DNA of 64,000 bases, from positions 186,001 to 250,000 of the forward strand of contig NZ_JOIU01000003.1 in the NCBI RefSeq assembly GCF_000720135.1. Reading direction: 5' to 3'. This stretch comes from Streptomyces sp. NRRL S-1022. GTDB lineage: Bacteria; Actinomycetota; Actinomycetes; Streptomycetales; Streptomycetaceae. The number at the start of each line of letters is the position of its first letter. Positions within the stretch are counted from its first letter, which is position 1. Made by a program: the position numbers and the translations under genes. The notes below the pieces were generated by a model. That model was not told where the DNA came from, did no database searches, and saw nothing but the letters and a program-made list of their open reading frames with translations. Positions 1 through 64,000 of the stretch are shown here, one piece after another.

Positions 1-1
1 G

Positions 2-676
2 ACGGCCCCTGAAGCGGGGCGTGGCATAGGCGGCGGGGGCTACAGCGCGGAGGAGACGACCACGTTCGGGTTCCCCCGCGACACCTTCCGCATCCTCCAT
101 GTCAGCACCGGCAACGTGTGCCGCTCGCCCATCACCGAGCGGCTGACCCGGCACTTCGTCGCGGAGCGGCTCGGCGTACTCGGCGGCGGGCTGGTCGTGG
201 AGAGCGCCGGCACCTGGGGGCACGAGGGCGCACCCATGGAGTCCCACGCGGAGACCGTGCTGGGCGAGTTCGGCGCGGACGCCTCCGGCTTCGTCGGCCG
301 GGAGCTGCTGGACGAGCACGTGATCATGGCCGACCTGGTGCTCACCGCCACCCGCGACCACCGCGCCCAGGTCATCTCCATGGGCCACTCGGCGGGCCTG
401 CGCACCTTCACGCTGAAGGAGTTCACCCGGCTGGTGCGGGCCATAGACCCGGCCACCCTGCCGCCGCTGGAGGACGGCGTGGTGCTGCGCGCCCGGGCGC
501 TGGTGCGCGCGGCGGCGGCCCTGCGCGGCTGGCTGCTCGCCCCGACCGCCGAGGCGGACGAGGTCTACGACCCGTACGGCGCCCCGCTGACCTTCTTCCG
601 CTCCATCGGCGACGAGATAAGGGACGCGCTGGATCCGGTGGTGACGGCGCTGACGGGCGTGCCGGCGCGTACATAG
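2..676 (+). CDS. Low-molecular-weight protein-tyrosine-phosphatase-like protein, 5' end outside window
   Basis: The frame is open to the left edge, so the true start lies upstream of the window. The fold signature of low-molecular-weight phosphatases is clear: a P-loop HVSTGNVCRSP (98-130) and, near the C-terminus, the acid loop DEVYDPYG (about 558-580). In the family the P-loop is C-x5-R, and the first Cys is the nucleophile. Here that position is Ser (AGC, 104-106), while the second Cys and the Arg remain. Substrate is unknown; with the nucleophile changed, normal phosphatase chemistry is doubtful. It is followed 101 bp later by a glyA paralogue on the same strand. Family assignment is firm, activity is not. 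Confidence 0.85.
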   Translation, partial: TAPEAGRGIGGGGYSAEETTTFGFPRDTFRILHVSTGNVCRSPITERLTRHFVAERLGVLGGGLVVESAGTWGHEGAPMESHAETVLGEFGADASGFVGRELLDEHVIMADLVLTATRDHRAQVISMGHSAGLRTFTLKEFTRLVRAIDPATLPPLEDGVVLRARALVRAAAALRGWLLAPTAEADEVYDPYGAPLTFFRSIGDEIRDALDPVVTALTGVPART

Positions 677-777
677 GGCGTGCGCACGGGGACACCGGCG
701 GGCGTGACGGCCGCGCGTGCGCCGCGACCCGGGCCTACATTGGGGATACGTCACCGTCGACCGCCCGGGAGCCCGCC

Positions 778-2016
778 ATGTCGGTCACCCCTACCCTTGA
801 GACCGACGTCCTGCGGCACCAGGACCCGGCGATGGCCGAACTCCTCCTCGCCGAGCTGGAGAGGCAGTCGACCACCCTCCAGCTGATCGCCGCCGAGAAC
901 TTCTGCTCCCCGGCCGTGCTCGCCGCCCTCGGCTCGTCGTTCGCCAACAAGTACGCCGAGGGCTATCCCGGCGCCCGCCACCACGGCGGCTGCGAGATCG
1001 TCGACGTCGCCGAACGCGCCGCCGTCGACCGGGCCAAGGCCCTGTTCGGCGCCGAGCACGCCAACGTGCAGGCCCACTCCGGCTCCTCGGCCGTGCTGGC
1101 CGCCTACGCGGCGCTGCTGCGCCCCGGTGACACCGTCCTCGCCCTCGGCCTGCCCTACGGCGGCCATCTCACGCACGGCTCGCCGGCGAACTTCTCCGGC
1201 CGCTGGTTCGACTTCGTCGGCTACGGCGTCGACGCCGAGAGCGGGCTGATCGACCACGACCAGGTGCGCCACCTGGCCCGCAACCACCGGCCCAAGGCGA
1301 TCGTGTGCGGCTCCATCGCCTACCCCCGTCACATCGACTACGCCTTCTTCCGCGAGGTCGCCGACGAGGTCGGGGCCTACCTGATCGCGGACGCGGCGCA
1401 TCCGATCGGGCTGGTGGCCGGCGGTGCGGCGCCCAGCCCGGTGCCGTACGCGGACATCGTGTGCGCGACCACCCACAAGGTGCTGCGCGGCCCGCGCGGC
1501 GGGATGATCCTGTGCGGGGCCGAGCTGGCCGAGCGCGTCGACCGGGCGGTGTTCCCCTTCACCCAGGGCGGCGCCCAGATGCACACCATCGCCGCCAAGG
1601 CCGTCGCCTTCGGCGAGGCGGCGACACCGGCGTTCACCGGGTACGCCCATCAGGTGGTCGCCAACGCCCGGGTGCTCGCCGGTCACCTGGCCGCCGAGGG
1701 GCTGGCCGTGACCACCGGCGGCACCGACACCCACCTGATCACCGCGGACCCGGCGCCGCTCGGTGTGGACGGCCGCGGTGCCCGTGGCCGGCTCCTCGCG
1801 GCCGGCCTGGTGATGGACTGCTGCGCGCTGCCGCACGGCGACGGCCGCGGCCTGCGCCTGGGGACGGCCGCGGTGACCACCCAGGGCATGGGTGAACCGG
1901 AGATGGTGCGGATCGCGGCGCTGCTGGCGGACGTGCTGCGGGGCGGGACGGAGCCGGCGGCGGCGCGGGAGGAGGTGCGCGCGCTCACCGGCCGGTTCCC
2001 GCCGTATCCGGGCTGA
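778..2016 (+). CDS. Serine hydroxymethyltransferase family PLP enzyme (divergent GlyA paralogue), 412 aa
   Basis: This is a fold-type I PLP enzyme of the SHMT family, which interconverts serine and glycine using tetrahydrofolate. Visible motifs are LIAAENF (37-42), NKYAEGYPG (57-65), HSGSSAV (100-106), GGHLTHGSP (128-136), the PLP pocket IADAAH and the Schiff-base Lys234 in TTHKVLRGPRGG, and the carboxylate-binding Arg in GLRLGTAAVTT. Two changes stand out against canonical GlyA: the Tyr-Tyr pair after YPGxR is His-His (68-69), and SGSQAN has become SGSSAV. The ATG at 778 follows GGGAG with normal spacing. A GTPase-free, housekeeping glyA probably lies elsewhere, so this copy may use another amino acid or aldehyde donor. 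That last point is inference. Confidence 0.85.
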   Translation: MSVTPTLETDVLRHQDPAMAELLLAELERQSTTLQLIAAENFCSPAVLAALGSSFANKYAEGYPGARHHGGCEIVDVAERAAVDRAKALFGAEHANVQAHSGSSAVLAAYAALLRPGDTVLALGLPYGGHLTHGSPANFSGRWFDFVGYGVDAESGLIDHDQVRHLARNHRPKAIVCGSIAYPRHIDYAFFREVADEVGAYLIADAAHPIGLVAGGAAPSPVPYADIVCATTHKVLRGPRGGMILCGAELAERVDRAVFPFTQGGAQMHTIAAKAVAFGEAATPAFTGYAHQVVANARVLAGHLAAEGLAVTTGGTDTHLITADPAPLGVDGRGARGRLLAAGLVMDCCALPHGDGRGLRLGTAAVTTQGMGEPEMVRIAALLADVLRGGTEPAAAREEVRALTGRFPPYPG

Positions 2017-2145
2017 GCCGGGGGCGGGCGGCCGGGGTGCACAGCCGGGCGTGCAACCATCGTCGCTACCCGGAAGTCCTCATCCATATGCGTCCGTCGC
2101 TAGGGTGTGGGGCTGTGATGGCCAGCGAGACCTGTGGGGAAGCCC

Positions 2146-3453
2146 GTGCGTGAATACCTGCTGACGCTCTGCATCACGGCCGCGGTGACGTATCTGCTGA
2201 CAGGGCCGGTACGGAAGTTCGCGATCGTGGCCGGGGCGATGCCGGAGATCAGGGCCCGGGACGTGCACCGGGAACCCACCCCGCGCCTCGGCGGTATCGC
2301 CATGTTCTTCGGGCTGTGCGCGGGCCTGCTGGTCGCGGACCACCTGAGCAACCTCAACGAGGTCTTCGCGAAGTCGAACGAGCCGCGGGCGCTGCTCTCC
2401 GGGGCCGCCCTGATCTGGCTGATCGGCGTCCTGGACGACAAGTTCGAGATCGACGCGCTGATCAAGCTGGGCGGCCAGATGATCGCCGCGGGCGTGATGG
2501 TCATGCAGGGCCTGACGATCCTGTGGCTGCCCATCCCGGGCGTCGGCAACGTCGCCCTGACCCAGTGGCAGGGCACCCTGCTGACGGTGGCCCTGGTGGT
2601 CATCACGATCAACGCGGTGAACTTCGTGGACGGCCTGGACGGTCTCGCGGCCGGCATGGTGTGCATCGCGGCGGGCGCGTTCTTCCTGTACGCCTACCGG
2701 ATCTGGTACTCGTACGGCATCGAGGCCGCCGCCCCCGGCACGCTGTTCGCGGCCATCCTGATGGGCATGTGCCTGGGCTTCCTGCCGCACAACATGCACC
2801 CCGCGCGGATCTTCATGGGCGACTCGGGATCGATGCTGATCGGCCTGGTGCTGTCGGCCGGCGCGATCTCGATCACCGGTCAGGTGGACCCGGACGCCCT
2901 CGCCCTGTTCACCGGGTCGGAGAAGGCGGCGGTCCACCAGACGGTCCCCGTCTACATCCCGCTGCTGCTGCCGCTGACGATCATCGCGGTGCCGGCCGCC
3001 GACCTGGTCCTGGCGATCGTGCGCCGCACCTGGCGCGGCCAGTCGCCGTTCGCCGCCGACCGCGGGCACCTGCACCACCGGCTGCTGGAGATCGGGCACT
3101 CGCACAGCCGGGCCGTGCTGATCATGTACTTCTGGTCGGGGCTGATCGGGTTCGGGGCGCTGGCGTACTCCGTCAACTCGGCGTCCATGTGGATCGTCCT
3201 GGGCGTGGTCTTCCTGAGCGCGGTCGGCCTGGTCCTGCTGCTGCTCCCGCGCTTCACCCCGCGGGTGCCGGTGTGGGCCCAGCGGTTCGTGCCGCCGCGG
3301 TACCGCAGGCGGCGCCGGGCCCCGGAGGCCGTCACCGCCGTGGAAGCGGAGGTTCCGGAGGGCGGGGAGCGGTCGCCGGTCCCGGCGGGCGTCTCGGGCG
3401 TCAACGGGGCGACCGCGATCGGCGCCAGGTCACGATTCCTCGATCGCCGTTGA
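2146..3453 (+). CDS. WecA/TagO-type undecaprenyl-phosphate glycosyl-1-phosphate transferase, 435 aa
   Basis: A polytopic membrane enzyme of the MraY/WecA family, expected to transfer a UDP-linked amino-sugar 1-phosphate to undecaprenyl phosphate and so start synthesis of a cell-wall glycopolymer. Diagnostic cytoplasmic-loop motifs are present in order: DVHREPTPRLGG near the N-terminus, DDKFEIDALIKLGGQ, the Mg-binding NFVDGLDG, FMGDSGS, and the WecA-type HLHHRLLE. About ten or eleven hydrophobic segments are visible, followed by a charged C-terminal tail. GTG at 2146 has GGGGA five bases upstream; a GTG at 2134 in the same frame is an alternative. It sits between the glyA paralogue and the atp operon, with a separate 300-bp control region downstream. 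Confidence 0.9.
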   Translation: MREYLLTLCITAAVTYLLTGPVRKFAIVAGAMPEIRARDVHREPTPRLGGIAMFFGLCAGLLVADHLSNLNEVFAKSNEPRALLSGAALIWLIGVLDDKFEIDALIKLGGQMIAAGVMVMQGLTILWLPIPGVGNVALTQWQGTLLTVALVVITINAVNFVDGLDGLAAGMVCIAAGAFFLYAYRIWYSYGIEAAAPGTLFAAILMGMCLGFLPHNMHPARIFMGDSGSMLIGLVLSAGAISITGQVDPDALALFTGSEKAAVHQTVPVYIPLLLPLTIIAVPAADLVLAIVRRTWRGQSPFAADRGHLHHRLLEIGHSHSRAVLIMYFWSGLIGFGALAYSVNSASMWIVLGVVFLSAVGLVLLLLPRFTPRVPVWAQRFVPPRYRRRRRAPEAVTAVEAEVPEGGERSPVPAGVSGVNGATAIGARSRFLDRR

Positions 3454-3491
3454 CGACAAGGTAAGAATCTGACTAGAGCATTGCCAAGTCG

Positions 3492-3511
3492 TGGGGGAGC
3501 GAACACCCCCA
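3492..3511. terminator. Possible weak terminator after the WecA-type gene
   Basis: A TGGGGG/CCCCCA stem with an 8-nt loop lies 39 bp after the stop codon. A T-run (gttttt) follows only about 20 bp later, so this is a weak or non-classical terminator. Confidence 0.35.
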
Positions 3512-3550
3512 ATACCAGACAAGTCGGCTCGGTTTTTGCACAGACGGGCA

Positions 3551-3572
3551 CTGTCACTCTCATGTGTGACAG
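3551..3572. promoter_or_regulatory. Inverted repeat upstream of atpI
   Basis: CTGTCAC and GTGACAG form perfect 7-bp arms around an 8-nt spacer, about 180 bp before atpI. GTGTG and CACAC arms overlap it on the right. It may be an operator or the base of a leader hairpin; no binding protein can be assigned from sequence. Confidence 0.35.
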
Positions 3573-3610
3573 CAAGCACACTCAGCAGGTAAAGACCTCA
3601 TCAAATAGTT

Positions 3611-3626
3611 TGTGATACGGTTCACG
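3611..3626. promoter_or_regulatory. CRP-like site in the atp operon control region
   Basis: TGTGA-TACGGT-TCACG matches the CRP consensus TGTGA-N6-TCACA at nine of ten positions, with a perfect GTGA-N6-TCAC core. It lies 127 bp before the atpI start in the 300-bp non-coding region (3454-3752). That region also holds the inverted repeat at 3551-3572 and a TAGAAC hexamer at 3638. Streptomyces encode a Crp protein, so control of the atp operon by Crp is plausible but inferred only. Confidence 0.4.
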
Positions 3627-3752
3627 AGAACCCCGGATAGAACCGAAGGACCTGAGTGCGACGGTCCATTGGTGTGAGGTCTCGATCACTCAGCCCGGGA
3701 CTACGCTCGTCCATGACGACACCCTGCCCCCTGTGAAAGCGGAGTTGCCGCC

Positions 3753-4190
3753 ATGCCGTCCAATGACGCCCGGAACCTACTGCGGATCGCTGTGCCCACA
3801 GCGGTCGCAGGCGCGATCGCCGTCGCCGTGAGCGCCGCGGTCGCGGGGGGCAAGGGTGCGCTCGGCGCGGCTGTCGGCACGGTGCTGGCCGTCCTGTTCA
3901 TGGGAGTCGGCCTCCTCGTGCTGCAGTGGACGGCAAAAACGCTCCCGCAGCTGTTCCAGGCCATGGGCCTGATGCTCTACATGGCGCAGCTGCTGCTCCT
4001 CCTGATCTTCGTCGCCGTTTTCAAGGACACGTCCCTCTTCAACGCGAAGACGTTCGCGCTGTCGCTCGTCGTCGCGACCGTCGTGTGGATGGCCGCGCAG
4101 GCACGCGCGCACATGAAGGCCAAGATCTTCTACGTCGACCCGGACTCCTCGAAGAGCGAGAAGGCCGAGAAGACAGGGCCGAAGCAGTGA
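3753..4190 (+). CDS. atpI: ATP synthase protein I, 145 aa
   Basis: First gene of the ATP synthase operon. It encodes a small membrane protein with four hydrophobic segments (roughly residues 8-30, 33-55, 70-92, 96-115) and a charged Lys/Glu-rich C-terminus. AtpI is not a structural subunit; in other bacteria it assists assembly of the c-ring. Sequence conservation in this family is weak, so the assignment rests on position directly before atpB, length and topology. The start ATG has a purine-rich stretch (GCGGAG) upstream. A 225-bp gap separates it from atpB, so a second promoter before atpB is possible. Confidence 0.8.
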   Translation: MPSNDARNLLRIAVPTAVAGAIAVAVSAAVAGGKGALGAAVGTVLAVLFMGVGLLVLQWTAKTLPQLFQAMGLMLYMAQLLLLLIFVAVFKDTSLFNAKTFALSLVVATVVWMAAQARAHMKAKIFYVDPDSSKSEKAEKTGPKQ

Positions 4191-4415
4191 GCCGTAGGGG
4201 CGGGATAAAGGCTTGTGAGATCTCCTGCTATCGTCCGGTGCCAACTGCGGCATCGCGGGCGCGGGCATCCGAGCTGACGCCTGCTCGATCGCGAGGCTCG
4301 ATGCCCTCCAGCCGCCCCCACATCCGTAACACCAGTCCGGTGCCGATCCGCGGCCGTGTGCCGCGCCGACACAACGAGGTTGCCGTACCTATGCGTCACG
4401 CCGAAGGAGCCCGCG

Positions 4416-5234
4416 GTGAGTGCTGACCAGACCCAGCTCGCCTTTGACTGGAGTTGTCGGATCATGTCCGACAACGGGTGTGGCTTCCCGGCCCCGGGCC
4501 TGCAGTCCTTCCTGTTCAAGCCGCTCGCCACGGTCGGGGGCTTCGAGTTCAACAAGGTGATGCTGCTCGCGCTCGTCACCACCGTGCTCGTCATCGCCTT
4601 CTTCTGGGCGGCCTTCGGCAAGGCCAAGGTCGTCCCGGGCAAGCTCCAGATGGTCGGCGAGGCCGGCTACGACTTCGTGCGCCGCGGCATCGTGTACGAG
4701 ACGCTCGGCAAGCGCGAGGGCGAGAAGTACGTCCCGTTCATGGTCTCGCTGTTCTTCTTCATCTGGATCATGAACATCTGGTCCGTGATCCCGCTGGCCC
4801 AGTTCCCGGTGGCCTCGGTGATCGCCTTCCCCGCGGTGCTGGCCGCGGTCGTCTACATCACCTGGGTGGCGCTCACCTTCAAGAAGCACGGCTTCGTCGG
4901 CTTCTTCAAGAACGTCACGGGCTACGACAAGTCGCTCGGCGCCGTGCTGCCGCTCGTCATGGTCATCGAGTTCTTCTCGAACCTGCTGGTCCGCCCGTTC
5001 ACGCACGCGGTGCGACTGTTCGCCAACATGTTCGCCGGCCACCTGATGCTGGTCATGTTCACTGTGGCCTCCTGGTACCTGCTGAACAGCTGGCTGGTCG
5101 TGGGCGCCGGCGTCTCCTTCGTGATGACGATCGCCATGATCCTCTTCGAGCTCTTCGTGCAGGCCGTCCAGGCGTACGTCTTCGTACTCCTCGCCTGCTC
5201 CTACATTCAGGGCGCTCTCGCCGAGCACCACTGA
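4416..5234 (+). CDS. atpB: ATP synthase Fo subunit a, 272 aa
   Basis: Subunit a forms the two proton half-channels against the c-ring in the cytoplasmic membrane. The essential Arg is in RLFANMFAGH (about residue 200), and the conserved C-terminal helix carries ELFVQAVQAYVFVLL. Five or six hydrophobic segments are evident. The GTG at 4416 is preceded by AAGGAG with six-base spacing, which decides the start over upstream in-frame codons. The gap before it (4191-4415) holds no gene. Downstream atpE follows after 78 bp. Confidence 0.96.
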   Translation: MSADQTQLAFDWSCRIMSDNGCGFPAPGLQSFLFKPLATVGGFEFNKVMLLALVTTVLVIAFFWAAFGKAKVVPGKLQMVGEAGYDFVRRGIVYETLGKREGEKYVPFMVSLFFFIWIMNIWSVIPLAQFPVASVIAFPAVLAAVVYITWVALTFKKHGFVGFFKNVTGYDKSLGAVLPLVMVIEFFSNLLVRPFTHAVRLFANMFAGHLMLVMFTVASWYLLNSWLVVGAGVSFVMTIAMILFELFVQAVQAYVFVLLACSYIQGALAEHH

Positions 5235-5558
<324 letters not shown>

Positions 5559-5597
5559 TCACCCCTCCACCGACACGTTTCGACGAAAGGCACTGAT

Positions 5598-6149
5598 GTG
5601 ATCGCCAACCTGGCACAGCTGGCGGCCGAGGAGACGGAGCAGAACCCGCTCCTCCCGGCCGGTCCCGAGCTGCTCATCGGCACCATCGCCTTCGCCATCG
5701 TGTTCTTCTTCTTCTGGAAGAAGCTGCTTCCGAACATCAACAAGGTTCTGGAGGAGCGTCGCGCGGCGATCGAAGGCGGCATCGAAGAGGCCGACGCCAT
5801 GAAGGTCGAGGCCCAGAGCGTCCTTGAGCAGTACAAGGCTCAGCTCGCCGAGGCCCGGCACGAGGCCGCGCGTCTGCGCCAGGAGGCGCAGGAGCAGGGT
5901 GCCACGCTCATCGCCGAGATGCGGGCCGAGGGCCAGCGGCAGCGCGAGGAGATCGTCGCCGCCGGTCACGCCCAGATCGAGGCCGACCGCAAGGCCGCCG
6001 CGTCCGCGCTGCGTCAGGACGTCGGCAAGCTCGCCACCGACCTGGCCGGCAAGCTCGTCGGCGAGTCCCTTGAGGACCACGCCCGCCAGAGCCGTGTGAT
6101 CGACCGCTTCCTCGACGAGCTCGAGGAGAAGGCCGAGGCCACGCGATGA
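5598..6149 (+). CDS. atpF: ATP synthase Fo subunit b, 183 aa
   Basis: Peripheral-stalk subunit: one N-terminal membrane helix (LLIGTIAFAIVFFFFWKKLLP, about residues 25-45) followed by a long charged coiled coil that reaches F1. The start is GTG at 5598. An overlapping ATG at 5596 is not used because it is followed at once by a stop. GAAAGG lies seven bases upstream. The stop overlaps the atpH start (ATGA), so the two are translationally coupled. Unlike mycobacteria, b and delta are separate proteins here. Confidence 0.96.
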   Translation: MIANLAQLAAEETEQNPLLPAGPELLIGTIAFAIVFFFFWKKLLPNINKVLEERRAAIEGGIEEADAMKVEAQSVLEQYKAQLAEARHEAARLRQEAQEQGATLIAEMRAEGQRQREEIVAAGHAQIEADRKAAASALRQDVGKLATDLAGKLVGESLEDHARQSRVIDRFLDELEEKAEATR

Positions 6150-6961
6150 ACGGAGCGAGCCGCGAGGCCCTGGCAGCCGCCCGTGAGCGTCTCGACGCGC
6201 TGACGGACTCCACGTCCGTGGACGCCGTGCAGCTCGCCGACGAGCTGGCGGCCGTCACCGCGCTGCTCGACCGCGAGGCCGGCCTGCGCCGGGTCCTCAC
6301 CGACCCGGCGCAGCCCGGGGAGGCGAAGGCGCATCTGGTCCAGCGCCTGATCGGCGGCCAGGTCAGCGGTGCCACCGCCGACCTGGTGTCCGGACTGGCC
6401 CGGTCCCGCTGGTCGCAGCCCCGCGACCTGGTGGACGCGCTGGAGGAGCTGGCGGACATCGCCGACCTCACGGCCGCGGAGAAGACCGGCACCCTCGACG
6501 ACGTCGAGGACGAGCTGTTCCGGTTCGGCCGGATCGTCTCCTCCAACACCGGGCTGCGGGCCGCGCTGACCGACCGCGCCGCGAGCGCCTCGGCCAAGGT
6601 CGAGCTGCTGCACCGGCTCCTCGGCGGTCGGGCCAAGCCCGTCACCGAGCGCCTGGTGGTCCGCCTCGTCACCGCGCCGCGTGGACGTAGCCTGGAAGCG
6701 GGACTGGAGTCCCTGTCCAAGCTCGCCGCCGAGCGTCGGGACCGCCTGGTTGCGACCGTCACCTCCGCAGTGCCGCTGAGCGACCCGCAGAAGCGCCGTC
6801 TGGGCGATGCCCTGGCGAAGCTCTACGGCCGCCGGATGCACCTCAACCTGGACGTGGACCCCGACGTCATCGGCGGGCTCCGGGTGCAGGTCGGTGACGA
6901 GGTCATCAACGGCTCCGTCGCGGACCGACTGGACGACGCCGCCCGCCGCATGGCGAGCTAG
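6146..6961 (+). CDS. atpH: ATP synthase F1 subunit delta, 271 aa, with duplicated N-terminal domain
   Basis: Delta (OSCP) links the b stalk to the top of F1. At 271 aa it is about 90 residues longer than the roughly 180-aa enterobacterial form. The excess is explained by an internal repeat: TGLRAALTD...LLHRLLGGRAK (about residues 137-165) echoes AGLRRVLTD...LVQRLIGGQVS (about 47-75), and each is followed by a similar helical segment. The C-terminal part (LNLDVDPDVIGGLRVQVGDEVINGS) carries the conserved delta signature. The start overlaps the atpF stop. A 126-bp structured leader separates it from atpA. Confidence 0.95.
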   Translation: MNGASREALAAARERLDALTDSTSVDAVQLADELAAVTALLDREAGLRRVLTDPAQPGEAKAHLVQRLIGGQVSGATADLVSGLARSRWSQPRDLVDALEELADIADLTAAEKTGTLDDVEDELFRFGRIVSSNTGLRAALTDRAASASAKVELLHRLLGGRAKPVTERLVVRLVTAPRGRSLEAGLESLSKLAAERRDRLVATVTSAVPLSDPQKRRLGDALAKLYGRRMHLNLDVDPDVIGGLRVQVGDEVINGSVADRLDDAARRMAS

Positions 6962-6984
6962 CAGCAACACAAAAGAACGTGCTT

Positions 6985-7067
6985 ACGGCCCTGGTTGGGC
7001 CGTGCAGAGGATTCACCTCCTGTTGGGGGGAGTCCCCATCCCCCCAAAGTGAAACTTCGGGCCCAAC
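6985..7067 (+). promoter_or_regulatory. Structured leader of atpA with alternative pairings
   Basis: Hairpin A pairs ACGGCCC (6985-6991) with GGGCCGT (6997-7003) around a 5-nt loop. Hairpin B pairs TTGGGGGG (7023-7030) with CCCCCCAA (7040-7047). In addition GTTGGGCC (6994-7001) is complementary to GGCCCAAC (7060-7067), which abuts the AAGGAG ribosome-binding site at 7068-7073, so hairpin A and this long-range pairing are mutually exclusive. The layout could set F1 versus Fo expression. The pairing is seen; the function is inferred. Confidence 0.5.
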
Positions 7068-7087
7068 AAGGAGAGCAGGGAACCCAG

Positions 7088-8680
7088 ATGGCGGAGCTCA
7101 CGATCCGGCCGGAGGAGATCCGGGACGCGCTGGAGAACTTCGTCCAGTCGTACAAGCCGGACGCGGCCTCGCGCGAGGAGGTCGGTACGGTCACCGTCGC
7201 CGGCGACGGTATCGCCAAGATCGAGGGCCTGCCCTCGGCCATGGCGAACGAGCTGCTGAAGTTCGAGGACGGCTCCCTCGGTCTCGCGCTGAACCTGGAA
7301 GAGCGCGAGATCGGCGCCGTCGTCCTCGGTGAGTTCAGCGGCATCGAGGAGGGTCAGCCGGTCACCCGTACCGGCGAGGTCCTCTCCGTCGCGGTCGGCG
7401 AGGGCTACCTCGGCCGCGTCGTCGACCCGCTCGGCAACCCGATCGACGGCCTCGGCGAGATCGAGACGTCCGGCCGCCGTGCGCTGGAGCTGCAGGCCCC
7501 CACGGTCATGCAGCGCAAGTCGGTGCACGAGCCGATGGAGACCGGCTACAAGGCCGTCGACGCGATGACCCCGATCGGCCGTGGTCAGCGTCAGCTGATC
7601 ATCGGTGACCGTCAGACCGGCAAGACGGCCCTGGCCGTCGACACGATCATCAACCAGCGGGACAACTGGCGCACCGGCGACCCGAAGAAGCAGGTCCGCT
7701 GCATCTACGTCGCCATCGGCCAGAAGGGCTCCACCATCGCCGGCGTGCGCCGCGCGCTGGAGGAGAACCACGCGCTGGAGTACACGACCATCGTCGCCGC
7801 CCCGGCGTCCGACCCGGCCGGCTTCAAGTACCTGGCGCCGTACACCGGCTCGGCCATCGGTCAGCAGTGGATGTACGAGGGCAAGCACGTCCTCATCATC
7901 TTCGACGACCTCTCGAAGCAGGCCGACGCCTACCGCGCCGTGTCCCTGCTGCTGCGCCGCCCGCCGGGCCGTGAGGCCTACCCGGGTGACGTCTTCTACC
8001 TGCACTCCCGTCTGCTGGAGCGCTGCGCCAAGCTCTCCGACGACATGGGTGCCGGTTCGATGACCGGTCTGCCGATCGTCGAGACCAAGGCCAACGACGT
8101 CTCGGCGTTCATCCCGACCAACGTCATCTCCATCACCGACGGCCAGTGCTTCCTGGAGTCGGACCTGTTCAACGCCGGTCAGCGCCCCGCGCTGAACGTC
8201 GGTATCTCCGTCTCCCGAGTCGGTGGTTCCGCGCAGCACAAGGCGATGAAGCAGGTCTCCGGCCGCCTCCGTGTCGACCTCGCGCAGTTCCGTGAGCTGG
8301 AGGCGTTCGCCGCCTTCGGTTCCGACCTGGACGCCGCGTCGAAGTCGCAGCTGGAGCGCGGTCAGCGCATGGTCGAGCTGCTGAAGCAGGACCAGTACCA
8401 GCCGATGTCCACCGAGGACCAGGTCGTCTCCGTGTGGGCCGGTACCACCGGCAAGATGGACGACGTGCCGGTCGCCGACATCCGCCGCTTCGAGAAGGAG
8501 CTGCTGGAGTACCTGCACCGCAAGGAGCAGGGCCTCATGACCTCCATCCGCGAGGGCGGCAAGATGTCCGACGACACGCTGACCGCAGTGGCCGACGCGA
8601 TCGTCGAGTTCAAGAAGCAGTTCGAGACCTCGGACGGCAAGCTGCTCGGCGAGGACACTCCTGCCGCTGCCGCCAAGTGA
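7088..8680 (+). CDS. atpA: ATP synthase F1 subunit alpha, 530 aa
   Basis: Non-catalytic nucleotide-binding subunit of the F1 hexamer. The Walker A motif is GDRQTGKT (about residues 173-180), and the Walker B region is [17 protein letters not shown], followed by [26 protein letters not shown]. The arginine finger lies in [16 protein letters not shown]. The C-terminus is rich in Ala and acidic residues. Start ATG 7088; the nearest SD (AAGGAG at 7068) is 14 bases away, rather far, and a closer GGGAA at 7078 may help. Length matches actinobacterial AtpA. Confidence 0.98.
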
Positions 8681-8701
8681 CGTAAGGAAGGGACCTGACT
8701 C

Positions 8702-9619
8702 ATGGGAGCCCAGCTCCGGGTCTACAAGCGTCGCATCCGATCCGTCACCGCGACCAAGAAGATCACCAAGGCGATGGAGATGATCGCCGCCTCGCGCGTC
8801 GTCAAGGCGCAGCGCAAGGTGGCGGCCTCCACGCCGTACGCGACCGAGCTGACGCGCGCGGTCACGGCGGTCGGTACGGGGTCGAACACCAAGCACCCGC
8901 TCACCACGGAGGCGGAGAACCCGGCCCGTGCCGCGGTCCTGCTCCTCACGAGCGACCGCGGTCTGGCCGGCGCCTTCAACTCCAACGCCATCAAGGCGGC
9001 GGAGCAGCTGACCGAGCGCCTGGAGCGCGAGGGCAAGCAGGTCGACACATACATCGTCGGCCGGCGCGGTGTGGCCCACTACAACTTCCGTGAGCGCAAG
9101 ATCGCGGAGTCGTGGACGGGCTTCACGGACGAGCCGACGTACGCGGACGCCAAGAAGGTGGCGGCGCCTCTGATCGAGGCGATCGAGAAGGACACGGCCG
9201 ATGGTGGTGTGGACGAACTCCACATCGTCTTCACCGAGTTCGTCTCGATGATGACGCAGACGGCGCTGGACGCCCGGCTGCTGCCGCTGCGCCTCGAAGA
9301 GGTCGCCGAGGAGGCTCACCCGAAGGGCGAGATCCTCCCGCTGTACGACTTCGAGCCCTCGGCGGAGGACGTTCTCGACGCCCTGCTGCCGCGCTACGTG
9401 GAGAGCCGCATCTACAACGCGCTGCTCCAGTCGGCCGCTTCGAAGCACGCCGCCACGCGGCGCGCGATGAAGTCGGCCACCGACAACGCGGGCGAGCTGA
9501 TCAACACGCTCTCCCGTCTTGCCAACGCGGCCCGCCAGGCCGAAATCACCCAGGAAATCAGCGAGATCGTCGGTGGCGCGAGCGCCCTCGCCGACGCGAC
9601 CGCGGGGAGTGACCGATAA
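8702..9619 (+). CDS. atpG: ATP synthase F1 subunit gamma, 305 aa
   Basis: Central rotor shaft. The N-terminal helix ([31 protein letters not shown]) and C-terminal helix ([16 protein letters not shown]...[34 protein letters not shown]) form the coiled coil inside the alpha3beta3 ring. The middle Rossmann-like part contains [13 protein letters not shown]. At 305 aa it is slightly longer than the E. coli protein (287 aa). ATG is preceded by AAGGAAGGGA. The TAA stop touches the atpD start (TAAATG). Confidence 0.97.
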
Positions 9620-11056
<1,437 letters not shown>

Positions 11057-11071
11057 GCCCCGTGCTCATCC

Positions 11072-11098
11072 GAGGGGGCGGGTGCGTCCCGCCCCCTC
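11072..11098 (+). terminator. Intra-operon hairpin between atpD and atpC
   Basis: GAGGGGGCGGG pairs perfectly with CCCGCCCCCTC (11 bp, 5-nt loop) 15 bp after atpD. No T-run follows, so it is more likely a processing or attenuation hairpin than a full terminator. A second stem, CACCCGGC/GCCGGGTG (11126-11147), precedes the atpC ribosome-binding site. Confidence 0.6.
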
Positions 11099-11166
11099 AC
11101 CCACGCCCACTAGAATTGACCCCAACACCCGGCACCCCCGCCGGGTGGTGACCCGAGGAGCCACCC

Positions 11167-11541
11167 TTGGCTGCTGAGCTGCACGTCGAGCTGGTCGCCG
11201 CCGACCGCCAGGTCTGGTCCGGCGAGGCCACCCTGGTCGTCGCGCGCACCACGTCCGGCGACATCGGCGTCATGCCCGGTCACCAGCCGCTGCTCGGTGT
11301 GCTGGAGTCGGGCCCGGTGACCATCCGTACGAGTGATGGTGGAACGGTCGTCGCCGCGGTGCACGGCGGTTTCATCTCGTTCGCGGACGACAAGCTCTCG
11401 CTGCTGGCCGAGATCGCCGAACTGTCGGACGAGATCGATGTCCAGCGCACGGAGCGGGAGCTGGAGCGCGCGAAGGCGGAGGGCGACGCCGCCGCCGAGC
11501 GCCGCGCGGACGTCCGACTGCGTGCTGCGACGGCGCGCTAG
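11167..11541 (+). CDS. atpC: ATP synthase F1 subunit epsilon, 124 aa
   Basis: Regulatory rotor subunit. It has the N-terminal beta-sandwich (LHVELVAADRQVWSGEAT, GDIGVMPGHQPLLGVLESG, HGGFISFADDKLSLLAE) and a C-terminal helical hairpin (about residues 88-124) that can inhibit ATP hydrolysis. The start is TTG at 11167, the only reasonable one, with GAGGAG seven bases upstream. The rare start and two hairpins in the 110-bp leader suggest this last gene is deliberately weakly expressed; that is inference. It ends the operon. Confidence 0.96.
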   Translation: MAAELHVELVAADRQVWSGEATLVVARTTSGDIGVMPGHQPLLGVLESGPVTIRTSDGGTVVAAVHGGFISFADDKLSLLAEIAELSDEIDVQRTERELERAKAEGDAAAERRADVRLRAATAR

Positions 11542-11565
11542 CCGCGCGCTGTACGTTGACGTGAC

Positions 11566-11605
11566 TCAGCCGCGGCTGGGACCTTTCGGTCCCAGCCGCG
11601 GCTGA
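11566..11605 (+). terminator. Terminator of the atp operon
   Basis: Perfect 18-bp stem: TCAGCCGCGGCTGGGACC (11566-11583), loop TTTC, and its complement at 11588-11605, 24 bp after the atpC stop. No long T-run, as is usual for Streptomyces hairpin terminators. Confidence 0.85.
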
Positions 11606-11662
11606 AGTAGATGTGGGTGTTTTTTCCGTTCCATTACCTAGGAGACGAGGAGGTCGGTGCCG

Positions 11663-12109
11663 ATGGTCCTCGCTCTGACTGTGTGCGGGATCGTGGTCGC
11701 GCTCGTGGTGGTGGGGCTGTTCCTGTTCGGGCTGCGCCGCAGGCTCATCCAGCGCTCCGGCGGCACCTTCGACTGCTCGCTGCGCTGGGACGTACCCGAG
11801 AAACCGGACACGGGCGGGAAGGGCTGGTCCTACGGCGTCGCCCGCTACAACGGCGACCGCATCGAGTGGTACCGGGTCTTCTCCTACGCCCTGCGTCCCC
11901 GCCGCGTCCTGGAACGGGCGCAGATCGAGGTGGCCGGCCGCCGGCTGCCCGAGGGCGAGGAGGAGCTGGCGCTGCTGTCGGACGCGGTGGTGCTGGCCTG
12001 TACGCATCGGGGCACACGCCTCGAACTCGCCATGAGCGAAGACGCGCTGACCGGATTTCTCGCGTGGCTGGAAGCAGCCCCGCCCGGTCAACGAGTGAAC
12101 GTGGCGTAG
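11663..12109 (+). CDS. DUF2550 family membrane-anchored protein, 148 aa
   Basis: Conserved actinobacterial protein of unknown function found downstream of atp operons. An N-terminal membrane helix (LALTVCGIVVALVVVGLFLFGL, residues 2-23) is followed by a soluble domain with the recognisable GGTFDCSLRW and GWSYGVARYNGDRIEWYRVFSY motifs. GAGGAGG lies nine bases before ATG 11663; a GTG at 11657 is an in-frame alternative. The stop codon lies inside a long hairpin (12090-12124), so termination structure and coding end overlap. Confidence 0.85.
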   Translation: MVLALTVCGIVVALVVVGLFLFGLRRRLIQRSGGTFDCSLRWDVPEKPDTGGKGWSYGVARYNGDRIEWYRVFSYALRPRRVLERAQIEVAGRRLPEGEEELALLSDAVVLACTHRGTRLELAMSEDALTGFLAWLEAAPPGQRVNVA

Positions 12110-12124
12110 CCACGTTCACTCGTT
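12090..12124. terminator. Perfect 16-bp hairpin overlapping the DUF2550 gene stop
   Basis: AACGAGTGAACGTGGC (12090-12105) pairs perfectly with GCCACGTTCACTCGTT (12109-12124) around a GTA loop that includes part of the TAG stop. It probably terminates transcription between two convergent genes. Confidence 0.75.
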
Positions 12125-12158
12125 GGGTGGGGGTCCCCCCGGACGAAGTCCGGGGGAG
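12125..12158. repeat. Streptomyces-type intergenic GGGGGTCCCC...GGGGGAG element
   Basis: The sequence runs GGGTGGGGGTCCCCC, then a CCCCCGGAC/GTCCGGGGG stem with a GAA loop (12136-12156), then AG. Elements of the shape 'GGGGGTCCCCC-stem-GGGGGAG' recur between genes in Streptomyces genomes. It lies in the convergent gap before the chitinase gene and may act as a bidirectional terminator. Confidence 0.5.
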
Positions 12159-12182
12159 CGTCGATGTTGCTTGAGGGTTCTC

Positions 12183-14003
<1,821 letters not shown>

Positions 14004-14079
14004 GCTGCGCCTCCCTCGTCGTCGGGGGTGTCAGGGGCATGACTGAGCCTTCATGCCCACGGTGCTGCGAGGGTAGAAA

Positions 14080-14113
14080 GGTCTGGACCACTCGTCAATA
14101 GGTCTGGACCACT
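14080..14113 (-). promoter_or_regulatory. Direct repeat of DasR-type (dre) sites in the chitinase promoter
   Basis: GGTCTGGACCACT occurs at 14080-14092 and again at 14101-14113 (on the minus strand AGTGGTCCAGACC). This matches the family consensus A(G/C)TGGTCTAGACCA with one change. A pair of such repeats flanking the promoter is the classical arrangement of Streptomyces chitinase genes, where DasR represses until amino-sugar phosphates accumulate. Confidence 0.8.
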
Positions 14114-14128
14114 TCGGGGCGCGACGGA

Positions 14129-14770
14129 CTAGAGCCCCAACTCGCGCGCCAGTACGGCCGCTTGTACCCGGCTGCGCAGCTCCAGCTTGGCCAGCAACCG
14201 ACTGACGTGCGTCTTCACCGTGCCCTCCGCCATGTCCAGCCGGGCCCCGATCTGTGCGTTCGACAGCCCCTCGCCGATACAGCCCAGCACCTCCCGCTCC
14301 CGCCGGGTGAGGCCGTCCAGCACGGCGGGGTCGCCCCCTGCGCCTCGCACCGGTGCCGCGGCGAACTCGTCGATCAGCCGCCGGGTCACGGCCGGGGCCA
14401 CGATCCCCTCCCCGCGCGCCACCGTCCGCACCGCCTCCAGCAGCTCCCGCGCCTCCGCGTTCTTCAGCAGGAACCCGGCCGCGCCCGCCCGCAGCGCCCC
14501 GAAGACGTAGTCGTCCAGGTCGAACGTGGTCAGCACGAGCACGTCCGCGAGCCGCTCGGCGACGATCCGCCGGGTCGCGGACACCCCGTCGAGGCGCGGC
14601 ATCCGAACGTCCATCAGCACCAGGTCCGGCCGGATGCTCCGGGCCAGCTCGACCGCCCGCTCGCCGTCCGCCGCCTCGCCGACCACCTCTATGCCGGGCG
14701 CGCTGCGCAGGATGAGGACCAGCCCGGCGCGGACGGCGGACTGGTCCTCGGCGACCAGGACGCGGATCAT
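14129..14770 (-). CDS. NarL/LuxR-type response regulator, 213 aa
   Basis: Receiver domain (residues 1-118) with the acidic pair ED (8-9), phospho-acceptor Asp54 in VLMDVRMPRLDG, Thr in VLTTFD and Lys in FLLKNAEA. The C-terminal LuxR helix-turn-helix is LTRREREVLGCIGEGLSNAQIG...GTVKTHVSRLLAKL. ATG at 14770 overlaps the stop of the upstream histidine kinase (ATGA), so the pair is co-translated. The target genes are not indicated by sequence; neither neighbour is an obvious effector. It ends 37 bp before the chitinase control sites. Confidence 0.95.
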   Translation of the reverse strand: MIRVLVAEDQSAVRAGLVLILRSAPGIEVVGEAADGERAVELARSIRPDLVLMDVRMPRLDGVSATRRIVAERLADVLVLTTFDLDDYVFGALRAGAAGFLLKNAEARELLEAVRTVARGEGIVAPAVTRRLIDEFAAAPVRGAGGDPAVLDGLTRREREVLGCIGEGLSNAQIGARLDMAEGTVKTHVSRLLAKLELRSRVQAAVLARELGL

Positions 14771-15939
14771 GCGGGGTCTCCTTCGGTGAGCGGAAGCACG
14801 GCGCGTACGACCCACGAGGTGCCGCTCGCCCCGGCCTCGAACGTGCCGCCGAGCAACGCGGCCCGCTCCCGCATCCCGGTGAGACCGGTGCCGGAGCCGG
14901 GCACGCGCGGGGTGTCACCGGGCCGGTAGGGGCTGCTCACGCGGATCTCCAGCCTCCCGTCCCGCCGGCGCAGTGCCACCCGGACGCGCCCCTGCGCCGC
15001 GTGCTTCAGGGCGTTGGTCAGCGACTCCTGCACGATCCGGTACGCGGCCAGCTCCACCGGCACCGGCACCTCACCGTGGCCGGCGTCGAGCGTGACGTCC
15101 AGGCCGCCCGCCCGGGCCCTGTCGACCAGGGCGCCGAGGCCGTCCAGCGTGGGGGAGACGGCGGACTCCCGGTGCCCCGGGGCGTCGCGCAGGATGCCGA
15201 TCAGCCGGCGCATCTCGGCCAGCCCCGCCACGCTGTTCTCCCGGATGACGGCCAGCGCCTCCCGGGTGGTCCCGGCATCGTCCAAGGAGAGTGCCGCCGT
15301 GGAGTGCAGGGCGATGGCCGACAGGTGGCCCGCGATCACGTCGTGCAACTCCCGGGCCATCCGGGCCCGTTCGGCGGTGACCGCCTGGGCACGGTCCATC
15401 TCGGCCAGCAGCGCGGTCTGTTCGGCGCGCAGCCGGGCCGCCTCGGCCGCGTCCCGGTGGTCGCGCACGAGTGCGCCGGTCGCGGCGGGGGCCAGCGCGA
15501 CCACCCCGATGCCCACGCCGATCAGCAGCCCCTGCGGATCCCGCCAGAGCGCCGCGGGCACCACCCCGCCGACCACCGTGAGCATCCCGGTGATCCACGG
15601 GATGCGGCGGGCGGAGGCCGGGGTTCCGTACAGGACGGCCGCGTACACCAGGTCGGTGTACAGCACCACCGTGACGATGCTGCCGAGGGTCACCGTGTCC
15701 AGGGTCAGCGCGGCCGTGCCGATCAGCAGGCCGGCGCGCGGCCGGGTGCGGCGCAACGGCTCGCACGCGGCGGTCACCGCCAGCGGCACCAGCGGTCCCC
15801 AGGGCGCGTGCCACAGCACCAGGCCGTCGGAGGCCGGACGGGGGTGGATCCCGAGCGCCCACAGCAGTACCCCGCCGAGCAGCCCGCCCACGGCGATGCG
15901 CAGGTCGTCGCGGTGCGGGCGGGGGAGCGTGCGGGGCAT
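14767..15939 (-). CDS. Two-component sensor histidine kinase (HisKA_3), 390 aa
   Basis: Four or five N-terminal membrane helices (about residues 12-155) with short loops suggest intramembrane or membrane-proximal sensing. A short coiled coil precedes the dimerisation domain with the phospho-accepting His in ARELHDVIAGHLS (about residue 199), and the ATPase domain has QESLTNALKHA and GTGLTGMRER. This is the usual partner of NarL-type regulators, and the regulator gene overlaps its 3' end. ATG 15939 is chosen; an in-frame GTG at 15954 is possible. Confidence 0.93.
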   Translation of the reverse strand: MPRTLPRPHRDDLRIAVGGLLGGVLLWALGIHPRPASDGLVLWHAPWGPLVPLAVTAACEPLRRTRPRAGLLIGTAALTLDTVTLGSIVTVVLYTDLVYAAVLYGTPASARRIPWITGMLTVVGGVVPAALWRDPQGLLIGVGIGVVALAPAATGALVRDHRDAAEAARLRAEQTALLAEMDRAQAVTAERARMARELHDVIAGHLSAIALHSTAALSLDDAGTTREALAVIRENSVAGLAEMRRLIGILRDAPGHRESAVSPTLDGLGALVDRARAGGLDVTLDAGHGEVPVPVELAAYRIVQESLTNALKHAAQGRVRVALRRRDGRLEIRVSSPYRPGDTPRVPGSGTGLTGMRERAALLGGTFEAGASGTSWVVRAVLPLTEGDPA

Positions 15940-16091
15940 GTGCCCATCCAACACGGCCGCGCGGCGGCCCGCCTGCTCCCAGGGAAGGGTGCCGGAGTGC
16001 GACTTTCGCTTACGGCCGTCTCCTCTGCGCCGACGACGCGCACCGGCGCACCGGGCCGGGAGCCTGGGAGGGTGGACGAGGGGAGCGAATC

Positions 16092-16688
16092 GTGATCGTC
16101 GGACTGACCATCGCCTGCGAGGTGGCGTTCTGGGTGCTGCTGGCCGCCGGACTGGCCTTCCGGTACGCGTTCCGGATGCCCCGCACCGGCCTGGCCCTGC
16201 TGCTGTGCGAACCCCTCCTGGAGATCGTGCTCTTCGCCGTCACCGCGATCGACCTGAGGAACGGCGCCGAGCCGGACTGGCGGCACGGTCTGGCCGCGGT
16301 GTACATCGGCTTCACGGTCGGCCTCGGCCACTCCACCATCGCCTGGGCCGACGCCCGGGTGGCCCACCGCTTCGCCGGCGGCCCGCCCCCGGTCCGGCCG
16401 CCGCGGTACGGCACCGCCCGGGCCGTGCACGAGTGGAAGGTCGCGGGCCGCTGGATCCTGGCCTCGGCCGTCGCCCTCGCCCTGCTCCAGGGCGCGGTCT
16501 GGTACGTCGGCGACGGCGGGGACACCGGTTCGCTGCGTGCCTGGCAGCAGCGCATGCTGTGGGTGATCGGCATCAACGTGCTCATCGCCGCCAGCTACAC
16601 GCTCTTCCCCAAGCGCGAGCCGCGCGGGGGGCCCGCCGCGGGGTCCGCCGAAAAGCCGGTCGACACGGAGGCGGGCACCGGGACATGA
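16092..16688 (+). CDS. Conserved membrane protein of unknown function, 198 aa
   Basis: Five hydrophobic segments are visible (about residues 3-24, 33-52, 68-88, 118-138, 155-175), and the cytoplasmic tail is Arg/Gly-rich. I do not recognise a family motif. The start GTG at 16092 follows GAGGGGAG. It is divergent from the histidine kinase gene (152-bp gap), and its stop overlaps the next gene by ATGA, so it is translated with the DinB-like gene. Role unknown. Confidence 0.8.
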   Translation: MIVGLTIACEVAFWVLLAAGLAFRYAFRMPRTGLALLLCEPLLEIVLFAVTAIDLRNGAEPDWRHGLAAVYIGFTVGLGHSTIAWADARVAHRFAGGPPPVRPPRYGTARAVHEWKVAGRWILASAVALALLQGAVWYVGDGGDTGSLRAWQQRMLWVIGINVLIAASYTLFPKREPRGGPAAGSAEKPVDTEAGTGT

Positions 16689-17200
16689 TCGCGGTGATGA
16701 CACGCACCGACACGCCTCCCGCCTGGGACGAGCGCACCCAGCTGACCACCTTCCTCACCTACGTCCGCGCCACCGCGCGCGCCAAGGTCGAAGGGCTCTC
16801 CGACGAGGACGCCCGCAAGGCGCACCTGCCCGGCTCGCCGCTGATGACCCTGAGCGGGCTGATCAACCACCTGCGCTGGGTGGAGTACTTCTGGTTCCGG
16901 GTCGTCTTCCTGGGCGAGGAGGACCAGGGTCCCTGGACCGACGAGGACCCCGACCGCGAGATGCGGATCGCCGTCGACATCCCGCTGTCCCGGCTGCTCG
17001 CCGAGTACGCCGAGGAGGCCGCCCGGCACGACGAACTGGTCGCCGCGCACGACCTGGACACCAAGGCGCAGCAGAAGCGGCAGGACGGCAGCGCGGTCGA
17101 CCTGCGCTGGATCCTGCTCCACCTCATCGAGGAGACGGCCCGGCACAACGGCCACCTCGACATCCTGCGCGAGCTGACCGACGGCACCACCGGCGACTGA
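16685..17200 (+). CDS. DinB/DUF664 family protein, 171 aa
   Basis: Four-helix bundle protein of the DinB superfamily. The metal-binding His triad is recognisable as LINHLRWVE (first His), a second His in the middle helices, and ETARHNGHLDILRE at the end. Members in actinobacteria are small cytosolic proteins, some of them thiol-dependent (mycothiol) transferases; the true substrate is unknown here. The ATG at 16685 overlaps the upstream stop; ATG 16697 is an alternative. Convergent with the PduO gene and separated by a symmetric hairpin. Confidence 0.85.
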   Translation: MIAVMTRTDTPPAWDERTQLTTFLTYVRATARAKVEGLSDEDARKAHLPGSPLMTLSGLINHLRWVEYFWFRVVFLGEEDQGPWTDEDPDREMRIAVDIPLSRLLAEYAEEAARHDELVAAHDLDTKAQQKRQDGSAVDLRWILLHLIEETARHNGHLDILRELTDGTTGD

Positions 17201-17214
17201 CCGCGGGATGCCCT

Positions 17215-17236
17215 GGGGGTGTCGTCCGACACCCCC
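17215..17236. terminator. Bidirectional hairpin between convergent genes
   Basis: GGGGGTGTCG (17215-17224) pairs with CGACACCCCC (17227-17236). The last base belongs to the stop codon of the minus-strand gene. It can serve both converging transcripts. Confidence 0.7.
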
Positions 17237-17808
17237 TAGCGCTCACCGCCCGGCACCCACAGCACGTCCCCGGCCTCCCGGTTGGCGCTGCGGGCCAGGA
17301 TGAACAGCAGGTCGGAGAGGCGGTTGAGGTAGGTGGCGGTGAGCGGGTTCATCGTCTCGCCGTGCACCTCCAGGGCCGCCCAGGTCGACCGCTCGGCCCG
17401 GCGGACGACCGTGCACGCCTGGTGCAGCAGGGCGGCGCCCGGGGTGCCGCCCGGCAGGATGAAGGAGCGCAGCTTCTCCAGCCGCTCGTTGAAGCGGTCG
17501 CAGTCCGCCTCCAGCCGGTCGATGTAGAACTGCTCCACCCTGAGCGGCGGGAACTCCGGGTTCTCCACCACCGGCGTCGACAGGTCCGCACCCACGTCGA
17601 ACAGGTCGTTCTGGACGCGGGTGAGGACCGTGCCGATCTCCTCGTCCAGGCCGCCCAGCGCGAGGGCGGTGCCGATCACGGCGTTCGCCTCGTTGGCGTC
17701 CGCGTAGGCGGAGATCCTCAGGTCCGTCTTGGGCACCCGGCTCATGTCGCCGAGACTGGTGGTGCCCTGGTCGCCGGTCCTGGTGTAGATGCGCGTCAGA
17801 TTGACCAT
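17236..17808 (-). CDS. PduO-type cob(I)alamin adenosyltransferase, 190 aa
   Basis: Transfers the adenosyl group of ATP to cob(I)alamin to make adenosylcobalamin. Signature elements are the N-terminal ATP site TRTGDQGTTSLGD (residues 9-21), RRAERSTWAAL, and the C-terminal NPLTATYLNRLSDLLFILAR. Length is typical. Its product is the cofactor for mutases such as IcmA, encoded about 31 kb away in this window. No B12 riboswitch is evident. A -10 box lies six bases before the start codon, so the mRNA is probably leaderless. Confidence 0.93.
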   Translation of the reverse strand: MVNLTRIYTRTGDQGTTSLGDMSRVPKTDLRISAYADANEANAVIGTALALGGLDEEIGTVLTRVQNDLFDVGADLSTPVVENPEFPPLRVEQFYIDRLEADCDRFNERLEKLRSFILPGGTPGAALLHQACTVVRRAERSTWAALEVHGETMNPLTATYLNRLSDLLFILARSANREAGDVLWVPGGER

Positions 17809-17814
17809 ACGGCC

Positions 17815-17820
17815 AGCCTA
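17815..17820 (-). promoter_or_regulatory. -10 box for a leaderless PduO-gene transcript
   Basis: TAGGCT (minus strand) lies six bases before ATG 17808, with no ribosome-binding site between. Confidence 0.5.
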
Positions 17821-17821
17821 G

Positions 17822-18571
17822 TTACGCCCCGGCCGTCCGGAACACCCGTGTGCCCACCGTCACGGACAGCGCGGCGAAAGCGACGGTGACCAGGACGCCG
17901 TAGAGCATGTGCGTGCTCGTGTAACGGCCGACGTACGCGTCCCGCACGGCGTCCACCAGGTAGCGGAACGGGACGAAGTGCGACAACACGTCCAGCCAGT
18001 CCGGCGCCAGGGTCATCGGGAGCATCAGACCGGACAGCAGCATCGACGGCATCGACACCATGTTGATCAGCGGGCCGAACTCCTGCGGGGTGCGGACCTT
18101 CATGCCGAGCGCGTACGACACCGAGGCCAGCGACAGCGTGAGCAGGGCGACGAAGGCGAAGCCGATCAGAACGCCGGCCAGCGGCGCGCGCAACCCCATC
18201 ACCAGCGCGGCCAGCACCAGCAGCACCGCCTGGAAGACGACCACCGTGGCATCCCGCAGCACCCGGCCGAGCAGCAGGGCGAGCCGGCTGACCGGGGTCA
18301 CCCGCATCCGTTCCACCACCCCCTGCCCCTTCTCGACGATGATCACGAACCCGGCGAACAGCGCGCCGAAAAGGCCCAGCTGGAGCAGCAGGCCGGGAAC
18401 CAGCACCTGCCAGGAGCTGCCCTGTCCGCCCAGCGGCAGACCGGTGAGCAGCGGGCCGAAGAAGAGCAGGTACAGCAGGGGCGTGAGCACCCCGAAGAGC
18501 AGGGCGTAGCGGGAGCGCAGGGACTGGCGCAGATAGCGGCCGTAGACGAGGGCCGTGTCGTGGAGAAGCAT
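17822..18571 (-). CDS. ABC-2 type exporter permease (DrrB-like), 249 aa
   Basis: Six-helix ABC-2 permease with the characteristic conserved region FVIIVEKGQGVVERMRVTPVSRLALLLGRVLRD between helices 2 and 3, and a re-entrant C-terminal part before the last helix. It pairs with the ATPase gene 7 bp upstream to form a daunorubicin-resistance-type (DrrAB) exporter. The substrate cannot be read from sequence. A divergent TetR gene next to the ATPase suggests drug- or ligand-induced expression. It ends 13 bp from the PduO gene start. Confidence 0.92.
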   Translation of the reverse strand: MLLHDTALVYGRYLRQSLRSRYALLFGVLTPLLYLLFFGPLLTGLPLGGQGSSWQVLVPGLLLQLGLFGALFAGFVIIVEKGQGVVERMRVTPVSRLALLLGRVLRDATVVVFQAVLLVLAALVMGLRAPLAGVLIGFAFVALLTLSLASVSYALGMKVRTPQEFGPLINMVSMPSMLLSGLMLPMTLAPDWLDVLSHFVPFRYLVDAVRDAYVGRYTSTHMLYGVLVTVAFAALSVTVGTRVFRTAGA

Positions 18572-18578
18572 GGCGGTC

Positions 18579-19364
18579 CTAAACGGCTGCGGGGGCGGCG
18601 CCGGCCGGGGCCGGCGCGCGTCCGGTGACGGCGAGGAAGGTGTCCTGGAGGGTGGCGTCGAGGGAGCCGCCGTAGCGGAGCCTGAGCGCGCCCGGGGTGC
18701 CCTCGGCGGCGACCGTGCCCCGGTCGACGATCACCAGGCGGTCGGCGAGCGCGTCGGCCTCGTCCAGGTAGTGGGTGGTCAGGAAGACGGTCGTACCGTG
18801 CGTGTCGCGCAGCCGGCGGACGAGGTCCCACAGGTCGGCGCGGCTGCCGGGGTCCAGGCCGGTCGTCGGCTCGTCCAGGAACAGCACCTTCGGGCGGTGG
18901 GTGAGGGCCATCGCGATGTCCAGGCGTCGCCGCTGGCCGCCGGAGAGCGCGCCGGTCCTCCGGTCGAGGAGAGCGGTGAGCCCCAGTTCCGCCGCCAGTT
19001 CCCCGGCGCGGCCGGCCGCCTCCGCCTTCGGCAGGCGGTACATTCGGGCCTGGGTGACCAGTTCCTCCCGCACGGTGACCTGCGGATCGACCCCGCCGGA
19101 CTGGGCGACGTAGCCGATCACCCGGCGCACCCCGGCCGGATCGGCGACGAGGTCGTGGCCGGCGACGGTGGCCGCGCCGCCGGTCGGCGCCAGCAGGGTG
19201 GTGAGCATCCGCAGGGTGGTGGTCTTGCCGGCTCCGTTGGGGCCGAGGAAGCCGAGGATCTCGCCCTCGCGGACGGTGAGGTCGATGCCGCGGACGGCTT
19301 CGACGGGTCCGGCTTTCGTTCGGAAGGTGCGGGCCAGGCCCGCCGTGCTGATGACTGCTGCCAT
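18579..19364 (-). CDS. ABC exporter ATPase (DrrA-like), 261 aa
   Basis: Nucleotide-binding subunit of an ABC-2 exporter. Walker A is GPNGAGKTT, the signature is LSGGQRRRLDIAMAL, and Walker B is VLFLDEPTTGLDP, followed by LTTHYLDEAD. The C-terminal stretch after residue 210 resembles DrrA-type proteins. ATG 19364 is chosen; GTG 19370 is in frame. No good ribosome-binding site precedes either. The 79-bp gap to the divergent TetR gene contains an inverted repeat that could control both directions. Confidence 0.93.
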   Translation of the reverse strand: MAAVISTAGLARTFRTKAGPVEAVRGIDLTVREGEILGFLGPNGAGKTTTLRMLTTLLAPTGGAATVAGHDLVADPAGVRRVIGYVAQSGGVDPQVTVREELVTQARMYRLPKAEAAGRAGELAAELGLTALLDRRTGALSGGQRRRLDIAMALTHRPKVLFLDEPTTGLDPGSRADLWDLVRRLRDTHGTTVFLTTHYLDEADALADRLVIVDRGTVAAEGTPGALRLRYGGSLDATLQDTFLAVTGRAPAPAGAAPAAV

Positions 19365-19384
19365 GCCCACAGAAAAACAGAGTC

Positions 19385-19417
19385 CCTGAAATTTTGCAAT
19401 GACCCCAAGTTTTCAGG
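19385..19417. promoter_or_regulatory. Candidate TetR operator between ABC exporter and tetR
   Basis: CCTGAAA (19385-19391) and TTTCAGG (19411-19417) form perfect 7-bp arms with a 19-bp spacer. The right arm overlaps the expected -35 region of the TetR gene, whose -10 box TAAACT (19432-19437) lies six bases before its ATG. Confidence 0.5.
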
Positions 19418-19443
19418 CCACCCAGCGAAGCTAAACTGCGGAC

Positions 19444-20085
19444 ATGGCAGAGGGGCTCAGGGAGCGGAAGAAACGGCAGACCCGGCAGTACATCTCCGAC
19501 GTCGCCACGGGGCTGTTCCTGGAGCGCGGCTTCGAGGCGGTGACCGTCGCGGAGATCGCCGAGGCCGCAGACGTCTCCGTCAACACCGTCTACAACTACT
19601 TCCCCGCCAAGGAAGACCTCTTCTTCGACCGCTCCGCCGGCATGGTCGACCGGCTCGCCCGCTGGGTCCGGGGCCGGGACGCCGGCGAGTCCGCCGCGCG
19701 CGCCGTCCTGCGGGAACTGCGCGGGGAGGTCGAGGCCGTCTCGCCCCGGGTCGGCCTGATGGAGGGCTACGACCGCTTCATGCGCGTCATCCACGAGGCC
19801 CCGCCCCTGCGCTCCCGTCTGTGGAGCCTCCAGCAGGAGATCCACGACACCCTGGAAGCGGCCCTGCGCGAGGAGACCGGCGCCCCCGCCGACGACCCGC
19901 TGCCCGGTCTGATGGCCGGTCAGATCTGCTGGATCCACCAGTCCGTCTTCGTCGCCATCGGCCGCGAGATGCTCGCCGGACGCAAACCGGCCGAAGCGTC
20001 ACGAGAGGTACTGGTCCTCCTGGACGACATCGAGGACCTGTTGAGCGAAAAGGTGCTCAACTACGCCCTCCGTGCCGCGGTGTGA
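19444..20085 (+). CDS. TetR family transcriptional regulator, 213 aa
   Basis: N-terminal helix-turn-helix: VTVAEIAEAADVSVNTVYNYFPAKEDLF (about residues 35-62). The ligand-binding C-terminal domain is not specific to a known ligand. It is divergent from the DrrAB-like exporter, so it is likely that exporter's repressor and autoregulator. A TAAACT -10 box six bases before ATG points to a leaderless transcript. It is followed by a 124-bp gap before an unrelated dehydrogenase gene. Confidence 0.93.
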   Translation: MAEGLRERKKRQTRQYISDVATGLFLERGFEAVTVAEIAEAADVSVNTVYNYFPAKEDLFFDRSAGMVDRLARWVRGRDAGESAARAVLRELRGEVEAVSPRVGLMEGYDRFMRVIHEAPPLRSRLWSLQQEIHDTLEAALREETGAPADDPLPGLMAGQICWIHQSVFVAIGREMLAGRKPAEASREVLVLLDDIEDLLSEKVLNYALRAAV

Positions 20086-20209
20086 CCCCTGGCGGTGTGA
20101 TGTCCGTCAAATGAGACGTGACGCGCGTTACTTACCGGTCACACAGCGGCGTCGGAGCGCTAGGGTCCGCCGGAGAGGCAGACCTTCACCGCGTTCATAG
20201 GGAGTCGGA

Positions 20210-21058
20210 GTGGCACGGAAGCTCGCCGTCATCGGGGCCGGTCTCATGGGATCCGGTATCGCTCAGGTCTCCGCGCAGGCGGGCTGGGAGGTCGTTCTGC
20301 GGGACGTCACCGACGAGGCACTGAAGCGCGGCACCGACGGCATCAAGGCCTCGTACGACAAGTTCGTCGGCAAGGGCAAGCTGGCGGCGGAGGACGCCGA
20401 GGCAGCCCTCGCGCGCATCACCGCGACCACCGACCTGGACGCCGCCGCCGACGCCGACATCGTCGTGGAGGCCGTCTTCGAGAAGCTTGAGGTCAAGCAC
20501 GAGATCTTCCGCACGCTCGACAAGCTCGTGCGCGAGGACGCCGTGCTCGCCTCCAACACCTCCGCCATCCCGATCACCAAGATCGCGGCTGCCACCGAGC
20601 ACCCCGAGCGGGTCGTCGGTGTGCACTTCTTCTCGCCGGTGCCGATGATGCAGCTCGTCGAACTGGTCCGCGGCTACAAGACCAGCGACGAAACCCTGGC
20701 CACCGCCCGCGAGTTCGCCGAGTCGGTCGGCAAGACCTGCATCGTCGTCAACCGGGACGTCGCCGGCTTCGTCACCACCCGGCTGATCTCCGCCCTCGTG
20801 GTCGAGGCGACCAAGCTCTACGAGTCCGGCGTCGCGACCGCCGAGGACATCGACCTCGCCTGCAAGCTGGGCTTCGGCCACGCCATGGGCCCGCTGGCCA
20901 CCGCCGACCTGACCGGCGTGGACATCCTGCTGCACGCCACGGGCAACATCTACACCGAGTCCCAGGACGAGAAGTTCGCCCCGCCGGAGCTGATGCGCCG
21001 GATGGTGGACGCCGGTGACATCGGCCGCAAGAGCGGGCAGGGCTTCTACACGTACTAA
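20210..21058 (+). CDS. 3-hydroxybutyryl-CoA dehydrogenase, 282 aa
   Basis: NAD(P)-dependent 3-hydroxyacyl-CoA dehydrogenase of the short-chain type. The Rossmann motif is GAGLMGSGIAQVSA (residues 8-21), followed by ASNTSAIPIT (catalytic Ser/Asn region), GVHFFSPVPMMQLVE with the catalytic His, and the C-terminal dimerisation domain GFVTTRLI...LGFGHAMGPLATADLTGVD. It interconverts acetoacetyl-CoA and 3-hydroxybutyryl-CoA in butyrate or polyketide-precursor metabolism. GTG at 20210 has AGGGAG upstream. A partial palindrome TTACCGGTCA lies in the promoter gap. Terminated by the hairpin at 21080-21104. Confidence 0.93.
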   Translation: MARKLAVIGAGLMGSGIAQVSAQAGWEVVLRDVTDEALKRGTDGIKASYDKFVGKGKLAAEDAEAALARITATTDLDAAADADIVVEAVFEKLEVKHEIFRTLDKLVREDAVLASNTSAIPITKIAAATEHPERVVGVHFFSPVPMMQLVELVRGYKTSDETLATAREFAESVGKTCIVVNRDVAGFVTTRLISALVVEATKLYESGVATAEDIDLACKLGFGHAMGPLATADLTGVDILLHATGNIYTESQDEKFAPPELMRRMVDAGDIGRKSGQGFYTY

Positions 21059-21079
21059 GGCCCGCATCCCGGAGCAAAT

Positions 21080-21104
21080 CCCCCGGGAGCATCACTCCCG
21101 GGGG
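21080..21104 (+). terminator. Terminator after the hydroxybutyryl-CoA dehydrogenase gene
   Basis: CCCCCGGGAG pairs with CTCCCGGGGG (10 bp) around a CATCA loop, 22 bp after the stop codon. Confidence 0.8.
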
Positions 21105-21215
21105 TGAATTCGGTATCGGTTCGCTTACAACCAGCAACCGCACCGCCACCCGCACAGTCAGACGTTGCACAGCACCGTCACCGAGTACGCCAACCGCACT
21201 CAACGGGGAGCGCAT

Positions 21216-21539
21216 ATGTACATCAGGGGCGACCACGCCGAGCTGGTCGTCGGGGGCCGCCTCGACGTCCGCAGCGCGGCGGACGCCCGTACGGCCCTGC
21301 ACTCGGCCGTCGACACCGGAGTCGGCGACCTGGTGCTCGACCTGTCCGAACTGGACTCCTGGGACGCCACCGGGCTCGGGGTGATCATGGGTGCCCACCG
21401 GCGGGCCGGCCGCTGCGGGCGCCGCCTGGTGCTGCGGGGCGTGCCCCAGCAGATGCAGCGCCTGCTGGTCGCCACCCGGCTGCACCGCATCCTCGCCATC
21501 GAGGGCGGCATCGGCGTGGAGTCGCTGCCCCGGGTGTGA
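21216..21539 (+). CDS. STAS-domain anti-anti-sigma-like protein lacking the phosphorylatable Ser, 107 aa
   Basis: Small single-domain STAS protein: beta strands around LVVGGRLDVRSAADARTAL, then DLVLDLSELDSWDATGLGVIMGAHRRAG. In SpoIIAA and RsbV the conserved D-S-S/T-G carries the Ser that the partner kinase phosphorylates; here the motif is D-A-T-G (residues about 50-53), so that Ser is Ala. The protein may be permanently in the active state, or the next Thr could be used. ATG 21216 is preceded by GGGGAG with good spacing. It precedes a membrane P-loop protein gene by 335 bp. Confidence 0.85.
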   Translation: MYIRGDHAELVVGGRLDVRSAADARTALHSAVDTGVGDLVLDLSELDSWDATGLGVIMGAHRRAGRCGRRLVLRGVPQQMQRLLVATRLHRILAIEGGIGVESLPRV

Positions 21540-21874
21540 CGCACGCACAACGGCGCGGCGCCTGTCGCGGTGCGGTTCCCGCGGTGCGCGGGCGCCGGGA
21601 CGCACACGGGGTGGAGCGGGGACGGGGGAGACCCGGGTGCACCCGCCGAAGCGCACGTCAGCGCGGTGCGAGGGCAATCCTCACAAGACCGTGACGTCTC
21701 GGACCGCATGGCACCCCGCCCTGTCGGAGATACTGAGCCAAGGTTTAAGGTGCGGTCGCCCGCCGTCTCGCGACCCTCGGCCGAGCGGGCCCGGACCAAG
21801 AGCGACAGCGCGGTGTGCGAAAAGGCCGGGAGGGGCCGAACACGGGCACACGACGCTTTTGGGGGCACGAACCC
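21540..21874. other. 335-bp gap between the STAS and P-loop genes
   Basis: No gene with convincing codon use is seen. A GATACT hexamer near 21727 could be a -10 box. The last 30 bases before ATG 21875 lack a clear ribosome-binding site apart from GGGGGCA. Confidence 0.4.
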
Positions 21875-24481
21875 ATGGACCCGATCAACCCGGGACCCGA
21901 GGAGCACGGCCAGGCGCACAGCCGCCGCCCGCCCCGGGACTCCCTCACCTCCGACTTCGCCCCGGGCCCGGCTGCACCCGTCCGCATGGCGCAGCTCGTC
22001 TCCGGCGACCTCCAGCTGACCGTCAACCCGGTCGACGGCAGCGAGATAGAGCCCTGCCCGCCGGCCCGGCTCCCCGGCCGGCCCAGCAAGCGCACCGCCG
22101 CCGGGCGCGCCGAGACCGAGCGCGCCGCCCGGCCGCCCGTGCCGGCCGGCCCCGCCCAGCCGGCACTCTCGCTGCTGGAACGCCAGGACGTACGCGAACG
22201 CCTGGTCCGCCTGCTGGCCCGCGGCCGCTCGGTCCGGCTCACCGGACCGGCCGGCTCCGGCCGTACCGCCCTGCTCGACCTGGTCGCCGAGGACTGCCTG
22301 GACCTCGCCCCCGACGGCGTGGTCCGCCTGAACGGCCTGGGCCGCACGTCCGGCGACCTCCTGCACGACCTGTTCCACGCCGTGTACGACGCCCCCGGCC
22401 ACCGCCCCGGCCCGGACGAACTCCTCGCCTGCACCCGGGAGATCGGCGCGGTCGTCGTCCTGGACGACCTGGAGTTCGGCGGCACCGCCCTGGAGGAACT
22501 GCTCGACGCCACCCCCGAGTGCGCGTTCCTGTTCGGCGCCACCCCCGACGTGCCCGCGCCCTCCGCCGAGTCCGACGTGGAGGAGATGTTCCTCGCCGGC
22601 CTCGACCGTGCCGCCGGCGTGGAGATACTGGAGCGGACCGTCGGCCGGGTGCTCACCGAGGAGGAGGCCAACTGGGCCGGCGACCTGTGGTTCGAGTCCG
22701 AGGGGCTGCCCCTGCGGTTCGTGCAGGCCGGCGCCCTGCTCCGGCAGCGTGACGAGCTGCGGGCCAGCACCGGCGCGGTGGACGAGTACGGCGTCTTCGA
22801 GGACGTACGCCCGCCGGCGGACGGCCCGGTGGAGCTGGAGGACGCGGTTCCGCTGCCCGCCCTGGGCGATGCAGCGGCCCCCGCGCCGCTGCTGGCCTCC
22901 CGGCTGAGCGCCTCCGCCCGGGCCGCCCTCCGCTTCGCGGTCGCCCTCGGCGGCGAGATACCCCACCAGGCGCACCTGCCCGCGCTGGTCGGCGACACCC
23001 ACGCGGACGCCGCCCTCGGCGAGCTGGCGAGCTGCGGCCTGGTCTCCCCGGCCGGTGCCCGGTACCGGCTCGCGGCCGGTGTGCAGACCCAGCTGGAGGC
23101 CGCCGGATACGCCGACGACGTCACCGAGCACGCCCGCACCGCCGCCCAGCACTACGCCTGGTGGGCCGGCCATCCCTCGGTCACCCCGGCACGGGTCTGC
23201 GCCGAGGCCGACGCGGTGCTGGCCGCGCTCGCCGCCGTCGTACCGCGTACGTCCGCGCCCGGCGAGGGCGAGGAGAGCGGTGCGGTACGGCTGGCCCGTA
23301 CGGCGGCGCCCGCCTTCGCCGCCGGGCTCCACTGGAGCGCCTGGGAACGGGCCCTGCGGTCCGGGGCGGAAGCCTCGCGGCTGACCGGCGAGGTAACGGA
23401 ACAAGCCTATTTCCACCACGAGTTGGGCATCCTCGCGCTGTGCTCCGGCCGGCTCGACCGGGCCCGTGCCGAACTGGAGGCCGCCGGCGGGCTGCGCGGC
23501 GCCCTCGCCGACAAGCGGGGCACGGTCGCCGGCCGCCGCGCCCTGGCCCTGCTCGCCGACCGGGCCGGCGAGGTGCCGGGGTCGCCGGCGCTCCCGGCGG
23601 GGGAGGAGCCGGCCCTGCCGCGGCCCGAGGCGCCGGCGCCGTACGGCCCCGCGGGCGACACCCTGGTCACGCGGCGGATCCCGCAGCCGGCGGCGAAGGG
23701 CGGCGGCATCCGGCGGCTGGCCCGGCGCAACGTCTTGGCGGCCGGTTCCGGCGCGCTGCTCGCCGTCGTGCTCGGCACGGTCGTCACGCTCGGCATGACG
23801 TCGCCCGACGGTGCCGAGCGGAACCCGGCCGGCAAGGTCGACGCCAACCCCTCCGCGACCCAGGGTCTGACCGACGGCGAGGTGACCGAGGACCCGGCCG
23901 GCACCGGCTCGGCCGACAGCCGGCCCACGTCTCCGGGCCCCGACGGCACGTACGGCACGGCGGACGACTACGTCCCGCCGGCCCGCACTCCCGGCCCGTC
24001 GCGGAGCGCCGAGCCGTCCCCCTCCGGTACGTCGCCCTCCGGCTCCCCGTCCAAGTCGCCCGCGCCGGGCGGCTCGACGGGCTCGTCGGGCGGAAGTCCG
24101 ACGGGTGGCACGACCGGCGGCGGCACCGGCGGGACCACGACGGGCGGCTCGACGTCCGGCGGTACGACGACGGGCGGCACGAGCGGCGGCACGAGCGGCG
24201 GCACGACCGGCGGCACGACCGGTGGGTCGACCGGCGGCGGCACGACGGGCGGTACCACGGGCGGCACCACCGGCGGCGGCGCCGGCGGCTCCACCGGGAC
24301 GACGGGCGGCACCACCGGCGGTACGGCGGGCGGTACCACCGGCGGCACCTCGGGCGGTACCACCGGCGGCGACGCCGGCGCCACGACGACGGGCGGCGGC
24401 ACGGACGGCTCCGCCGGGGGTACGTCGAGCAGCGCGTCCGCGTCCCAGACCGCCCCGGGCACGGGCGGCACGCTGATGTGA
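21875..24481 (+). CDS. Membrane-anchored P-loop ATPase-like protein with Gly/Thr-rich tail, 868 aa
   Basis: The cytoplasmic N-terminal part has a P-loop GPAGSGRT (residues 124-131) and a Walker-B-like VVVLDDLEF (about 192-200), in the style of STAND or LuxR-associated ATPases but without a DNA-binding domain. A helical, TPR-like region follows. One membrane helix lies near residues 620-645, and then a Pro/Ser-rich segment and about 120 residues dominated by TGG/TTGG repeats (nucleotides about 24090-24420). By topology the tail is outside the cell. No enzyme or sorting motif is seen at the end (TGGTLM). Function unknown; ATP binding is inferred from the loop. Confidence 0.75.
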   Translation: MDPINPGPEEHGQAHSRRPPRDSLTSDFAPGPAAPVRMAQLVSGDLQLTVNPVDGSEIEPCPPARLPGRPSKRTAAGRAETERAARPPVPAGPAQPALSLLERQDVRERLVRLLARGRSVRLTGPAGSGRTALLDLVAEDCLDLAPDGVVRLNGLGRTSGDLLHDLFHAVYDAPGHRPGPDELLACTREIGAVVVLDDLEFGGTALEELLDATPECAFLFGATPDVPAPSAESDVEEMFLAGLDRAAGVEILERTVGRVLTEEEANWAGDLWFESEGLPLRFVQAGALLRQRDELRASTGAVDEYGVFEDVRPPADGPVELEDAVPLPALGDAAAPAPLLASRLSASARAALRFAVALGGEIPHQAHLPALVGDTHADAALGELASCGLVSPAGARYRLAAGVQTQLEAAGYADDVTEHARTAAQHYAWWAGHPSVTPARVCAEADAVLAALAAVVPRTSAPGEGEESGAVRLARTAAPAFAAGLHWSAWERALRSGAEASRLTGEVTEQAYFHHELGILALCSGRLDRARAELEAAGGLRGALADKRGTVAGRRALALLADRAGEVPGSPALPAGEEPALPRPEAPAPYGPAGDTLVTRRIPQPAAKGGGIRRLARRNVLAAGSGALLAVVLGTVVTLGMTSPDGAERNPAGKVDANPSATQGLTDGEVTEDPAGTGSADSRPTSPGPDGTYGTADDYVPPARTPGPSRSAEPSPSGTSPSGSPSKSPAPGGSTGSSGGSPTGGTTGGGTGGTTTGGSTSGGTTTGGTSGGTSGGTTGGTTGGSTGGGTTGGTTGGTTGGGAGGSTGTTGGTTGGTAGGTTGGTSGGTTGGDAGATTTGGGTDGSAGGTSSSASASQTAPGTGGTLM
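24090..24420 (+). repeat. In-frame GGC-ACG rich repeat tract encoding the Gly/Thr tail
   Basis: Irregular tandem units of 9-15 bp encode GGTT, GGTS and GGST blocks. Synonymous codons vary between units, so the repeat is kept at protein level rather than being a recent DNA expansion. It is not a CRISPR array: there are no constant spacers. Confidence 0.7.
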
Positions 24482-24512
24482 CGCCTGACGGCCGGGCAGG
24501 CGTGCGCGGCGG

Positions 24513-25184
24513 CTAGAACAGGCGGAGCTTGTCGTCCTCGATGCCGCGCAGGGCGTTGTAGTCCAGGATCTGGCAGTTGATGCCGCGGTCGGTGGCGAGG
24601 ACGCGGGCCTGCGGCTTGATCTCCTGGGCGGCGAAGACGCCGCGGACCGGCGCGAGGTGCGGGTCGCGGTTGAGCAGTTCGAGGTAGCGCGTGAGCTGCT
24701 CGACGCCGTCGATCTCGCCCCGGCGCTTGATCTCGACCGCGACCGTCCCGCCGTCGGCGTCCCGGCAGAGGATGTCCACGGGGCCGATCGCGGTCATGTA
24801 CTCGCGGCGGATGAGGGTGTAACCCTCGCCGAGCGTCTCGATGCGGTCGGCCAGGAGTTCCTGGAGGTGTGCTTCCACGCCGTCCTTGATCAGACCGGGG
24901 TCCACCCCGAGTTCGTGCGAGGAGTCGTGGAGGATCTCCTCCATCGTGATGATCAGTTTCTCGCCCGCCTTGTTGACGACGGTCCACACGCCCTCGTCCT
25001 CGCCCGTCCCCTCCTTCAGCGTGCAGGGCGGCGACATCCAGTTGAGCGGCTTGTAGGCCCGGTCGTCGGCGTGGATGGAGACGCTGCCGTCCGCCTTGAC
25101 CAGGATCAGGCGCGGCGCCGAGGGCAGGTGGGCGGTGAGCCGGCCGGCGTAGTCGACCGAGCATCGGGCAATGACGAGACGCAT
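24513..25184 (-). CDS. nucS: Mismatch-specific endonuclease NucS/EndoMS, 223 aa
   Basis: NucS replaces MutSL mismatch repair in actinobacteria by cleaving both strands at mismatches. The N-terminal DNA-binding and dimerisation domain (1-115) begins [16 protein letters not shown]. The C-terminal RecB-like nuclease carries the catalytic set in [13 protein letters not shown] (Asp) and [20 protein letters not shown] (E-x-K). The C-terminal end DDKLRLF is the expected beta-clamp-contact type tail. A TAGCGT -10 box (25193-25198, minus strand) lies eight bases before ATG 25184, suggesting a leaderless mRNA. Divergent from the conserved 130-aa protein gene. Confidence 0.95.
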
Positions 25185-25192
25185 GGTCGGCA

Positions 25193-25198
25193 ACGCTA
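25193..25198 (-). promoter_or_regulatory. -10 box for leaderless nucS transcript
   Basis: TAGCGT (minus strand) lies eight bases before the nucS ATG, with no ribosome-binding site between. Confidence 0.45.
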
Positions 25199-25459
25199 CT
25201 CGACGCCCGCAGGTGCTCGCGATCCGCCCGTCCCGCTCCCCGTGGATCGCCCCATTTGTCCCTTGAAACTCTTGTTCATCCCTGGCCGATTGTGGGCGTA
25301 ACCGGACCGTTCCATATACGCATTCTGCTGGTGTGGTCACCTACCGTTGCCTACCGTAGGAACGGGAGGTTGCGACGCCTGTACCGAGCGTGTTCGAAAT
25401 CGCGAACTCCCTTATCCGTCCGGCAACCCCTGCGCCTCGGGGGTGCGAGAGGAGAACCC

Positions 25460-25852
25460 ATGTCGCTCGACGTCTCACCGGCCCTACTCGAACAGGCCGA
25501 GCGAGGCGAGGTCGACGAAGCAGCATTCGTCGACTGCGTCCGGACCTCCCTGCCCTACGCATGGGAGATGATCAGCTCCCTGGTGGCACAGCTGAAGGTG
25601 GACGGCGGTCCCTTCGCCGACAACCAGACGCCCCCGCCGGACGAGCAGGCGCGCGGTCAGCTGCTGCGCGCGCTCGCGAGTGACGCCATCCGCGGCGCGC
25701 TGCAGCGGCACTTCGGTGTGCGGCTGGCCTTCCAGAACTGCCACCGAGTGGCGGTGTTCCCGCCGGACGCCTCGGTGGACGAGACCTTGGCCCGCTTCAC
25801 GTCGGTGCGCAGCCAGTTGCTGAACCAGTCGCCGGAGCTCCGGGACTGCTGA
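25460..25852 (+). CDS. Conserved Streptomyces protein of unknown function, 130 aa
   Basis: Soluble, largely helical protein (MSLDVSPALLEQAERGEVDEAAFVDCVRTSLPYAW...). Two Cys residues are present besides the C-terminal one. I recognise it as a widely conserved Streptomyces protein always near nucS (SCO5389-type), but no enzymatic motif is visible. ATG 25460 is preceded by GGAGAA with good spacing. The 275-bp gap from nucS contains the repeated heptamer CTACCGT just upstream of its likely promoter region. Linkage to nucS hints at DNA metabolism, which is inference only. Confidence 0.8.
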   Translation: MSLDVSPALLEQAERGEVDEAAFVDCVRTSLPYAWEMISSLVAQLKVDGGPFADNQTPPPDEQARGQLLRALASDAIRGALQRHFGVRLAFQNCHRVAVFPPDASVDETLARFTSVRSQLLNQSPELRDC

Positions 25853-25969
25853 CACGCGGTTTCGGTACGGCCGGGACGCGGAGCCGCCGGCTTGCCGCTC
25901 CACCCGTGGGAGGTGCATGCAGTACCGGGGCGGCAAGCCCCCGGGTGCCCCCGCGGGCGGAACCGTGGG

Positions 25970-26998
25970 TCAGCGCAGCTGGGGCAGCACCTCGGCGCCC
26001 AGGCGCCGCAGGTTCTCCTCGGTGGCCGCGAGGTCGCCCGAGCCCTCCATCAGGAGGGCGAAGCGGGAGATGCCGGTGCGCTCCGAGGTGGCGGCGAGGC
26101 GGTCGGCCGCGAGCCGCGGGGTGCCCACCGGGTGCAGCCCGCAGAGCAGTTCGGTGTAGGCGTGCGGGTCGCGCATCGAGCGCGCCCGTCCGTCCACCGT
26201 CACATGGGCCGCGAGGCCTTCTTTCAGCCACCCCGGCATCGCCTTGGTCAGCGTCTCGACGGCGTCCGTGCGCCGGTCGGCGAGCTGGCAGACGCCGGCC
26301 GAGACATGGGCGGCGTCCGCGATCTCCTCGGCCGGCCGGCCCGCCGCCCGGGCGCAGCGCCGCCACAGGGCGACCATCTCGGCCTTCTCCTCGTCCCCGA
26401 CGTGCATGCCGAGCAGCATCGGCAGCCCGCGCTCGGCGGCCAGCCGTACGCTCGCCGGTGAGGTGCAGGCGAGGACGACCTCGGGGCCGGGGGTGTCCGT
26501 CAGGGCCTCGGACGGGCGGGGCACGACCGGCACCTCCCGGAAGGAGAACCGCTCGCCGGAGGACGCCACGGAAGGTTCGCTCAGCCAGCGCAGCAGCAGA
26601 TCGAGGGACTCCGGGAACCCGTGTTCGTACGCGTGCAGTCCCGCGCCGAACACCTCCAGGTCGACCCAGGGGCCGCCGCGCCCGACGCCCAGCGAGAACC
26701 GGCCGCCGCTGGTCAGGTGGAGCAGCGCGGCCTGCTCGCCGAGGGCGACCGGGTGGGCCGTGGGCAGTACGCTGACTGCCGTACCGACCCGGATGCGGCG
26801 GGTGCGGCCGAGCAGCAGCGCGGCCAGGGTCACCGCGGACGGGCACGTGCCGTAGGGCACGAAGTGGTGCTCGGCGAGCCAGACCGCGTCCAGCCCGGAC
26901 TGCTCGGCGACCTCGGCGGAGCGGACCGCCCGGTGCAGGGCCTCCCCGGGGCCCTGGCCCGGGAACTGGGCCGCCAGCACGAAACTTCCTACGTACAT
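25970..26998 (-). CDS. LLM-class flavin-dependent oxidoreductase (luciferase-like), 342 aa
   Basis: Bacterial-luciferase-type TIM barrel. Typical motifs are AEVAEQSGLDAVWLAEHHF (residues 25-45), ALLLGRTRRIRVGTAVSVLPTAHPVALGEQAALL, and SGGRFSLGVGRG. The flavin is expected to be F420 or FMN; the sequence does not decide. The substrate is unknown. ATG 26998 is chosen because the protein begins with the conserved YVGSFVLAAQFPGQ strand. A 117-bp convergent gap separates it from the 130-aa protein gene. It is monocistronic. Confidence 0.9.
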   Translation of the reverse strand: MYVGSFVLAAQFPGQGPGEALHRAVRSAEVAEQSGLDAVWLAEHHFVPYGTCPSAVTLAALLLGRTRRIRVGTAVSVLPTAHPVALGEQAALLHLTSGGRFSLGVGRGGPWVDLEVFGAGLHAYEHGFPESLDLLLRWLSEPSVASSGERFSFREVPVVPRPSEALTDTPGPEVVLACTSPASVRLAAERGLPMLLGMHVGDEEKAEMVALWRRCARAAGRPAEEIADAAHVSAGVCQLADRRTDAVETLTKAMPGWLKEGLAAHVTVDGRARSMRDPHAYTELLCGLHPVGTPRLAADRLAATSERTGISRFALLMEGSGDLAATEENLRRLGAEVLPQLR

Positions 26999-27146
26999 CG
27001 CATTCCTGCTTCCTTGGCTCCGACCCGGAGCTCCCCCACCCGGCATAACCGTCTGACACGTGCCCAGGACACGGCCTGGCGGAGAGATTTGCGGATTGTC
27101 TGCAGAATGGATCGCCGTGGAAGGGGACTTGTACGGGTTGGTTCCT

Positions 27147-27170
27147 TACGCGTACCCCACGCGTACCCCC
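27147..27170 (+). repeat. Tandem ACGCGTACCCC direct repeat upstream of the zinc-protein gene
   Basis: ACGCGTACCCC occurs twice back to back, and a third ACGCGTA follows with the -10-like TAGGCT at 27183-27188. It lies about 60 bp before the 27231 start and could be an activator or repressor site. Confidence 0.4.
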
Positions 27171-27230
27171 CGCGGCGACGCGTAGGCTGGACGGAGCCCA
27201 TGCTTCCCGTGCAGCCCCGAGAGGTGTCCC

Positions 27231-27563
27231 GTGTCCCCGCGCCGCAACCGACCGAAGGCAGTCGAATCGTCGGGCCGGAGCGCCGAGGACGATCGTGCCG
27301 GCCGGTACGGCGGCTGGCAGTCCACCGAGAGCTGGCAGGGCGAGGAATGGAGCGTGCGGCACGTCGCCGGGGCCGGCACGCAGGGCAAGACCTACCGCTG
27401 CCCGGGCTGCGACCAGCTGATCCCCTCCGGTGTCCCGCACGTCGTGGCCTGGCCGGAGCATGCGGGCGTCGACGACCGCCGGCACTGGCACAAGTCCTGC
27501 TGGAACGCGAAGGACCGCCGCACCACGCGGGTGCAGCGGTCCCGTAACGCGCCGAGGTTCTGA
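27231..27563 (+). CDS. Small putative zinc-binding protein, 110 aa
   Basis: A basic N-terminus and a compact metal-binding core: YRCPGCDQLIPSGVPHVVAWPEH...RRHWHKSCW. The CPGC pair with a later H-x-H-x2-SC set suggests one zinc site of treble-clef or HNH-like geometry, but the catalytic residues of an HNH nuclease are not evident. GTG 27231 has GAGAGG upstream. Homologues are annotated vaguely as ATP/GTP-binding in Streptomyces, for which I see no P-loop. Function unknown. Convergent with the ABC fusion gene, 13 bp apart. Confidence 0.8.
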   Translation: MSPRRNRPKAVESSGRSAEDDRAGRYGGWQSTESWQGEEWSVRHVAGAGTQGKTYRCPGCDQLIPSGVPHVVAWPEHAGVDDRRHWHKSCWNAKDRRTTRVQRSRNAPRF

Positions 27564-27576
27564 GTCCGGGCCGGTC

Positions 27577-29730
27577 TCACACGTCCCGGCTCCGGAGCAG
27601 CGAGTACGCGCCCGCGTACACCGCCGCCGTCACCCCGAGCATGATCCACAACGAGTCCCAGCCGGACGGCCCCGACTGGGTGAGGGAGTTGGCGTAGAAG
27701 ACGCTCAGCTGGTTGGGGATCGAGTACTCGAACAGCCACTCGCGCAGCGTGTTGAGCGACTCCGTCACCATGAACATCGCGAGCACCAGCGGCGCCAGGA
27801 CCACGCCGATCATGATGGTGATGGCGCCCGCGGAGTGCCGGATCACCGAGCCGATCAGCAGCGAGAGCAGGCCGAGCAGCGCCATGAAGAGGCTGACGCC
27901 GACGGTGGCCTTGAACCAGTCCCCGCCGGACGGGGTACGCGCGCCGGTGTTCTCCAGCATGGACGCCTGCGCCATGGCCACGAAGGTGGAGGTGACCAGG
28001 GTGACGGCGAAGGCGACGGCGAAGAACACGATCGACTTGGCGGCGAGCACCCGGGCCCGGCTGGGGCAGGCGGTCATCGTCGTACGGATCATGCCGGTGC
28101 CGTACTCCGAGGCGGTGGTCAGCACGCCGAGCGTGATGAGGCAGATGCTGCCGACGAGCAGGCCGAAGAAGCCGAAGGACAGCGGGTTCTCGCCGGACAG
28201 GCTCTCGGAGTCGGAGTTGGCCTCGATCAGGGCGCCGGCCAGCAGGCCGATGCCGAGGACGAGCACGATGAACACGCCGAGCGTCCACATCGTGGAGCGC
28301 ACCGACCTGATCTTCGTCCACTCGGCGGCCAGCGCGTGCCCGAGGTGGGTGCGCACGACCGGGATCGGCGAGGTGTAGCCGGGGTACGGCCCGCCGGGCC
28401 CCGCCTGCCAGGCGGGCGCGGCGGCGGGCACGGCCGGGGCCGCGGGCGCGGCGGCCGGCGCCTCCTTGGTCAGCACCGGCGGCTGAGCCTGCGGCGCGGG
28501 AGCGGCGGCGGGCGCCTGCGGGGCGCCGGCGGCCGACGGTGCCTGCGCGGGCTGCGTGGCCGGGGCGGCGGGCTGGGCGGCCGGGGGCGCGGGCTGGGCC
28601 GGTGCGGCCGGTGCGGCCTGCTGGGCGTACGGGTTGGCCGCCAGCGGGGCCGTACCCGCGCCCGGAGCGCCGCCGTGCAGCCCCCCGGCGGGCGGCCGGC
28701 CGCCCTGCTGGGGCGGCGGCGGGGCGTACCAGCCGGGCTGGCCCTGGCCGGGAACCGGCATGGGCGGCTGGGCGCCGGGCGGCAGCGGCTGCTGGAGGCC
28801 CGCCTTCTGGTCGACGGTGGAGCGGTAGTCCACGGCGCCCTGCGTCATCCGCATGTACGCCTCCTCCAGCGAGGCCTGGTGCGGGGACAGCTCCCACAGC
28901 CGGACGTCCGCCTCGTGCGCGAGGTCGCTGATGCGGGGCAGCGGCAGTCCGGTCACCCGCAGCGCGCCGTCCTGCTCGGGCAGCACGTGCCCGCCCGCCT
29001 CGGTGAGCGCGGAGGTGAGCTTCTCGCGCAGCTGCGGCTCGGTGTCGGGGGTGCGCACGCGCGCGAAGTCGGCGGAGTTGGCCGAGATGAAGTCCTTCAC
29101 GCTCATGTCGGCGAGCAGCTGGCCGCGCCCGATCACGATGAGGTGGTCGGCGGTCAGCGCCATCTCGCTCATCAGGTGGGAGGAGACGAAGACCGTACGG
29201 CCCTCGGCCGCGAGGGCCTTCATCAGGTTGCGGACCCAGAGGATGCCCTCGGGGTCGAGGCCGTTGACCGGCTCGTCGAAGAGCAGCACCTGCGGGTCGC
29301 CGAGCAGCGCGGCGGCGATGCCGAGGCGCTGGCCCATGCCGAGGGAGAAGCCCTTGGAGCGCTTCCTGGCCACGCCCTGGAGGCCGACGACGCCGAGCAC
29401 CTCGTCCACGCGGCGGGCCGGGATGCCCGACATCTGGGCGAGGCTCAGCAGGTGGTTGCGCGCGGTCCGGCCGCCGTGCACGGCCTTGGCGTCGAGCAGC
29501 GCGCCGACCTGCCGGGGGGCGTTGGGCAGCTTGCGGTACGGGTGGCCGCCGATGGTGACCGAGCCGGACGTGGGGTTGTCCAGCCCGAGGATCATCCGCA
29601 TCGTCGTGGACTTGCCCGAGCCGTTAGGGCCCAGGAAGCCGGTGACGGCTCCCGGCCGCACCTGGAAGGAAAGGTTGTACACGGCGGTCTTGTCGCCGTA
29701 GCGCTTGGTCAGGCCGACAGCCTCGATCAT
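27577..29730 (-). CDS. Fused ABC-2 exporter (ATPase-linker-permease), 717 aa
   Basis: The N-terminal half is a full ABC ATPase: GPNGSGKSTT (Walker A), signature-like FSLGMGQRLGIAAALL (C-loop Gly-Met instead of Ser-Gly), VLLFDEPVNGLDPEG (Walker B) and FVSSHLMSEM. A Pro/Ala/Gln-rich linker of about 140 residues (roughly 315-455) joins it to a six-helix ABC-2 permease half that begins LAAEWTKIRSVRSTMWTLGVF. The separate ATPase and permease genes immediately upstream are close relatives of the two halves. One polypeptide with no internal stop was checked. Substrate unknown. Confidence 0.93.
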   Translation of the reverse strand: MIEAVGLTKRYGDKTAVYNLSFQVRPGAVTGFLGPNGSGKSTTMRMILGLDNPTSGSVTIGGHPYRKLPNAPRQVGALLDAKAVHGGRTARNHLLSLAQMSGIPARRVDEVLGVVGLQGVARKRSKGFSLGMGQRLGIAAALLGDPQVLLFDEPVNGLDPEGILWVRNLMKALAAEGRTVFVSSHLMSEMALTADHLIVIGRGQLLADMSVKDFISANSADFARVRTPDTEPQLREKLTSALTEAGGHVLPEQDGALRVTGLPLPRISDLAHEADVRLWELSPHQASLEEAYMRMTQGAVDYRSTVDQKAGLQQPLPPGAQPPMPVPGQGQPGWYAPPPPQQGGRPPAGGLHGGAPGAGTAPLAANPYAQQAAPAAPAQPAPPAAQPAAPATQPAQAPSAAGAPQAPAAAPAPQAQPPVLTKEAPAAAPAAPAVPAAAPAWQAGPGGPYPGYTSPIPVVRTHLGHALAAEWTKIRSVRSTMWTLGVFIVLVLGIGLLAGALIEANSDSESLSGENPLSFGFFGLLVGSICLITLGVLTTASEYGTGMIRTTMTACPSRARVLAAKSIVFFAVAFAVTLVTSTFVAMAQASMLENTGARTPSGGDWFKATVGVSLFMALLGLLSLLIGSVIRHSAGAITIMIGVVLAPLVLAMFMVTESLNTLREWLFEYSIPNQLSVFYANSLTQSGPSGWDSLWIMLGVTAAVYAGAYSLLRSRDV

Positions 29731-29862
29731 GCTCCGCACCCATCGAAAGGTTCAGGACAGCGGGGCACACGCCCCCGTAAGGGTTAGGAGGATATCCAGG
29801 AGCTGACGGTTCCGCCCAAGAGGGAGTAAAGCCCGGAGCATTACGCGGCGTGACCCACCCGT

Positions 29863-30636
29863 CTACTGGGCGTCCCGGTGCCTGAGGAGGAGGTAGCCGC
29901 CCGCCAGCGCGGCGAGCACCCACAGCGCCATGATGCCGAGCCCGGCCCACGGCCCGTACGGCGTGTCGTCGCCCGGCCGGGGGACCACCTGCATGATCCG
30001 GCGGCCGGCCTGGTCGGGCAGGAAACGGCCGATCTTCCGGGTGGCGTCGACGTTGCCGAGGATGTTGGAGACCAGGAAGAAGAACGGCATCAGGATGCCG
30101 AGGGACAGCATCGGCGAGCGCAGCATCGCGGCGACGCCCATGGAGAACATCGCGATCAGCATCATGTAGAGCCCGCCGCCGAACACCGCGCGCAGCACCC
30201 CGGGGTCGCCGATGGCGGCCCGGTGGGAGCCCAGCAGGGCCTGGCCGAGGAAGAACGCGGCGAAGCTCGTCACCATGCCGACGGCGAGCGCGAGCGCGGC
30301 GGCCACCGCGACCTTGCAGAACAGGAAGGTGCCGCGCTGCGGCACGGCGGCCAGCGAGACCCTGATCATGCCGGTGCTGTACTCGTTGGAGACGACCAGC
30401 ACCCCGAACACGATCATCGCGAGCTGGCCGAGGGTCATGCCCGCGAAGCTGACCACGGTCGGGTCGAAGGAGAGCCGCTCCCGCACGGGCATGTTCGCGT
30501 ACTGGCTGTTCGACAGCGCGGAGATCAGCGCGCCGAGGGCGACGGTGACCACCACGGCCAGCGACAGCGTCCACACCGTGGACGCCACCGACCGGATCTT
30601 GGTCCACTCGGACCGGATGACCTGCCCGGCCGCCAT
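29863..30636 (-). CDS. ABC-2 exporter permease, 257 aa
   Basis: Six hydrophobic segments; the N-terminus IRSEWTKIRSVASTVWTL matches the start of the permease half of the neighbouring fused gene. The first long loop, SNEYSTGMIRVSLAAVPQR, corresponds to the conserved SEYGTGMIR...TACPSR there. Partner ATPase gene ends 3 bp upstream. Probably exports a lipid or peptide; unknown. The 132-bp gap downstream to the fused gene contains a GGGG/CCCC mini-hairpin and may hold a separate promoter. Confidence 0.92.
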   Translation of the reverse strand: MAAGQVIRSEWTKIRSVASTVWTLSLAVVVTVALGALISALSNSQYANMPVRERLSFDPTVVSFAGMTLGQLAMIVFGVLVVSNEYSTGMIRVSLAAVPQRGTFLFCKVAVAAALALAVGMVTSFAAFFLGQALLGSHRAAIGDPGVLRAVFGGGLYMMLIAMFSMGVAAMLRSPMLSLGILMPFFFLVSNILGNVDATRKIGRFLPDQAGRRIMQVVPRPGDDTPYGPWAGLGIMALWVLAALAGGYLLLRHRDAQ

Positions 30637-30639
30637 GGC

Positions 30640-31593
30640 TCAGGCCCCCTTCCAGCCGGCGCCCCAGTCCTGCGGGACCGCGGCGGGCCCGGCGTGCGCG
30701 TGGTACTCCACGGATTCCGCCGTCAGCTGCATGAACGCCTCCTCGAGCGAGGCCTGCCGCGGACTCAGCTCGTGCAGCACGAGCCCGTTCCGCGCGGCCA
30801 GTTCCCCGATCTGCTCGGCCTTGCCGCCCGCCACCTCCAGCGCCCCGCCGCCCGCCTCCACGACGGTGATCCCCGCCTGGTGCAACACGTCGAGCAGCCG
30901 CTCGCGCTGCGGGGAGCGGATGCGCACGTACGACCGCGAGTTCGCCCGGATGAAGTCGGCCATCGAGGTGTCCGCGAGCAGCCGGCCCTGCCCGATGACC
31001 ACCAGGTGATCGGCCGTCAGCGCCATCTCGCTCATCAGATGGCTGGAGACGAACACCGTCCGGCCCTGCGCGGCCAGCGACTTCATCAGGTTCCGGATCC
31101 AGTGGATGCCCTCGGGGTCCAGCCCGTTCACCGGCTCGTCGAACATCAGGATCCGCGGGTTCCCGAGCAGCGCGGCGGCGATCCCGAGCCGCTGCCCCAT
31201 GCCGTACGAGAACCCCTTGGCCTTCTTCCGCGCCACCGCGGTCAGTCCCACGGTCTCCAGCACCTCGGCCACCCGGCTCGCCGGGATGCCGTTGCTCTGG
31301 GCGAGGCAGAGCAGGTGGTGGTAAGCGCTCCGGCCGCCGTGCACGGCCTTGGCGTCCAGCAGGGCGCCGATGTACGTCAGCGGGTCCCTGAGCCGGTCGT
31401 AGTGCCTGCCGTCGATGCGGACGTCGCCGGCCGTGGGGCGGTCGAGCCCGAGGATCATCCGCATGGTGGTCGACTTCCCGGCCCCGTTGGGCCCCAGGAA
31501 CCCCGTCACGGCGCCCGGCCGCACGGCGAAGGTGAGGTGGTCGACCGCCACCTTGTCGCCGTACCGCTTGGTCAGCCCCTCCAGCTCGATCAT
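30640..31593 (-). CDS. ABC exporter ATPase, 317 aa
   Basis: Walker A GPNGAGKSTT, signature FSYGMGQRLGIAAALL (again YGMGQ instead of LSGGQ), Walker B ILMFDEPVNGLDPEG and FVSSHLMSEM are seen. It shares the C-terminal element ELSPRQASLEEAFMQLT with the fused protein (ELSPHQASLEEAYMRMT), which marks the two as duplicates. The operon with the permease is on the minus strand. ATG 31593 begins IELEGLTKRYGDK. Confidence 0.93.
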   Translation of the reverse strand: MIELEGLTKRYGDKVAVDHLTFAVRPGAVTGFLGPNGAGKSTTMRMILGLDRPTAGDVRIDGRHYDRLRDPLTYIGALLDAKAVHGGRSAYHHLLCLAQSNGIPASRVAEVLETVGLTAVARKKAKGFSYGMGQRLGIAAALLGNPRILMFDEPVNGLDPEGIHWIRNLMKSLAAQGRTVFVSSHLMSEMALTADHLVVIGQGRLLADTSMADFIRANSRSYVRIRSPQRERLLDVLHQAGITVVEAGGGALEVAGGKAEQIGELAARNGLVLHELSPRQASLEEAFMQLTAESVEYHAHAGPAAVPQDWGAGWKGA

Positions 31594-31677
31594 GCGGCCA
31601 CGCTAGGACGCGGCCCGCGGCTCTGCCACTCGGACGCCCTCGGGTACGGGGCCCGCCGTGCGCCGGTGCGGGTGCCG

Positions 31678-31938
31678 TCAGCCGCTGCGGCGGATGCGGA
31701 CCGGGCCGCGGGCGCGACCGGGGTCCACGGCGGCGCCGTGCTGGGTGATCTCCACCCGGCCCTCGTCGGCGAGCCGGGCCGCGACCCGGCGGACGGGCTC
31801 CATCAGCTCGCGCCACCCCTCGTCGGCGGAGCCGTGCACCGCCCGGGCGACCTCGGACGGGCACACCGATGCACCCGGTGCCCTCCCGTCGAGCAGTTCG
31901 AGGATGGCTTCCCGCAGCGACCGGTCGGTGACGGACAT
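31678..31938 (-). CDS. DUF3253 family protein, 86 aa
   Basis: Short, winged-helix-like protein of the DUF3253 family: LREAILELLDGRAPGASVCPSEVARAVHG...WRELMEPVRRVAARLADEGRVEITQHGAAVDP...GPVRIRR. The fold suggests nucleic-acid binding, but no target is known. ATG 31938 has GGGAGGGAGC upstream. It stands alone between the ABC genes and filP, behind the filP terminator. Confidence 0.88.
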   Translation of the reverse strand: MSVTDRSLREAILELLDGRAPGASVCPSEVARAVHGSADEGWRELMEPVRRVAARLADEGRVEITQHGAAVDPGRARGPVRIRRSG

Positions 31939-32030
31939 GAGGGGCTCCCTCCCGGCGGCCGTCCGGACACGGACCCCGCCGCGGACGGCGTACTCCCTCC
32001 ACGCTACGCGCCACCGGCGCACGCGCATGC

Positions 32031-32067
32031 GGGAGAGGCGGTGGGACCGCGTCCCACCGCCTCTCCC
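32031..32067 (-). terminator. Terminator after filP
   Basis: Perfect 17-bp stem GGGAGAGGCGGTGGGAC (32031-32047) with its complement at 32051-32067 and a 3-nt loop, 23 bp past the filP stop on the minus strand. Confidence 0.85.
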
Positions 32068-32089
32068 GGCGCCTTACGACTGCCCGGCC

Positions 32090-33025
32090 CTAGCGGGACT
32101 GCTGCGCCGGAACGCCCCGGGAGATCGGCTCGTCGTCGGTGGACGTGCCGGCCGCGGCCACCGCGGCACCGGTCAGCGTGGCGAGCATCTCGCGGACGTT
32201 CGTCAGCTGCGCGTTGATGCTGTCGCGGCGGTTGGTGAGCGCCGCCAGCTCCCGCTCGGACTCCGAACGGATGCGGTCGGCCTTGGCGTTGGCGTCGGCC
32301 ACGATGTCCTCGGCCTGGCGCTGCGCGGTCTCCACCGTCTGGCGGGCCCGGCGCTCGGCGTCGGTGCGCAGCTTCTCCGCCTCCAGGCGCAGCTGCTCGG
32401 CACGGTGCTCGATCTCGGCGAGGCGCTTCTCGGCCTTCTGCTGACGCGAGGCCAGGTCGCGCTCGGACTGCTCGCGGCGCTTGGCCAGGTTGGTCTCGAA
32501 GTCGGCGGCGGCCTGCGCGGCCTTGGCGCGGGTCTCCTCGAAGAGGGCGTCCGCCTCCTCGCGCTTGGACTGCGCGTCCTTCTGGGCCTCCGCGCGCAGC
32601 TGGGCCGCGTCGGACTTGGCCTTCTCGACGATCCGGACGCCCTCGTCCTCGGCCTTGGCCTTGCGCTCGGTCGCGTACGACTCGGCGTCGTTGCGGACCT
32701 GCTGGGCCGCCGACTCGGCGAGGTCGCGGTGCTGCTCGGCCGCCCGCCGGGCCTCCTCACGCAGCTCCTTTGCCTCTTCCTCGGCCAGGCGCAGGATCTT
32801 CTCGACCCGCGCCCCGAGACCCGCGTACGACGGCTCGGCGTCCGTGATCTGGGCCTGGGCGTTCTGCGTTTCGAGGTGCAACTCCTCGATGCGCTTCTCC
32901 AGAGCGGTGATGCGGGCGAGAGCGCTGTCACGGTCGGAGACGAGCTTGGAGATACGTTCGTCCACCTGAGCGCGGTCGTACCCACGCCGCACAAGCTCGA
33001 AGCCGTAGGGGGAAGTGTCGCTCAT
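32090..33025 (-). CDS. filP: FilP, intermediate-filament-like coiled-coil protein, 311 aa
   Basis: Almost entirely coiled coil, Ala/Glu/Arg/Lys-rich, with a short N-terminal head (MSDTSPYGFELVRRGYDRAQVDERI) shared with DivIVA-type proteins and a low-complexity tail. FilP assembles into filaments behind hyphal tips and contributes to cell stiffness and polarity in Streptomyces, working with DivIVA and Scy. Length (311) matches the known about 310-aa protein, and the scy gene upstream confirms the identity. AGGAACCCC precedes the ATG. Older annotations call it a cellulose-binding protein. Confidence 0.93.
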   Translation of the reverse strand: MSDTSPYGFELVRRGYDRAQVDERISKLVSDRDSALARITALEKRIEELHLETQNAQAQITDAEPSYAGLGARVEKILRLAEEEAKELREEARRAAEQHRDLAESAAQQVRNDAESYATERKAKAEDEGVRIVEKAKSDAAQLRAEAQKDAQSKREEADALFEETRAKAAQAAADFETNLAKRREQSERDLASRQQKAEKRLAEIEHRAEQLRLEAEKLRTDAERRARQTVETAQRQAEDIVADANAKADRIRSESERELAALTNRRDSINAQLTNVREMLATLTGAAVAAAGTSTDDEPISRGVPAQQSR

Positions 33026-33211
33026 GGGGTTCCTGTCGAATGAGACCGGTGAGTGAGGTGATAAGGGAATCCTAGGGGCCGAAGCGGTGTGTCATCGAGC
33101 GGATACGCTTTTGATCTGGAGAATGGCACCTCTTTCGGGTGGCTGACCGTCACACGGCTTGCCAACGACTCGGGCAAAGCACCCAGAAGACACCGGATCG
33201 CACCTCCCGCG

Positions 33212-36200
33212 CTAGCTCTCCGGCGACTTACCACCCGAACGGGGGGCACCCACCGTGGCACCCGTCTTGACTCCGCCGTCCTTGCCGGCCGTGGGGGCCT
33301 CGAAGGATTCCAGCGCCTCCAGCACGTCCTGGACCCGCGAGATCTCGGCGTTGATGTCCTCGCGCCGGCGCACCAGGATCTCCAGCTCGCGCTTGCCCTC
33401 CTCGACCGTGCGCCGCGCCTCGCGGATGGCCTCCGCCTTCAGCTCCTCGGCCTCCTTGACCAGGCGGCCCTTCTTCAGCTCCGCCTCCTTGAGCAGCCCC
33501 TCCGCCTTCTTCACCGCGGCGATCCGCACCTTGCCCGCCTCGGAGTTGGCGTCCGAGACCAGCTCCTTCGCCTTGGCCTCGGCCTTCGCCAGCTGCTCCT
33601 CGGCTGCCTTGATGAGCGCGTCGCACCGGTCGCCGGTGGACTTCATCGTCTCGGCGGCCTCGCGGCGGGCCCGCTCGTGCAGCTCCTCGATCTCGCCGGT
33701 GATGCGGTCGCGCAGTTCCTCCGCGCGCTGCCTGATCGCGGTGGCGTCCCGGCGGGCGCCGACCAGCAGCTCGTCGGCGTCCGTCCGGGCCTTCTCCACC
33801 AGCGAGTTGCCCTCGATGGTCGCCTCGGAGACGATCCGGTCGGCCTCGCTGCGGGCCGCGCCGACCATCGTGTCGGCCTGCGACTCGGCGTCCGCGGTGG
33901 TCTTCAGCGCCTGCTGCTGCGCCTCGGTGAGCAGCTTGTCCGCCTCGGCCGCGGTCTCCGTGATGAGCTTGTCGACCTGCTCGGCCGCCTCCGAGCGCCG
34001 CTTGTTGGCGTCCTTGCGGGCCTCGTCCAGGGTCTGCTCGGACTGCTCCCGCGCGGAGTTGACGAGCCGTTCGGCCTCCGCCTCCGCGTCCGCCTTCGCC
34101 CGCTCGGCCTCGGCGCGCAGCCGCTCCGCGTGCGCCTGCGCGGACCCGACCGTCTCCGCGGCCTCGGCGCGCAGCCGCTCGGCCTCGTCGGTGGCCTCCC
34201 CGAGCAGCCGCTCGGCCTCGGCCAGCGCCTCCGCGCGGACCCGGTCGGCTTCCGCGACGGTGTCGTTCTGGAGCCGTTCGGCCTCGTTGCGGGCCTCGGT
34301 GATGAGGGTGTCGGCCTGGGTCGCCGCGTCGGAGCGGATGCGGTTGGCGTCCTCGCGGGCGTCCGCCCGGGCACGCGTCGCCGCCTCGTTGGCCTCGGTG
34401 AGCGTCTCCGACGCCTCCGTGCGGATCCGCTCGGCCTCGGCGGCGGTCTCCGCCTGCAGCCGCTCGGCCTCGGCGAGCGCCTCGGTGCGGACCCGGTCGG
34501 CTTCCGCGACGGTGTCGTTCTGGAGCCGTTCGGCCTCGTTGCGGGCCTCGGTGATGAGGGTGTCCGCCTGGGTCGCCGCGTCGGAGCGGATGCGGTTGGC
34601 GTCCTCGCGGGCGTCCGCCCGGGTACGGGCCGCCGCCTGGTCGGCCTCGGCGAGCGCGTCCGACGCCTCGGTGCGCACCCGCTGGGCGTACTCGCCCGCG
34701 TCCGCGCGCAGCCGCTCGGCCTCGGCGATGGCCTCCGCCATCGTCCGTTCGGCCAGCGCCTTGGCGGCCTCCGACTCCTCGTTCGCCTCGCGCCGGACCC
34801 GGGAGGCGTCCTCGCTCGCCCGCTCCCGCTCGGCGTAGGCGTCGGCGCGGACCCGGTCCGCCTCCTCCTCGGCCTCCCGCTTCGTACGGTCCGCCGCGTG
34901 CTCGGCGGCCGAACGCAGCCCGGCGATCTCCTCCTGCGCCTGCTCGTGCAGCCCGGCGACGGAATCCCGCACCTGCTGGGCGTGCTGCTCGGCGGCGGCC
35001 ACCATCTCCGTGGCCCGCCGGTCGGCCTCCTCCACCAGACGGGTGGCCTCGGCCTGCGCCTGCTCCACGCGCTTGCGCGCGGAGGCCAGCAGCTCCTCGC
35101 TCTGCTCACGGGCCCGCTGCCGCTCCTGGCCGGCCTCCTCGCGGGCGGAGCCGAGCAGCTCCTCGGCCTCCCGGCGGCGCCGGGCGGCCTCCTCCTGCGC
35201 GGCGGCCAGCGTCTCGGACGCCTCGGTGCCCAGCCGCTCGGCGGCGGCCTGCGCCTCGGCGCGCACCCGGTCGGCGGTGTCCTGGGCCTCCGTCTTGAGC
35301 CGTTCGGCCTCGGCGGCGGCCTCGGACCGCAGCCGTACGGCGAGGGCCTCGCCCTCGGCGCGGGAGGCGGACGCGTCGGCCGCCGCCTCGGTGCGCAGCC
35401 GCTCGGCCTCGGCCTCGGCCTGCTGCTGGAGCGTACGGATGCGCTCGGCGGCCTCCGCGCGCAGCCGCTCGGTCTCCTCGCCGGCCTCCCGGCGGATCCG
35501 GGACGCCTCGTCCCGGGCGTCGGTCAGCGCCTGCTCGGCGGAGGCGAGCCGGTCCTGCGCCTCGGTCTGGAGCCGGGTCAGCTCCTCGGCGGCCTCGGCC
35601 CGGCGGGCCTCGACGGCCTTCTCGGCCTCCTCGCGCAGTTCCCGCGCGGCCTGCTCGGCGTCCGCCTGGACCTTCTCGGCCTGCTCGGCGGCCTCCGCGC
35701 GCAGCCGCTCGGCCTCCTTGCGGGTGCGCTCCAGGGTCTCCTCGGCCTGCCGGCGCAGCGAGGTGGCCCGCTCGATGGCCTCGGTGCGGACCTTCTCGCT
35801 GTCGGCGGTCGCGCTCCGCCGCAGCTCGTCGGCGTCCGCCTTGGCCTTGGCCAGCAGCTCCTCGGCGGACTTGGCCGCCTCCTCGATCTGCGCCACCGCC
35901 TCCCGGCGGGCCTCGGCGCGGATCGACTCGCCCTCGGCGACCGCGTCGGCCCGCAGCTGCTCGGCCTCGCCGCGCAGCCGGCGGGCCTCCTCCTGCAGCT
36001 CGACCGTCTTGGCGCGGTACTCCTTGGTGTCGTCCTTGGCCGCGCCCTTGAGCTGCTCGGCGATGTCGTGCGCCTCGGCGCGCAGCCGGTCCGCCTCGGC
36101 CTCGGCCTCCGAACGGATCCGCTCGGCCTCCTCGGCGGCGGCCCTGGTGGTCTTACGGGCGTCCTCGGACGCCTTGTTGAGGACCTCCTCGGCGGTCCTG

Positions 36201-37312
36201 GCCGCCTTCGACAGCTGGGTGGCCGTCTCCTCGGCGGTGATCGAGCGGGCCTTCTCGGCGGCCTCGGCGACGATCTTCTCGGCCTCGGCACGGGCGTCCG
36301 CGACCAGCTGCTCGGCCTCCGACTTGGTGCTCTCGGCCTCCTTGGTGGCCTCCTCCACCAGCCGGGCGACCTGCTCCTTGGCCGTCCGGGTGCGGGTCTC
36401 GTTGGCGGCCTCGGCGGTGGCGAGGGCCTTGGCGGCGGCCTCCTTCGCCTCGGTGACCACCTTCTCGGCCTCGGCCTGCGCCTTGCGCAGCGCCTCCTCG
36501 GCCGCCGCGATCCGCTCCTCGGCGGCCCGGCTCAGCTCGGCGGCCTGCCGGCGCGCCGTGTCCGACTCGGTGACCGTGGCCGTACGCAGCTGCTCGGCGT
36601 GCTCGGTGGCCTCCTGCGCCTGCGTGGAGGCGGCGTTCAGCAGCCGCTCGGCGTCCGTGCGGGCCCGGCGCAGCAGCTGCTCGGCCTCCGTGCGCGCCGC
36701 CTCGGCCTCGCTCTGCAGTCGCTCCCGGGCCTCCCGGGTCAGCCGCTCGGCCTCCGTGCGGGCGGCGGCCATCGCCTGTTCGGCCTCCGCGCGGGACTCC
36801 TCCAGCAGCCGGCGCGCCTGCTGCTCGGTACGGGCCCGCAGCTGCTCGGCCCAGGCCACGTTCTCGTTGACGTGCGACTCGACGGTGGCCCTGCGTTCGG
36901 CCAGCTCCTGGTCGAGCTGCTGGCGCCGGGTCACCGCCTCCTGGTGCAGTTCGGCCTGGAGGCGGGCGGCCTGCTCGGCGTGCTCCTGCAGGATGCGCTG
37001 GGTCTGCGCGCGGGCCTGGCTCAGCTCCCGCTCGGCGTCCTGGCGCAGCTGCTCGGCCTGCATCTGGGCGTTGCGGAGCAACTGCTCGGCCTGGTAGCCG
37101 ATGTCACCCGCGTCGTAGGCGGGCCGGGTCATGAGGGTGCGCCGCGCCTCGTGCAGCTTGGCGCGCAGCACCTCGACCTGGTAGCCGAGGTCCTCGGCGT
37201 GCTGGATCGCCTTCTCCCGCTCGGTCCTCAGCCGCTTCATCTCGGCCTCGAACCGAGAGAGGTGGTCGACGTCAGCCGCCGGCTCTCGCTCCTGGCTCTC
37301 GTAGCCCCGCAC
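33212..37312 (-). CDS. scy: Scy, polar-growth scaffold coiled-coil protein, 1366 aa
   Basis: Giant coiled-coil protein that organises the tip-organising centre with DivIVA and FilP in Streptomyces hyphae. After a head of about 30 residues, essentially the whole chain is Ala/Glu/Arg-rich repeat, with phases broken by Asp/Thr-rich segments. The known S. coelicolor protein is slightly shorter (about 1326 aa). An almost identical DNA block recurs with 252-bp offset inside the gene. GTG 37312 is the start; the ribosome-binding site is weak. filP lies 186 bp downstream on the same strand. Confidence 0.93.
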   Translation of the reverse strand: MRGYESQEREPAADVDHLSRFEAEMKRLRTEREKAIQHAEDLGYQVEVLRAKLHEARRTLMTRPAYDAGDIGYQAEQLLRNAQMQAEQLRQDAERELSQARAQTQRILQEHAEQAARLQAELHQEAVTRRQQLDQELAERRATVESHVNENVAWAEQLRARTEQQARRLLEESRAEAEQAMAAARTEAERLTREARERLQSEAEAARTEAEQLLRRARTDAERLLNAASTQAQEATEHAEQLRTATVTESDTARRQAAELSRAAEERIAAAEEALRKAQAEAEKVVTEAKEAAAKALATAEAANETRTRTAKEQVARLVEEATKEAESTKSEAEQLVADARAEAEKIVAEAAEKARSITAEETATQLSKAARTAEEVLNKASEDARKTTRAAAEEAERIRSEAEAEADRLRAEAHDIAEQLKGAAKDDTKEYRAKTVELQEEARRLRGEAEQLRADAVAEGESIRAEARREAVAQIEEAAKSAEELLAKAKADADELRRSATADSEKVRTEAIERATSLRRQAEETLERTRKEAERLRAEAAEQAEKVQADAEQAARELREEAEKAVEARRAEAAEELTRLQTEAQDRLASAEQALTDARDEASRIRREAGEETERLRAEAAERIRTLQQQAEAEAERLRTEAAADASASRAEGEALAVRLRSEAAAEAERLKTEAQDTADRVRAEAQAAAERLGTEASETLAAAQEEAARRRREAEELLGSAREEAGQERQRAREQSEELLASARKRVEQAQAEATRLVEEADRRATEMVAAAEQHAQQVRDSVAGLHEQAQEEIAGLRSAAEHAADRTKREAEEEADRVRADAYAERERASEDASRVRREANEESEAAKALAERTMAEAIAEAERLRADAGEYAQRVRTEASDALAEADQAAARTRADAREDANRIRSDAATQADTLITEARNEAERLQNDTVAEADRVRTEALAEAERLQAETAAEAERIRTEASETLTEANEAATRARADAREDANRIRSDAATQADTLITEARNEAERLQNDTVAEADRVRAEALAEAERLLGEATDEAERLRAEAAETVGSAQAHAERLRAEAERAKADAEAEAERLVNSAREQSEQTLDEARKDANKRRSEAAEQVDKLITETAAEADKLLTEAQQQALKTTADAESQADTMVGAARSEADRIVSEATIEGNSLVEKARTDADELLVGARRDATAIRQRAEELRDRITGEIEELHERARREAAETMKSTGDRCDALIKAAEEQLAKAEAKAKELVSDANSEAGKVRIAAVKKAEGLLKEAELKKGRLVKEAEELKAEAIREARRTVEEGKRELEILVRRREDINAEISRVQDVLEALESFEAPTAGKDGGVKTGATVGAPRSGGKSPES
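34235..34625 (-). repeat. 252-bp-offset internal duplication in scy
   Basis: About 137 bp starting at 34235 recur starting at 34487, with one mismatch that I can find. The copies encode the same segment, RADAREDANRIRSDAATQ...NEAERLQNDTVAEADRVR. An 84-residue step equals twelve heptads, so the coiled-coil phase is kept. Confidence 0.85.
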
Positions 37313-37518
37313 TGCGCGGTCCCATCCGTCCCCTGGTCAGCTTCTGCAACGAGCTCCGTCCAACCGCCGAACGGGGCCCCCGGGGAATGGTGTCAGACAG
37401 ACGGCGGAGCACGGGCTGCTGCCCCGACGCTCGCCCCCCGAAACCCGGACCCCGGCATGCGGTCGTCCCGGTGGAAGGGACGACCGCCCCCAACCCTACC
37501 GGCCCCTATGTACGGGGG

Positions 37519-37959
37519 TCAGTGCTCAGGTGACTCAACAGGGGCCGAAGTGACCAGTTCTGTCAGAACGCCATGGCAGTCCTTGGGGTGCAGGAAGGTG
37601 ATCCGCGACCCCATGGAGCCGGTCCTGGGCTCCTCGTAGAGCACCCGGATGCCCTTGCCGCGGATCTCCTCGGAGTCGGTGTCGACGTCCGCGGTGCCGA
37701 AGGCGATGTGGTGGACGCCCTCCCCGTTCTTCGCCAGCCACTTGCCGACCGCCGAGTCCTCGCGGGTCGGTTCCAGCAGCTGGAGGTAGGAGGCGCCGCC
37801 GTCCGAGGTCTCGTTGATCTTGAGCATGGCCTCGCGCACGCCCTGTTCCTCGTTGACCTCGGTGTGGAACACCTCGAAGCCGTACGTGGCCCGGTAGAAC
37901 TCGACGGTCGCGTCGAGGTCGTGGCAGGCGATCCCGATGTGGTCGATTCGCGTCAGCAT
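37519..37959 (-). CDS. mce: Methylmalonyl-CoA epimerase, 146 aa
   Basis: Vicinal-oxygen-chelate fold enzyme that interconverts (2R)- and (2S)-methylmalonyl-CoA. Conserved metal ligands are His in [11 protein letters not shown] (residue 7), Glu and His in the second half (GVHHIAFGT, His about 91), and Glu in the C-terminal IRVLYEEPR...[19 protein letters not shown]. It is adjacent to a thiolase and MeaB on the other strand, in a methylmalonyl- and butyryl-CoA gene cluster, although the methylmalonyl-CoA mutase itself is not in the window. Length is typical. Confidence 0.93.
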
Positions 37960-38007
37960 GGATTCAGTGCAGCGCTCCCGGGGTGGTTACGCAACGTGCG
38001 CGCGATC

Positions 38008-38029
38008 ACACCGGCAGGCCGGTGACGTC
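38008..38029. promoter_or_regulatory. Abutting palindromes in the mce/thiolase divergent promoter
   Basis: CACCGGC-AG-GCCGGTG (38008-38023) is immediately followed by the palindrome TGACGTCA (38022-38029). They lie midway in the 149-bp divergent gap, suitable for one regulator controlling both genes. Confidence 0.45.
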
Positions 38030-38108
38030 ATGTCCAACCGCTCAGTACATTCGAAGTAAACCCTCGTTCACTCCTCGGCTGTCCGCAGCTGGAAGGGGAT
38101 CCCACCTC

Positions 38109-39308
38109 ATGTCTTCTGGAACGACCAGCTCGGTGATCGTCGCGGGCGCCCGGACGCCCATGGGGCGGCTGCTGGGCTCGCTGAAGTCCTTCTCCGGAGC
38201 CGACCTCGGCGGCTTCGCGATCAAGGCCGCCCTCGACCGTGCGGGGATCGGTGGCGACCAGGTGCAGTACGTCATCATGGGCCAGGTGCTGCAGGCCGGC
38301 GCGGGGCAGATCCCGGCCCGCCAGGCCGCGGTCAAGGCCGGCATCCCGATGAACGTCCCGGCGCTCACCATCAACAAGGTGTGTCTGTCCGGCCTCGACG
38401 CGATCGCCCTCGCCGACCAGCTGATCCGCGCCGGCGAGTTCGACATCGTCGTGGCGGGCGGCCAGGAGTCGATGACCAACGCCCCGCACCTGCTGCCCAA
38501 GTCCCGCGACGGCTTCAAGTACGGCGCCGTGCAGATGCTCGACGCCATGGCCTACGACGGCCTGACCGACCCGTGGGAGAACATCCCGATGGGCGAGTCC
38601 ACCGAGAAGCACAACACCCGTCTCGGCATCGGCCGCGCCGCGCAGGACGAGATCGCCGCCCTGTCCCACCAGCGGGCCGCCGCCGCCCAGAAGAACGGCC
38701 TGTTCGAGGCCGAGATCACCCCGGTGGAGATCCCGCAGCGCAAGGGCGACCCGGTGCTGTTCAGCAAGGACGAGGGCATCCGGGGCGACACCACCGCGGA
38801 GTCCCTGGGCAAGCTGCGCCCGGCCTTCGCCAAGGACGGCACGATCACGGCCGGCTCCTCCTCGCAGATCTCGGACGGTGCGGCGGCCGTGGTCGTGATG
38901 AGCAAGGCCAAGGCCGAGGAGCTGGGCCTCCAGTGGCTGGCGGAGATCGGCGCCCACGGCAACGTGGCCGGTCCGGACAACTCGCTGCAGTCCCAGCCGT
39001 CCAACGCCATCCAGCACGCGCTGAAGAAGGAGGGCCTGGACGTCTCCGACCTGGACCTCATCGAGATCAACGAGGCCTTCGCCGCCGTCGCCGTGCAGTC
39101 AATGAAGGACCTCGGCGTGTCCACGGAAAAGGTGAACGTCAACGGCGGCGCGATCGCGCTGGGCCACCCGATCGGCATGTCCGGCGCCCGGCTCGTGCTC
39201 CACTTGGCGCTGGAGCTGAAGCGGCGCGGCGGCGGTGTCGGCGCGGCGGCGCTGTGCGGTGGTGGCGGCCAGGGTGACGCGCTGATCGTGCGGGTCCCCA
39301 AGGCCTGA
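38109..39308 (+). CDS. Acetyl-CoA C-acetyltransferase (thiolase), 399 aa
   Basis: Biosynthetic-type thiolase that condenses two acetyl-CoA to acetoacetyl-CoA or runs in reverse. The nucleophilic Cys92 is in [13 protein letters not shown]. Next come [10 protein letters not shown], the active-site His in [17 protein letters not shown] (about residue 355) and the second Cys in CGGGGQGDA (about 385). With the hydroxybutyryl-CoA dehydrogenase at 20.2 kb and icmA it can feed butyryl-CoA. ATG 38109 has AAGGGGA upstream. MeaB follows after 51 bp, probably in the same transcript. Confidence 0.94.
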
Positions 39309-39359
39309 GGTCCCGTAGGTCTCGTGCAGCGGTACGTCGGTGAAGTGAACGGAGCTGTG

Positions 39360-40316
39360 ATGCAGGACGTCTCCTCTCTGGTGGCCCAGGCCAGGGAAGG
39401 CCGGCCGCGGGCCGTGGCCCGGCTGATCTCCTTGGTGGAGGGGGCGTCCCCGCAGCTCAGGGAGGTCATGGCGGCGCTGGCGCCGCTGACCGGCAACGCC
39501 TATGTGGTGGGCCTGACCGGCTCGCCCGGTGTCGGCAAGTCGACCTCCACCTCCGCGCTCGTCACCGCGTACCGCAAGCAGGGCAGGCGGGTCGGCGTCC
39601 TGGCCGTGGACCCCTCCTCGCCGTTCTCCGGGGGCGCCCTGCTCGGCGACCGGGTCCGGATGTCGGACCACGCCTCCGACCCCGGTGTCTACATCCGCTC
39701 GATGGCGACCCGCGGCCACCTCGGCGGCCTCGCCTGGGCGGCCCCGCAGGCCATCCGGGTGCTGGACGCGGCGGGCTGCGACGTGATCCTGGTCGAGACG
39801 GTCGGCGTGGGCCAGTCGGAGGTGGAGATCGCCTCCCAGGCGGACACCTCCGTGGTGCTGCTGGCCCCCGGCATGGGCGACGGCATCCAGGCGGCGAAGG
39901 CCGGCATCCTGGAGATCGGTGACGTCTACGTCGTCAACAAGGCCGACCGGGACGGCGCCGACGCCACCGCCCGCGAGCTGAACCACATGCTGGGCCTGGG
40001 CGAGTCCCGCGGCCCCGGCGACTGGCGTCCGCCGATCGTCAAGACGGTCGCGGCCCGCGCGCAGGGCGTCGACGAGGTCGTGGAGGCCCTGGAGAAGCAC
40101 CGGGCCTGGATGGAGGAGCGGGGCGTCCTCGACGAGCGCCGCAGGGCCCGCGCGGCCCGCGAGGTCGAGACCATCGCGGTCACCGCGCTGCGCGAACGCA
40201 TCGGCGACCTGCACGGCGACCGCCGCCTGAGCGCCCTCGCCGAGCGGATCACCGCCGGCGAACTGGACCCCTACCGCGCGGCGGACGAGCTGGTCGCGGG
40301 CCTGACGCAGGGCTGA
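39360..40316 (+). CDS. meaB: MeaB-type GTPase chaperone of B12-dependent mutases, 318 aa
   Basis: G3E-family SIMIBI GTPase (formerly ArgK/LAO kinase) that loads and protects adenosylcobalamin mutases. P-loop GSPGVGKS (residues 54-61), the switch region VDPSSPFSGGALLGDRVRM, VETVGVGQSEVEI (Walker B-like), NKADRDGAD (NKxD), and a C-terminal dimerisation helix are present. ATG 39360 has GGAG five bases before it. In this window its client is probably IcmA or a methylmalonyl-CoA mutase elsewhere. Downstream gene has its own promoter. Confidence 0.94.
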   Translation: MQDVSSLVAQAREGRPRAVARLISLVEGASPQLREVMAALAPLTGNAYVVGLTGSPGVGKSTSTSALVTAYRKQGRRVGVLAVDPSSPFSGGALLGDRVRMSDHASDPGVYIRSMATRGHLGGLAWAAPQAIRVLDAAGCDVILVETVGVGQSEVEIASQADTSVVLLAPGMGDGIQAAKAGILEIGDVYVVNKADRDGADATARELNHMLGLGESRGPGDWRPPIVKTVAARAQGVDEVVEALEKHRAWMEERGVLDERRRARAAREVETIAVTALRERIGDLHGDRRLSALAERITAGELDPYRAADELVAGLTQG

Positions 40317-40344
40317 GGGCTCGCCGAGCCGGTGATCGCGCTGC

Positions 40345-40350
40345 TAGCGT
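40345..40350 (+). promoter_or_regulatory. -10 box before a seven-codon leader ORF
   Basis: TAGCGT lies seven bases before ATG 40358, the leaderless spacing seen at other genes here. No good -35 is visible. Confidence 0.4.
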
Positions 40351-40357
40351 GACGGGC

Positions 40358-40378
40358 ATGTTCCTCCTCTGGGCGTAG
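40358..40378 (+). CDS. Putative leader peptide MFLLWA upstream of the MFS gene
   Basis: ATG TTC CTC CTC TGG GCG TAG. It is six amino acids long with two Leu and one Trp codon, starting seven bases after a -10-like box and ending 84 bp before the MFS start. GGGGC/GCCCC complementary tracts lie in between. It looks like an attenuation leader or a tiny translated ORF that couples expression, but it is far too short for statistics and may be chance. Confidence 0.35.
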   Translation: MFLLWA

Positions 40379-40462
40379 AGCGCACCCGGGATCGCGGGGC
40401 CGAGCGACGGCCACCGCGCCCCTCGGTGTCCCTCTTCCGCCTCTCCCCAGGGGAGCTTCCGC

Positions 40463-41707
40463 GTGTCCACGCACCTTTGGCGGCCCTCGTACGCCGCCGT
40501 CCTGCGCGTCCCGCATGCGCGCCGCGCCTTCACCGCCGCCCTCACCGCCCGCCTGTCCTACGGCACGGTCGCCCTCGCGGTCCTGCTGTCCGTCTCCCGG
40601 GGCACCGGGTCCTGGGCGGTGTCCGGCACCGTGCTGTCCCTGTTCGGCGCCACGACGGTCTTCCTGATGCCGTTGCGGGCCTCGCTGATCGACCGGCACG
40701 GCCCGCGCCGGGCCCTGCTGCCCATGTCGGCGCTGTACGGCGCCCTGCTGAGCGTCCTGGCGGCCCTCACCTGGCGTCCCGGGGCCCCGGCGGCGCCGAT
40801 CGCCGTGTCCGCCGCCCTGGCCGGGGCCTGCGCACCGCCGCTGGGCCCGGTCATGCGCGCCCTGTGGTCCGAACTGGTCGCGGACGGGGACCTGCTGCGG
40901 CGCGCCTACAGCCTCGACGGCGTCGCCGAGGAACTGCTGTACGTCTCCGGTCCGGCACTGGTCGGCGTGCTCGCGGGCTTCGCCCCGCCGGCCGCCGGCA
41001 TCCTGCTGAGCGCGGTGCTGAACGTGGCGGGCACCTGTGCCTTCGTCAGCTCCCCGGTGCTGCCCGCCCCGCGCCCGGCGCGCCGCCGGGAGCGGCCGGC
41101 CGCGGTCCGGGGCCTGCTGCCCCCGGTGGCGGTCGCGCTGGGCGTCGGGCTGGCCCTCAGCTCCGTGGAACTGCTGGTCATGGCCTTCGCCACGGAACGC
41201 TCCTACGACCCCGCCCTCGTCCCCTGGGTGCTGGGCGCGCTCTCGGCGGGCAGCGCGCTGGGCGGTCTGGCCAACGGGGCCGTGCGGTGGCGTACGGCCG
41301 CCCGGGTGCGGCTCGGCCGGTTCGCGGCGGCCCTCGGGGTGGTCCTCGCCCTGGCCGGGCTGGTCTGCGACCTGTGGACGCTCACCGCCGTGATGGCGCT
41401 CGCCGGCGCGTTCATCGCCCCGGCGCTGACGACGGCGTACCTGCTGGCCGACGAGACGGCGGCGGAAGGGTCCCGGACCCGGGCCGGGGCGTGGGTGAAC
41501 ACCGGGGTGAACGCGGGAAGCTCGGCCGGGGCGCTGGCGGCGGGGCTGCTGATCGGCCGGCTCCCGTTGTCCGTGTGCTTCGCCCTGGCGGGCGCGACGG
41601 CCCTGGCCGCGGCGGCCGCGGCGGCCGTGCGGCCGCGGGGTGCGGGTGGCCGGCCGCACGGTTCCCCGCGTCCCCGGGAAGCCGCGGGCGAGCCGCCCGC
41701 GGCCTGA
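40463..41707 (+). CDS. MFS transporter, 414 aa
   Basis: Twelve-segment major facilitator protein. The loop between helices 2 and 3 has SLIDRHGPRRAL, which corresponds to the family's D-R-x-G-R-R-x-x motif. Conserved Gly-rich helices include GALSAGSALGGLANGAVRW and NTGVNAGSSAGALAAGLLIGRL. A long Arg/Gly/Pro tail follows. Probably a drug or metabolite exporter. GTG 40463 has AGGGGAG upstream. A MarR gene on the opposite strand follows only 12 bp later. Substrate unknown. Confidence 0.9.
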   Translation: MSTHLWRPSYAAVLRVPHARRAFTAALTARLSYGTVALAVLLSVSRGTGSWAVSGTVLSLFGATTVFLMPLRASLIDRHGPRRALLPMSALYGALLSVLAALTWRPGAPAAPIAVSAALAGACAPPLGPVMRALWSELVADGDLLRRAYSLDGVAEELLYVSGPALVGVLAGFAPPAAGILLSAVLNVAGTCAFVSSPVLPAPRPARRRERPAAVRGLLPPVAVALGVGLALSSVELLVMAFATERSYDPALVPWVLGALSAGSALGGLANGAVRWRTAARVRLGRFAAALGVVLALAGLVCDLWTLTAVMALAGAFIAPALTTAYLLADETAAEGSRTRAGAWVNTGVNAGSSAGALAAGLLIGRLPLSVCFALAGATALAAAAAAAVRPRGAGGRPHGSPRPREAAGEPPAA

Positions 41708-41719
41708 GCCCGGCGGGGC

Positions 41720-42196
41720 TCAAGGGCGCCCCCGCTGCCCCCTCAGGTGCTCGGCGATCGGCTTGAGCGCCTTGTCCAGCTCCATCAGCGCGTCCGGGGA
41801 CAACAGGTCGATGAAATGCCGCCGCACCGATGCCACATGGTGCGGGGCGACCTTCTTCATCGTCTCCATGCCGTGCTCCGTGAGCACGGCGTACAGTCCC
41901 CGGCGGTCCGACTCGCAGTTCTCCCGGCGCACCAGGTTCGCGTTCTCCATCCGCGTGATCTGGTGCGAGAGCCGGCTCTTGGACTGCAGTGTGGCCGAGG
42001 CGAGGTCGCTCATCCGCATCCGCACGTCGTCCGACTCGGACAGGTTCACCAGGATCTCGTAGTCGTTCATTGTCAGGCCGAACGGCTGCAGATCCTTTTC
42101 GAGCTGGTACGTCAACAGCCTGTTGACCTCCAGGTGGGTGCGCCAGGCGCACTGCTCCGCATCGGTCAGCCAGCGCGTGGCCGTCTCGGTCTCCAT
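41720..42196 (-). CDS. MarR family transcriptional regulator, 158 aa
   Basis: Winged-helix MarR protein: YEILVNLSESDDVRMRMSDLASATLQSKSRLSHQITRMENANLVRRENCESDRRGLYAVLTEHG (about residues 45-110). It is convergent to the MFS gene (12 bp apart), so it is not necessarily its regulator. An inverted repeat covers its own -35/spacer, and a -10 box TAGACT lies six bases before the ATG (leaderless), fitting autoregulation. AIM24-family genes lie upstream on the same strand, after an inverted repeat at 42242-42273. Confidence 0.92.
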   Translation of the reverse strand: METETATRWLTDAEQCAWRTHLEVNRLLTYQLEKDLQPFGLTMNDYEILVNLSESDDVRMRMSDLASATLQSKSRLSHQITRMENANLVRRENCESDRRGLYAVLTEHGMETMKKVAPHHVASVRRHFIDLLSPDALMELDKALKPIAEHLRGQRGRP

Positions 42197-42202
42197 GAAT
42201 GA

Positions 42203-42236
42203 AGTCTACCTAAGAAGTTGAATGGCGAACTACTTC
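42203..42236 (-). promoter_or_regulatory. Leaderless promoter and operator of the MarR gene
   Basis: On the minus strand, -10 TAGACT (42203-42208) is six bases before ATG. An inverted repeat AGTT-N8-AACT (42216-42231) is nested in GAAGT-N13-ACTTC (42214-42236). The repeat spans the expected -35 region. Confidence 0.55.
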
Positions 42237-42288
42237 GGGTGGTGTGACAGTGCGCACGCGTTCGACGTCACACTCAGCAGACTACCGC

Positions 42289-43098
42289 TCACAGTCCGAA
42301 GCGACGCTGGAGGTCCCCCAGCTGTCCGGGAAGGCGCGGTACGCCCGACGATTGCGGACCGTGTCCGCCCGGTGCCGTTCCGCCACCTCCGGGGACCCCC
42401 GGCTCGGACGGAACGGCCCCCGTGGCCGGCTCGGCCATCAGGGCCTCCGTCGACTGCAGCAGGACCGTCCCGGCGCCCACGAACTCGAACTGGTGCTCCT
42501 CCCCGGAAACCCCGCCGAAGCCCGTAACCGCACGGAGTCCGCCCAGTACACCCGCCATGTATCCGTGGTCGTAGTGATGGCACGGGGACGGGCAGTCGGC
42601 CCACCCGACGAGCGCCTGGGGGTCGACCCGGATCGGGGGTTCCATGAACACCACCGGCCCGTTAGAGGCGGCCACAAACTTCCCGGTTCCGATAAGGGTC
42701 AGAAAACCCGGCACGATCGATTGCTTCAGCGCGAGACTTGGCTGAAAAGCGAGCAGATTGCCCGCGCGAATGGTCAAGTTCCCGTCGTCCAGGTCGTAGG
42801 AGTTGACGTCGAAGGCCCGGTCGGCCAGCAGCATCTTGCCGGAGCCCTGCGCCACGACCCAGTCGCTCGCGTGCAGTGGCGAATGGAACGAGGTGCGGAC
42901 GAGCCGGTCGAGCCGGCCGTGCCCGATGCCGTTGAACTCGATCGCCCCGTAGTAGGCGATCATCTTCCCCTTCTGCAGGAACCACTGCCCGCTCTTGAGC
43001 TCGACGCAGAAGGTGTAGCTGTTCACGTTGTCGTCGGCCGGCAGGGTGACCGGGTCGTACACGACCGGTCCGGCGCCCGGTGCTCCGTAGGTGCTCAC
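42289..43098 (-). CDS. AIM24 family protein (third gene of tandem trio), 269 aa
   Basis: Member of the AIM24/TspB-type beta-helical family: ...SDWVVAQGSGKMLLADRAFDVNSYDLDDGNLTIRAGNLLAFQPSL, then LTGTGKFVAAS, SNGPVVFMEPP, RVDPQALVGW. Starts with GTG overlapping the stop of the second AIM24 gene (GTGA). A short stretch around 42690-42790 uses AT-rich codons unlike the rest. It is longer than its two neighbours because of extra N- and C-terminal segments. Family role in bacteria is unknown; AIM24 in yeast concerns mitochondrial inner-membrane organisation. Confidence 0.88.
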   Translation of the reverse strand: MSTYGAPGAGPVVYDPVTLPADDNVNSYTFCVELKSGQWFLQKGKMIAYYGAIEFNGIGHGRLDRLVRTSFHSPLHASDWVVAQGSGKMLLADRAFDVNSYDLDDGNLTIRAGNLLAFQPSLALKQSIVPGFLTLIGTGKFVAASNGPVVFMEPPIRVDPQALVGWADCPSPCHHYDHGYMAGVLGGLRAVTGFGGVSGEEHQFEFVGAGTVLLQSTEALMAEPATGAVPSEPGVPGGGGTAPGGHGPQSSGVPRLPGQLGDLQRRFGL

Positions 43099-43745
43099 AG
43101 CTTCTCCTCCGACGCCTGGACGTAGACCGTGCCGTTGCCGCTCAGCTCCAGCTGGAAGGCCTCGCCGGAGCCGCGGCCGATCATGTCGCGCCAGCCGAGG
43201 GCGGTGGAGAGCTTGTTGCGGACCTCGCCGTGGTGGGCGACGTAGGCCTGGGGGTCGACGTGGACCGGGCGCTGCGGGGTGACCGGGATCCCGAAGACGC
43301 CGCCGTGCGCCATCACGGCCACCGAGCCGTGGCCCTGGAGCGTCGTGGTGAACAGGCCCTGCCCGGTGACCTGGCCCCGGACCATGCCCATGACCCCGCC
43401 CTGTGAGCCCAGGAACATCGTGCCCTGGCGCAGCGTGCCCTCGAAGGCGAGCAGTCGGTCGGCCTCGACGTAGAGCGTGTCGCCGGAGAGGGCGATCACA
43501 TGGACGTGGTGGCCGCCGTGCCCGAAGAAGACCGTGCCGCTGCCCTCCACGGTCATCAGCGGGGTCGCCTCGCCGGCCACCCGGCGCCCGATCATGGACA
43601 TCAGGCCGCCCTGCCCGCCCTGGACGTTGGGTGTGAAGGACACGTCCCCCTTGTAGGCGAGCATCGCCCCGCGCTGGCTGAACAGCCGCCGCCCCGGCGC
43701 CACGGTCGCCTCGACCATCTTGGAGTTGATCTCTCGGAAGGTCAT
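43095..43745 (-). CDS. AIM24 family protein (second gene of tandem trio), 216 aa
   Basis: Same repeat-type beta fold as its neighbours: RLFSQRGAMLAYKGDVSFTPNVQGGQGGLM, MIGRRVAGEATPLMTVEGSGTVFFGHGGHHVHVIAL, ADRLLAFEGTLRQGTMFLGSQGGVMGMVRGQVTGQGLFTTTLQGHGSVAVMAHGG, PVHVDPQAYVAHHG, FQLELSGNGTVYVQASEEKL. Stop overlaps the next start and the start is one base from the upstream stop, so the three genes are one translational unit. No signal peptide; cytoplasmic or membrane-associated. Confidence 0.9.
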   Translation of the reverse strand: MTFREINSKMVEATVAPGRRLFSQRGAMLAYKGDVSFTPNVQGGQGGLMSMIGRRVAGEATPLMTVEGSGTVFFGHGGHHVHVIALSGDTLYVEADRLLAFEGTLRQGTMFLGSQGGVMGMVRGQVTGQGLFTTTLQGHGSVAVMAHGGVFGIPVTPQRPVHVDPQAYVAHHGEVRNKLSTALGWRDMIGRGSGEAFQLELSGNGTVYVQASEEKL

Positions 43746-43746
43746 C

Positions 43747-44379
43747 TCACAGGTCCCCCGCGATCGTGTTCCGCTCGCTCGGCTGCACGTACACCAGGCC
43801 GTCGCCCTCGAAGCGGATCTGGAACGCCTCGCCGCCGCCCTCCCCGAGGAGCGTGCGGAACGTCACACCGGACTGGAAGGACTGCCGGAGGTCGCCCTGA
43901 TGGGCCACATAGGCGCCCGGATCGACGATCAGCGGGTACTGCGGGGTGACCCGGAGCACGACCGCCGGCCCGTCGGAGATGATCGCCGCCTGGCCGTGGC
44001 CCTCCACGGTCGTCGTGAACAGGCCGTTGCCCTGCGAGGCCCCGCGCAGCCCCGTGAAGGTCGTGCCCGTCCGCAGCCCCGCGTCCGTCGCCAGCAGGTT
44101 GCCCGCCTCCACGCAGAGCTTGTCACCCCGGAGGCCGACCAGGTTGATCTCGGCCGCCCGGTCCGCGAACCAGCAGGTCCCGTGCCCTCTCACCTCCATC
44201 ACCGTCATCTGCTCGCCGGTGAGCCGCCGGGTGACCATCCCGCGCAGCCCCTCGCCGCCACCGCTCAGCTTCTTGAAGGCCATCTGCCCGTCGTACGCGA
44301 CCATCGAGCCGTTCTTCGCCTTGACGGCGTCCCCGGTCATGTCGACGGCGAGCACCTTGCTGCCCTGGAGTCGGAACAT
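43747..44379 (-). CDS. AIM24 family protein (first gene of tandem trio), 210 aa
   Basis: Closely parallels the second gene: VDMTGDAVKAKNGSMVAYDGQMAFKKLSGGGEGL, RRLTGEQMTVMEVRGHGTCWFADRAAEINLVGL, TGLRGASQGNGLFTTTVEGHGQAAIISDGPAVVLRV, PLIVDPGAYVAHQGDLRQSF, FQIRFEGDGLVYVQPSERN. ATG 44379 is chosen because it begins the conserved MFRLQGSKVL strand; longer frames upstream lack the family start. It is divergent from the DUF3817 gene across a 154-bp promoter region. Confidence 0.9.
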   Translation of the reverse strand: MFRLQGSKVLAVDMTGDAVKAKNGSMVAYDGQMAFKKLSGGGEGLRGMVTRRLTGEQMTVMEVRGHGTCWFADRAAEINLVGLRGDKLCVEAGNLLATDAGLRTGTTFTGLRGASQGNGLFTTTVEGHGQAAIISDGPAVVLRVTPQYPLIVDPGAYVAHQGDLRQSFQSGVTFRTLLGEGGGEAFQIRFEGDGLVYVQPSERNTIAGDL

Positions 44380-44429
44380 CGCCACGCTGCGAAAGTAGCG
44401 GCCCGGTGGGTGGACGGAACAGGGCCCAT

Positions 44430-44512
44430 GGGTGGAGACCCACCCTGAGCGGACCCTTACGGGCGCGGTTTGCCACAATGGGGGAACGCTTGTGCGTGCG
44501 TTCACAAACGAT
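44430..44512. promoter_or_regulatory. Divergent promoter region with inverted repeats (AIM24 trio / DUF3817)
   Basis: GGGTGG-AGAC-CCACCC (about 44430-44445) forms a short hairpin. Nearer the DUF3817 gene, GAACGC and GCGTTC arms (about 44485-44504) overlap TTGTG/CACAA arms. These could be operators for one regulator acting both ways. Confidence 0.35.
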
Positions 44513-44533
44513 TACTCCCACCGAAGGTGACCC

Positions 44534-44878
44534 GTGGACATCAAGACCGCCACCTCCCTCCGCCGTCTCCGCCTGGTCTCGGCCCCGGAGGCCGTGTCCT
44601 TCCTGATCCTGTTGCTCTGCTCGGTGCTGAAGCGGACCACGGACTTCAACGCGGTCCCCGTGATGGGCGCGATCCACGGCGTCCTGTTCGTCCTGTACGT
44701 GATCTTCTGGGCGGACGCCTGGAACCGCACCAAGTGGCCGCTGGGTACGGCGGCCCTCTACTTCGTCCTCTCGGTGCTGCCCACCGGCGGCTTCTTCGCC
44801 GAGCGCAAGCTGCGCCGCGAGGCCGAGGACGCCGTCATCGCCGCCCGGGCCCGCCAGGAAGGAGTCGTGAACGCATGA
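44534..44878 (+). CDS. DUF3817 family membrane protein, 114 aa
   Basis: Three membrane segments with the family pattern: [77 protein letters not shown]. The tail is charged. GTG 44534 follows GAAGGTGACCC. The stop overlaps the next gene by ATGA. A paralogue lies at 48681. Function unknown; the family is a small integral membrane group common in actinobacteria. Confidence 0.88.
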
Positions 44879-45168
44879 TCGTCGCCTTCTCCGTGACGCC
44901 CCTCGGCGTCGGCGAGGACGTGGGGGAGTACGTCGCCGACGCCGTGCGCGTGGTCCGCGAGTCGGGCCTGCCGAACCGCACCGACGCCATGTTCACCTCG
45001 ATCGAGGGGGAGTGGGACGAGGTCATGGACGTCGTCCGGCGGGCCGTCGCCGCCGTGGAGGCGCGCGCCCCGCGCGTGTCGCTCGTCCTCAAGGCGGACA
45101 TCCGGCCCGGGGTGACGGACGGACTCACCTCCAAGGTGGAGACCGTCGAGCGGCACATCGCGCAGTAG
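44875..45168 (+). CDS. MTH1187-family (YkoF-like) thiamine-binding-type protein, 97 aa
   Basis: Small ferredoxin-like fold protein: [57 protein letters not shown], then [13 protein letters not shown]...SKVETVERH. The family binds thiamine or related metabolites in other bacteria. Start overlaps the DUF3817 stop, so the pair is co-translated. Followed by a classical terminator. Confidence 0.88.
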
Positions 45169-45190
45169 CCGGCCCGCCCCGGCAGCCGAA

Positions 45191-45216
45191 CCCCGGTCCT
45201 GTGGGCCGGGGTTTTT
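45191..45216 (+). terminator. Rho-independent terminator
   Basis: CCCCGG (45191-45196) pairs with CCGGGG (45206-45211), extended by CC/GG with a one-base bulge, and is followed by TTTTT (45212-45216). This is the clearest T-run terminator in the window. Confidence 0.85.
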
Positions 45217-45228
45217 CCGTCCCCAAGG

Positions 45229-45290
45229 TTTGAGCGATCGCTCAAAAGAACGGTATCTTCCCTCCCAGAGGACTTGAGCAGTCGCTCAAA
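45229..45290. promoter_or_regulatory. Twin TetR-type palindromes flanking a promoter
   Basis: TTTGAGCGATCGCTCAAA (45229-45246) is a perfect 18-bp palindrome, and CTTGAGCAGTCGCTCAAA (45273-45290) repeats it with minor changes. The -10-like TATCTT lies between them. A TetR gene is third in the operon they control, so this is a likely autoregulatory pair. Confidence 0.8.
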
Positions 45291-45314
45291 CACCGTGCTC
45301 ACGTGGGGGAACAC

Positions 45315-46064
45315 ATGGGTCTCTACATAGAGACGCACATCCGCGCCGACCTCGACGAGCTGTGGGCCCGCACCCAGGACCCGGCCCGGCATCAGCGCTG
45401 GGACCTGCGCTTCACCGAGATCCACCACCTCCCGCGCGCGGAGGGCGAACCGCAGCGCTTCCGTTACGCCACCCGGGTGCTGCCGTTCCTCACGGTCTCC
45501 GGCACCGGCGTCGCCGCCGGCGAGAAGGAACGCCCCGACGGCACCCGCACCTCCGCCCTGCGCTTCGCCTCCCCGCACCCCCTCTCCCTGATCGCCGAGG
45601 GCAGCGGCTACTGGCGCTACGTCCCCGACGCCCACGGCGTCCGCTTCCTCACCGGCTACGACTACCGCCCCCGCTGGGGAGCCCCCGGTGCCCTCGCCGA
45701 CCGTCTGCTGTTCCGGCCGCTCATGGGCTGGGCGACCGCCTGGTCCTTCGACCGGCTCCGGCTCTGGCTGGAGCGGGGCATCACCCCCGAGCGGGCCCTG
45801 GCCAACTGGCTCGCCGAACTGACCGCCCGCGCGCTCCTGCTCGCCCTGTGCCTGACCGCGCTGGACCGGGGCTCGCTCCCCGGCCCGGCCCCCCTCGCGG
45901 ACTCGATGGCCTACCTGTGCCCGCTGCTGCTCGTGCTCGGCATCTCCCTCGCCCTGTTCAAGGCACCCCTGGCCACGACCCCGGCCGCCCGCCGCTGCCT
46001 GCGCGCCCCCGCCACCCGGGCCCGCGCGCCCCGGCTGCTGAAGACCCTGGAGGAGCACGGATGA
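45315..46064 (+). CDS. SRPBCC-like membrane protein of unknown function, 249 aa
   Basis: The N-terminal half resembles a START/SRPBCC hydrophobic-ligand domain: ETHIRADLDELWARTQDPARHQRWDLRFTEI...VSGTGVAAGEKERPDGTRTSALRF. Two C-terminal hydrophobic helices (about residues 170-190 and 200-220) would anchor it. First gene of a three-gene operon with a DUF4166 protein and TetR. ATG 45315 is chosen over GTG 45303 because of the GLYIETHI start. A lipid-binding role is inferred. Confidence 0.75.
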   Translation: MGLYIETHIRADLDELWARTQDPARHQRWDLRFTEIHHLPRAEGEPQRFRYATRVLPFLTVSGTGVAAGEKERPDGTRTSALRFASPHPLSLIAEGSGYWRYVPDAHGVRFLTGYDYRPRWGAPGALADRLLFRPLMGWATAWSFDRLRLWLERGITPERALANWLAELTARALLLALCLTALDRGSLPGPAPLADSMAYLCPLLLVLGISLALFKAPLATTPAARRCLRAPATRARAPRLLKTLEEHG

Positions 46065-46741
46065 CCTCGATCTTCGAGAGCGCGATGGGCCCGGACTTCC
46101 ACCGGCTCCACCCGGCCCTGCGGCGCCGCTTCTCGGTGGGCCTGGCCGGCGGCGAGGCGTGCACCGGCCGGGGCGTGATGGACCGGATCTGGCACGGACC
46201 GGCGTTCGTCCGGCCGTTCCTCGCCCTCGGCGCCACCCGGAACATCCTGGTGCCGCGGGCCGGCCGGAACGTCCCCTTCGTGATCGAGAACGTGCCCTAC
46301 GCCGACACCTTCGGCCGTGAGACGGTGAGCTTCGTGCGCACCTTCGACCTTCCCGGCCGCGCCCGCCGCTTCGACGCGCAGATGGTGCTCGACCCCCGGG
46401 GCGACCGCGTCCTCGACTACCTCGGCACCCACCAGCACCTCGCCAGCGAACTGCACCTGCGCGCCGAGCCCGACGGCTCCCTGCTGATCCGCTCCGGCGA
46501 ACACCGCTTCCGGGAGGGGCCGGTGGACGTCCGGGTCCCCGAACTCGTCGGCGCCACGGCCGAGGTACGGGAGTCGTACGACGACACGGCCGGCCGCTTC
46601 CGCATCCGCGTGCGCGTGGTCAACCGCTGGTTCGGGCCCCTCTTCGGCTACGAGGGCTCCTTCACCGCCTCCTACAGCGACGTCCGCGCGCGGGGTGTGC
46701 GGCCCGGACTGCGGCCGGTGCGGGAGGAGGCGCGCGCATGA
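46061..46741 (+). CDS. DUF4166 domain protein, 226 aa
   Basis: Soluble protein with the DUF4166 pattern: MGPDFHRLHPALRRRFSV, GRGVMDRIWHGPAFVRPFLALGATRNILVPRAGRNVPFVIENVPYADTFGRETVSFVRTFDL, HLASELHLRAEPDGSLLIRSGEHRFREGPV. Starts within the stop of the upstream gene and its own stop overlaps the TetR start (ATGA), so all three are translationally coupled. Function unknown; DUF4166 is sometimes fused to saccharopine-dehydrogenase-like or NAD-binding domains, suggesting a lipid or quinone-related role. Confidence 0.8.
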   Translation: MTSIFESAMGPDFHRLHPALRRRFSVGLAGGEACTGRGVMDRIWHGPAFVRPFLALGATRNILVPRAGRNVPFVIENVPYADTFGRETVSFVRTFDLPGRARRFDAQMVLDPRGDRVLDYLGTHQHLASELHLRAEPDGSLLIRSGEHRFREGPVDVRVPELVGATAEVRESYDDTAGRFRIRVRVVNRWFGPLFGYEGSFTASYSDVRARGVRPGLRPVREEARA

Positions 46742-47418
46742 GCCCCGAGACGGCGAAGTCGCAGGAGACCAAGACGAAGCTGCTGGAGGGCGCCCTGCGG
46801 ACGCTCACCGAACAGGGCATCGCAAGGACGTCGGCCCGTACGGTGGCGGCGGCGGCCGGTGTCAACCAGGCGCTCGTCTTCTACCACTTCGGATCGGTGG
46901 ACGAACTGCTCGCCGCGGCCTGCCGGTACGGCGCGGAGAAGGCCGTGGGCCGGTACCGGGAGCGGCTCGCCGCGGTGGGCTCGCTGTCGGAGCTCCTCGC
47001 CGTCGGGCGGGAGATCCACGAGCACGAGCGGGCCGGGGGCCATGTGGCGCTGCTCGGCCAGCTGCTGGCGGGGGCCCCGGCCCACCCGGCCGTCGGCCCG
47101 GCCACGGCCGCCGGCCTCCAGCTGTGGATCACCGAGATCGAGCAGGTGCTGCGGCGGGTGCTGGCGGCGACACCGCTCGGGGAGTTCGCCGACCCGGTGG
47201 GACTGGCGCGGGCCGTCGCGGCGGCGTTCGTGGGCATCGAGCTGTACGAGGGGGTGGACGAGGCCGGGGCGGGCGCGGCGCTGGACGCCCTGGAGCAGCT
47301 GGGGGCGCTGGTCGGCGCGGTGGAGTCCCTGGGGCCGGTGGCCCAGCGGGCCGTGCGCCACCATCTGCGGCGGCGGGGGCGGGGCCCCCGGCCCGACGGC
47401 CCCGGCTCGGGCCCCTGA
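46738..47418 (+). CDS. TetR family regulator, probable autorepressor of the operon, 226 aa
   Basis: Helix-turn-helix ARTSARTVAAAAGVNQALVFYHFGSVDELLAAA (about residues 20-52). C-terminal ligand domain generic; the tail after residue 205 is Arg/Gly/Pro-rich. It is the third gene of the 45315-47418 operon. By position it is the best candidate to bind the twin palindromes at 45229-45290. The end of its coding region runs into an ArsR remnant on the opposite strand. Confidence 0.9.
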   Translation: MSPETAKSQETKTKLLEGALRTLTEQGIARTSARTVAAAAGVNQALVFYHFGSVDELLAAACRYGAEKAVGRYRERLAAVGSLSELLAVGREIHEHERAGGHVALLGQLLAGAPAHPAVGPATAAGLQLWITEIEQVLRRVLAATPLGEFADPVGLARAVAAAFVGIELYEGVDEAGAGAALDALEQLGALVGAVESLGPVAQRAVRHHLRRRGRGPRPDGPGSGP

Positions 47419-47572
47419 CGTCAGCGCCATCCCCAGGGGTGTCCCTTCGTGCAGCACCCGGTGGCCGTAGCGGCGGGCGGTCAGGAGGCCCGCGTCCGGC
47501 AGGGTCGTCAGGTGGGCCGACCCCGAGGACGGGGCCAGGCCCAGGCGGTGGGCGAGGGTGCTGGTGGTTGCC
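47419..47572 (-). pseudogene. Remnant of an ArsR/DUF5937-type winged-helix regulator
   Basis: Minus-strand frame gives TSTLAHRLGLAPSSGSAHLTTLPDAGLLTARRYGHRVLHEGTPLG, the end of a typical winged helix-turn-helix; the N-terminal two thirds of the gene is missing. It abuts the decayed MFS gene head to head, and both remnants suggest one deletion removed the junction. Confidence 0.6.
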
Positions 47573-48094
47573 GGGGCTGCCGCCCGCGTTTCCGGGCGTG
47601 CCCGAGGCCCTCGCCGCGCCGTACGCCGGCGCCCTCGGCAGCGGTCCCGCCGGTCTCGGCCTGTGCGCGCCCTGCCCGTCGGCACGGTGGCCGGAGCTGT
47701 TCGCCGGGTCCCGGCTGCCGCCCGCGGCCCGCGCACGCGTGGGGCTCCCGCTGCTGCGCCTGTGCCTGCTGCCGTACCTCGGCTACGCCCTGCGTCCCGG
47801 GCTCGCCGTTCCCTCTGCTGCTCCTGCTGCTGTCCGGGGCCGCGTCGGCGTGCACCACCGGGCCTGGACCGGTGGTTCGTGCGAGCCGTGCCGGAGGAGC
47901 TGCGCGGGCGGGCCCTGACCGTGCTGAGCGCCGGACCGCTGACCGTGCAGGGTGTCGGCATGGCGCTGGCGGGGCCGGCCGCCCTGGTGGCAGGGGTGCG
48001 GGCGGCCGGGGTGCTCGGTGTGCTGAGCTGCGGCGCGCTCGCCCTGGGCGCCCGTGCGCGAACGGCGGGCGACCGAAACGCGAGACGGAGCTGA
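47573..48094 (+). pseudogene. Decayed MFS transporter gene, C-terminal part in shifted frames
   Basis: Three plus-strand frames carry consecutive pieces of an MFS protein: EALAAPYAGALGSGPAGLGL (about 47605-47665), then ELFAGSRLPPAARARVGLPLL and YLGYALRPGLA to about 47810, LLLLLLSGAASACTTG (about 47812-47860), and LDRWFVRAVPEELRGRALTV...QGVGMALAGP (47866-48000). At least three frame changes separate them. The first half of the gene is missing. The 709-bp stretch 47419-48127 therefore holds no intact gene. Confidence 0.7.
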
Positions 48095-48104
48095 CCGGCA
48101 TATG

Positions 48105-48119
48105 ACCGGCCGGTAGGGT
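48105..48119 (+). promoter_or_regulatory. Operator and leaderless -10 of the MarR gene
   Basis: The perfect palindrome ACCGGCCGGT (48105-48114) abuts the -10 box TAGGGT (48114-48119), which is eight bases before GTG 48128. CTGACC at 48091-48096 fits as -35 with 17-bp spacing. Confidence 0.55.
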
Positions 48120-48127
48120 CTGAAGAC

Positions 48128-48637
48128 GTGCCGAAGCCTCTCAGTCTTCCGTTCGACCCCATCGCCCGCGCCGACGAGCTCTGGAAGCAGCGCTGGGGGA
48201 ACGTGCCGTCCATGTCCGCGATCACCTCGATCATGCGGGCCCAGCAGATCCTGCTCGCCGAGGTGGACGCGGTGGTCAAGCCGTACGGGCTGACGTTCGC
48301 CCGCTACGAGGCACTGGTGCTGCTCACCTTCTCCAAGGCCGGCGAGCTGCCGATGTCCAAGATCGGCGAGCGGCTGATGGTGCATCCCACGTCGGTGACG
48401 AACACCGTGGACCGGCTGGTCAGGTCCGGGCTGGTCGCCAAGCGGCCCAATCCCAACGACGGCCGCGGCACCCTCGCCGTCATCACCGACAAGGGCCGCG
48501 AGGTGGTCGACGCGGCCACCCGCGACCTGATGGCGATGGACTTCGGGCTCGGGGTCTACGACGCGGAGGAGTGCCGGGAGATCTTCGCGATGCTCCGTCC
48601 GCTGCGGATCGCGGCACACGACTTCGACGAGCAGTGA
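48128..48637 (+). CDS. MarR family regulator, 169 aa
   Basis: Winged-helix protein: YEALVLLTFSKAGELPMSKIGERLMVHPTSVTNTVDRLVRSGLVAKRPNPNDGRGTLAVITDKGREVV (about residues 60-130). A long N-terminal helix MRAQQILLAEVDAVVKPYGLTFARY precedes it. No close structural target besides itself; a DUF3817 gene follows after 43 bp. Distance and -10 position indicate a leaderless, probably autoregulated transcript. Confidence 0.92.
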   Translation: MPKPLSLPFDPIARADELWKQRWGNVPSMSAITSIMRAQQILLAEVDAVVKPYGLTFARYEALVLLTFSKAGELPMSKIGERLMVHPTSVTNTVDRLVRSGLVAKRPNPNDGRGTLAVITDKGREVVDAATRDLMAMDFGLGVYDAEECREIFAMLRPLRIAAHDFDEQ

Positions 48638-48667
48638 CCCGGGGCAAGATCTCCCGGAACGGGTGGT

Positions 48668-48673
48668 TACGCT
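48668..48673 (+). promoter_or_regulatory. -10 box before the second DUF3817 gene
   Basis: TACGCT lies seven bases before ATG 48681, without a ribosome-binding site, as for other leaderless genes in this window. Confidence 0.4.
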
Positions 48674-48680
48674 CGACTCC

Positions 48681-49019
48681 ATGAAAAAAAGCGTGCTGAC
48701 CCGCTACCGCGTCATGGCCTACACCACCGGCGTGCTGCTGGTGCTGCTCTGCCTGAGCATGATCGCGAAGTACGGGCTCGACGTCGACGGGGCCGCCGAC
48801 TTCACCCGGGTCGTCGCCATCGCGCACGGCTGGCTGTACGTCGTCTACCTGGTCTTCGCCTTCGACCTGGGCTCCAAGGCGAAGATGCCGGTCGGGCGCC
48901 AGCTCTGGGTGCTGCTCGCGGGGACCATCCCCACCGCCGCCTTCTTCGTGGAGCGGAAGATCAGCCGCGAGCTGGAGGGCCGGGTCGCCGACGGGTCCCC
49001 GGCCGTCGCCAAGGTCTAG
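48681..49019 (+). CDS. DUF3817 family membrane protein (paralogue), 112 aa
   Basis: Three membrane helices: VMAYTTGVLLVLLCLSMIAKY, VVAIAHGWLYVVYLVFAFDLGSKAKM, LWVLLAGTIPTAAFFVERKISRELEGRV. The helix 2 IAHGWLYVVYLVFAFD and the PTAAFFVERK end match the family and the copy at 44534 ([27 protein letters not shown]). Function unknown. It lies downstream of the MarR gene and upstream of icmA, each with its own promoter. Confidence 0.88.
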   Translation: MKKSVLTRYRVMAYTTGVLLVLLCLSMIAKYGLDVDGAADFTRVVAIAHGWLYVVYLVFAFDLGSKAKMPVGRQLWVLLAGTIPTAAFFVERKISRELEGRVADGSPAVAKV

Positions 49020-49062
49020 CGGGTACCGCCGTACGGACGCCGTGCGGCGGTCTGCCATCGAC

Positions 49063-49086
49063 ATTTACTAGGACGTCCTAGTAAAT
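49063..49086. promoter_or_regulatory. 24-bp perfect palindrome in the icmA promoter
   Basis: Arms ATTTACTAGGAC (49063-49074) and GTCCTAGTAAAT (49075-49086). It fills the spacer between TCGACA (49058-49063) and the -10 TAAATT (49082-49087), which is seven bases before ATG 49095. A TetR-type repressor bound here would block RNA polymerase. Its gene is not certain; a TetR gene is convergent with icmA. Confidence 0.8.
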
Positions 49087-49094
49087 TCGAGGGT

Positions 49095-50795
49095 ATGGAC
49101 GCTCACGCCATCGAGGAAGGCCGCCGACGCTGGCAGGCCCGCTACGACGCCGCGCGCAAGCGCGACGCGGACTTCACCACGCTCTCCGGCGATCCCGTGG
49201 AGCCGGTGTACGGGCCCCGGCCGGGTGACACGTACGAGGGATTCGAGCGGATCGGCTGGCCCGGGGAGTACCCCTACACGCGCGGGCTCCATCCGACCGG
49301 CTACCGCGGACGGACCTGGACGATCCGCCAGTTCGCCGGCTTCGGCAACGCCGAGCAGACCAACGAGCGGTACAAGATGATCCTCGCCGCCGGCGGCGGG
49401 GGCCTGTCGGTCGCCTTCGACATGCCGACGCTCATGGGCCGCGACTCCGACGACCCGCGCTCGCTCGGCGAGGTCGGGCACTGCGGGGTCGCCATCGACT
49501 CGGCCGCCGACATGGAGGTGCTGTTCAAGGACATCCCGCTGGGGGACGTGACGACGTCCATGACCATCAGCGGGCCGGCCGTGCCGGTCTTCTGCATGTA
49601 CCTGGTCGCCGCCGAACGGCAGGGTGTGGACCCGGCGGTGCTCAACGGCACCCTCCAGACCGACATCTTCAAGGAGTACATCGCCCAGAAGGAGTGGCTC
49701 TTCCAGCCGGAGCCCCATCTGCGGCTCATCGGCGACCTGATGGAGCACTGCGCGGCGGGCATCCCCGCGTACAAGCCGCTGTCCGTGTCCGGGTACCACA
49801 TCCGGGAGGCGGGGGCCACGGCCGCGCAGGAGCTGGCGTACACGCTCGCGGACGGGTTCGGGTACGTCGAGCTGGGGCTCAGCCGCGGTCTCGACGTCGA
49901 CGTCTTCGCCCCCGGCCTGTCCTTCTTCTTCGACGCGCACGTCGACTTCTTCGAGGAGATCGCCAAGTTCCGCGCGGCCCGGCGCATCTGGGCCCGGTGG
50001 ATGCGGGACGTGTACGGCGCGAAGAGCGACAAGGCGCAGTGGCTGCGGTTCCACACCCAGACCGCGGGTGTCTCGCTGACCGCCCAGCAGCCGTACAACA
50101 ACGTGGTGCGCACGGCCGTGGAGGCGCTGGCCGCCGTGCTCGGCGGGACCAACTCGCTGCACACCAACGCGCTGGACGAGACCCTCGCGCTGCCCAGCGA
50201 GCAGGCCGCGGAGATCGCGCTGCGGACCCAGCAGGTGCTGATGGAGGAGACCGGGGTCGCCAACGTGGCCGATCCGCTCGGCGGTTCCTGGTACGTCGAG
50301 CAGCTGACGGACCGGATCGAGGCGGACGCGGAGAAGATCTTCGAGCAGATCAAGGAGCGCGGGCTGCGGGCTCACCCGGACGGGCGACACCCGATCGGGC
50401 CCATCACGTCCGGGATCCTGCGCGGCATCGAGGACGGCTGGTTCACCGGGGAGATCGCCGAGTCCGCGTTCCGGTACCAGCAGGCGCTGGAGAAGGGCGA
50501 GAAGAGGGTCGTCGGCGTCAACGTCCACACCGGCTCCGTCACCGGGGACCTGGAGATCCTGCGGGTCAGCCACGAGGTGGAGCGCGAGCAGGTGCGGGTC
50601 CTCGCCGAGCGCAAGGCCGCGCGGGACGAGGCGGCGGTGCGCGAGGCGCTGGACGGGATGCTGGCCGCGGCGCGGTCCGGGGCCAACATGATCGAGCCGA
50701 TGCTCCGGGCCGTGCGGGCCGAGGCGACGCTGGGCGAGATCTGCGGGGTGCTGCGGGACGAGTGGGGCGTGTACACCGAGCCCCCCGGCTTCTAG
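49095..50795 (+). CDS. icmA: Isobutyryl-CoA mutase large subunit, 566 aa
   Basis: Substrate-binding TIM-barrel subunit of an adenosylcobalamin mutase that isomerises isobutyryl- and n-butyryl-CoA. Its length equals the known 566-aa IcmA, and it lacks the C-terminal B12 domain, which a separate small subunit (IcmB) supplies. Two residues that distinguish IcmA from methylmalonyl-CoA mutase are present: Phe80 in TIRQFAGF and Gln198 in AQKE. A short leader or leaderless start follows the palindrome. Its stop overlaps the TetR stop on the other strand. It needs the PduO and MeaB proteins also encoded in this window. Confidence 0.95.
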
Positions 50796-51421
50796 CCGCC
50801 CTCGGCCGGCGGGGAGGCGAGGCCCAGCAGGAGCAGCCGGGTGAAGGTGCGCACCCAGTGTTCGTCCGCCGGTTTGCCGCTCACCAGGGTGCGGTGCACC
50901 ACCGCGCCCGCGACCACGTCGAAGATGAGGTCCACGATGCGGGCGGACTCGCCCGGGTCCGGTTCCGGCGGGAGTTCGCCCCGCCGCTGGGCCCGGGCGC
51001 GGCCCTCCAGGACCAGGCGCAGCTGGCGGTCCACGATGGAGGCGCGGATGCGTTCGCGCAGGGCGTCGTCGCGGGTGGCCTCGGCGACCACCGCCATCAG
51101 GCCACTCTTGGCCTCCGGCCGGGCCAGGATCGCGGCGAACTGGAGCACGACGCCCTCGATGTCGGCGGCGAGGCTGCCCCGGTCGGGCAGCTCCAGCTCG
51201 TCGAAGAGTTCCGCCACGGCGTCCACGACCAGTTCGTTCTTGCCCGCCCAGCGGCGGTAGAGCGTGGTCTTCGCAACCCCGGCCCGCGTGGCGACGTCTC
51301 CCAGGGTGAGCTTGGACCAGCCGAGTTCGACCAGAGCCTCCCGGGTCGCGGCCAGGATCGCGGTGTCCGCGGCGGCGCTGCGCGGGCGTCCGGTACGGCT
51401 GGCGGGGGTGCGGCTCTGCAT
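50792..51421 (-). CDS. TetR family regulator, 209 aa
   Basis: Helix-turn-helix LTLGDVATRAGVAKTTLYRRWAGKNELV (about residues 37-64). Generic ligand-binding domain. Convergent with icmA, sharing the four bases CTAG in overlapping stops. A -10 box TATGGT (51428-51433, minus strand) lies six bases before the ATG (leaderless). The 17-bp palindrome at 51505-51521 is its closest candidate operator, and it may also control the thioredoxin-TPR gene. Whether it acts on icmA is open. Confidence 0.92.
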   Translation of the reverse strand: MQSRTPASRTGRPRSAAADTAILAATREALVELGWSKLTLGDVATRAGVAKTTLYRRWAGKNELVVDAVAELFDELELPDRGSLAADIEGVVLQFAAILARPEAKSGLMAVVAEATRDDALRERIRASIVDRQLRLVLEGRARAQRRGELPPEPDPGESARIVDLIFDVVAGAVVHRTLVSGKPADEHWVRTFTRLLLLGLASPPAEGG

Positions 51422-51504
51422 GCCACGACCATAACCGGCGGGATCTGTGCGGTCGTGAGGGAGATCACCGGGGTGTGGTGTCGCGGGGTGCCCTCATGGC
51501 ATTA

Positions 51505-51521
51505 CGCTACGAGTCGTAGCG
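51505..51521. promoter_or_regulatory. 17-bp TetR-type palindrome between tetR and the thioredoxin-TPR gene
   Basis: CGCTACGA-G-TCGTAGCG is a perfect palindrome, in the 209-bp divergent gap. It lies about 84 bp from the TetR start and 110 bp from the other gene. Confidence 0.6.
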
Positions 51522-51630
51522 AAAGCTCGTGAGGGACGTACGCGGGCGACGACCGAGGCGTGGGGTGGGGACCCGGCGCCGCACATCGCTTTTTTTTCGC
51601 TCAGGCGCGGGATCGGGGGAGGATAGACGC

Positions 51631-52602
51631 ATGCAGCCACGGAACATGTCCATGAGCGGTGTCGTCGACCTCGCCGCGGTGAAGGCGGCCCAAGAGGCCA
51701 AGGCCAAGGCCGAGCAGGCGCGCGCCGAAGCCGCCCGGCGGGGCGGGACGGGAGCCGTCTCCCCGGCCGATCTCGTCATCGACGTCGATGAGGCAGGGTT
51801 CGAACGGGACATCCTGCAACGCTCCGCCGAAGTGCCCGTCGTCATCGACTTCTGGGCCGAGTGGTGCGAGCCCTGCAAGCAGCTGAGCCCGGTCCTGGAG
51901 CGGCTGGCCGTCGAGTACGACGGGCGCTTCCTGCTCGCCCGGATCGACGTCGACGCCAACCAGATGCTGATGCAGCAGTTCGGGATCCAGGGCATCCCGG
52001 CCGTCTTCGCCGTGGTGGCCGGACAGGCGCTGCCGCTGTTCCAGGGGGCGGCCGGCGAGCAGCAGATCCGGCAGACCCTGGACCAGCTGGTGCAGGTCGC
52101 CGAGGAGCGCTTCGGTCTGACCGGCCTGACCGTCGACCCGGAGGCCGAGCCGGGCGGTGCCGTCGGGGCCGAGGCGCCCGAGGGGCCGTACGAAGCCGCC
52201 CTGAACGCCGCCGCCCGGGCGCTGGACGCGGGCGACCTGGGCGGGGCGGTCCAGGCGTACAAGAACGTGCTGGCCGAGGACCCGGGCCACCCGGAGGCCA
52301 AGCTGGGCCTGGCGCAGGCCGAGTTGCTCCAGCGGGTGCAGGGCGCGGACCCGCAGAAGGTGCGCCAGGAGGCCGCCGAGAAGCCGAAGGACATCCAGGC
52401 GCAGATCGCCGCCGCCGACCTGGACCTGGTGGGCGGTCATGTCGAGGACGCCTTCGGACGGCTGATCGAGACCGTGCAGCGCACGGCGGGCGACGACCGG
52501 GACGCGGTACGGCGCCGGCTGCTGGAGCTGTTCGAGGTCGTGGGCCAGGACGACCCGCGCGTGGTGGGTGCGCGCCGTGCCCTCGCGCGCGCCCTGTTCT
52601 GA
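51631..52602 (+). CDS. Thioredoxin-TPR co-chaperone of the YbbN/CnoX family, 323 aa
   Basis: The thioredoxin domain (about residues 48-160) has WCEPCK with both active-site cysteines (Cys79, Cys82), unlike E. coli YbbN, where one is lost. A helical C-terminal part of about 150 residues (ALNAAARALDAGDLGGAVQAYKNVLAEDPGHPEAKLGLAQAEL...) is TPR-like. YbbN-type proteins hold oxidised clients for chaperones. A GGGGGAGG ribosome-binding site precedes ATG 51631. Terminated by a hairpin at 52617-52637. Confidence 0.9.
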   Translation: MQPRNMSMSGVVDLAAVKAAQEAKAKAEQARAEAARRGGTGAVSPADLVIDVDEAGFERDILQRSAEVPVVIDFWAEWCEPCKQLSPVLERLAVEYDGRFLLARIDVDANQMLMQQFGIQGIPAVFAVVAGQALPLFQGAAGEQQIRQTLDQLVQVAEERFGLTGLTVDPEAEPGGAVGAEAPEGPYEAALNAAARALDAGDLGGAVQAYKNVLAEDPGHPEAKLGLAQAELLQRVQGADPQKVRQEAAEKPKDIQAQIAAADLDLVGGHVEDAFGRLIETVQRTAGDDRDAVRRRLLELFEVVGQDDPRVVGARRALARALF

Positions 52603-52616
52603 CCTGTCGCTAAACG

Positions 52617-52637
52617 CCCCGGCATGTGGTGCCGGGG
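52617..52637 (+). terminator. Terminator after the thioredoxin-TPR gene
   Basis: CCCCGGCA (52617-52624) pairs with TGCCGGGG (52630-52637) around a TGTGG loop, 14 bp after the stop. Confidence 0.75.
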
Positions 52638-52675
52638 TGAAAGGTTCGCCGACGAGGTGTCACGGCGACCGCGCT

Positions 52676-52692
52676 TTACCAAATCTTGGTAA
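52676..52692. promoter_or_regulatory. Palindrome TTACCAA-ATC-TTGGTAA
   Basis: A perfect 17-bp palindrome, first of a series in the 620-bp control region (52603-53222) upstream of the three-gene envelope module. Confidence 0.5.
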
Positions 52693-52704
52693 TCGCGGGC
52701 GCTG

Positions 52705-52717
52705 TTACTGCGAGTAA
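52705..52717. promoter_or_regulatory. TTACT-GCG-AGTAA motif
   Basis: First TTACT-N-AGTAA palindrome (3-bp centre). It belongs to the same motif type as the site at 52832-52849 and is 12 bp after the previous palindrome. Confidence 0.5.
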
Positions 52718-52721
52718 ATCG

Positions 52722-52763
52722 AAGCCGTTGATCTGTCTGGATTCGTCCAGCGATCAACGGCTT
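52722..52763. other. Long two-part hairpin in the control region
   Basis: AAGCCGTTGATC (52722-52733) pairs with GATCAACGGCTT (52752-52763), and the interior pairs CTGGA with TCCAG around a TTCG tetraloop. TTT follows. It may be a terminator, or a small RNA or leader structure. Confidence 0.55.
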
Positions 52764-52831
52764 TGCTCTGCCCAACGGCACCACCGAGCGTGGCGCTCCG
52801 AGACCGGCCGGTCGTCCTCCGGTTATCCGGC

Positions 52832-52849
52832 CGTTACTAGCCAGTAACG
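52832..52849. promoter_or_regulatory. 18-bp palindrome CGTTACT-AGCC-AGTAACG
   Basis: The second and longer TTACT-N4-AGTAA site; its arms are perfect over 7 bp. GACCGGCCGGTC (52802-52813) lies 19 bp upstream. A repressor or activator of the module starting at 53223 is likely. Confidence 0.6.
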
Positions 52850-52997
52850 AACCCCCTTGTGTCCGGGCCGAGAATGCACCACGATCGGCGACGCTCGGTC
52901 CATTCCCGTACCCCGGCACCCGGTCGGGTCACGGGAGACTCTGGGTCCCCACCGAGCAGAGCCGGCGGCAGTGGCGCCGGGTCTAGGGCAGGGGGGT

Positions 52998-53015
52998 CTT
53001 CACCGGCCGGTGAAG
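52998..53015. promoter_or_regulatory. 18-bp perfect palindrome CTTCACCGGCCGGTGAAG
   Basis: It lies 208 bp before the start of the secreted-protein gene, in the same non-coding region. No protein-coding gene is seen between 52603 and 53222 with normal Streptomyces codon bias. Confidence 0.55.
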
Positions 53016-53222
53016 CCTGTCCAGCAAGGTTGTGCGTGATGTGTGTCAGGCGCGACCAGTGGTTGTCGCTCGGGGGTGATCGCCGGTGATTCGGGCGCGG
53101 TACGCGCCGCCGAGCGCGGGCGCTCTCCTTTCCGAGGACGTAGCACTTCTCCCATCCCTGCCCGACTGAGCCGCCGATCGGCGAGTCCGGGCCAGGAGAT
53201 GTACGTCCGAGAAGGAGGAAAT

Positions 53223-53861
53223 ATGGAGTCCCAGGTGCGTGGCGGGACCAGATGGAAGCGGTTCGCTGTGGTCATGGTGCCCAGCGTGGCCGCCACGGCG
53301 TGTATAGGTGTCGCCCTCGCGCAGGGTGCTCTCGCCGCCTCGTTCAGCGTGTCCGGCCAGTCGTTCAAGGTGTCCGCCGACCAGCTCGTCGGCACCGGCT
53401 TCGAGCAGTACGGCGCCATCGACAGCGGCTACACGATGGACGGCAAGAAGACGGCGCACCCGGTGGCCGTCTCGGCGTTCAAGCACGCCGAGATCACCAA
53501 CCTGTGCCAGTCCGTGGTCACGCCCGACGTGCCGATCTTCGGCAACGTCAGCCTGATCCTGCGGGCCGGCGGCGCGGGCCACGACAAGGTCCAGGCCGAC
53601 AACATCTACATCGACGTTGCCGACCTCAACGCCGACGCGGTCTTCGACAACATCGACATCGGTGTGGCCGCCAAGGACGCCTCCAAGGGTCCGGGCATGA
53701 AGGGCGGCGGCGAGCAGGCCAACCCCTTCGGCTTCGCCCAGCAGGCCGACAAGGCCACGCTGTCCGACGTGAAGCAGACGGCGTGGGCGACCACGGCCGG
53801 CACCTTCAAGCTGAGCGGCCTGAAGATGTCGGTGTCGACGGGTGTCAAGGAGTGCTACTAG
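53223..53861 (+). CDS. DUF6230-type secreted/membrane protein, 212 aa
   Basis: N-terminal basic head followed by one hydrophobic stretch (residues about 13-38, MVPSVAATACIGVALAQGALAA), then an extracellular beta-rich domain (SFSVSGQSFKVSADQLVGTGFEQYGAID...) with two Cys residues (about 94 and the penultimate one) that could pair. AAGGAGG sits four bases before ATG 53223, the strongest ribosome-binding site in the window. I recall homologues called DUF6230 or, without support that I can see, cholesterol esterase; there is no Ser-His-Asp lipase motif. First gene of a three-gene module. Confidence 0.8.
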   Translation: MESQVRGGTRWKRFAVVMVPSVAATACIGVALAQGALAASFSVSGQSFKVSADQLVGTGFEQYGAIDSGYTMDGKKTAHPVAVSAFKHAEITNLCQSVVTPDVPIFGNVSLILRAGGAGHDKVQADNIYIDVADLNADAVFDNIDIGVAAKDASKGPGMKGGGEQANPFGFAQQADKATLSDVKQTAWATTAGTFKLSGLKMSVSTGVKECY

Positions 53862-53976
53862 GCACTCGCTGACGGGCGGGGGAGCCGGTGGCGCCCCCGC
53901 CCGTCCACTCTCCGGCCGCGTTCCCACACGCGGCACACATCACCACCACAGCAACGCCGCACCAGGGAGCTGTTTC

Positions 53977-54567
53977 ATGAGCGCCGAGACTCCTGCCGCC
54001 GCACCCGGCCAGTTCACCCGCCGGAGGCTGCAGTTCCGCGCCTGGCGGGGCACGCGTCCGTTCTGGGCCGGTCTGTTCGTCATGCTCGGCGGCTTTCCGA
54101 TCATGTACTTCCCGTACGCCCACCTCCAGCTCGGCCATCTGACGCTGGCGATGGCGACCACCGCGGGAGCCGGCTCCCTGATCATCGGTGTGCTGCTCAT
54201 CGTGCTGGGGATCAGCCTCTGGTTCCAGAAGCACGTACGGACCTTCGCGGGCGTCGCCGCGATCCTGCTCGGACTGGTGTCCATCCCCGTGTCCAACTTC
54301 GGCGGCTTCGTCGTGGGCTTCCTGCTCGCCCTGGTCGGCGGAGCGATGGCCGTGGCCTGGGCGCCGGGCGCGCCCCCGCAGCAGCAGCCGCCGGCCGAGG
54401 CCGCCCCGGACGAGGGCGGCGCTCCCGACACGGCTCCGCTGCCGCACCAGGGCACGGACCCGACGGCCGCCGCGGGCCCCGCCGGGCCCTACAAGGCGCC
54501 GTGGGAGAACGACCTGTCAGGAACGAGCCCGGCCAACGGGGCGAACGGGAGGCACAGTGCCGGCTGA
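53977..54567 (+). CDS. DUF6114-type four-helix membrane protein, 196 aa
   Basis: Four membrane segments (about residues 29-48, 55-78, 80-98, 105-128: RPFWAGLFVMLGGFPIMYF, LTLAMATTAGAGSLIIGVLLIVLGISLWF, FAGVAAILLGLVSIPV, FGGFVVGFLLALVGGAMAVAW) and a Pro/Ala-rich cytoplasmic tail. AGGGAG precedes ATG 53977. Separated by 115 bp from the first gene and overlapping the third by 11 bp. Homologues are regularly adjacent to DUF6230 proteins, so the two probably work together at the membrane. Function unknown. Confidence 0.8.
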   Translation: MSAETPAAAPGQFTRRRLQFRAWRGTRPFWAGLFVMLGGFPIMYFPYAHLQLGHLTLAMATTAGAGSLIIGVLLIVLGISLWFQKHVRTFAGVAAILLGLVSIPVSNFGGFVVGFLLALVGGAMAVAWAPGAPPQQQPPAEAAPDEGGAPDTAPLPHQGTDPTAAAGPAGPYKAPWENDLSGTSPANGANGRHSAG

Positions 54568-56071
54568 CGAGGTGACCCGCGGGACCGATGTGGACGGGTC
54601 CCGCGCGAGAACCGGGCCCCGCCACGCGGCCCCCAGGAAGCCCCTGTTCACCAGGTTCCACATGCCGGCCGGCAAGGCCATAGCCTCCGTGGCGATGCCC
54701 ACGGCGGTACTCATGGGCATGGGCTTCACCTCCACGCTCGCCCTCGCCGACAACAACGGCAGCCCGTCCCCGTCGACCTCGGCGAAGAGCCTGACGGCCG
54801 ACGAGTACAAGGACTGCGTCAAGGCGCTGGACGACGACAAGAAGCCCTCGGCCTCGCCGTCGCCGTCCGCGTCGGAGAGCAGCACGGCGCCGTCGCCGTC
54901 GAAGACCTCGGGCAGCGGCAAGACGCAGGAGTCGGGCAAGACCTCCACCCCGGAGCCGGGTTCCGGCGGTGACACGGCCGAGCCCACGCCCACCGAGACG
55001 TCCGGGTCCGGGTCGGGCCCCGGTTCCGGCGGGTCGGACTCCGGTTCGTCCGGCTCGGGTTCGTCCGGCTCGGGTTCGTCCGGCTCGGGTTCGTCCGGCT
55101 CGGGTTCGTCCGGGTCCGGTTCGTCCGGCTCGGACACGTCCGGCTCGGGTTCCGCCTCCGGCGGCGACACGGGCACGTCGACGACCCCGCAGACCCAGGG
55201 CGGCGGCGGGAACGTCCTGGACACCATCGGCGACACGATCGGTGACATCCTCACCGGCGGCGGCAAGGACTCCGGCACGGCGTCGCAGACCCCGGCCCCG
55301 GCCCCGTCCGCGTCGCAGTCCGCGGACACCTCGTCCACGGGCACCTCGTCCACGGGCACCTCGCCCACGGACACCTCCTCGACGGGCACCTCGTCGGGCG
55401 GTGGCAAGGACTCCAAGGCCTCCGACCCCGTGCAGGACACGGCGAAGAAGTCTGGCGACACGGTCGGGAAGACGGTGAAGGACACCACCGGCACCGTCTC
55501 CAAGGCCGGCGAGGACACCGCCGGGACGGCCGGGGACGCGACCGCGACCGCGACGGCCACGCCGAGCCCGTCCGCGAGCGAGTCGGCCTCCGCCGACGAC
55601 TGCCCCGTGGCCACGGACGACCAGGGCGGCGTCGACAACAAGGTGCCGGTCGCGGACGACCCCTGGCACCTGAACGCCAGCTCCCTGCTTCTGAAGGGCG
55701 CGGACTACCAGGGCATCGTGAAGGTGAGGACGGCGAACGGCACCACCAAGAAGGTGCTGAAGTACGTCATCTCCGGCGGCACCGACATCGGCGACCTGCA
55801 CCAGACGGTGCAGGACAAGCAGGCGGGCAAGACCTACCACGTCCAGGCGGCCAAGGGCTCGACGTCCACCATCACCGGCGGCGACACGGTGATGTACACC
55901 GAGAGCATCTCGGGCAACCTGTTCGGGCTGATACCCGTGACCTTCAGCCCCGACAGCCCGCCCCCGCTGAACATCCCGCTGATCTACTTCACCAACGTCA
56001 AGGTGGTGCAGGCGGCCCAGTTCGGCGGCAACCTGCACGTGCCCGGCATGCACGTGTACACGACCGACTGA
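54557..56071 (+). CDS. Ser/Gly-repeat membrane-anchored envelope protein of unknown function, 504 aa
   Basis: N-terminal positively charged region (residues 1-40) and a hydrophobic signal/anchor (about 42-65). Then a long low-complexity stretch: SPSPSA/SES, TPTETSGSGSG and a near-perfect SGSGS/SSGSG tract of about 50 residues (nucleotides 55010-55160), further Thr/Ser/Lys-rich segments, and a folded C-terminal domain of about 135 residues beginning CPVATDDQGG and containing ADDPWHLNASSLLLKGADYQG and YTESISGNLFGLIPVTF. GTG 54557 overlaps the previous gene. Nothing supports a hydrogenase-maturation role sometimes attached to homologues. Confidence 0.8.
   Translation: MPADEVTRGTDVDGSRARTGPRHAAPRKPLFTRFHMPAGKAIASVAMPTAVLMGMGFTSTLALADNNGSPSPSTSAKSLTADEYKDCVKALDDDKKPSASPSPSASESSTAPSPSKTSGSGKTQESGKTSTPEPGSGGDTAEPTPTETSGSGSGPGSGGSDSGSSGSGSSGSGSSGSGSSGSGSSGSGSSGSDTSGSGSASGGDTGTSTTPQTQGGGGNVLDTIGDTIGDILTGGGKDSGTASQTPAPAPSASQSADTSSTGTSSTGTSPTDTSSTGTSSGGGKDSKASDPVQDTAKKSGDTVGKTVKDTTGTVSKAGEDTAGTAGDATATATATPSPSASESASADDCPVATDDQGGVDNKVPVADDPWHLNASSLLLKGADYQGIVKVRTANGTTKKVLKYVISGGTDIGDLHQTVQDKQAGKTYHVQAAKGSTSTITGGDTVMYTESISGNLFGLIPVTFSPDSPPPLNIPLIYFTNVKVVQAAQFGGNLHVPGMHVYTTD
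55010..55160 (+). repeat. Tandem GGCTCGGGTTCGTCC tract encoding Ser/Gly repeats
   Basis: 15-bp units encoding SGSGS recur almost perfectly about six times, then degenerate. Unlike the Gly/Thr tract at 24.1-24.4 kb the units share codons, so this one may have expanded recently by slippage. Confidence 0.75.
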
Positions 56072-56102
56072 GCGGTCGCACAAGCCGGTTCGGGAGCCGC
56101 AC

Positions 56103-56143
56103 GCGCCGAGGGCGCCCCCTGGGACAGGGGGCGCCCTCGGCGC
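56103..56143. terminator. Bidirectional terminator between envelope module and pyk
   Basis: GCGCCGAGGGCGCCCCCT (56103-56120) pairs perfectly with its complement (56126-56143), 18 bp with a 5-nt loop. It lies in a 96-bp convergent gap. Confidence 0.85.
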
Positions 56144-56167
56144 CGTTCGAGACCCGAGCGGGGCGGG

Positions 56168-57595
56168 TCAGTTGCTCTTGCCGCCCAGCTGGTGGACGCG
56201 GAGCATGTTGGTGGTGCCGGGGACCCCGGGGGGCGAGCCGGCGGTGATGATGACGGTGTCGCCCGCGTCGAAGCGGCCCAGCTTGGCGATCTCCTGGTCC
56301 ACCAGGTCGACCATCTCGTCGGTGGTGTTCACGAACGGCACGACGTGCGACTCCACGCCCCAGCTGAGGGTCAGCTGGTTGCGGGTGCCCTCGTCCGTGG
56401 TGAAGGCGATGATCGGCTGGGTCGCCCGGTAGCGGGACAGGCGGCGCGCGGTGTCGCCGGACTGGGTGAAGGCGATCAGGCCCCGGCCGCCGAGGAAGTC
56501 GGCGATCTCGCAGGCCGCACGGGCCACCGAACCGCCCTGGGTGCGCGGCTTCTTGCCGGGCACCAGCGGCTGCAGGCCCTTGGAGATCAGCTCCTGCTCG
56601 GCCGCGGTGACGATCTTCGACATGGTCTTGACCGTCTCGACCGGGTAGGCGCCCACGCTGGACTCGGCGGAGAGCATGACCGCGTCGGCGCCGTCCAGGA
56701 TGGCGTTGGCGACGTCGGAGGCCTCGGCGCGGGTCGGGCGGGAGTTGGTGATCATCGACTCCATCATCTGGGTCGCGACGATCACCGGCTTGGCGTTGCG
56801 CCGGCACAGCTCGATCAGGCGCTTCTGCACCATGGGGACCTTTTCGAGCGGGTACTCGACGGCGAGGTCGCCACGGGCGACCATCACGGCGTCGAACGCC
56901 GCGACGACGTCCTCCATGTTCTCCACCGCCTGCGGCTTCTCCACCTTGGCGATGACGGGGACGCGGCGGCCCTCCTCGTCCATGACGCGGTGCACGCCGT
57001 GGACGTCCTTGGCGTCCCGGACGAAGGACAGCGCGACCATGTCGCAGCCCATGCGGAGGGCGAAGCGCAGGTCCTCGACGTCCTTCTCGCTCAGCGCGGG
57101 CACGTTGACGGCCGCGCCGGGCAGGTTGATGCCCTTGTGGTCGGAGACGACCCCGCCCTCGATCACGATCGTCCGCACCCGGGGGCCCTCGACGTCCAGG
57201 ACCTTCAGCTCGACGTTGCCGTCGTTGATCAGGATCTGGTCGCCGCGCGAGACGTCGCCCGGCAGCCCCTTGTACGTGGTACCGCAGATGTGCTTGTCAC
57301 CCGGCACGTCCTCGGTCGTGATGACGAACTCGTCACCGCGCTCCAGCTCGACCGGACCCTCGGCGAAGGTCTCCAGACGGATCTTCGGGCCCTGCAGGTC
57401 GGCGAGGACGCCGATGGGACGGCCGGTCTCCTTGGAGGCGGCCCGGACGCGGTCGTACCGCGCCTGGTGCTCGGCGTGGGTGCCGTGGCTGAAGTTGAAC
57501 CGGGCAACGTTCATGCCCGCCTCGATCATGGCGACGAGCATCTCGTGGGAGTCGACCGCGGGGCCGAGAGTACAGACGATTTTCGAACGGCGCAT
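56168..57595 (-). CDS. pyk: Pyruvate kinase, 475 aa
   Basis: Last step of glycolysis: phosphoenolpyruvate plus ADP to pyruvate plus ATP. Motifs are RRSKIVCTLGPA at the N-terminus, MNVARFNFSHG, the K+/Mg2+ site VMVARGDLAVEYPLEKV, MMESMITNSRPTRAEASDVANAILDGADAVMLSAESSVG, and a C-terminal allosteric domain. Length is normal. A TAGGAT -10 box ends six bases before the ATG (leaderless), and a 14-bp palindrome overlaps the -35, so control is tight. Followed downstream by the convergent terminator. Confidence 0.97.
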   Translation of the reverse strand: MRRSKIVCTLGPAVDSHEMLVAMIEAGMNVARFNFSHGTHAEHQARYDRVRAASKETGRPIGVLADLQGPKIRLETFAEGPVELERGDEFVITTEDVPGDKHICGTTYKGLPGDVSRGDQILINDGNVELKVLDVEGPRVRTIVIEGGVVSDHKGINLPGAAVNVPALSEKDVEDLRFALRMGCDMVALSFVRDAKDVHGVHRVMDEEGRRVPVIAKVEKPQAVENMEDVVAAFDAVMVARGDLAVEYPLEKVPMVQKRLIELCRRNAKPVIVATQMMESMITNSRPTRAEASDVANAILDGADAVMLSAESSVGAYPVETVKTMSKIVTAAEQELISKGLQPLVPGKKPRTQGGSVARAACEIADFLGGRGLIAFTQSGDTARRLSRYRATQPIIAFTTDEGTRNQLTLSWGVESHVVPFVNTTDEMVDLVDQEIAKLGRFDAGDTVIITAGSPPGVPGTTNMLRVHQLGGKSN

Positions 57596-57601
57596 GGAGC
57601 G

Positions 57602-57636
57602 ATCCTATCGGTTTGTTTCGCTACGGAATATTCCGT
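57602..57636 (-). promoter_or_regulatory. pyk leaderless promoter with overlapping palindrome
   Basis: On the minus strand TATTCC-N17-TAGGAT, then six bases to ATG. ACGGAATATTCCGT (57623-57636) is a perfect 14-bp palindrome overlapping the -35; TTCCG-N5-CGGAA is nested beside it (57632-57646). Confidence 0.65.
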
Positions 57637-57679
57637 CTGGCGGAAGATACAAATGAGTGCCACACCGCTCAGGTGCTAT

Positions 57680-58891
57680 TCAGTTGTTCTTTCCCACCAG
57701 TGCGTAGGTCTGCGTCGCGATCTCCAGTTCCTCATCGGTCGGCACGACGGCGACCGCCACCCGGGCGGAGTCCGGCGAAATCAGCCGCGGGCCCCCGCCG
57801 CGAACGGCGTTCCGCTCCGCGTCGACCGCCAGGCCCAGGGGCTCCAGGCCCGCGACCGCCGCCTCCCGCACCGGGGCGGCGTTCTCGCCGACCCCGGCGG
57901 TGAAGGCCACCGCGTCCACCGTGCCGAGCACCGCGTAATAGGCGCCGATGTACTTCTTGAGCCGGTGAATGTAAATGTCGAAGGCGAGTGCGGCCTCTTC
58001 GTCGCCCTCGTCGATCCGGCGGCGGATCTCCCGCATGTCGTTGTCCCCGCACAGACCGAACAGGCCGCTCCTCTTGTTCAGAAGAGTGTCGATCTCGTCC
58101 ATGGACATATCCCCAACACGTGCCAAATGGAAGATGACGGCCGGATCCAGATCACCGGACCGCGTACCCATCACGAGCCCCTCCAAGGGGGTCAGCCCCA
58201 TCGAGGTGTCCACGCAGCGGCCCTGGCGCACCGCGGAAGCGGAGGCGCCGTTGCCCAGGTGCAGCACGATCACGTTGACCTCGGAGGGGTCCTTGCCCAG
58301 CAGCCGCGCGGTCTCCCGCGAGACGTAGGCGTGCGAGGTGCCGTGGAAGCCGTAGCGGCGGATCCGGTGCCGGTCGGCGATCCGCGGATCGATCGCGTAG
58401 CGCGCCGCCGACTCCGGCATCGTGGTGTGGAAGGCGGTGTCGAACACGGCGACCTGGGGCAGGTCGGGGCGCAGCCCCTGCGCGGTGCGGATGCCGGTGA
58501 GGTTGGCCGGGTTGTGCAGCGGGGCTACCGGGATCAGCCGCTCGATCTCGGTGAGCACCGTGTCGTCGATGACGGTGGGCTCGGTGAAGAACATCCCGCC
58601 GTGCACCACCCGGTGCCCGATCGCGGCCAGTTCGGGGGAGTCCAGGCCCAGGCCGTCGCGGCCCAGCTCCTCGGCGACCGCCTTCAGGGCGGCGTCGTGG
58701 TCGGCGATCGGACCGGTGTGCTCCCGGGTGCCGCCGGTGGTGAGGCAGGTGTGCGCGATCCGGGAGGTCTGCTCGCCGATGCGCTCGACCAGGCCCGCCG
58801 CGAGCCGGCTGCTGTCCCGCATGTCCAGCAGCTGGTACTTCACCGAGGAGGAGCCGGAGTTCAGGACGAGGACACGCGTGGGGGAGGTCAC
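57680..58891 (-). CDS. ackA: Acetate kinase, 403 aa
   Basis: Acetyl-phosphate plus ADP to acetate plus ATP, or the reverse. ASKHA-fold motifs: VLVLNSGSSSVKYQL near the N-terminus, GHRVVHGG (His about 96), FDTAFHTTMP, RRYGFHGTSHAYVSRE, VIVLHLGNGASASAV, TRSGDLDPAVIF, and FTAGVGENAAPVRE. GTG start overlaps the stop of pta (GTGA), so the pair is co-translated, which fixes the start. Confidence 0.97.
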   Translation of the reverse strand: MTSPTRVLVLNSGSSSVKYQLLDMRDSSRLAAGLVERIGEQTSRIAHTCLTTGGTREHTGPIADHDAALKAVAEELGRDGLGLDSPELAAIGHRVVHGGMFFTEPTVIDDTVLTEIERLIPVAPLHNPANLTGIRTAQGLRPDLPQVAVFDTAFHTTMPESAARYAIDPRIADRHRIRRYGFHGTSHAYVSRETARLLGKDPSEVNVIVLHLGNGASASAVRQGRCVDTSMGLTPLEGLVMGTRSGDLDPAVIFHLARVGDMSMDEIDTLLNKRSGLFGLCGDNDMREIRRRIDEGDEEAALAFDIYIHRLKKYIGAYYAVLGTVDAVAFTAGVGENAAPVREAAVAGLEPLGLAVDAERNAVRGGGPRLISPDSARVAVAVVPTDEELEIATQTYALVGKNN

Positions 58892-60990
58892 TGCTGGGAC
58901 GCCTTCTCGTTCGGGGACTGGGCGGAGTTCTGGGCCTGGATCGCCGTGATGGCGACGGTGGAGACGATGTCCTGGACGAGCGCGCCCCGGGACAGGTCGT
59001 TGACCGGCTTGCGCAGCCCCTGCAGGACCGGGCCGACGGCGATCGCGCCGGCCGAACGCTGCACGGCCTTGTAGGTGTTGTTGCCGGTGTTCAGGTCGGG
59101 GAAGATCAGCACGCTGGCCTGCCCGGCGACGTCGGAGTCCGGCAGCTTCGTCGCGGCGATGGACGGCTCGACGGCCGCGTCGTACTGGATCGGCCCCTCG
59201 ATCTTCAGGTCCGGCCGGCGCGCGCGGACCAGCTCGGTGGCCTCGCGCACCTTGTCGACGTCGGCGCCCGACCCGGACGTACCGGTGGAGTACGACAGCA
59301 TCGCGATCCGCGGCTCCACGCCGAACTGCGCGGCCGTGCCCGCGGACTGGACGGCGATGTCCGCGAGCTGCTCGGCGTCCGGGTCCGGGTTGACCGCGCA
59401 GTCGCCGTAGACCAGCACCTTGTCGGCCAGGCACATGAAGAACACCGACGAGACGATCGAGGAGTCCGGCCTGGTCTTGATGATCTCGAAGGCCGGGCGG
59501 ATGGTGGCCGCCGTGGAGTGCACCGAGCCGGACACCATGCCGTCGGCCAGGCCCTCCTGGACCATCAGGGTGCCGAAGTAGTTGACGTCGGAGACGACGT
59601 CGTAGGCCAGCTCGACGGTGACGCCCTTGTGGGCGCGCAGGGCCGCGTACTGCTGGGCGAAGGCGTCCCGCAGCTCGGAGGTGGCCGGGTCGATCAGCTG
59701 GCTGTCGCCGAGGTCGATGCCGAGGTCGGCGGCCTTCTTGCGGATCAGGTCGACCGGGCCGAGCAGGGTCAGGTCGCACACGCCCCGGCGCAGCAGCACC
59801 TCGGCCGCGTGCAGCACCCGCTCCTCGGTGCCCTCCGGCAGGACGACCCTGCGCCTGTCGGAGCGGGCCTGCTCCAGGAGCTTGTGCTCGAACATCATCG
59901 GGGTGACCCGGTCGCTGCTCGGCGCGGAGACCCGGCGGGCCAGGCCGGCGGTGTCGGCGTACCGCTCGAACAGGCCGAGCGCGGTCTCCGCCTTGCGCGG
60001 GGTGGCCGCGGTCATCTTCCCCTCCAGGGAGAAGAGCTGCTCGGCGGTGGGGAAGCTGTTGCCGGCCACCGAGAGCACCGGGGTGCCCGGGGCGAGGCGG
60101 GCGGCCAGGGTGAGGATCTCCTCGCTCGGCACCTCGTTCAGGGTGAGCAGCACGCCGGCTATCGGCGGGGTGCCGGCGCTGTGCGCGGCGAGCGAGCCGA
60201 CGACCAGGTCGGCGCGGTCGCCCGGGGTGACGACCAGGCAGCCCGGGGTCAGGGCGCCCAGGAAGTTCGGCAGCATCGCGCCGCCGAACACGAAGTCCAG
60301 CGCGTCGCGGGCGAGCCCGGAGTCGTCGCCGAGCAGCACCTTGGCGCCGAGGGTCTGGGCGATCTGGGCGACCGTCGGCGCGGACAGCGCGGGCTCGTCG
60401 GGCAGCACGTACGTCGGCACCGGCAGCCGGTCGGCGAGCCGCCCGGCGATCTCGTCGCGGTCCTCGCGGGCGACCCGGTTGGCGACCATGGCCAGCACGT
60501 CGCAGCCGAGGCCGTCGTAGGCGCGGTAGGCGTTGCGGGTCTCGGCCAGCACGGACGCGGCGGACTGCTTGCGGCCGCCGACCACCGGGATCACGGAGGC
60601 GCCGAACTCGTTGGCGAGCCGGGCGTTCAGGGACAGCTCGTCCGGCAGCTGGGTGCCGGCGTAGTCGGTGCCGAGGACCAGGACGACGTCGTAGTCCCGG
60701 GCCACCAGGTGGAAGCGGTCGACGAGGGCGGAGACCAGCTCGTCGGTGCCCTGCTCGGCCTGGAGCACGGACGCCCGGTCGTAGTCCATGCCGTAGACGG
60801 TCGCCGGGTCCTGGGAGAGGCGGTAGCGGGACCGCAGCAACTCGAACAGCCGATCGGGGCCGTCGTGGACGAGCGGACGGAAGACCCCCACCCGGTCGAC
60901 CTGCCGGGTCAGGAGTTCCATGACTCCCAGCTCCACGACCTGGCGGCCGTCACCGCGGTCGATCCCGGTCACGTACACGCTGCGCGTCAC
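58888..60990 (-). CDS. pta: Phosphate acetyltransferase, 700 aa (long form)
   Basis: Converts acetyl-CoA and phosphate to acetyl-phosphate. The long form has an N-terminal DRTGG/BioD-like domain (about residues 1-370: VYVTGIDRGDGRQVVELGVMELL...) thought to be regulatory, and the C-terminal catalytic PTA domain with VLPEGTEERVLHAAEVLLRRGVCDLTLLG, DGMVSGSVHSTAATIRPAFEIIKT and YSTGTSGSGADVDKV, PDLNTGNNTYKAVQRSAGAIAVGPVLQGL. GTG 60990 with GGAG upstream is chosen over upstream in-frame codons. Operon pta-ackA on the minus strand. Confidence 0.96.
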   Translation of the reverse strand: MTRSVYVTGIDRGDGRQVVELGVMELLTRQVDRVGVFRPLVHDGPDRLFELLRSRYRLSQDPATVYGMDYDRASVLQAEQGTDELVSALVDRFHLVARDYDVVLVLGTDYAGTQLPDELSLNARLANEFGASVIPVVGGRKQSAASVLAETRNAYRAYDGLGCDVLAMVANRVAREDRDEIAGRLADRLPVPTYVLPDEPALSAPTVAQIAQTLGAKVLLGDDSGLARDALDFVFGGAMLPNFLGALTPGCLVVTPGDRADLVVGSLAAHSAGTPPIAGVLLTLNEVPSEEILTLAARLAPGTPVLSVAGNSFPTAEQLFSLEGKMTAATPRKAETALGLFERYADTAGLARRVSAPSSDRVTPMMFEHKLLEQARSDRRRVVLPEGTEERVLHAAEVLLRRGVCDLTLLGPVDLIRKKAADLGIDLGDSQLIDPATSELRDAFAQQYAALRAHKGVTVELAYDVVSDVNYFGTLMVQEGLADGMVSGSVHSTAATIRPAFEIIKTRPDSSIVSSVFFMCLADKVLVYGDCAVNPDPDAEQLADIAVQSAGTAAQFGVEPRIAMLSYSTGTSGSGADVDKVREATELVRARRPDLKIEGPIQYDAAVEPSIAATKLPDSDVAGQASVLIFPDLNTGNNTYKAVQRSAGAIAVGPVLQGLRKPVNDLSRGALVQDIVSTVAITAIQAQNSAQSPNEKASQQ

Positions 60991-61066
60991 GTGTCCACTC
61001 CGTTCCTCTTGTCGCTTGTGTCGCCTTGCGGCATAAAAATCGCCCACCAAGGTGAGCAGAACCCTC

Positions 61067-61095
61067 TTGACAATACCCCCGCCTACGGATAAGGC
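61067..61095 (+). promoter_or_regulatory. Candidate pfkA promoter
   Basis: TTGACA (61067-61072) with 17-bp spacing to TAAGGC (61090-61095), a modest -10. An inverted repeat CTTCAC-N13-GTGAAA (61107-61131) lies directly downstream, in the position of a repressor site. Confidence 0.4.
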
Positions 61096-61181
61096 GCCCG
61101 TCAAGACTTCACCTGCCCGGCGGACGTGAAAGAATCGAGACCGGCTCACCGGCACCGACAGCGAGCAGGAGACACAGCACG

Positions 61182-62207
61182 ATGCGCATCGGAGTTCTCA
61201 CCGCAGGCGGCGACTGCCCCGGCCTGAACGCCGTGATCCGGTCGGTCGTGCACCGGGCGGTGGCGCAGTACGGCGACGAGGTCATCGGATTCGAGGACGG
61301 TTACCGGGGTCTGCTGGACCGCCACTACCGCGCCCTCGACCTGGACGCGGTCAGCGGCATCCTGGCCCGCGGCGGCACCATCCTCGGCTCCTCCCGGCTG
61401 CAGCGCGACCGGCTGCGCGAGGCCTGCGAGGGCGCCGCCGACATGGTCGAGGAGTTCGGCATCGACGCGCTGATCCCGATCGGCGGCGAGGGCACGCTGA
61501 CCGCGGCCCGCATGCTCTCCGACGCCGGCCTCCCGGTCGTCGGCGTCCCGAAGACCATCGACAACGACATCTCCTCCACCGACCGCACCTTCGGCTTCGA
61601 CACCGCCGTCGGCGTGGCCACCGAGGCCATGGACCGCCTGAAGACCACCGCCGAGTCCCACCAGCGCGTGATGGTCGTCGAGGTCATGGGCCGGCACGCC
61701 GGCTGGATCGCCCTGGAGTCCGGCATGGCCGCCGGCGCCCACGGCATCTGCCTGCCCGAGCGGCCCTTCGACCCCGCCGACCTGGTCAAGATGGTCGAGG
61801 AGCGGTTCGCCCGCGGCAAGAAGTTCGCCGTCATCTGCGTCGCCGAGGGCGCCCACCCCGCCGAGGGCTCCATGGACTACGGCAAGGGCGAGATCGACCA
61901 GTACGGCCACGAGCGCTTCCAGGGCATCGGCACCGCCCTCGCCTACGAGCTGGAGCGGCGCCTCGGCAAGGAGGCCAAGCCGGTCATCCTCGGCCACATC
62001 CAGCGCGGCGGCGTCCCGACCGCGTACGACCGCGTCCTCGCCACCCGCTTCGGCTGGCACGCCGTCGAGGCCGCGCACCGCGGCGAGTTCGGCCGGATGA
62101 CCGCCCTGCGCGGCACCGACATCGTCATGGTGCCGCTCGCGGAGGCCGTCACCGAGCTGAAGACCGTGCCGAAGGACCGGATGGACGAGGCCGAGTCGGT
62201 CTTCTAG
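61182..62207 (+). CDS. pfkA: 6-phosphofructokinase, 341 aa
   Basis: Phosphorylates fructose 6-phosphate in glycolysis. N-terminal GVLTAGGDCPGLNAVIR, GYRGLL, the phosphoryl-donor site IPIGGEGTLTAA, VPKTIDNDI with the catalytic Asp, the substrate site MGRHAGWIALESG, and GHIQRGG are seen. The donor site has Gly (GGEGT), as in ATP-dependent enzymes, together with the Lys of PKTIDND that PPi-type enzymes share; actinomycete ATP-PFKs have this mixture. AGGAG precedes ATG 61182. Divergent from pta. Confidence 0.96.
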   Translation: MRIGVLTAGGDCPGLNAVIRSVVHRAVAQYGDEVIGFEDGYRGLLDRHYRALDLDAVSGILARGGTILGSSRLQRDRLREACEGAADMVEEFGIDALIPIGGEGTLTAARMLSDAGLPVVGVPKTIDNDISSTDRTFGFDTAVGVATEAMDRLKTTAESHQRVMVVEVMGRHAGWIALESGMAAGAHGICLPERPFDPADLVKMVEERFARGKKFAVICVAEGAHPAEGSMDYGKGEIDQYGHERFQGIGTALAYELERRLGKEAKPVILGHIQRGGVPTAYDRVLATRFGWHAVEAAHRGEFGRMTALRGTDIVMVPLAEAVTELKTVPKDRMDEAESVF

Positions 62208-62217
62208 GCCGTATCCG

Positions 62218-62904
62218 TCAGGTCCGCTTCTCCACCGCCGCCCAGAAGTGCTCCACGAGCCGGTCGAGGAACTCCCGCCCGGACTCGCTGGCACTCCTGC
62301 TGCCGCCACCCCAGCTGAGGGTGGCGGCCATGTGCCCCTGGTAGTCCTCGTGCAGCTCCTGCAGCGCCCCTTCCAGGGCCTCCGGCGCCACGGGCGCCAG
62401 CTTGCGCACCGGCCGCACATAGGCCTGCCAGCGCGTGGTCACCGCACTGCGCAGCAGTTCGGTGAGCCGCGTCTCCCGTCCGGTGACGGCGACGAAGTCG
62501 GGCAGGGCGAGAGCGAGCACCTGGGCGAGCACGGCCGACTGCCGCTCGTTGCCACGCCACTGCCCGCTCTCCTCCATGCGCAGGTACGACCGCACGTCCA
62601 CGCCGACGGCACGGGCGACGTCCTCGGGTGCGACGGCACGGGCGATGCGGTGCTCGCGCAGGGTCCGCGGCCGGCCGAACAGTTCGCCCGGGGCACACCA
62701 CAGCACACCCGCCAGCGCGGTCAGCTCCGGGTGGCTCGGCGCGGCCGTACCGCGTTCCCAGGCGACCACGAGGTCGGGTGTGACGTAGGGCAGCCCGTAC
62801 GAGACCCGCATGCCGTACGCGACGTGCTCGGGGCCCATGCCGAGCGCGGCGCGCAGCCTGCGGGCGGCCGGAGCGTTGAAGAGGGGAGCTGAGGGTTCAC
62901 GCAC
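62218..62904 (-). CDS. XRE-type helix-turn-helix regulator with long C-terminal domain, 228 aa
   Basis: An N-terminal helix-turn-helix is recognisable (GMRVSYGLPYVTPDLVVAWERGTAAPSHPELTALAGVLWCAPGELF, about residues 32-75), and a second lies at IARAVAPEDVARAVGVDVRSYLRMEESGQW. The C-terminal half is helical, of unknown function. Convergent with pfkA, the stops are 10 bp apart. A TAGCTT -10 box seven bases before GTG 62904 suggests a leaderless transcript. It does not look like the regulator of the sugar ABC genes upstream, which have the opposite spacing. Confidence 0.85.
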   Translation of the reverse strand: MREPSAPLFNAPAARRLRAALGMGPEHVAYGMRVSYGLPYVTPDLVVAWERGTAAPSHPELTALAGVLWCAPGELFGRPRTLREHRIARAVAPEDVARAVGVDVRSYLRMEESGQWRGNERQSAVLAQVLALALPDFVAVTGRETRLTELLRSAVTTRWQAYVRPVRKLAPVAPEALEGALQELHEDYQGHMAATLSWGGGSRSASESGREFLDRLVEHFWAAVEKRT

Positions 62905-62911
62905 CCGGCAC

Positions 62912-62917
62912 AAGCTA
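62912..62917 (-). promoter_or_regulatory. -10 box of the XRE regulator gene
   Basis: TAGCTT (minus strand) ends seven bases before the GTG start; no ribosome-binding site lies between them. Confidence 0.45.
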
Positions 62918-63022
62918 GGGGGCCGCACCCCGGAGGGCTACGGTCCGTTCCGCCAGGACCACGGATTGTGCGAACGTACAGTTCCGGCCGTTCGGTAGGT
63001 AACGGACGGAACACCCTTTCCC

Positions 63023-63850
63023 TCACCCCTTGACCGCGCCGCCCAGGGCGAAGCCGCCGCCCAGCCGCCGGGCCACCAGGACGTACAGGAGGATCACCGG
63101 CGTCGAGTAGACGACGGAGAACGCGGCGAGCTGACCGTAGGCGACCATGCCCCGGTTGCCGAAGAAGTCGTTGATGCTCACCGAGGCCGGCATCCGGTCC
63201 GGGGTGAGCAGCAGCATGAACGGGACGAAGAAGTTCCCCCACATCATCACGAACGAGAACACGGTCACCACGGCCAGCCCCGGCCCCATCAGCGGCAGCA
63301 CGATCCGCAGCAGGGACTGCGCCGGCGACGCCCCGTCCGTCCAGGCCGCCTCCTCCAGTTCCCGCGGCACGCCGTCCATGAAGTTCTTCATCAGCCAGAT
63401 CGCGAACGGCAGCTGGGAGGCGGCGAAGAAGAAGACCGTGCCCTGGAGGGTGTCGATCAGGTTCACCCGGACGAACAGGGCGTACACCGGCACCATGATC
63501 GCCGTGATGGGCAGGCTCGTCGCGAACAGGATCGTCAGCAGGAACGGCCGGTTCAGCCGGGACCGGAACCGGGACAGCGGATAGGCGGCGAGGGCGGCGC
63601 AGCCGACGGTCAGCGCCGTGGCGCCCCCGCACAGCACCAGACTGTTCAGCAGCGGTGTGTAGGTGATGTCCGGGGTCAGGACCGCCCGAAAGTTGGCCAG
63701 GGTGACCCCGTCCGGGACCCGGACCCGCAGGCCGGCGTGCGGATCCACGGCGGACAGCAGCACCCAGGCGAGCGGCAGCGCGAAGGCGGCGGCCACGGCC
63801 AGCAGCGAGAGATCGGCGGCGGCCCGCCGCGCGGAGCGCTTCCTGCCCAT
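63023..63850 (-). CDS. Carbohydrate ABC transporter permease, MalG-like, 275 aa
   Basis: Six-helix inner-membrane permease of a sugar importer. The EAA loop is seen as ELEEAAWTDGASPAQSLLRIVLPLMGPGLAVV, which docks the ATPase. N-terminus is a short Arg-rich head followed by a helix, and the N-terminal region VPDGVTLANFRAVLT is typical of MalG-type subunits. ATG overlaps the stop of the upstream permease gene (TGATG). The substrate-binding protein and ATPase are outside the window. Confidence 0.93.
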   Translation of the reverse strand: MGRKRSARRAAADLSLLAVAAAFALPLAWVLLSAVDPHAGLRVRVPDGVTLANFRAVLTPDITYTPLLNSLVLCGGATALTVGCAALAAYPLSRFRSRLNRPFLLTILFATSLPITAIMVPVYALFVRVNLIDTLQGTVFFFAASQLPFAIWLMKNFMDGVPRELEEAAWTDGASPAQSLLRIVLPLMGPGLAVVTVFSFVMMWGNFFVPFMLLLTPDRMPASVSINDFFGNRGMVAYGQLAAFSVVYSTPVILLYVLVARRLGGGFALGGAVKG

Positions 63851-64000
63851 CAGACCTCCGTCCGCAGCAGCCGCAGGTAGACGACGGAGAACAGGGAGCC
63901 GACGAGCAGCAGGAGCAGGGCCACCGCGGTGCCGTATCCGATCATGCTGTTCTGGAAGGCCTGCTCGTACATGAACAACGGCAGCGTCTGGCTCCGGTCG
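63850..64000 (-). CDS. Carbohydrate ABC transporter permease, MalF-like, C-terminal end only
   Basis: Only the last 49 codons lie in the window: DRSQTLPLFMYEQAFQNSMIGYGTAVALLLLLVGSLFSVVYLRLLRTEV, with the conserved Y-x-Q-A-F and one terminal membrane helix typical of MalF-type permeases. The gene continues beyond the right edge. Its stop overlaps the MalG-like gene start. Confidence 0.85.
   Translation of the reverse strand, partial: DRSQTLPLFMYEQAFQNSMIGYGTAVALLLLLVGSLFSVVYLRLLRTEV

What the first reader, a model, noticed from the sequence alone, without database searches (positions are those of the whole stretch)
53223..56071. Three-gene envelope module (DUF6230, DUF6114, Ser/Gly-anchored protein)
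A secreted protein, a four-helix membrane protein and a large anchored protein with SGSGS repeats and a folded end, overlapping or closely spaced, under a strong ribosome-binding site and a complex control region. None has an enzymatic motif that I can see. The organisation suggests a surface complex of unknown role, and is my first candidate for an undescribed system. The first and second families are recalled by name only.
Basis: partly seen in the sequence, partly recalled or inferred. Interest (0 to 1): 0.7.

Follow-up and report, generated by a model that had tools for sequence, protein, structure and literature searches.

The report
Envelope gene trio for greasy molecules
Three neighbouring Streptomyces genes, one of which is widely mislabelled as a cholesterol-digesting enzyme, encode a conserved cell-envelope set with bacterial and archaeal relatives that is most likely used to handle greasy molecules such as fats, oils or sterols.

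Summary
In detail: three co-oriented genes at 53223-56071 (DUF6230; DUF6114; an unnamed Ser/Gly-linker protein). In 118 genomes every DUF6114 match has DUF6230 just upstream (34 of 34), and the third protein's folded end occurs only at this locus (15 of 15). In 47 of 80 named loci that end is fused to DUF6114: the third gene is the split-off outer half of the second. ORF1 relatives are named 'cholesterol esterase', but no catalytic triad is conserved. The leader carries Rfam RNA che1. A protein sharing 67 of 71 sequenced residues of the alkane-induced Geobacillus P21 is DUF6230; P21's orthologue lies in an alkane-monooxygenase cluster (PMC10867098). SCO5420, the orthologue by synteny, rose about 37-fold on Tween 40 (PMC7494193). 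In 27 of 27 Nocardiopsidaceae loci the module adjoins a cholesterol-oxidase relative. A haloarchaeon has the DUF6230-DUF6114 pair. Best reading: a module that handles hydrophobic substrates in monoderm envelopes. Transport is inferred; a protective role or simple glucose repression is not excluded.

The parts
52675..52692 (+). Palindrome TTTACCAAATCTTGGTAA, probable operator
   Evidence: The only match in the 8.9-Mb genome at up to 2 mismatches. The TTACCAA/TTGGTAA form is present in 20 of 37 genus loci.
52705..52717 (+). TTACTGCGAGTAA inverted repeat, possible second operator
   Evidence: 1 match in the window against 0.04 expected. Aligned with similar sites in the 8 genus genomes, less well kept in one of them (L049).
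52833..52848 (+). GTTACTAGCCAGTAAC inverted repeat, probable operator
   Evidence: The only exact match in the genome, plus one with 1 mismatch elsewhere. The GTTACT-N4-AGTAAC form is present in 30 of 37 genus loci.
52985..53085 (+). che1 RNA (RF02935), 5' leader element
   Evidence: 93.5 bits, E 8.6e-14, alignment. Found in 97 of 101 genus genomes, one copy each.
53118..53147 (+). Conserved leader block that can pair either with the che1 3' tail or with the ribosome-binding-site region
   Evidence: Consensus fold of 37 sequences and pairing probabilities. Pairs are nearly invariant, so covariation cannot test it.
53209..53219 (+). Ribosome-binding site GAGAAGGAGGA
   Evidence: Identical in 36 of 37 aligned leaders, one substitution in the other.
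53223..53861 (+). ORF1, DUF6230 protein: signal peptide plus all-beta domain with two conserved cysteines (C95, C211)
   Evidence: PF19741 E 1.4e-58. Model mean pLDDT 87, pTM 0.75. C95 and C211 in 61 of 61 aligned proteins.
53977..54567 (+). ORF2, DUF6114 membrane protein, probably four helices
   Evidence: PF19609 E 6.5e-35. Four-helix bundle in the model of a fused relative; plain hydropathy shows two strong segments in ORF2 itself.
54557..56071 (+). ORF3, secreted or membrane-tethered protein: signal-like segment, Ser/Gly/Thr/Pro linker, C-terminal domain (about residues 368-504)
   Evidence: C-terminal region found at the module in 15 of 15 genomes that have it. Fused to DUF6114 in 47 of 80 named loci.

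Best explanation
The three genes form one envelope module of monoderm prokaryotes that handles hydrophobic molecules (fatty-acid esters, alkanes, sterols). SHOWN HERE: the genes are co-conserved and ordered DUF6230 > DUF6114 > C-terminal (CT) domain; in most of the named loci the CT domain is fused to DUF6114 behind an extra hydrophobic segment and a flexible linker, so ORF3 is the detached outer arm of ORF2; DUF6230 is predicted as an all-beta protein behind a signal peptide; DUF6230 includes a near-identical relative of Geobacillus P21. SHOWN BY OTHERS: P21 begins at the residue after the signal peptide, is found in the insoluble (membrane) fraction and is induced by alkanes; SCO5420 rises on Tween 40. 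INFERRED: the DUF6230 beta-barrel sits on the outer face of the membrane and binds long hydrophobic chains; DUF6114 is its membrane dock; the CT domain on its flexible arm reaches into or through the wall; together they pass the hydrophobic molecule to membrane enzymes. Also inferred: two locus-specific palindromes, and a che1 leader whose conserved block can pair either with the che1 tail or with the ribosome-binding-site region, switch the module on when such substrates replace glucose.
For: Co-conservation: DUF6230 in 22 of 118 class genomes, DUF6114 over cut-off in 21, 34 of 34 DUF6114 with DUF6230 directly upstream, Fisher p 2e-22. Named loci: 79 of 80 with DUF6230 upstream, the exception (L095) cut by its contig end. 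Fusion: 47 of 80; the split state also lies inside the fused Nocardiopsis clade (3 loci), so fission recurred. P21: the four peptides printed in PMC2676291 find P0241 (E 1.7e-29), which carries 67 of their 71 residues in order and is DUF6230 over cut-off, 38.4 against 27.5 bits. P21 alkane-induced at protein and mRNA level (PMC2676291). GK2770, the P21 orthologue, and GK2771, an alkane monooxygenase, are in one alkane/beta-oxidation gene cluster (PMC10867098). SCO5420 almost 37-fold up on Tween 40 against glucose (PMC7494193). Cholesterol-oxidase-family gene divergent to the module in 27 of 27 Nocardiopsidaceae loci (family assigned on the L066 copy). DUF6230 and DUF6114, both over cut-off, adjacent in the haloarchaeon Natronococcus.
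Against: No binding or transport was measured by anyone in what I read. Tween was compared with glucose only, and a 'putative cholesterol esterase' of SirexAA-E also rises on xylose and xylobiose (PMC12772271), so relief of glucose repression could explain induction. P21 was not induced by palmitic acid, tributyrin or trimyristin. In S. venezuelae another 'cholesterol esterase' responds to nitrogen starvation (PMC3087709). 22 of 118 class genomes is patchy for a general lipid system. The cholesterol-oxidase neighbour is confined to one family (0 of 53 other loci). The Rhodococcus plasmid copies sit among glycosyltransferase and envelope genes, not lipid catabolism. No solved structure clearly resembles the DUF6230 model.
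Confidence: 0.45

Rival explanations
1. A protective or structural envelope layer. DUF6230 is an abundant beta-protein that coats or stiffens the membrane-wall interface, and the module shields cells from solvents, detergents and surfactants rather than importing them.
For: P21 and P16 are Coomassie-visible in total protein and recovered in the insoluble fraction (PMC2676291). Tween is itself a detergent. The array loci with 3 DUF6230 copies carry a signal peptidase I-like gene within about 0.9 kb upstream in 10 of 10 cases, against 0 of 70 other loci (tblastn E<=1e-8; Pfam-confirmed in the 4 scanned), as would suit bulk secreted structural proteins. Rhodococcus copies lie near FUSC and YihY envelope genes.
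Against: GK2770 sits in a catabolic cluster with an alkane monooxygenase and beta-oxidation genes, which suggests use rather than defence. No fibre or S-layer family matches.
Confidence: 0.28
2. A glucose-repressed or general starvation-induced envelope module with no lipid specificity; the lipid links are coincidences of the comparisons made.
For: SirexAA-E protein up on xylose and xylobiose. Tween was compared only with glucose. The window locus lies between thioredoxin and pyruvate-kinase/acetate genes (the latter labels recalled from the translations), not lipid genes. An S. venezuelae relative by name responds to nitrogen starvation.
Against: Geobacillus P21 and P16 were induced by alkanes at protein and mRNA level, and there is genomic linkage to an alkane monooxygenase in Bacillota and to a cholesterol-oxidase relative in Nocardiopsidaceae.
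Confidence: 0.18
3. ORF1 is a true cholesterol (or Tween) esterase, as its database name and several papers say.
For: UniRef and NCBI names of relatives. A 1994 cloning report on S. lavendulae, cited in PMC2676291 but not read by me. The Tween 40 induction was read that way by its authors.
Against: Across 61 diverse DUF6230 proteins the only fully conserved residues are G35, C95 and C211. No His or Glu column reaches 75%, so no Ser-His-Asp triad is conserved. No hydrolase family matches. No hydrolase fold stands out in the structure search. The authors of PMC2676291 also doubted it for P21 and P16.
Confidence: 0.06

Closest known systems
Geobacillus P21 and P16 (GK2770 and GK3040 orthologues), alkane-inducible membrane proteins
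   Same: A protein with 67 of P21's 71 sequenced residues is DUF6230 over cut-off, with the signal-peptide cut at the matching place. The authors describe the AlphaFold models of P21 and P16 as a large beta-barrel with an N-terminal helix, which fits the long strands of the model here.
   Different: About 200-aa Bacillota proteins. Whether a DUF6114 gene lies beside them could not be checked. P21 and P16 orthologues are 270 locus numbers apart, not in a window-like trio.
Streptomyces 'cholesterol esterase' (S. lavendulae; SCO5420; SLIV_11405)
   Same: Same gene family by database name and, for SLIV_11405, by the che1 leader (PMC8079986). SCO5420 is taken as the orthologue by its place before pyk2 (SCO5423).
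   Different: The enzymatic role is not supported by residue conservation. The neighbours DUF6114 and ORF3 are not mentioned in the passages read.
che1 RNA motif (RF02935; Weinberg et al. 2017, citation only)
   Same: The window element matches the whole 91-position model at 93.5 bits.
   Different: The conserved structure reaches further than the Rfam model: its unpaired 3' tail is predicted to pair with a second conserved block about 33-62 nt downstream, before the ribosome-binding site.
Mce, Lpt and LmeA-type envelope lipid carriers (recalled)
   Same: Proposed job: moving hydrophobic molecules across the envelope with beta-domains and a membrane partner.
   Different: No sequence match in Pfam or NCBIfam, no ATPase among the three genes, and no such fold high in the structural lists (one LolA entry at Foldseek rank 36 with E 0.52).

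Membership tests
DUF6230 (PF19741) | Match over Pfam's gathering score | tested here: met
   197.8 bits against 27.5.
DUF6114 (PF19609) | Match over Pfam's gathering score | tested here: met
   120.4 bits against 27.9.
che1 RNA (RF02935) | Match over Rfam's gathering score, full model length | tested here: met
   93.5 bits against 54.1, positions 1-91 of 91.
Cholesterol esterase / serine hydrolase | Conserved catalytic Ser-His-Asp/Glu triad | tested here: not met
   In 61 aligned proteins no His or Glu column reaches 75%; Ser44 50/61, Ser97 49/61, Asp131 48/61.
Cholesterol esterase / serine hydrolase | Measured esterase activity | not testable with these tools
   The 1994 report is cited in PMC2676291 and was not read.
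Sortase-anchored surface protein (ORF3) | C-terminal LPXTG motif, hydrophobic segment and charged tail | tested here: not met
   ORF3 ends ...GGNLHVPGMHVYTTD; no hydrophobic 19-residue window above 1.5 anywhere in it.
Alkane-inducible P21/P16 group | Same protein family as ORF1 | tested here: met
   P0241, with 67 of 71 printed P21 residues, is PF19741 over cut-off. P21's own full sequence and P16 were not tested.
Alkane-inducible P21/P16 group | Induced by alkanes | not tested
   No expression data on alkanes for Streptomyces were found; only Tween 40.
SipW/TasA-type fibre system | TasA fold and archaeal-type signal peptidase (SipW) | tested here: inconclusive
   The array-linked peptidase of L116 scores as bacterial type (TIGR02227 88.6 bits, cut-off 47) rather than archaeal type (TIGR02228 24.8, cut-off 51.85). 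TasA was not among the listed structural matches, which excludes nothing.
Mce / Lpt / LolA-type lipid carriers | Shared fold | tested here: inconclusive

The most novel reading that the evidence does not exclude
A previously unrecognised hydrophobic-substrate uptake machine of monoderm envelopes, shared by Actinomycetota, Bacillota and haloarchaea, built from a new beta fold (DUF6230 and a distant copy of it on a wall-spanning arm) plus a four-helix membrane dock, and in Streptomyces controlled by che1 acting as a ribosome-binding-site switch.
Probability: 0.25. Interest if true: 0.85.

Novelty: new variant of a known kind. Interest (0 to 1): 0.62.

Why it matters
How monoderm bacteria with thick walls take up very hydrophobic substrates (alkanes, sterols, long fatty-acid esters) is, to my knowledge, largely open. 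If the module does this, it ties together four separate loose ends (the Streptomyces 'cholesterol esterase', the orphan che1 RNA, the alkane-induced Geobacillus P21, and two Pfam families of unknown function) and makes the question testable by deletion in a laboratory Streptomyces strain. At the least, the name 'cholesterol esterase' deserves doubt, since an expression study still interprets SCO5420 as the enzyme (PMC7494193).

Tried and rejected

Rows dropped before counts: locus L125 (frame-broken array) was left out of the protein lists; alignments used parts of what was held (A5: 56 of 96 DUF6230 hits, 4 of 120 P ids and the window; A6: 42 of 54 CT hits and the window; A7: 41 of 47 fused; A8: 37 loci drawn, where 97 of 101 genus genomes match). 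The class sample is 118 genomes, and the che1 search over it used filters that lose weak matches. The named set is the best 80 of 251 confirmed loci and was found through DUF6114 of Nocardiopsis-like relatives, so it over-represents them. The splits in L096 and L100 may be assembly frameshifts.
Full report
What is there. The window lies in contig C3 of an 8.9-Mb genome; of the 120 listed relatives of ORF1, those with an organism name are Streptomyces. Three + strand genes at 53223-53861, 53977-54567 and 54557-56071 encode a DUF6230 protein, a DUF6114 protein and a 504-residue protein with no Pfam or NCBIfam match. The third has a signal-like segment around residues 41-62, a Ser/Gly/Thr-rich middle with tandem arrays and a conserved C-terminal region. 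In the 120 best of 2796 relatives that region is 87% or more identical, while whole-protein length varies from 407 to 500.

Is it more than chance? In 118 genomes of the class DUF6230 occurs in 22 and DUF6114 (over cut-off) in 21 of the same 22; all 34 DUF6114 matches have a same-strand DUF6230 within 500 bp upstream (Fisher p 2e-22). The exception is G085, with DUF6230 but no DUF6114 found. Two further genomes have DUF6114-like matches below cut-off and no DUF6230. The C-terminal region of ORF3 is found in 15 of 118 genomes, always downstream of DUF6114 (15 of 15). In a scan of named genomes, 79 of the 80 kept loci have DUF6230 upstream of DUF6114; the one exception is cut by its contig end. 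The own genome has a second, two-gene copy without ORF3.

What ORF3 is. In 47 of the 80 named loci the C-terminal domain lies in the same reading frame as DUF6114: membrane helices, a cytoplasmic stretch, one more hydrophobic segment, a Pro/Glu/Ser-rich linker and the domain. In the window this protein is cut in two, with an 11-bp overlap, just before the extra hydrophobic segment. A tree of the DUF6114 domain (81 rows, 126 columns, many forks unresolved) puts the split state in the Streptomyces group with the window, and separately inside fused Nocardiopsis (three loci). So ORF2 and ORF3 very probably work as one object. The other 33 named loci: 7 split, 12 without the domain, 4 with too little flank to tell, and 10 with alternating arrays of DUF6230 and DUF6114; in the 9 arrays examined a further secreted protein of no known family lies before the last DUF6230. 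All 10 arrays, and none of the 70 other loci, have a signal peptidase I-like gene within about 0.9 kb upstream (tblastn; Pfam-confirmed in the 4 scanned); in L114 it is on the opposite strand.

Folds. DUF6230 is predicted with good confidence (mean pLDDT 87, pTM 0.75) as one helix (signal peptide) and long strands of up to 23 residues. No solved or viral structure resembles it clearly. A fused Actinomadura protein gives a four-helix membrane bundle and an all-beta C-terminal domain at block pLDDT 92-98 (pTM 0.51 overall). A profile comparison suggests, without proving, that this domain and DUF6230 are distant relatives.

The old names. Some relatives of ORF1 carry the name 'cholesterol esterase'. 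In PMC2676291 (abstract, section 8 and passages read) Geobacillus P21 and P16, induced by alkanes and recovered in insoluble form with the membranes, are said to resemble S. lavendulae cholesterol esterase at their N-termini, though the authors doubted that they are that enzyme. I searched with the four printed P21 peptides and found P0241, an unnamed-source protein with 67 of their 71 residues in order and DUF6230 over the Pfam cut-off. P21's sequenced N-terminus fixes the signal-peptidase cut, which by alignment lies before A39 of ORF1. PMC10867098 (section 16 and passages) puts the P21 orthologue GK2770 in a gene cluster with GK2771, an alkane monooxygenase, and beta-oxidation genes, and describes the AlphaFold models of P21 and P16 as large beta-barrels with an N-terminal helix. 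PMC7494193 (section 5 read) reports 'cholesterol esterase (SCO5420)' almost 37-fold up on Tween 40 against glucose. That SCO5420-5422 are the window's orthologues is inferred from position before pyk2 (SCO5423). An enzyme is unlikely: over 61 sequences only G35, C95 and C211 are invariant and no His or Glu column reaches 75%.

Wider context. In all 27 Nocardiopsidaceae loci (0 of 53 others) a divergent gene encodes a cholesterol-oxidase relative (the L066 copy gives NF058674 563 bits, below its 850-bit cut-off, and cholesterol oxidases as best solved structures). A Natronococcus plasmid encodes a DUF6230 protein (38.7 bits, over cut-off), a DUF6114 protein immediately after it (90.9 bits), and then, at 6121-7410 of L148, a secreted protein whose long acidic linker follows rather than precedes its folded part. 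So the pair crosses the bacterial/archaeal line, and a third secreted protein may too. Two Rhodococcus plasmids carry the pair near glycosyltransferases and envelope genes.

Control region. RF02935 (che1) matches at 52985-53085. It is present in 97 of 101 genus genomes, once each. In the 8 genus genomes of the class sample it lies just upstream of this locus, not of the second copy; it was found in none of the other 110 class genomes, with filters that lose weak matches. PMC8079986 lists it as a cis-regulatory element and PMC11678152 says its function is unknown (passages). In 37 leaders the conserved 3' tail of che1 pairs with a second conserved block (mean pairing 0.53), and that block can instead pair with the ribosome-binding-site region (mean 0.15 in the whole leader, 0.60 without che1). 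The pairs hardly vary, so covariation cannot decide, and the accessibility change is small. Upstream, TTTACCAAATCTTGGTAA and GTTACTAGCCAGTAAC each occur once exactly in the genome, pointing to a locus-specific regulator that I could not identify.

Verdict. The module is real, conserved and probably mis-named. Handling of hydrophobic molecules is the explanation that best unites the independent leads: alkane induction, Tween induction, linkage to an alkane monooxygenase, and linkage to a cholesterol-oxidase relative. Glucose relief or a protective coat would explain parts of it equally well, and no one has measured binding or transport in what I read. No paper on the module as a unit was found by searches for DUF6230, DUF6114, SCO5420-5422, che1 with Streptomyces, and GK2769/GK2770/GK3040; the library holds open-licence papers only.

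Noticed in passing
L005 4180-5354 (own genome, contig C2): Second DUF6230-DUF6114 pair without ORF3, with an N-terminal extension on DUF6230, followed by a gene that looks like Spo0M (label recalled).
   Followed up: partly
51506-51520: Palindrome GCTACGAGTCGTAGC between the divergent TetR-family gene (50792-51421, -) and the thioredoxin/TPR gene (51529-52602, +), a likely operator of that TetR; it differs from the module's palindromes.
   Followed up: no
L114, L116, L125, L129, L132, L134, L138, L141, L143, L144: Alternating DUF6230/DUF6114 arrays with a signal peptidase I-like gene nearby in 10 of 10, and a further secreted protein X of no known family in the 9 loci examined.
   Followed up: partly
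L066-L087 and L089-L093: Cholesterol-oxidase-family gene divergent to the module in every Nocardiopsidaceae locus held (27).
   Followed up: yes
L148 4899-7410: Haloarchaeal (Natronococcus) DUF6230-DUF6114 pair followed by a secreted protein with a long Asp/Glu/Thr-rich linker.
   Followed up: partly
L181 1501-1516: The only near-copy (1 mismatch) of the GTTACT-NNCN-AGTAAC element elsewhere in the genome, at the start of a short reading frame resembling a hotdog thioesterase (label recalled).
   Followed up: no
L146 and L147: Two Rhodococcus megaplasmids carry the DUF6230-DUF6114 pair beside glycosyltransferase, FUSC and YihY-type envelope genes.
   Followed up: no
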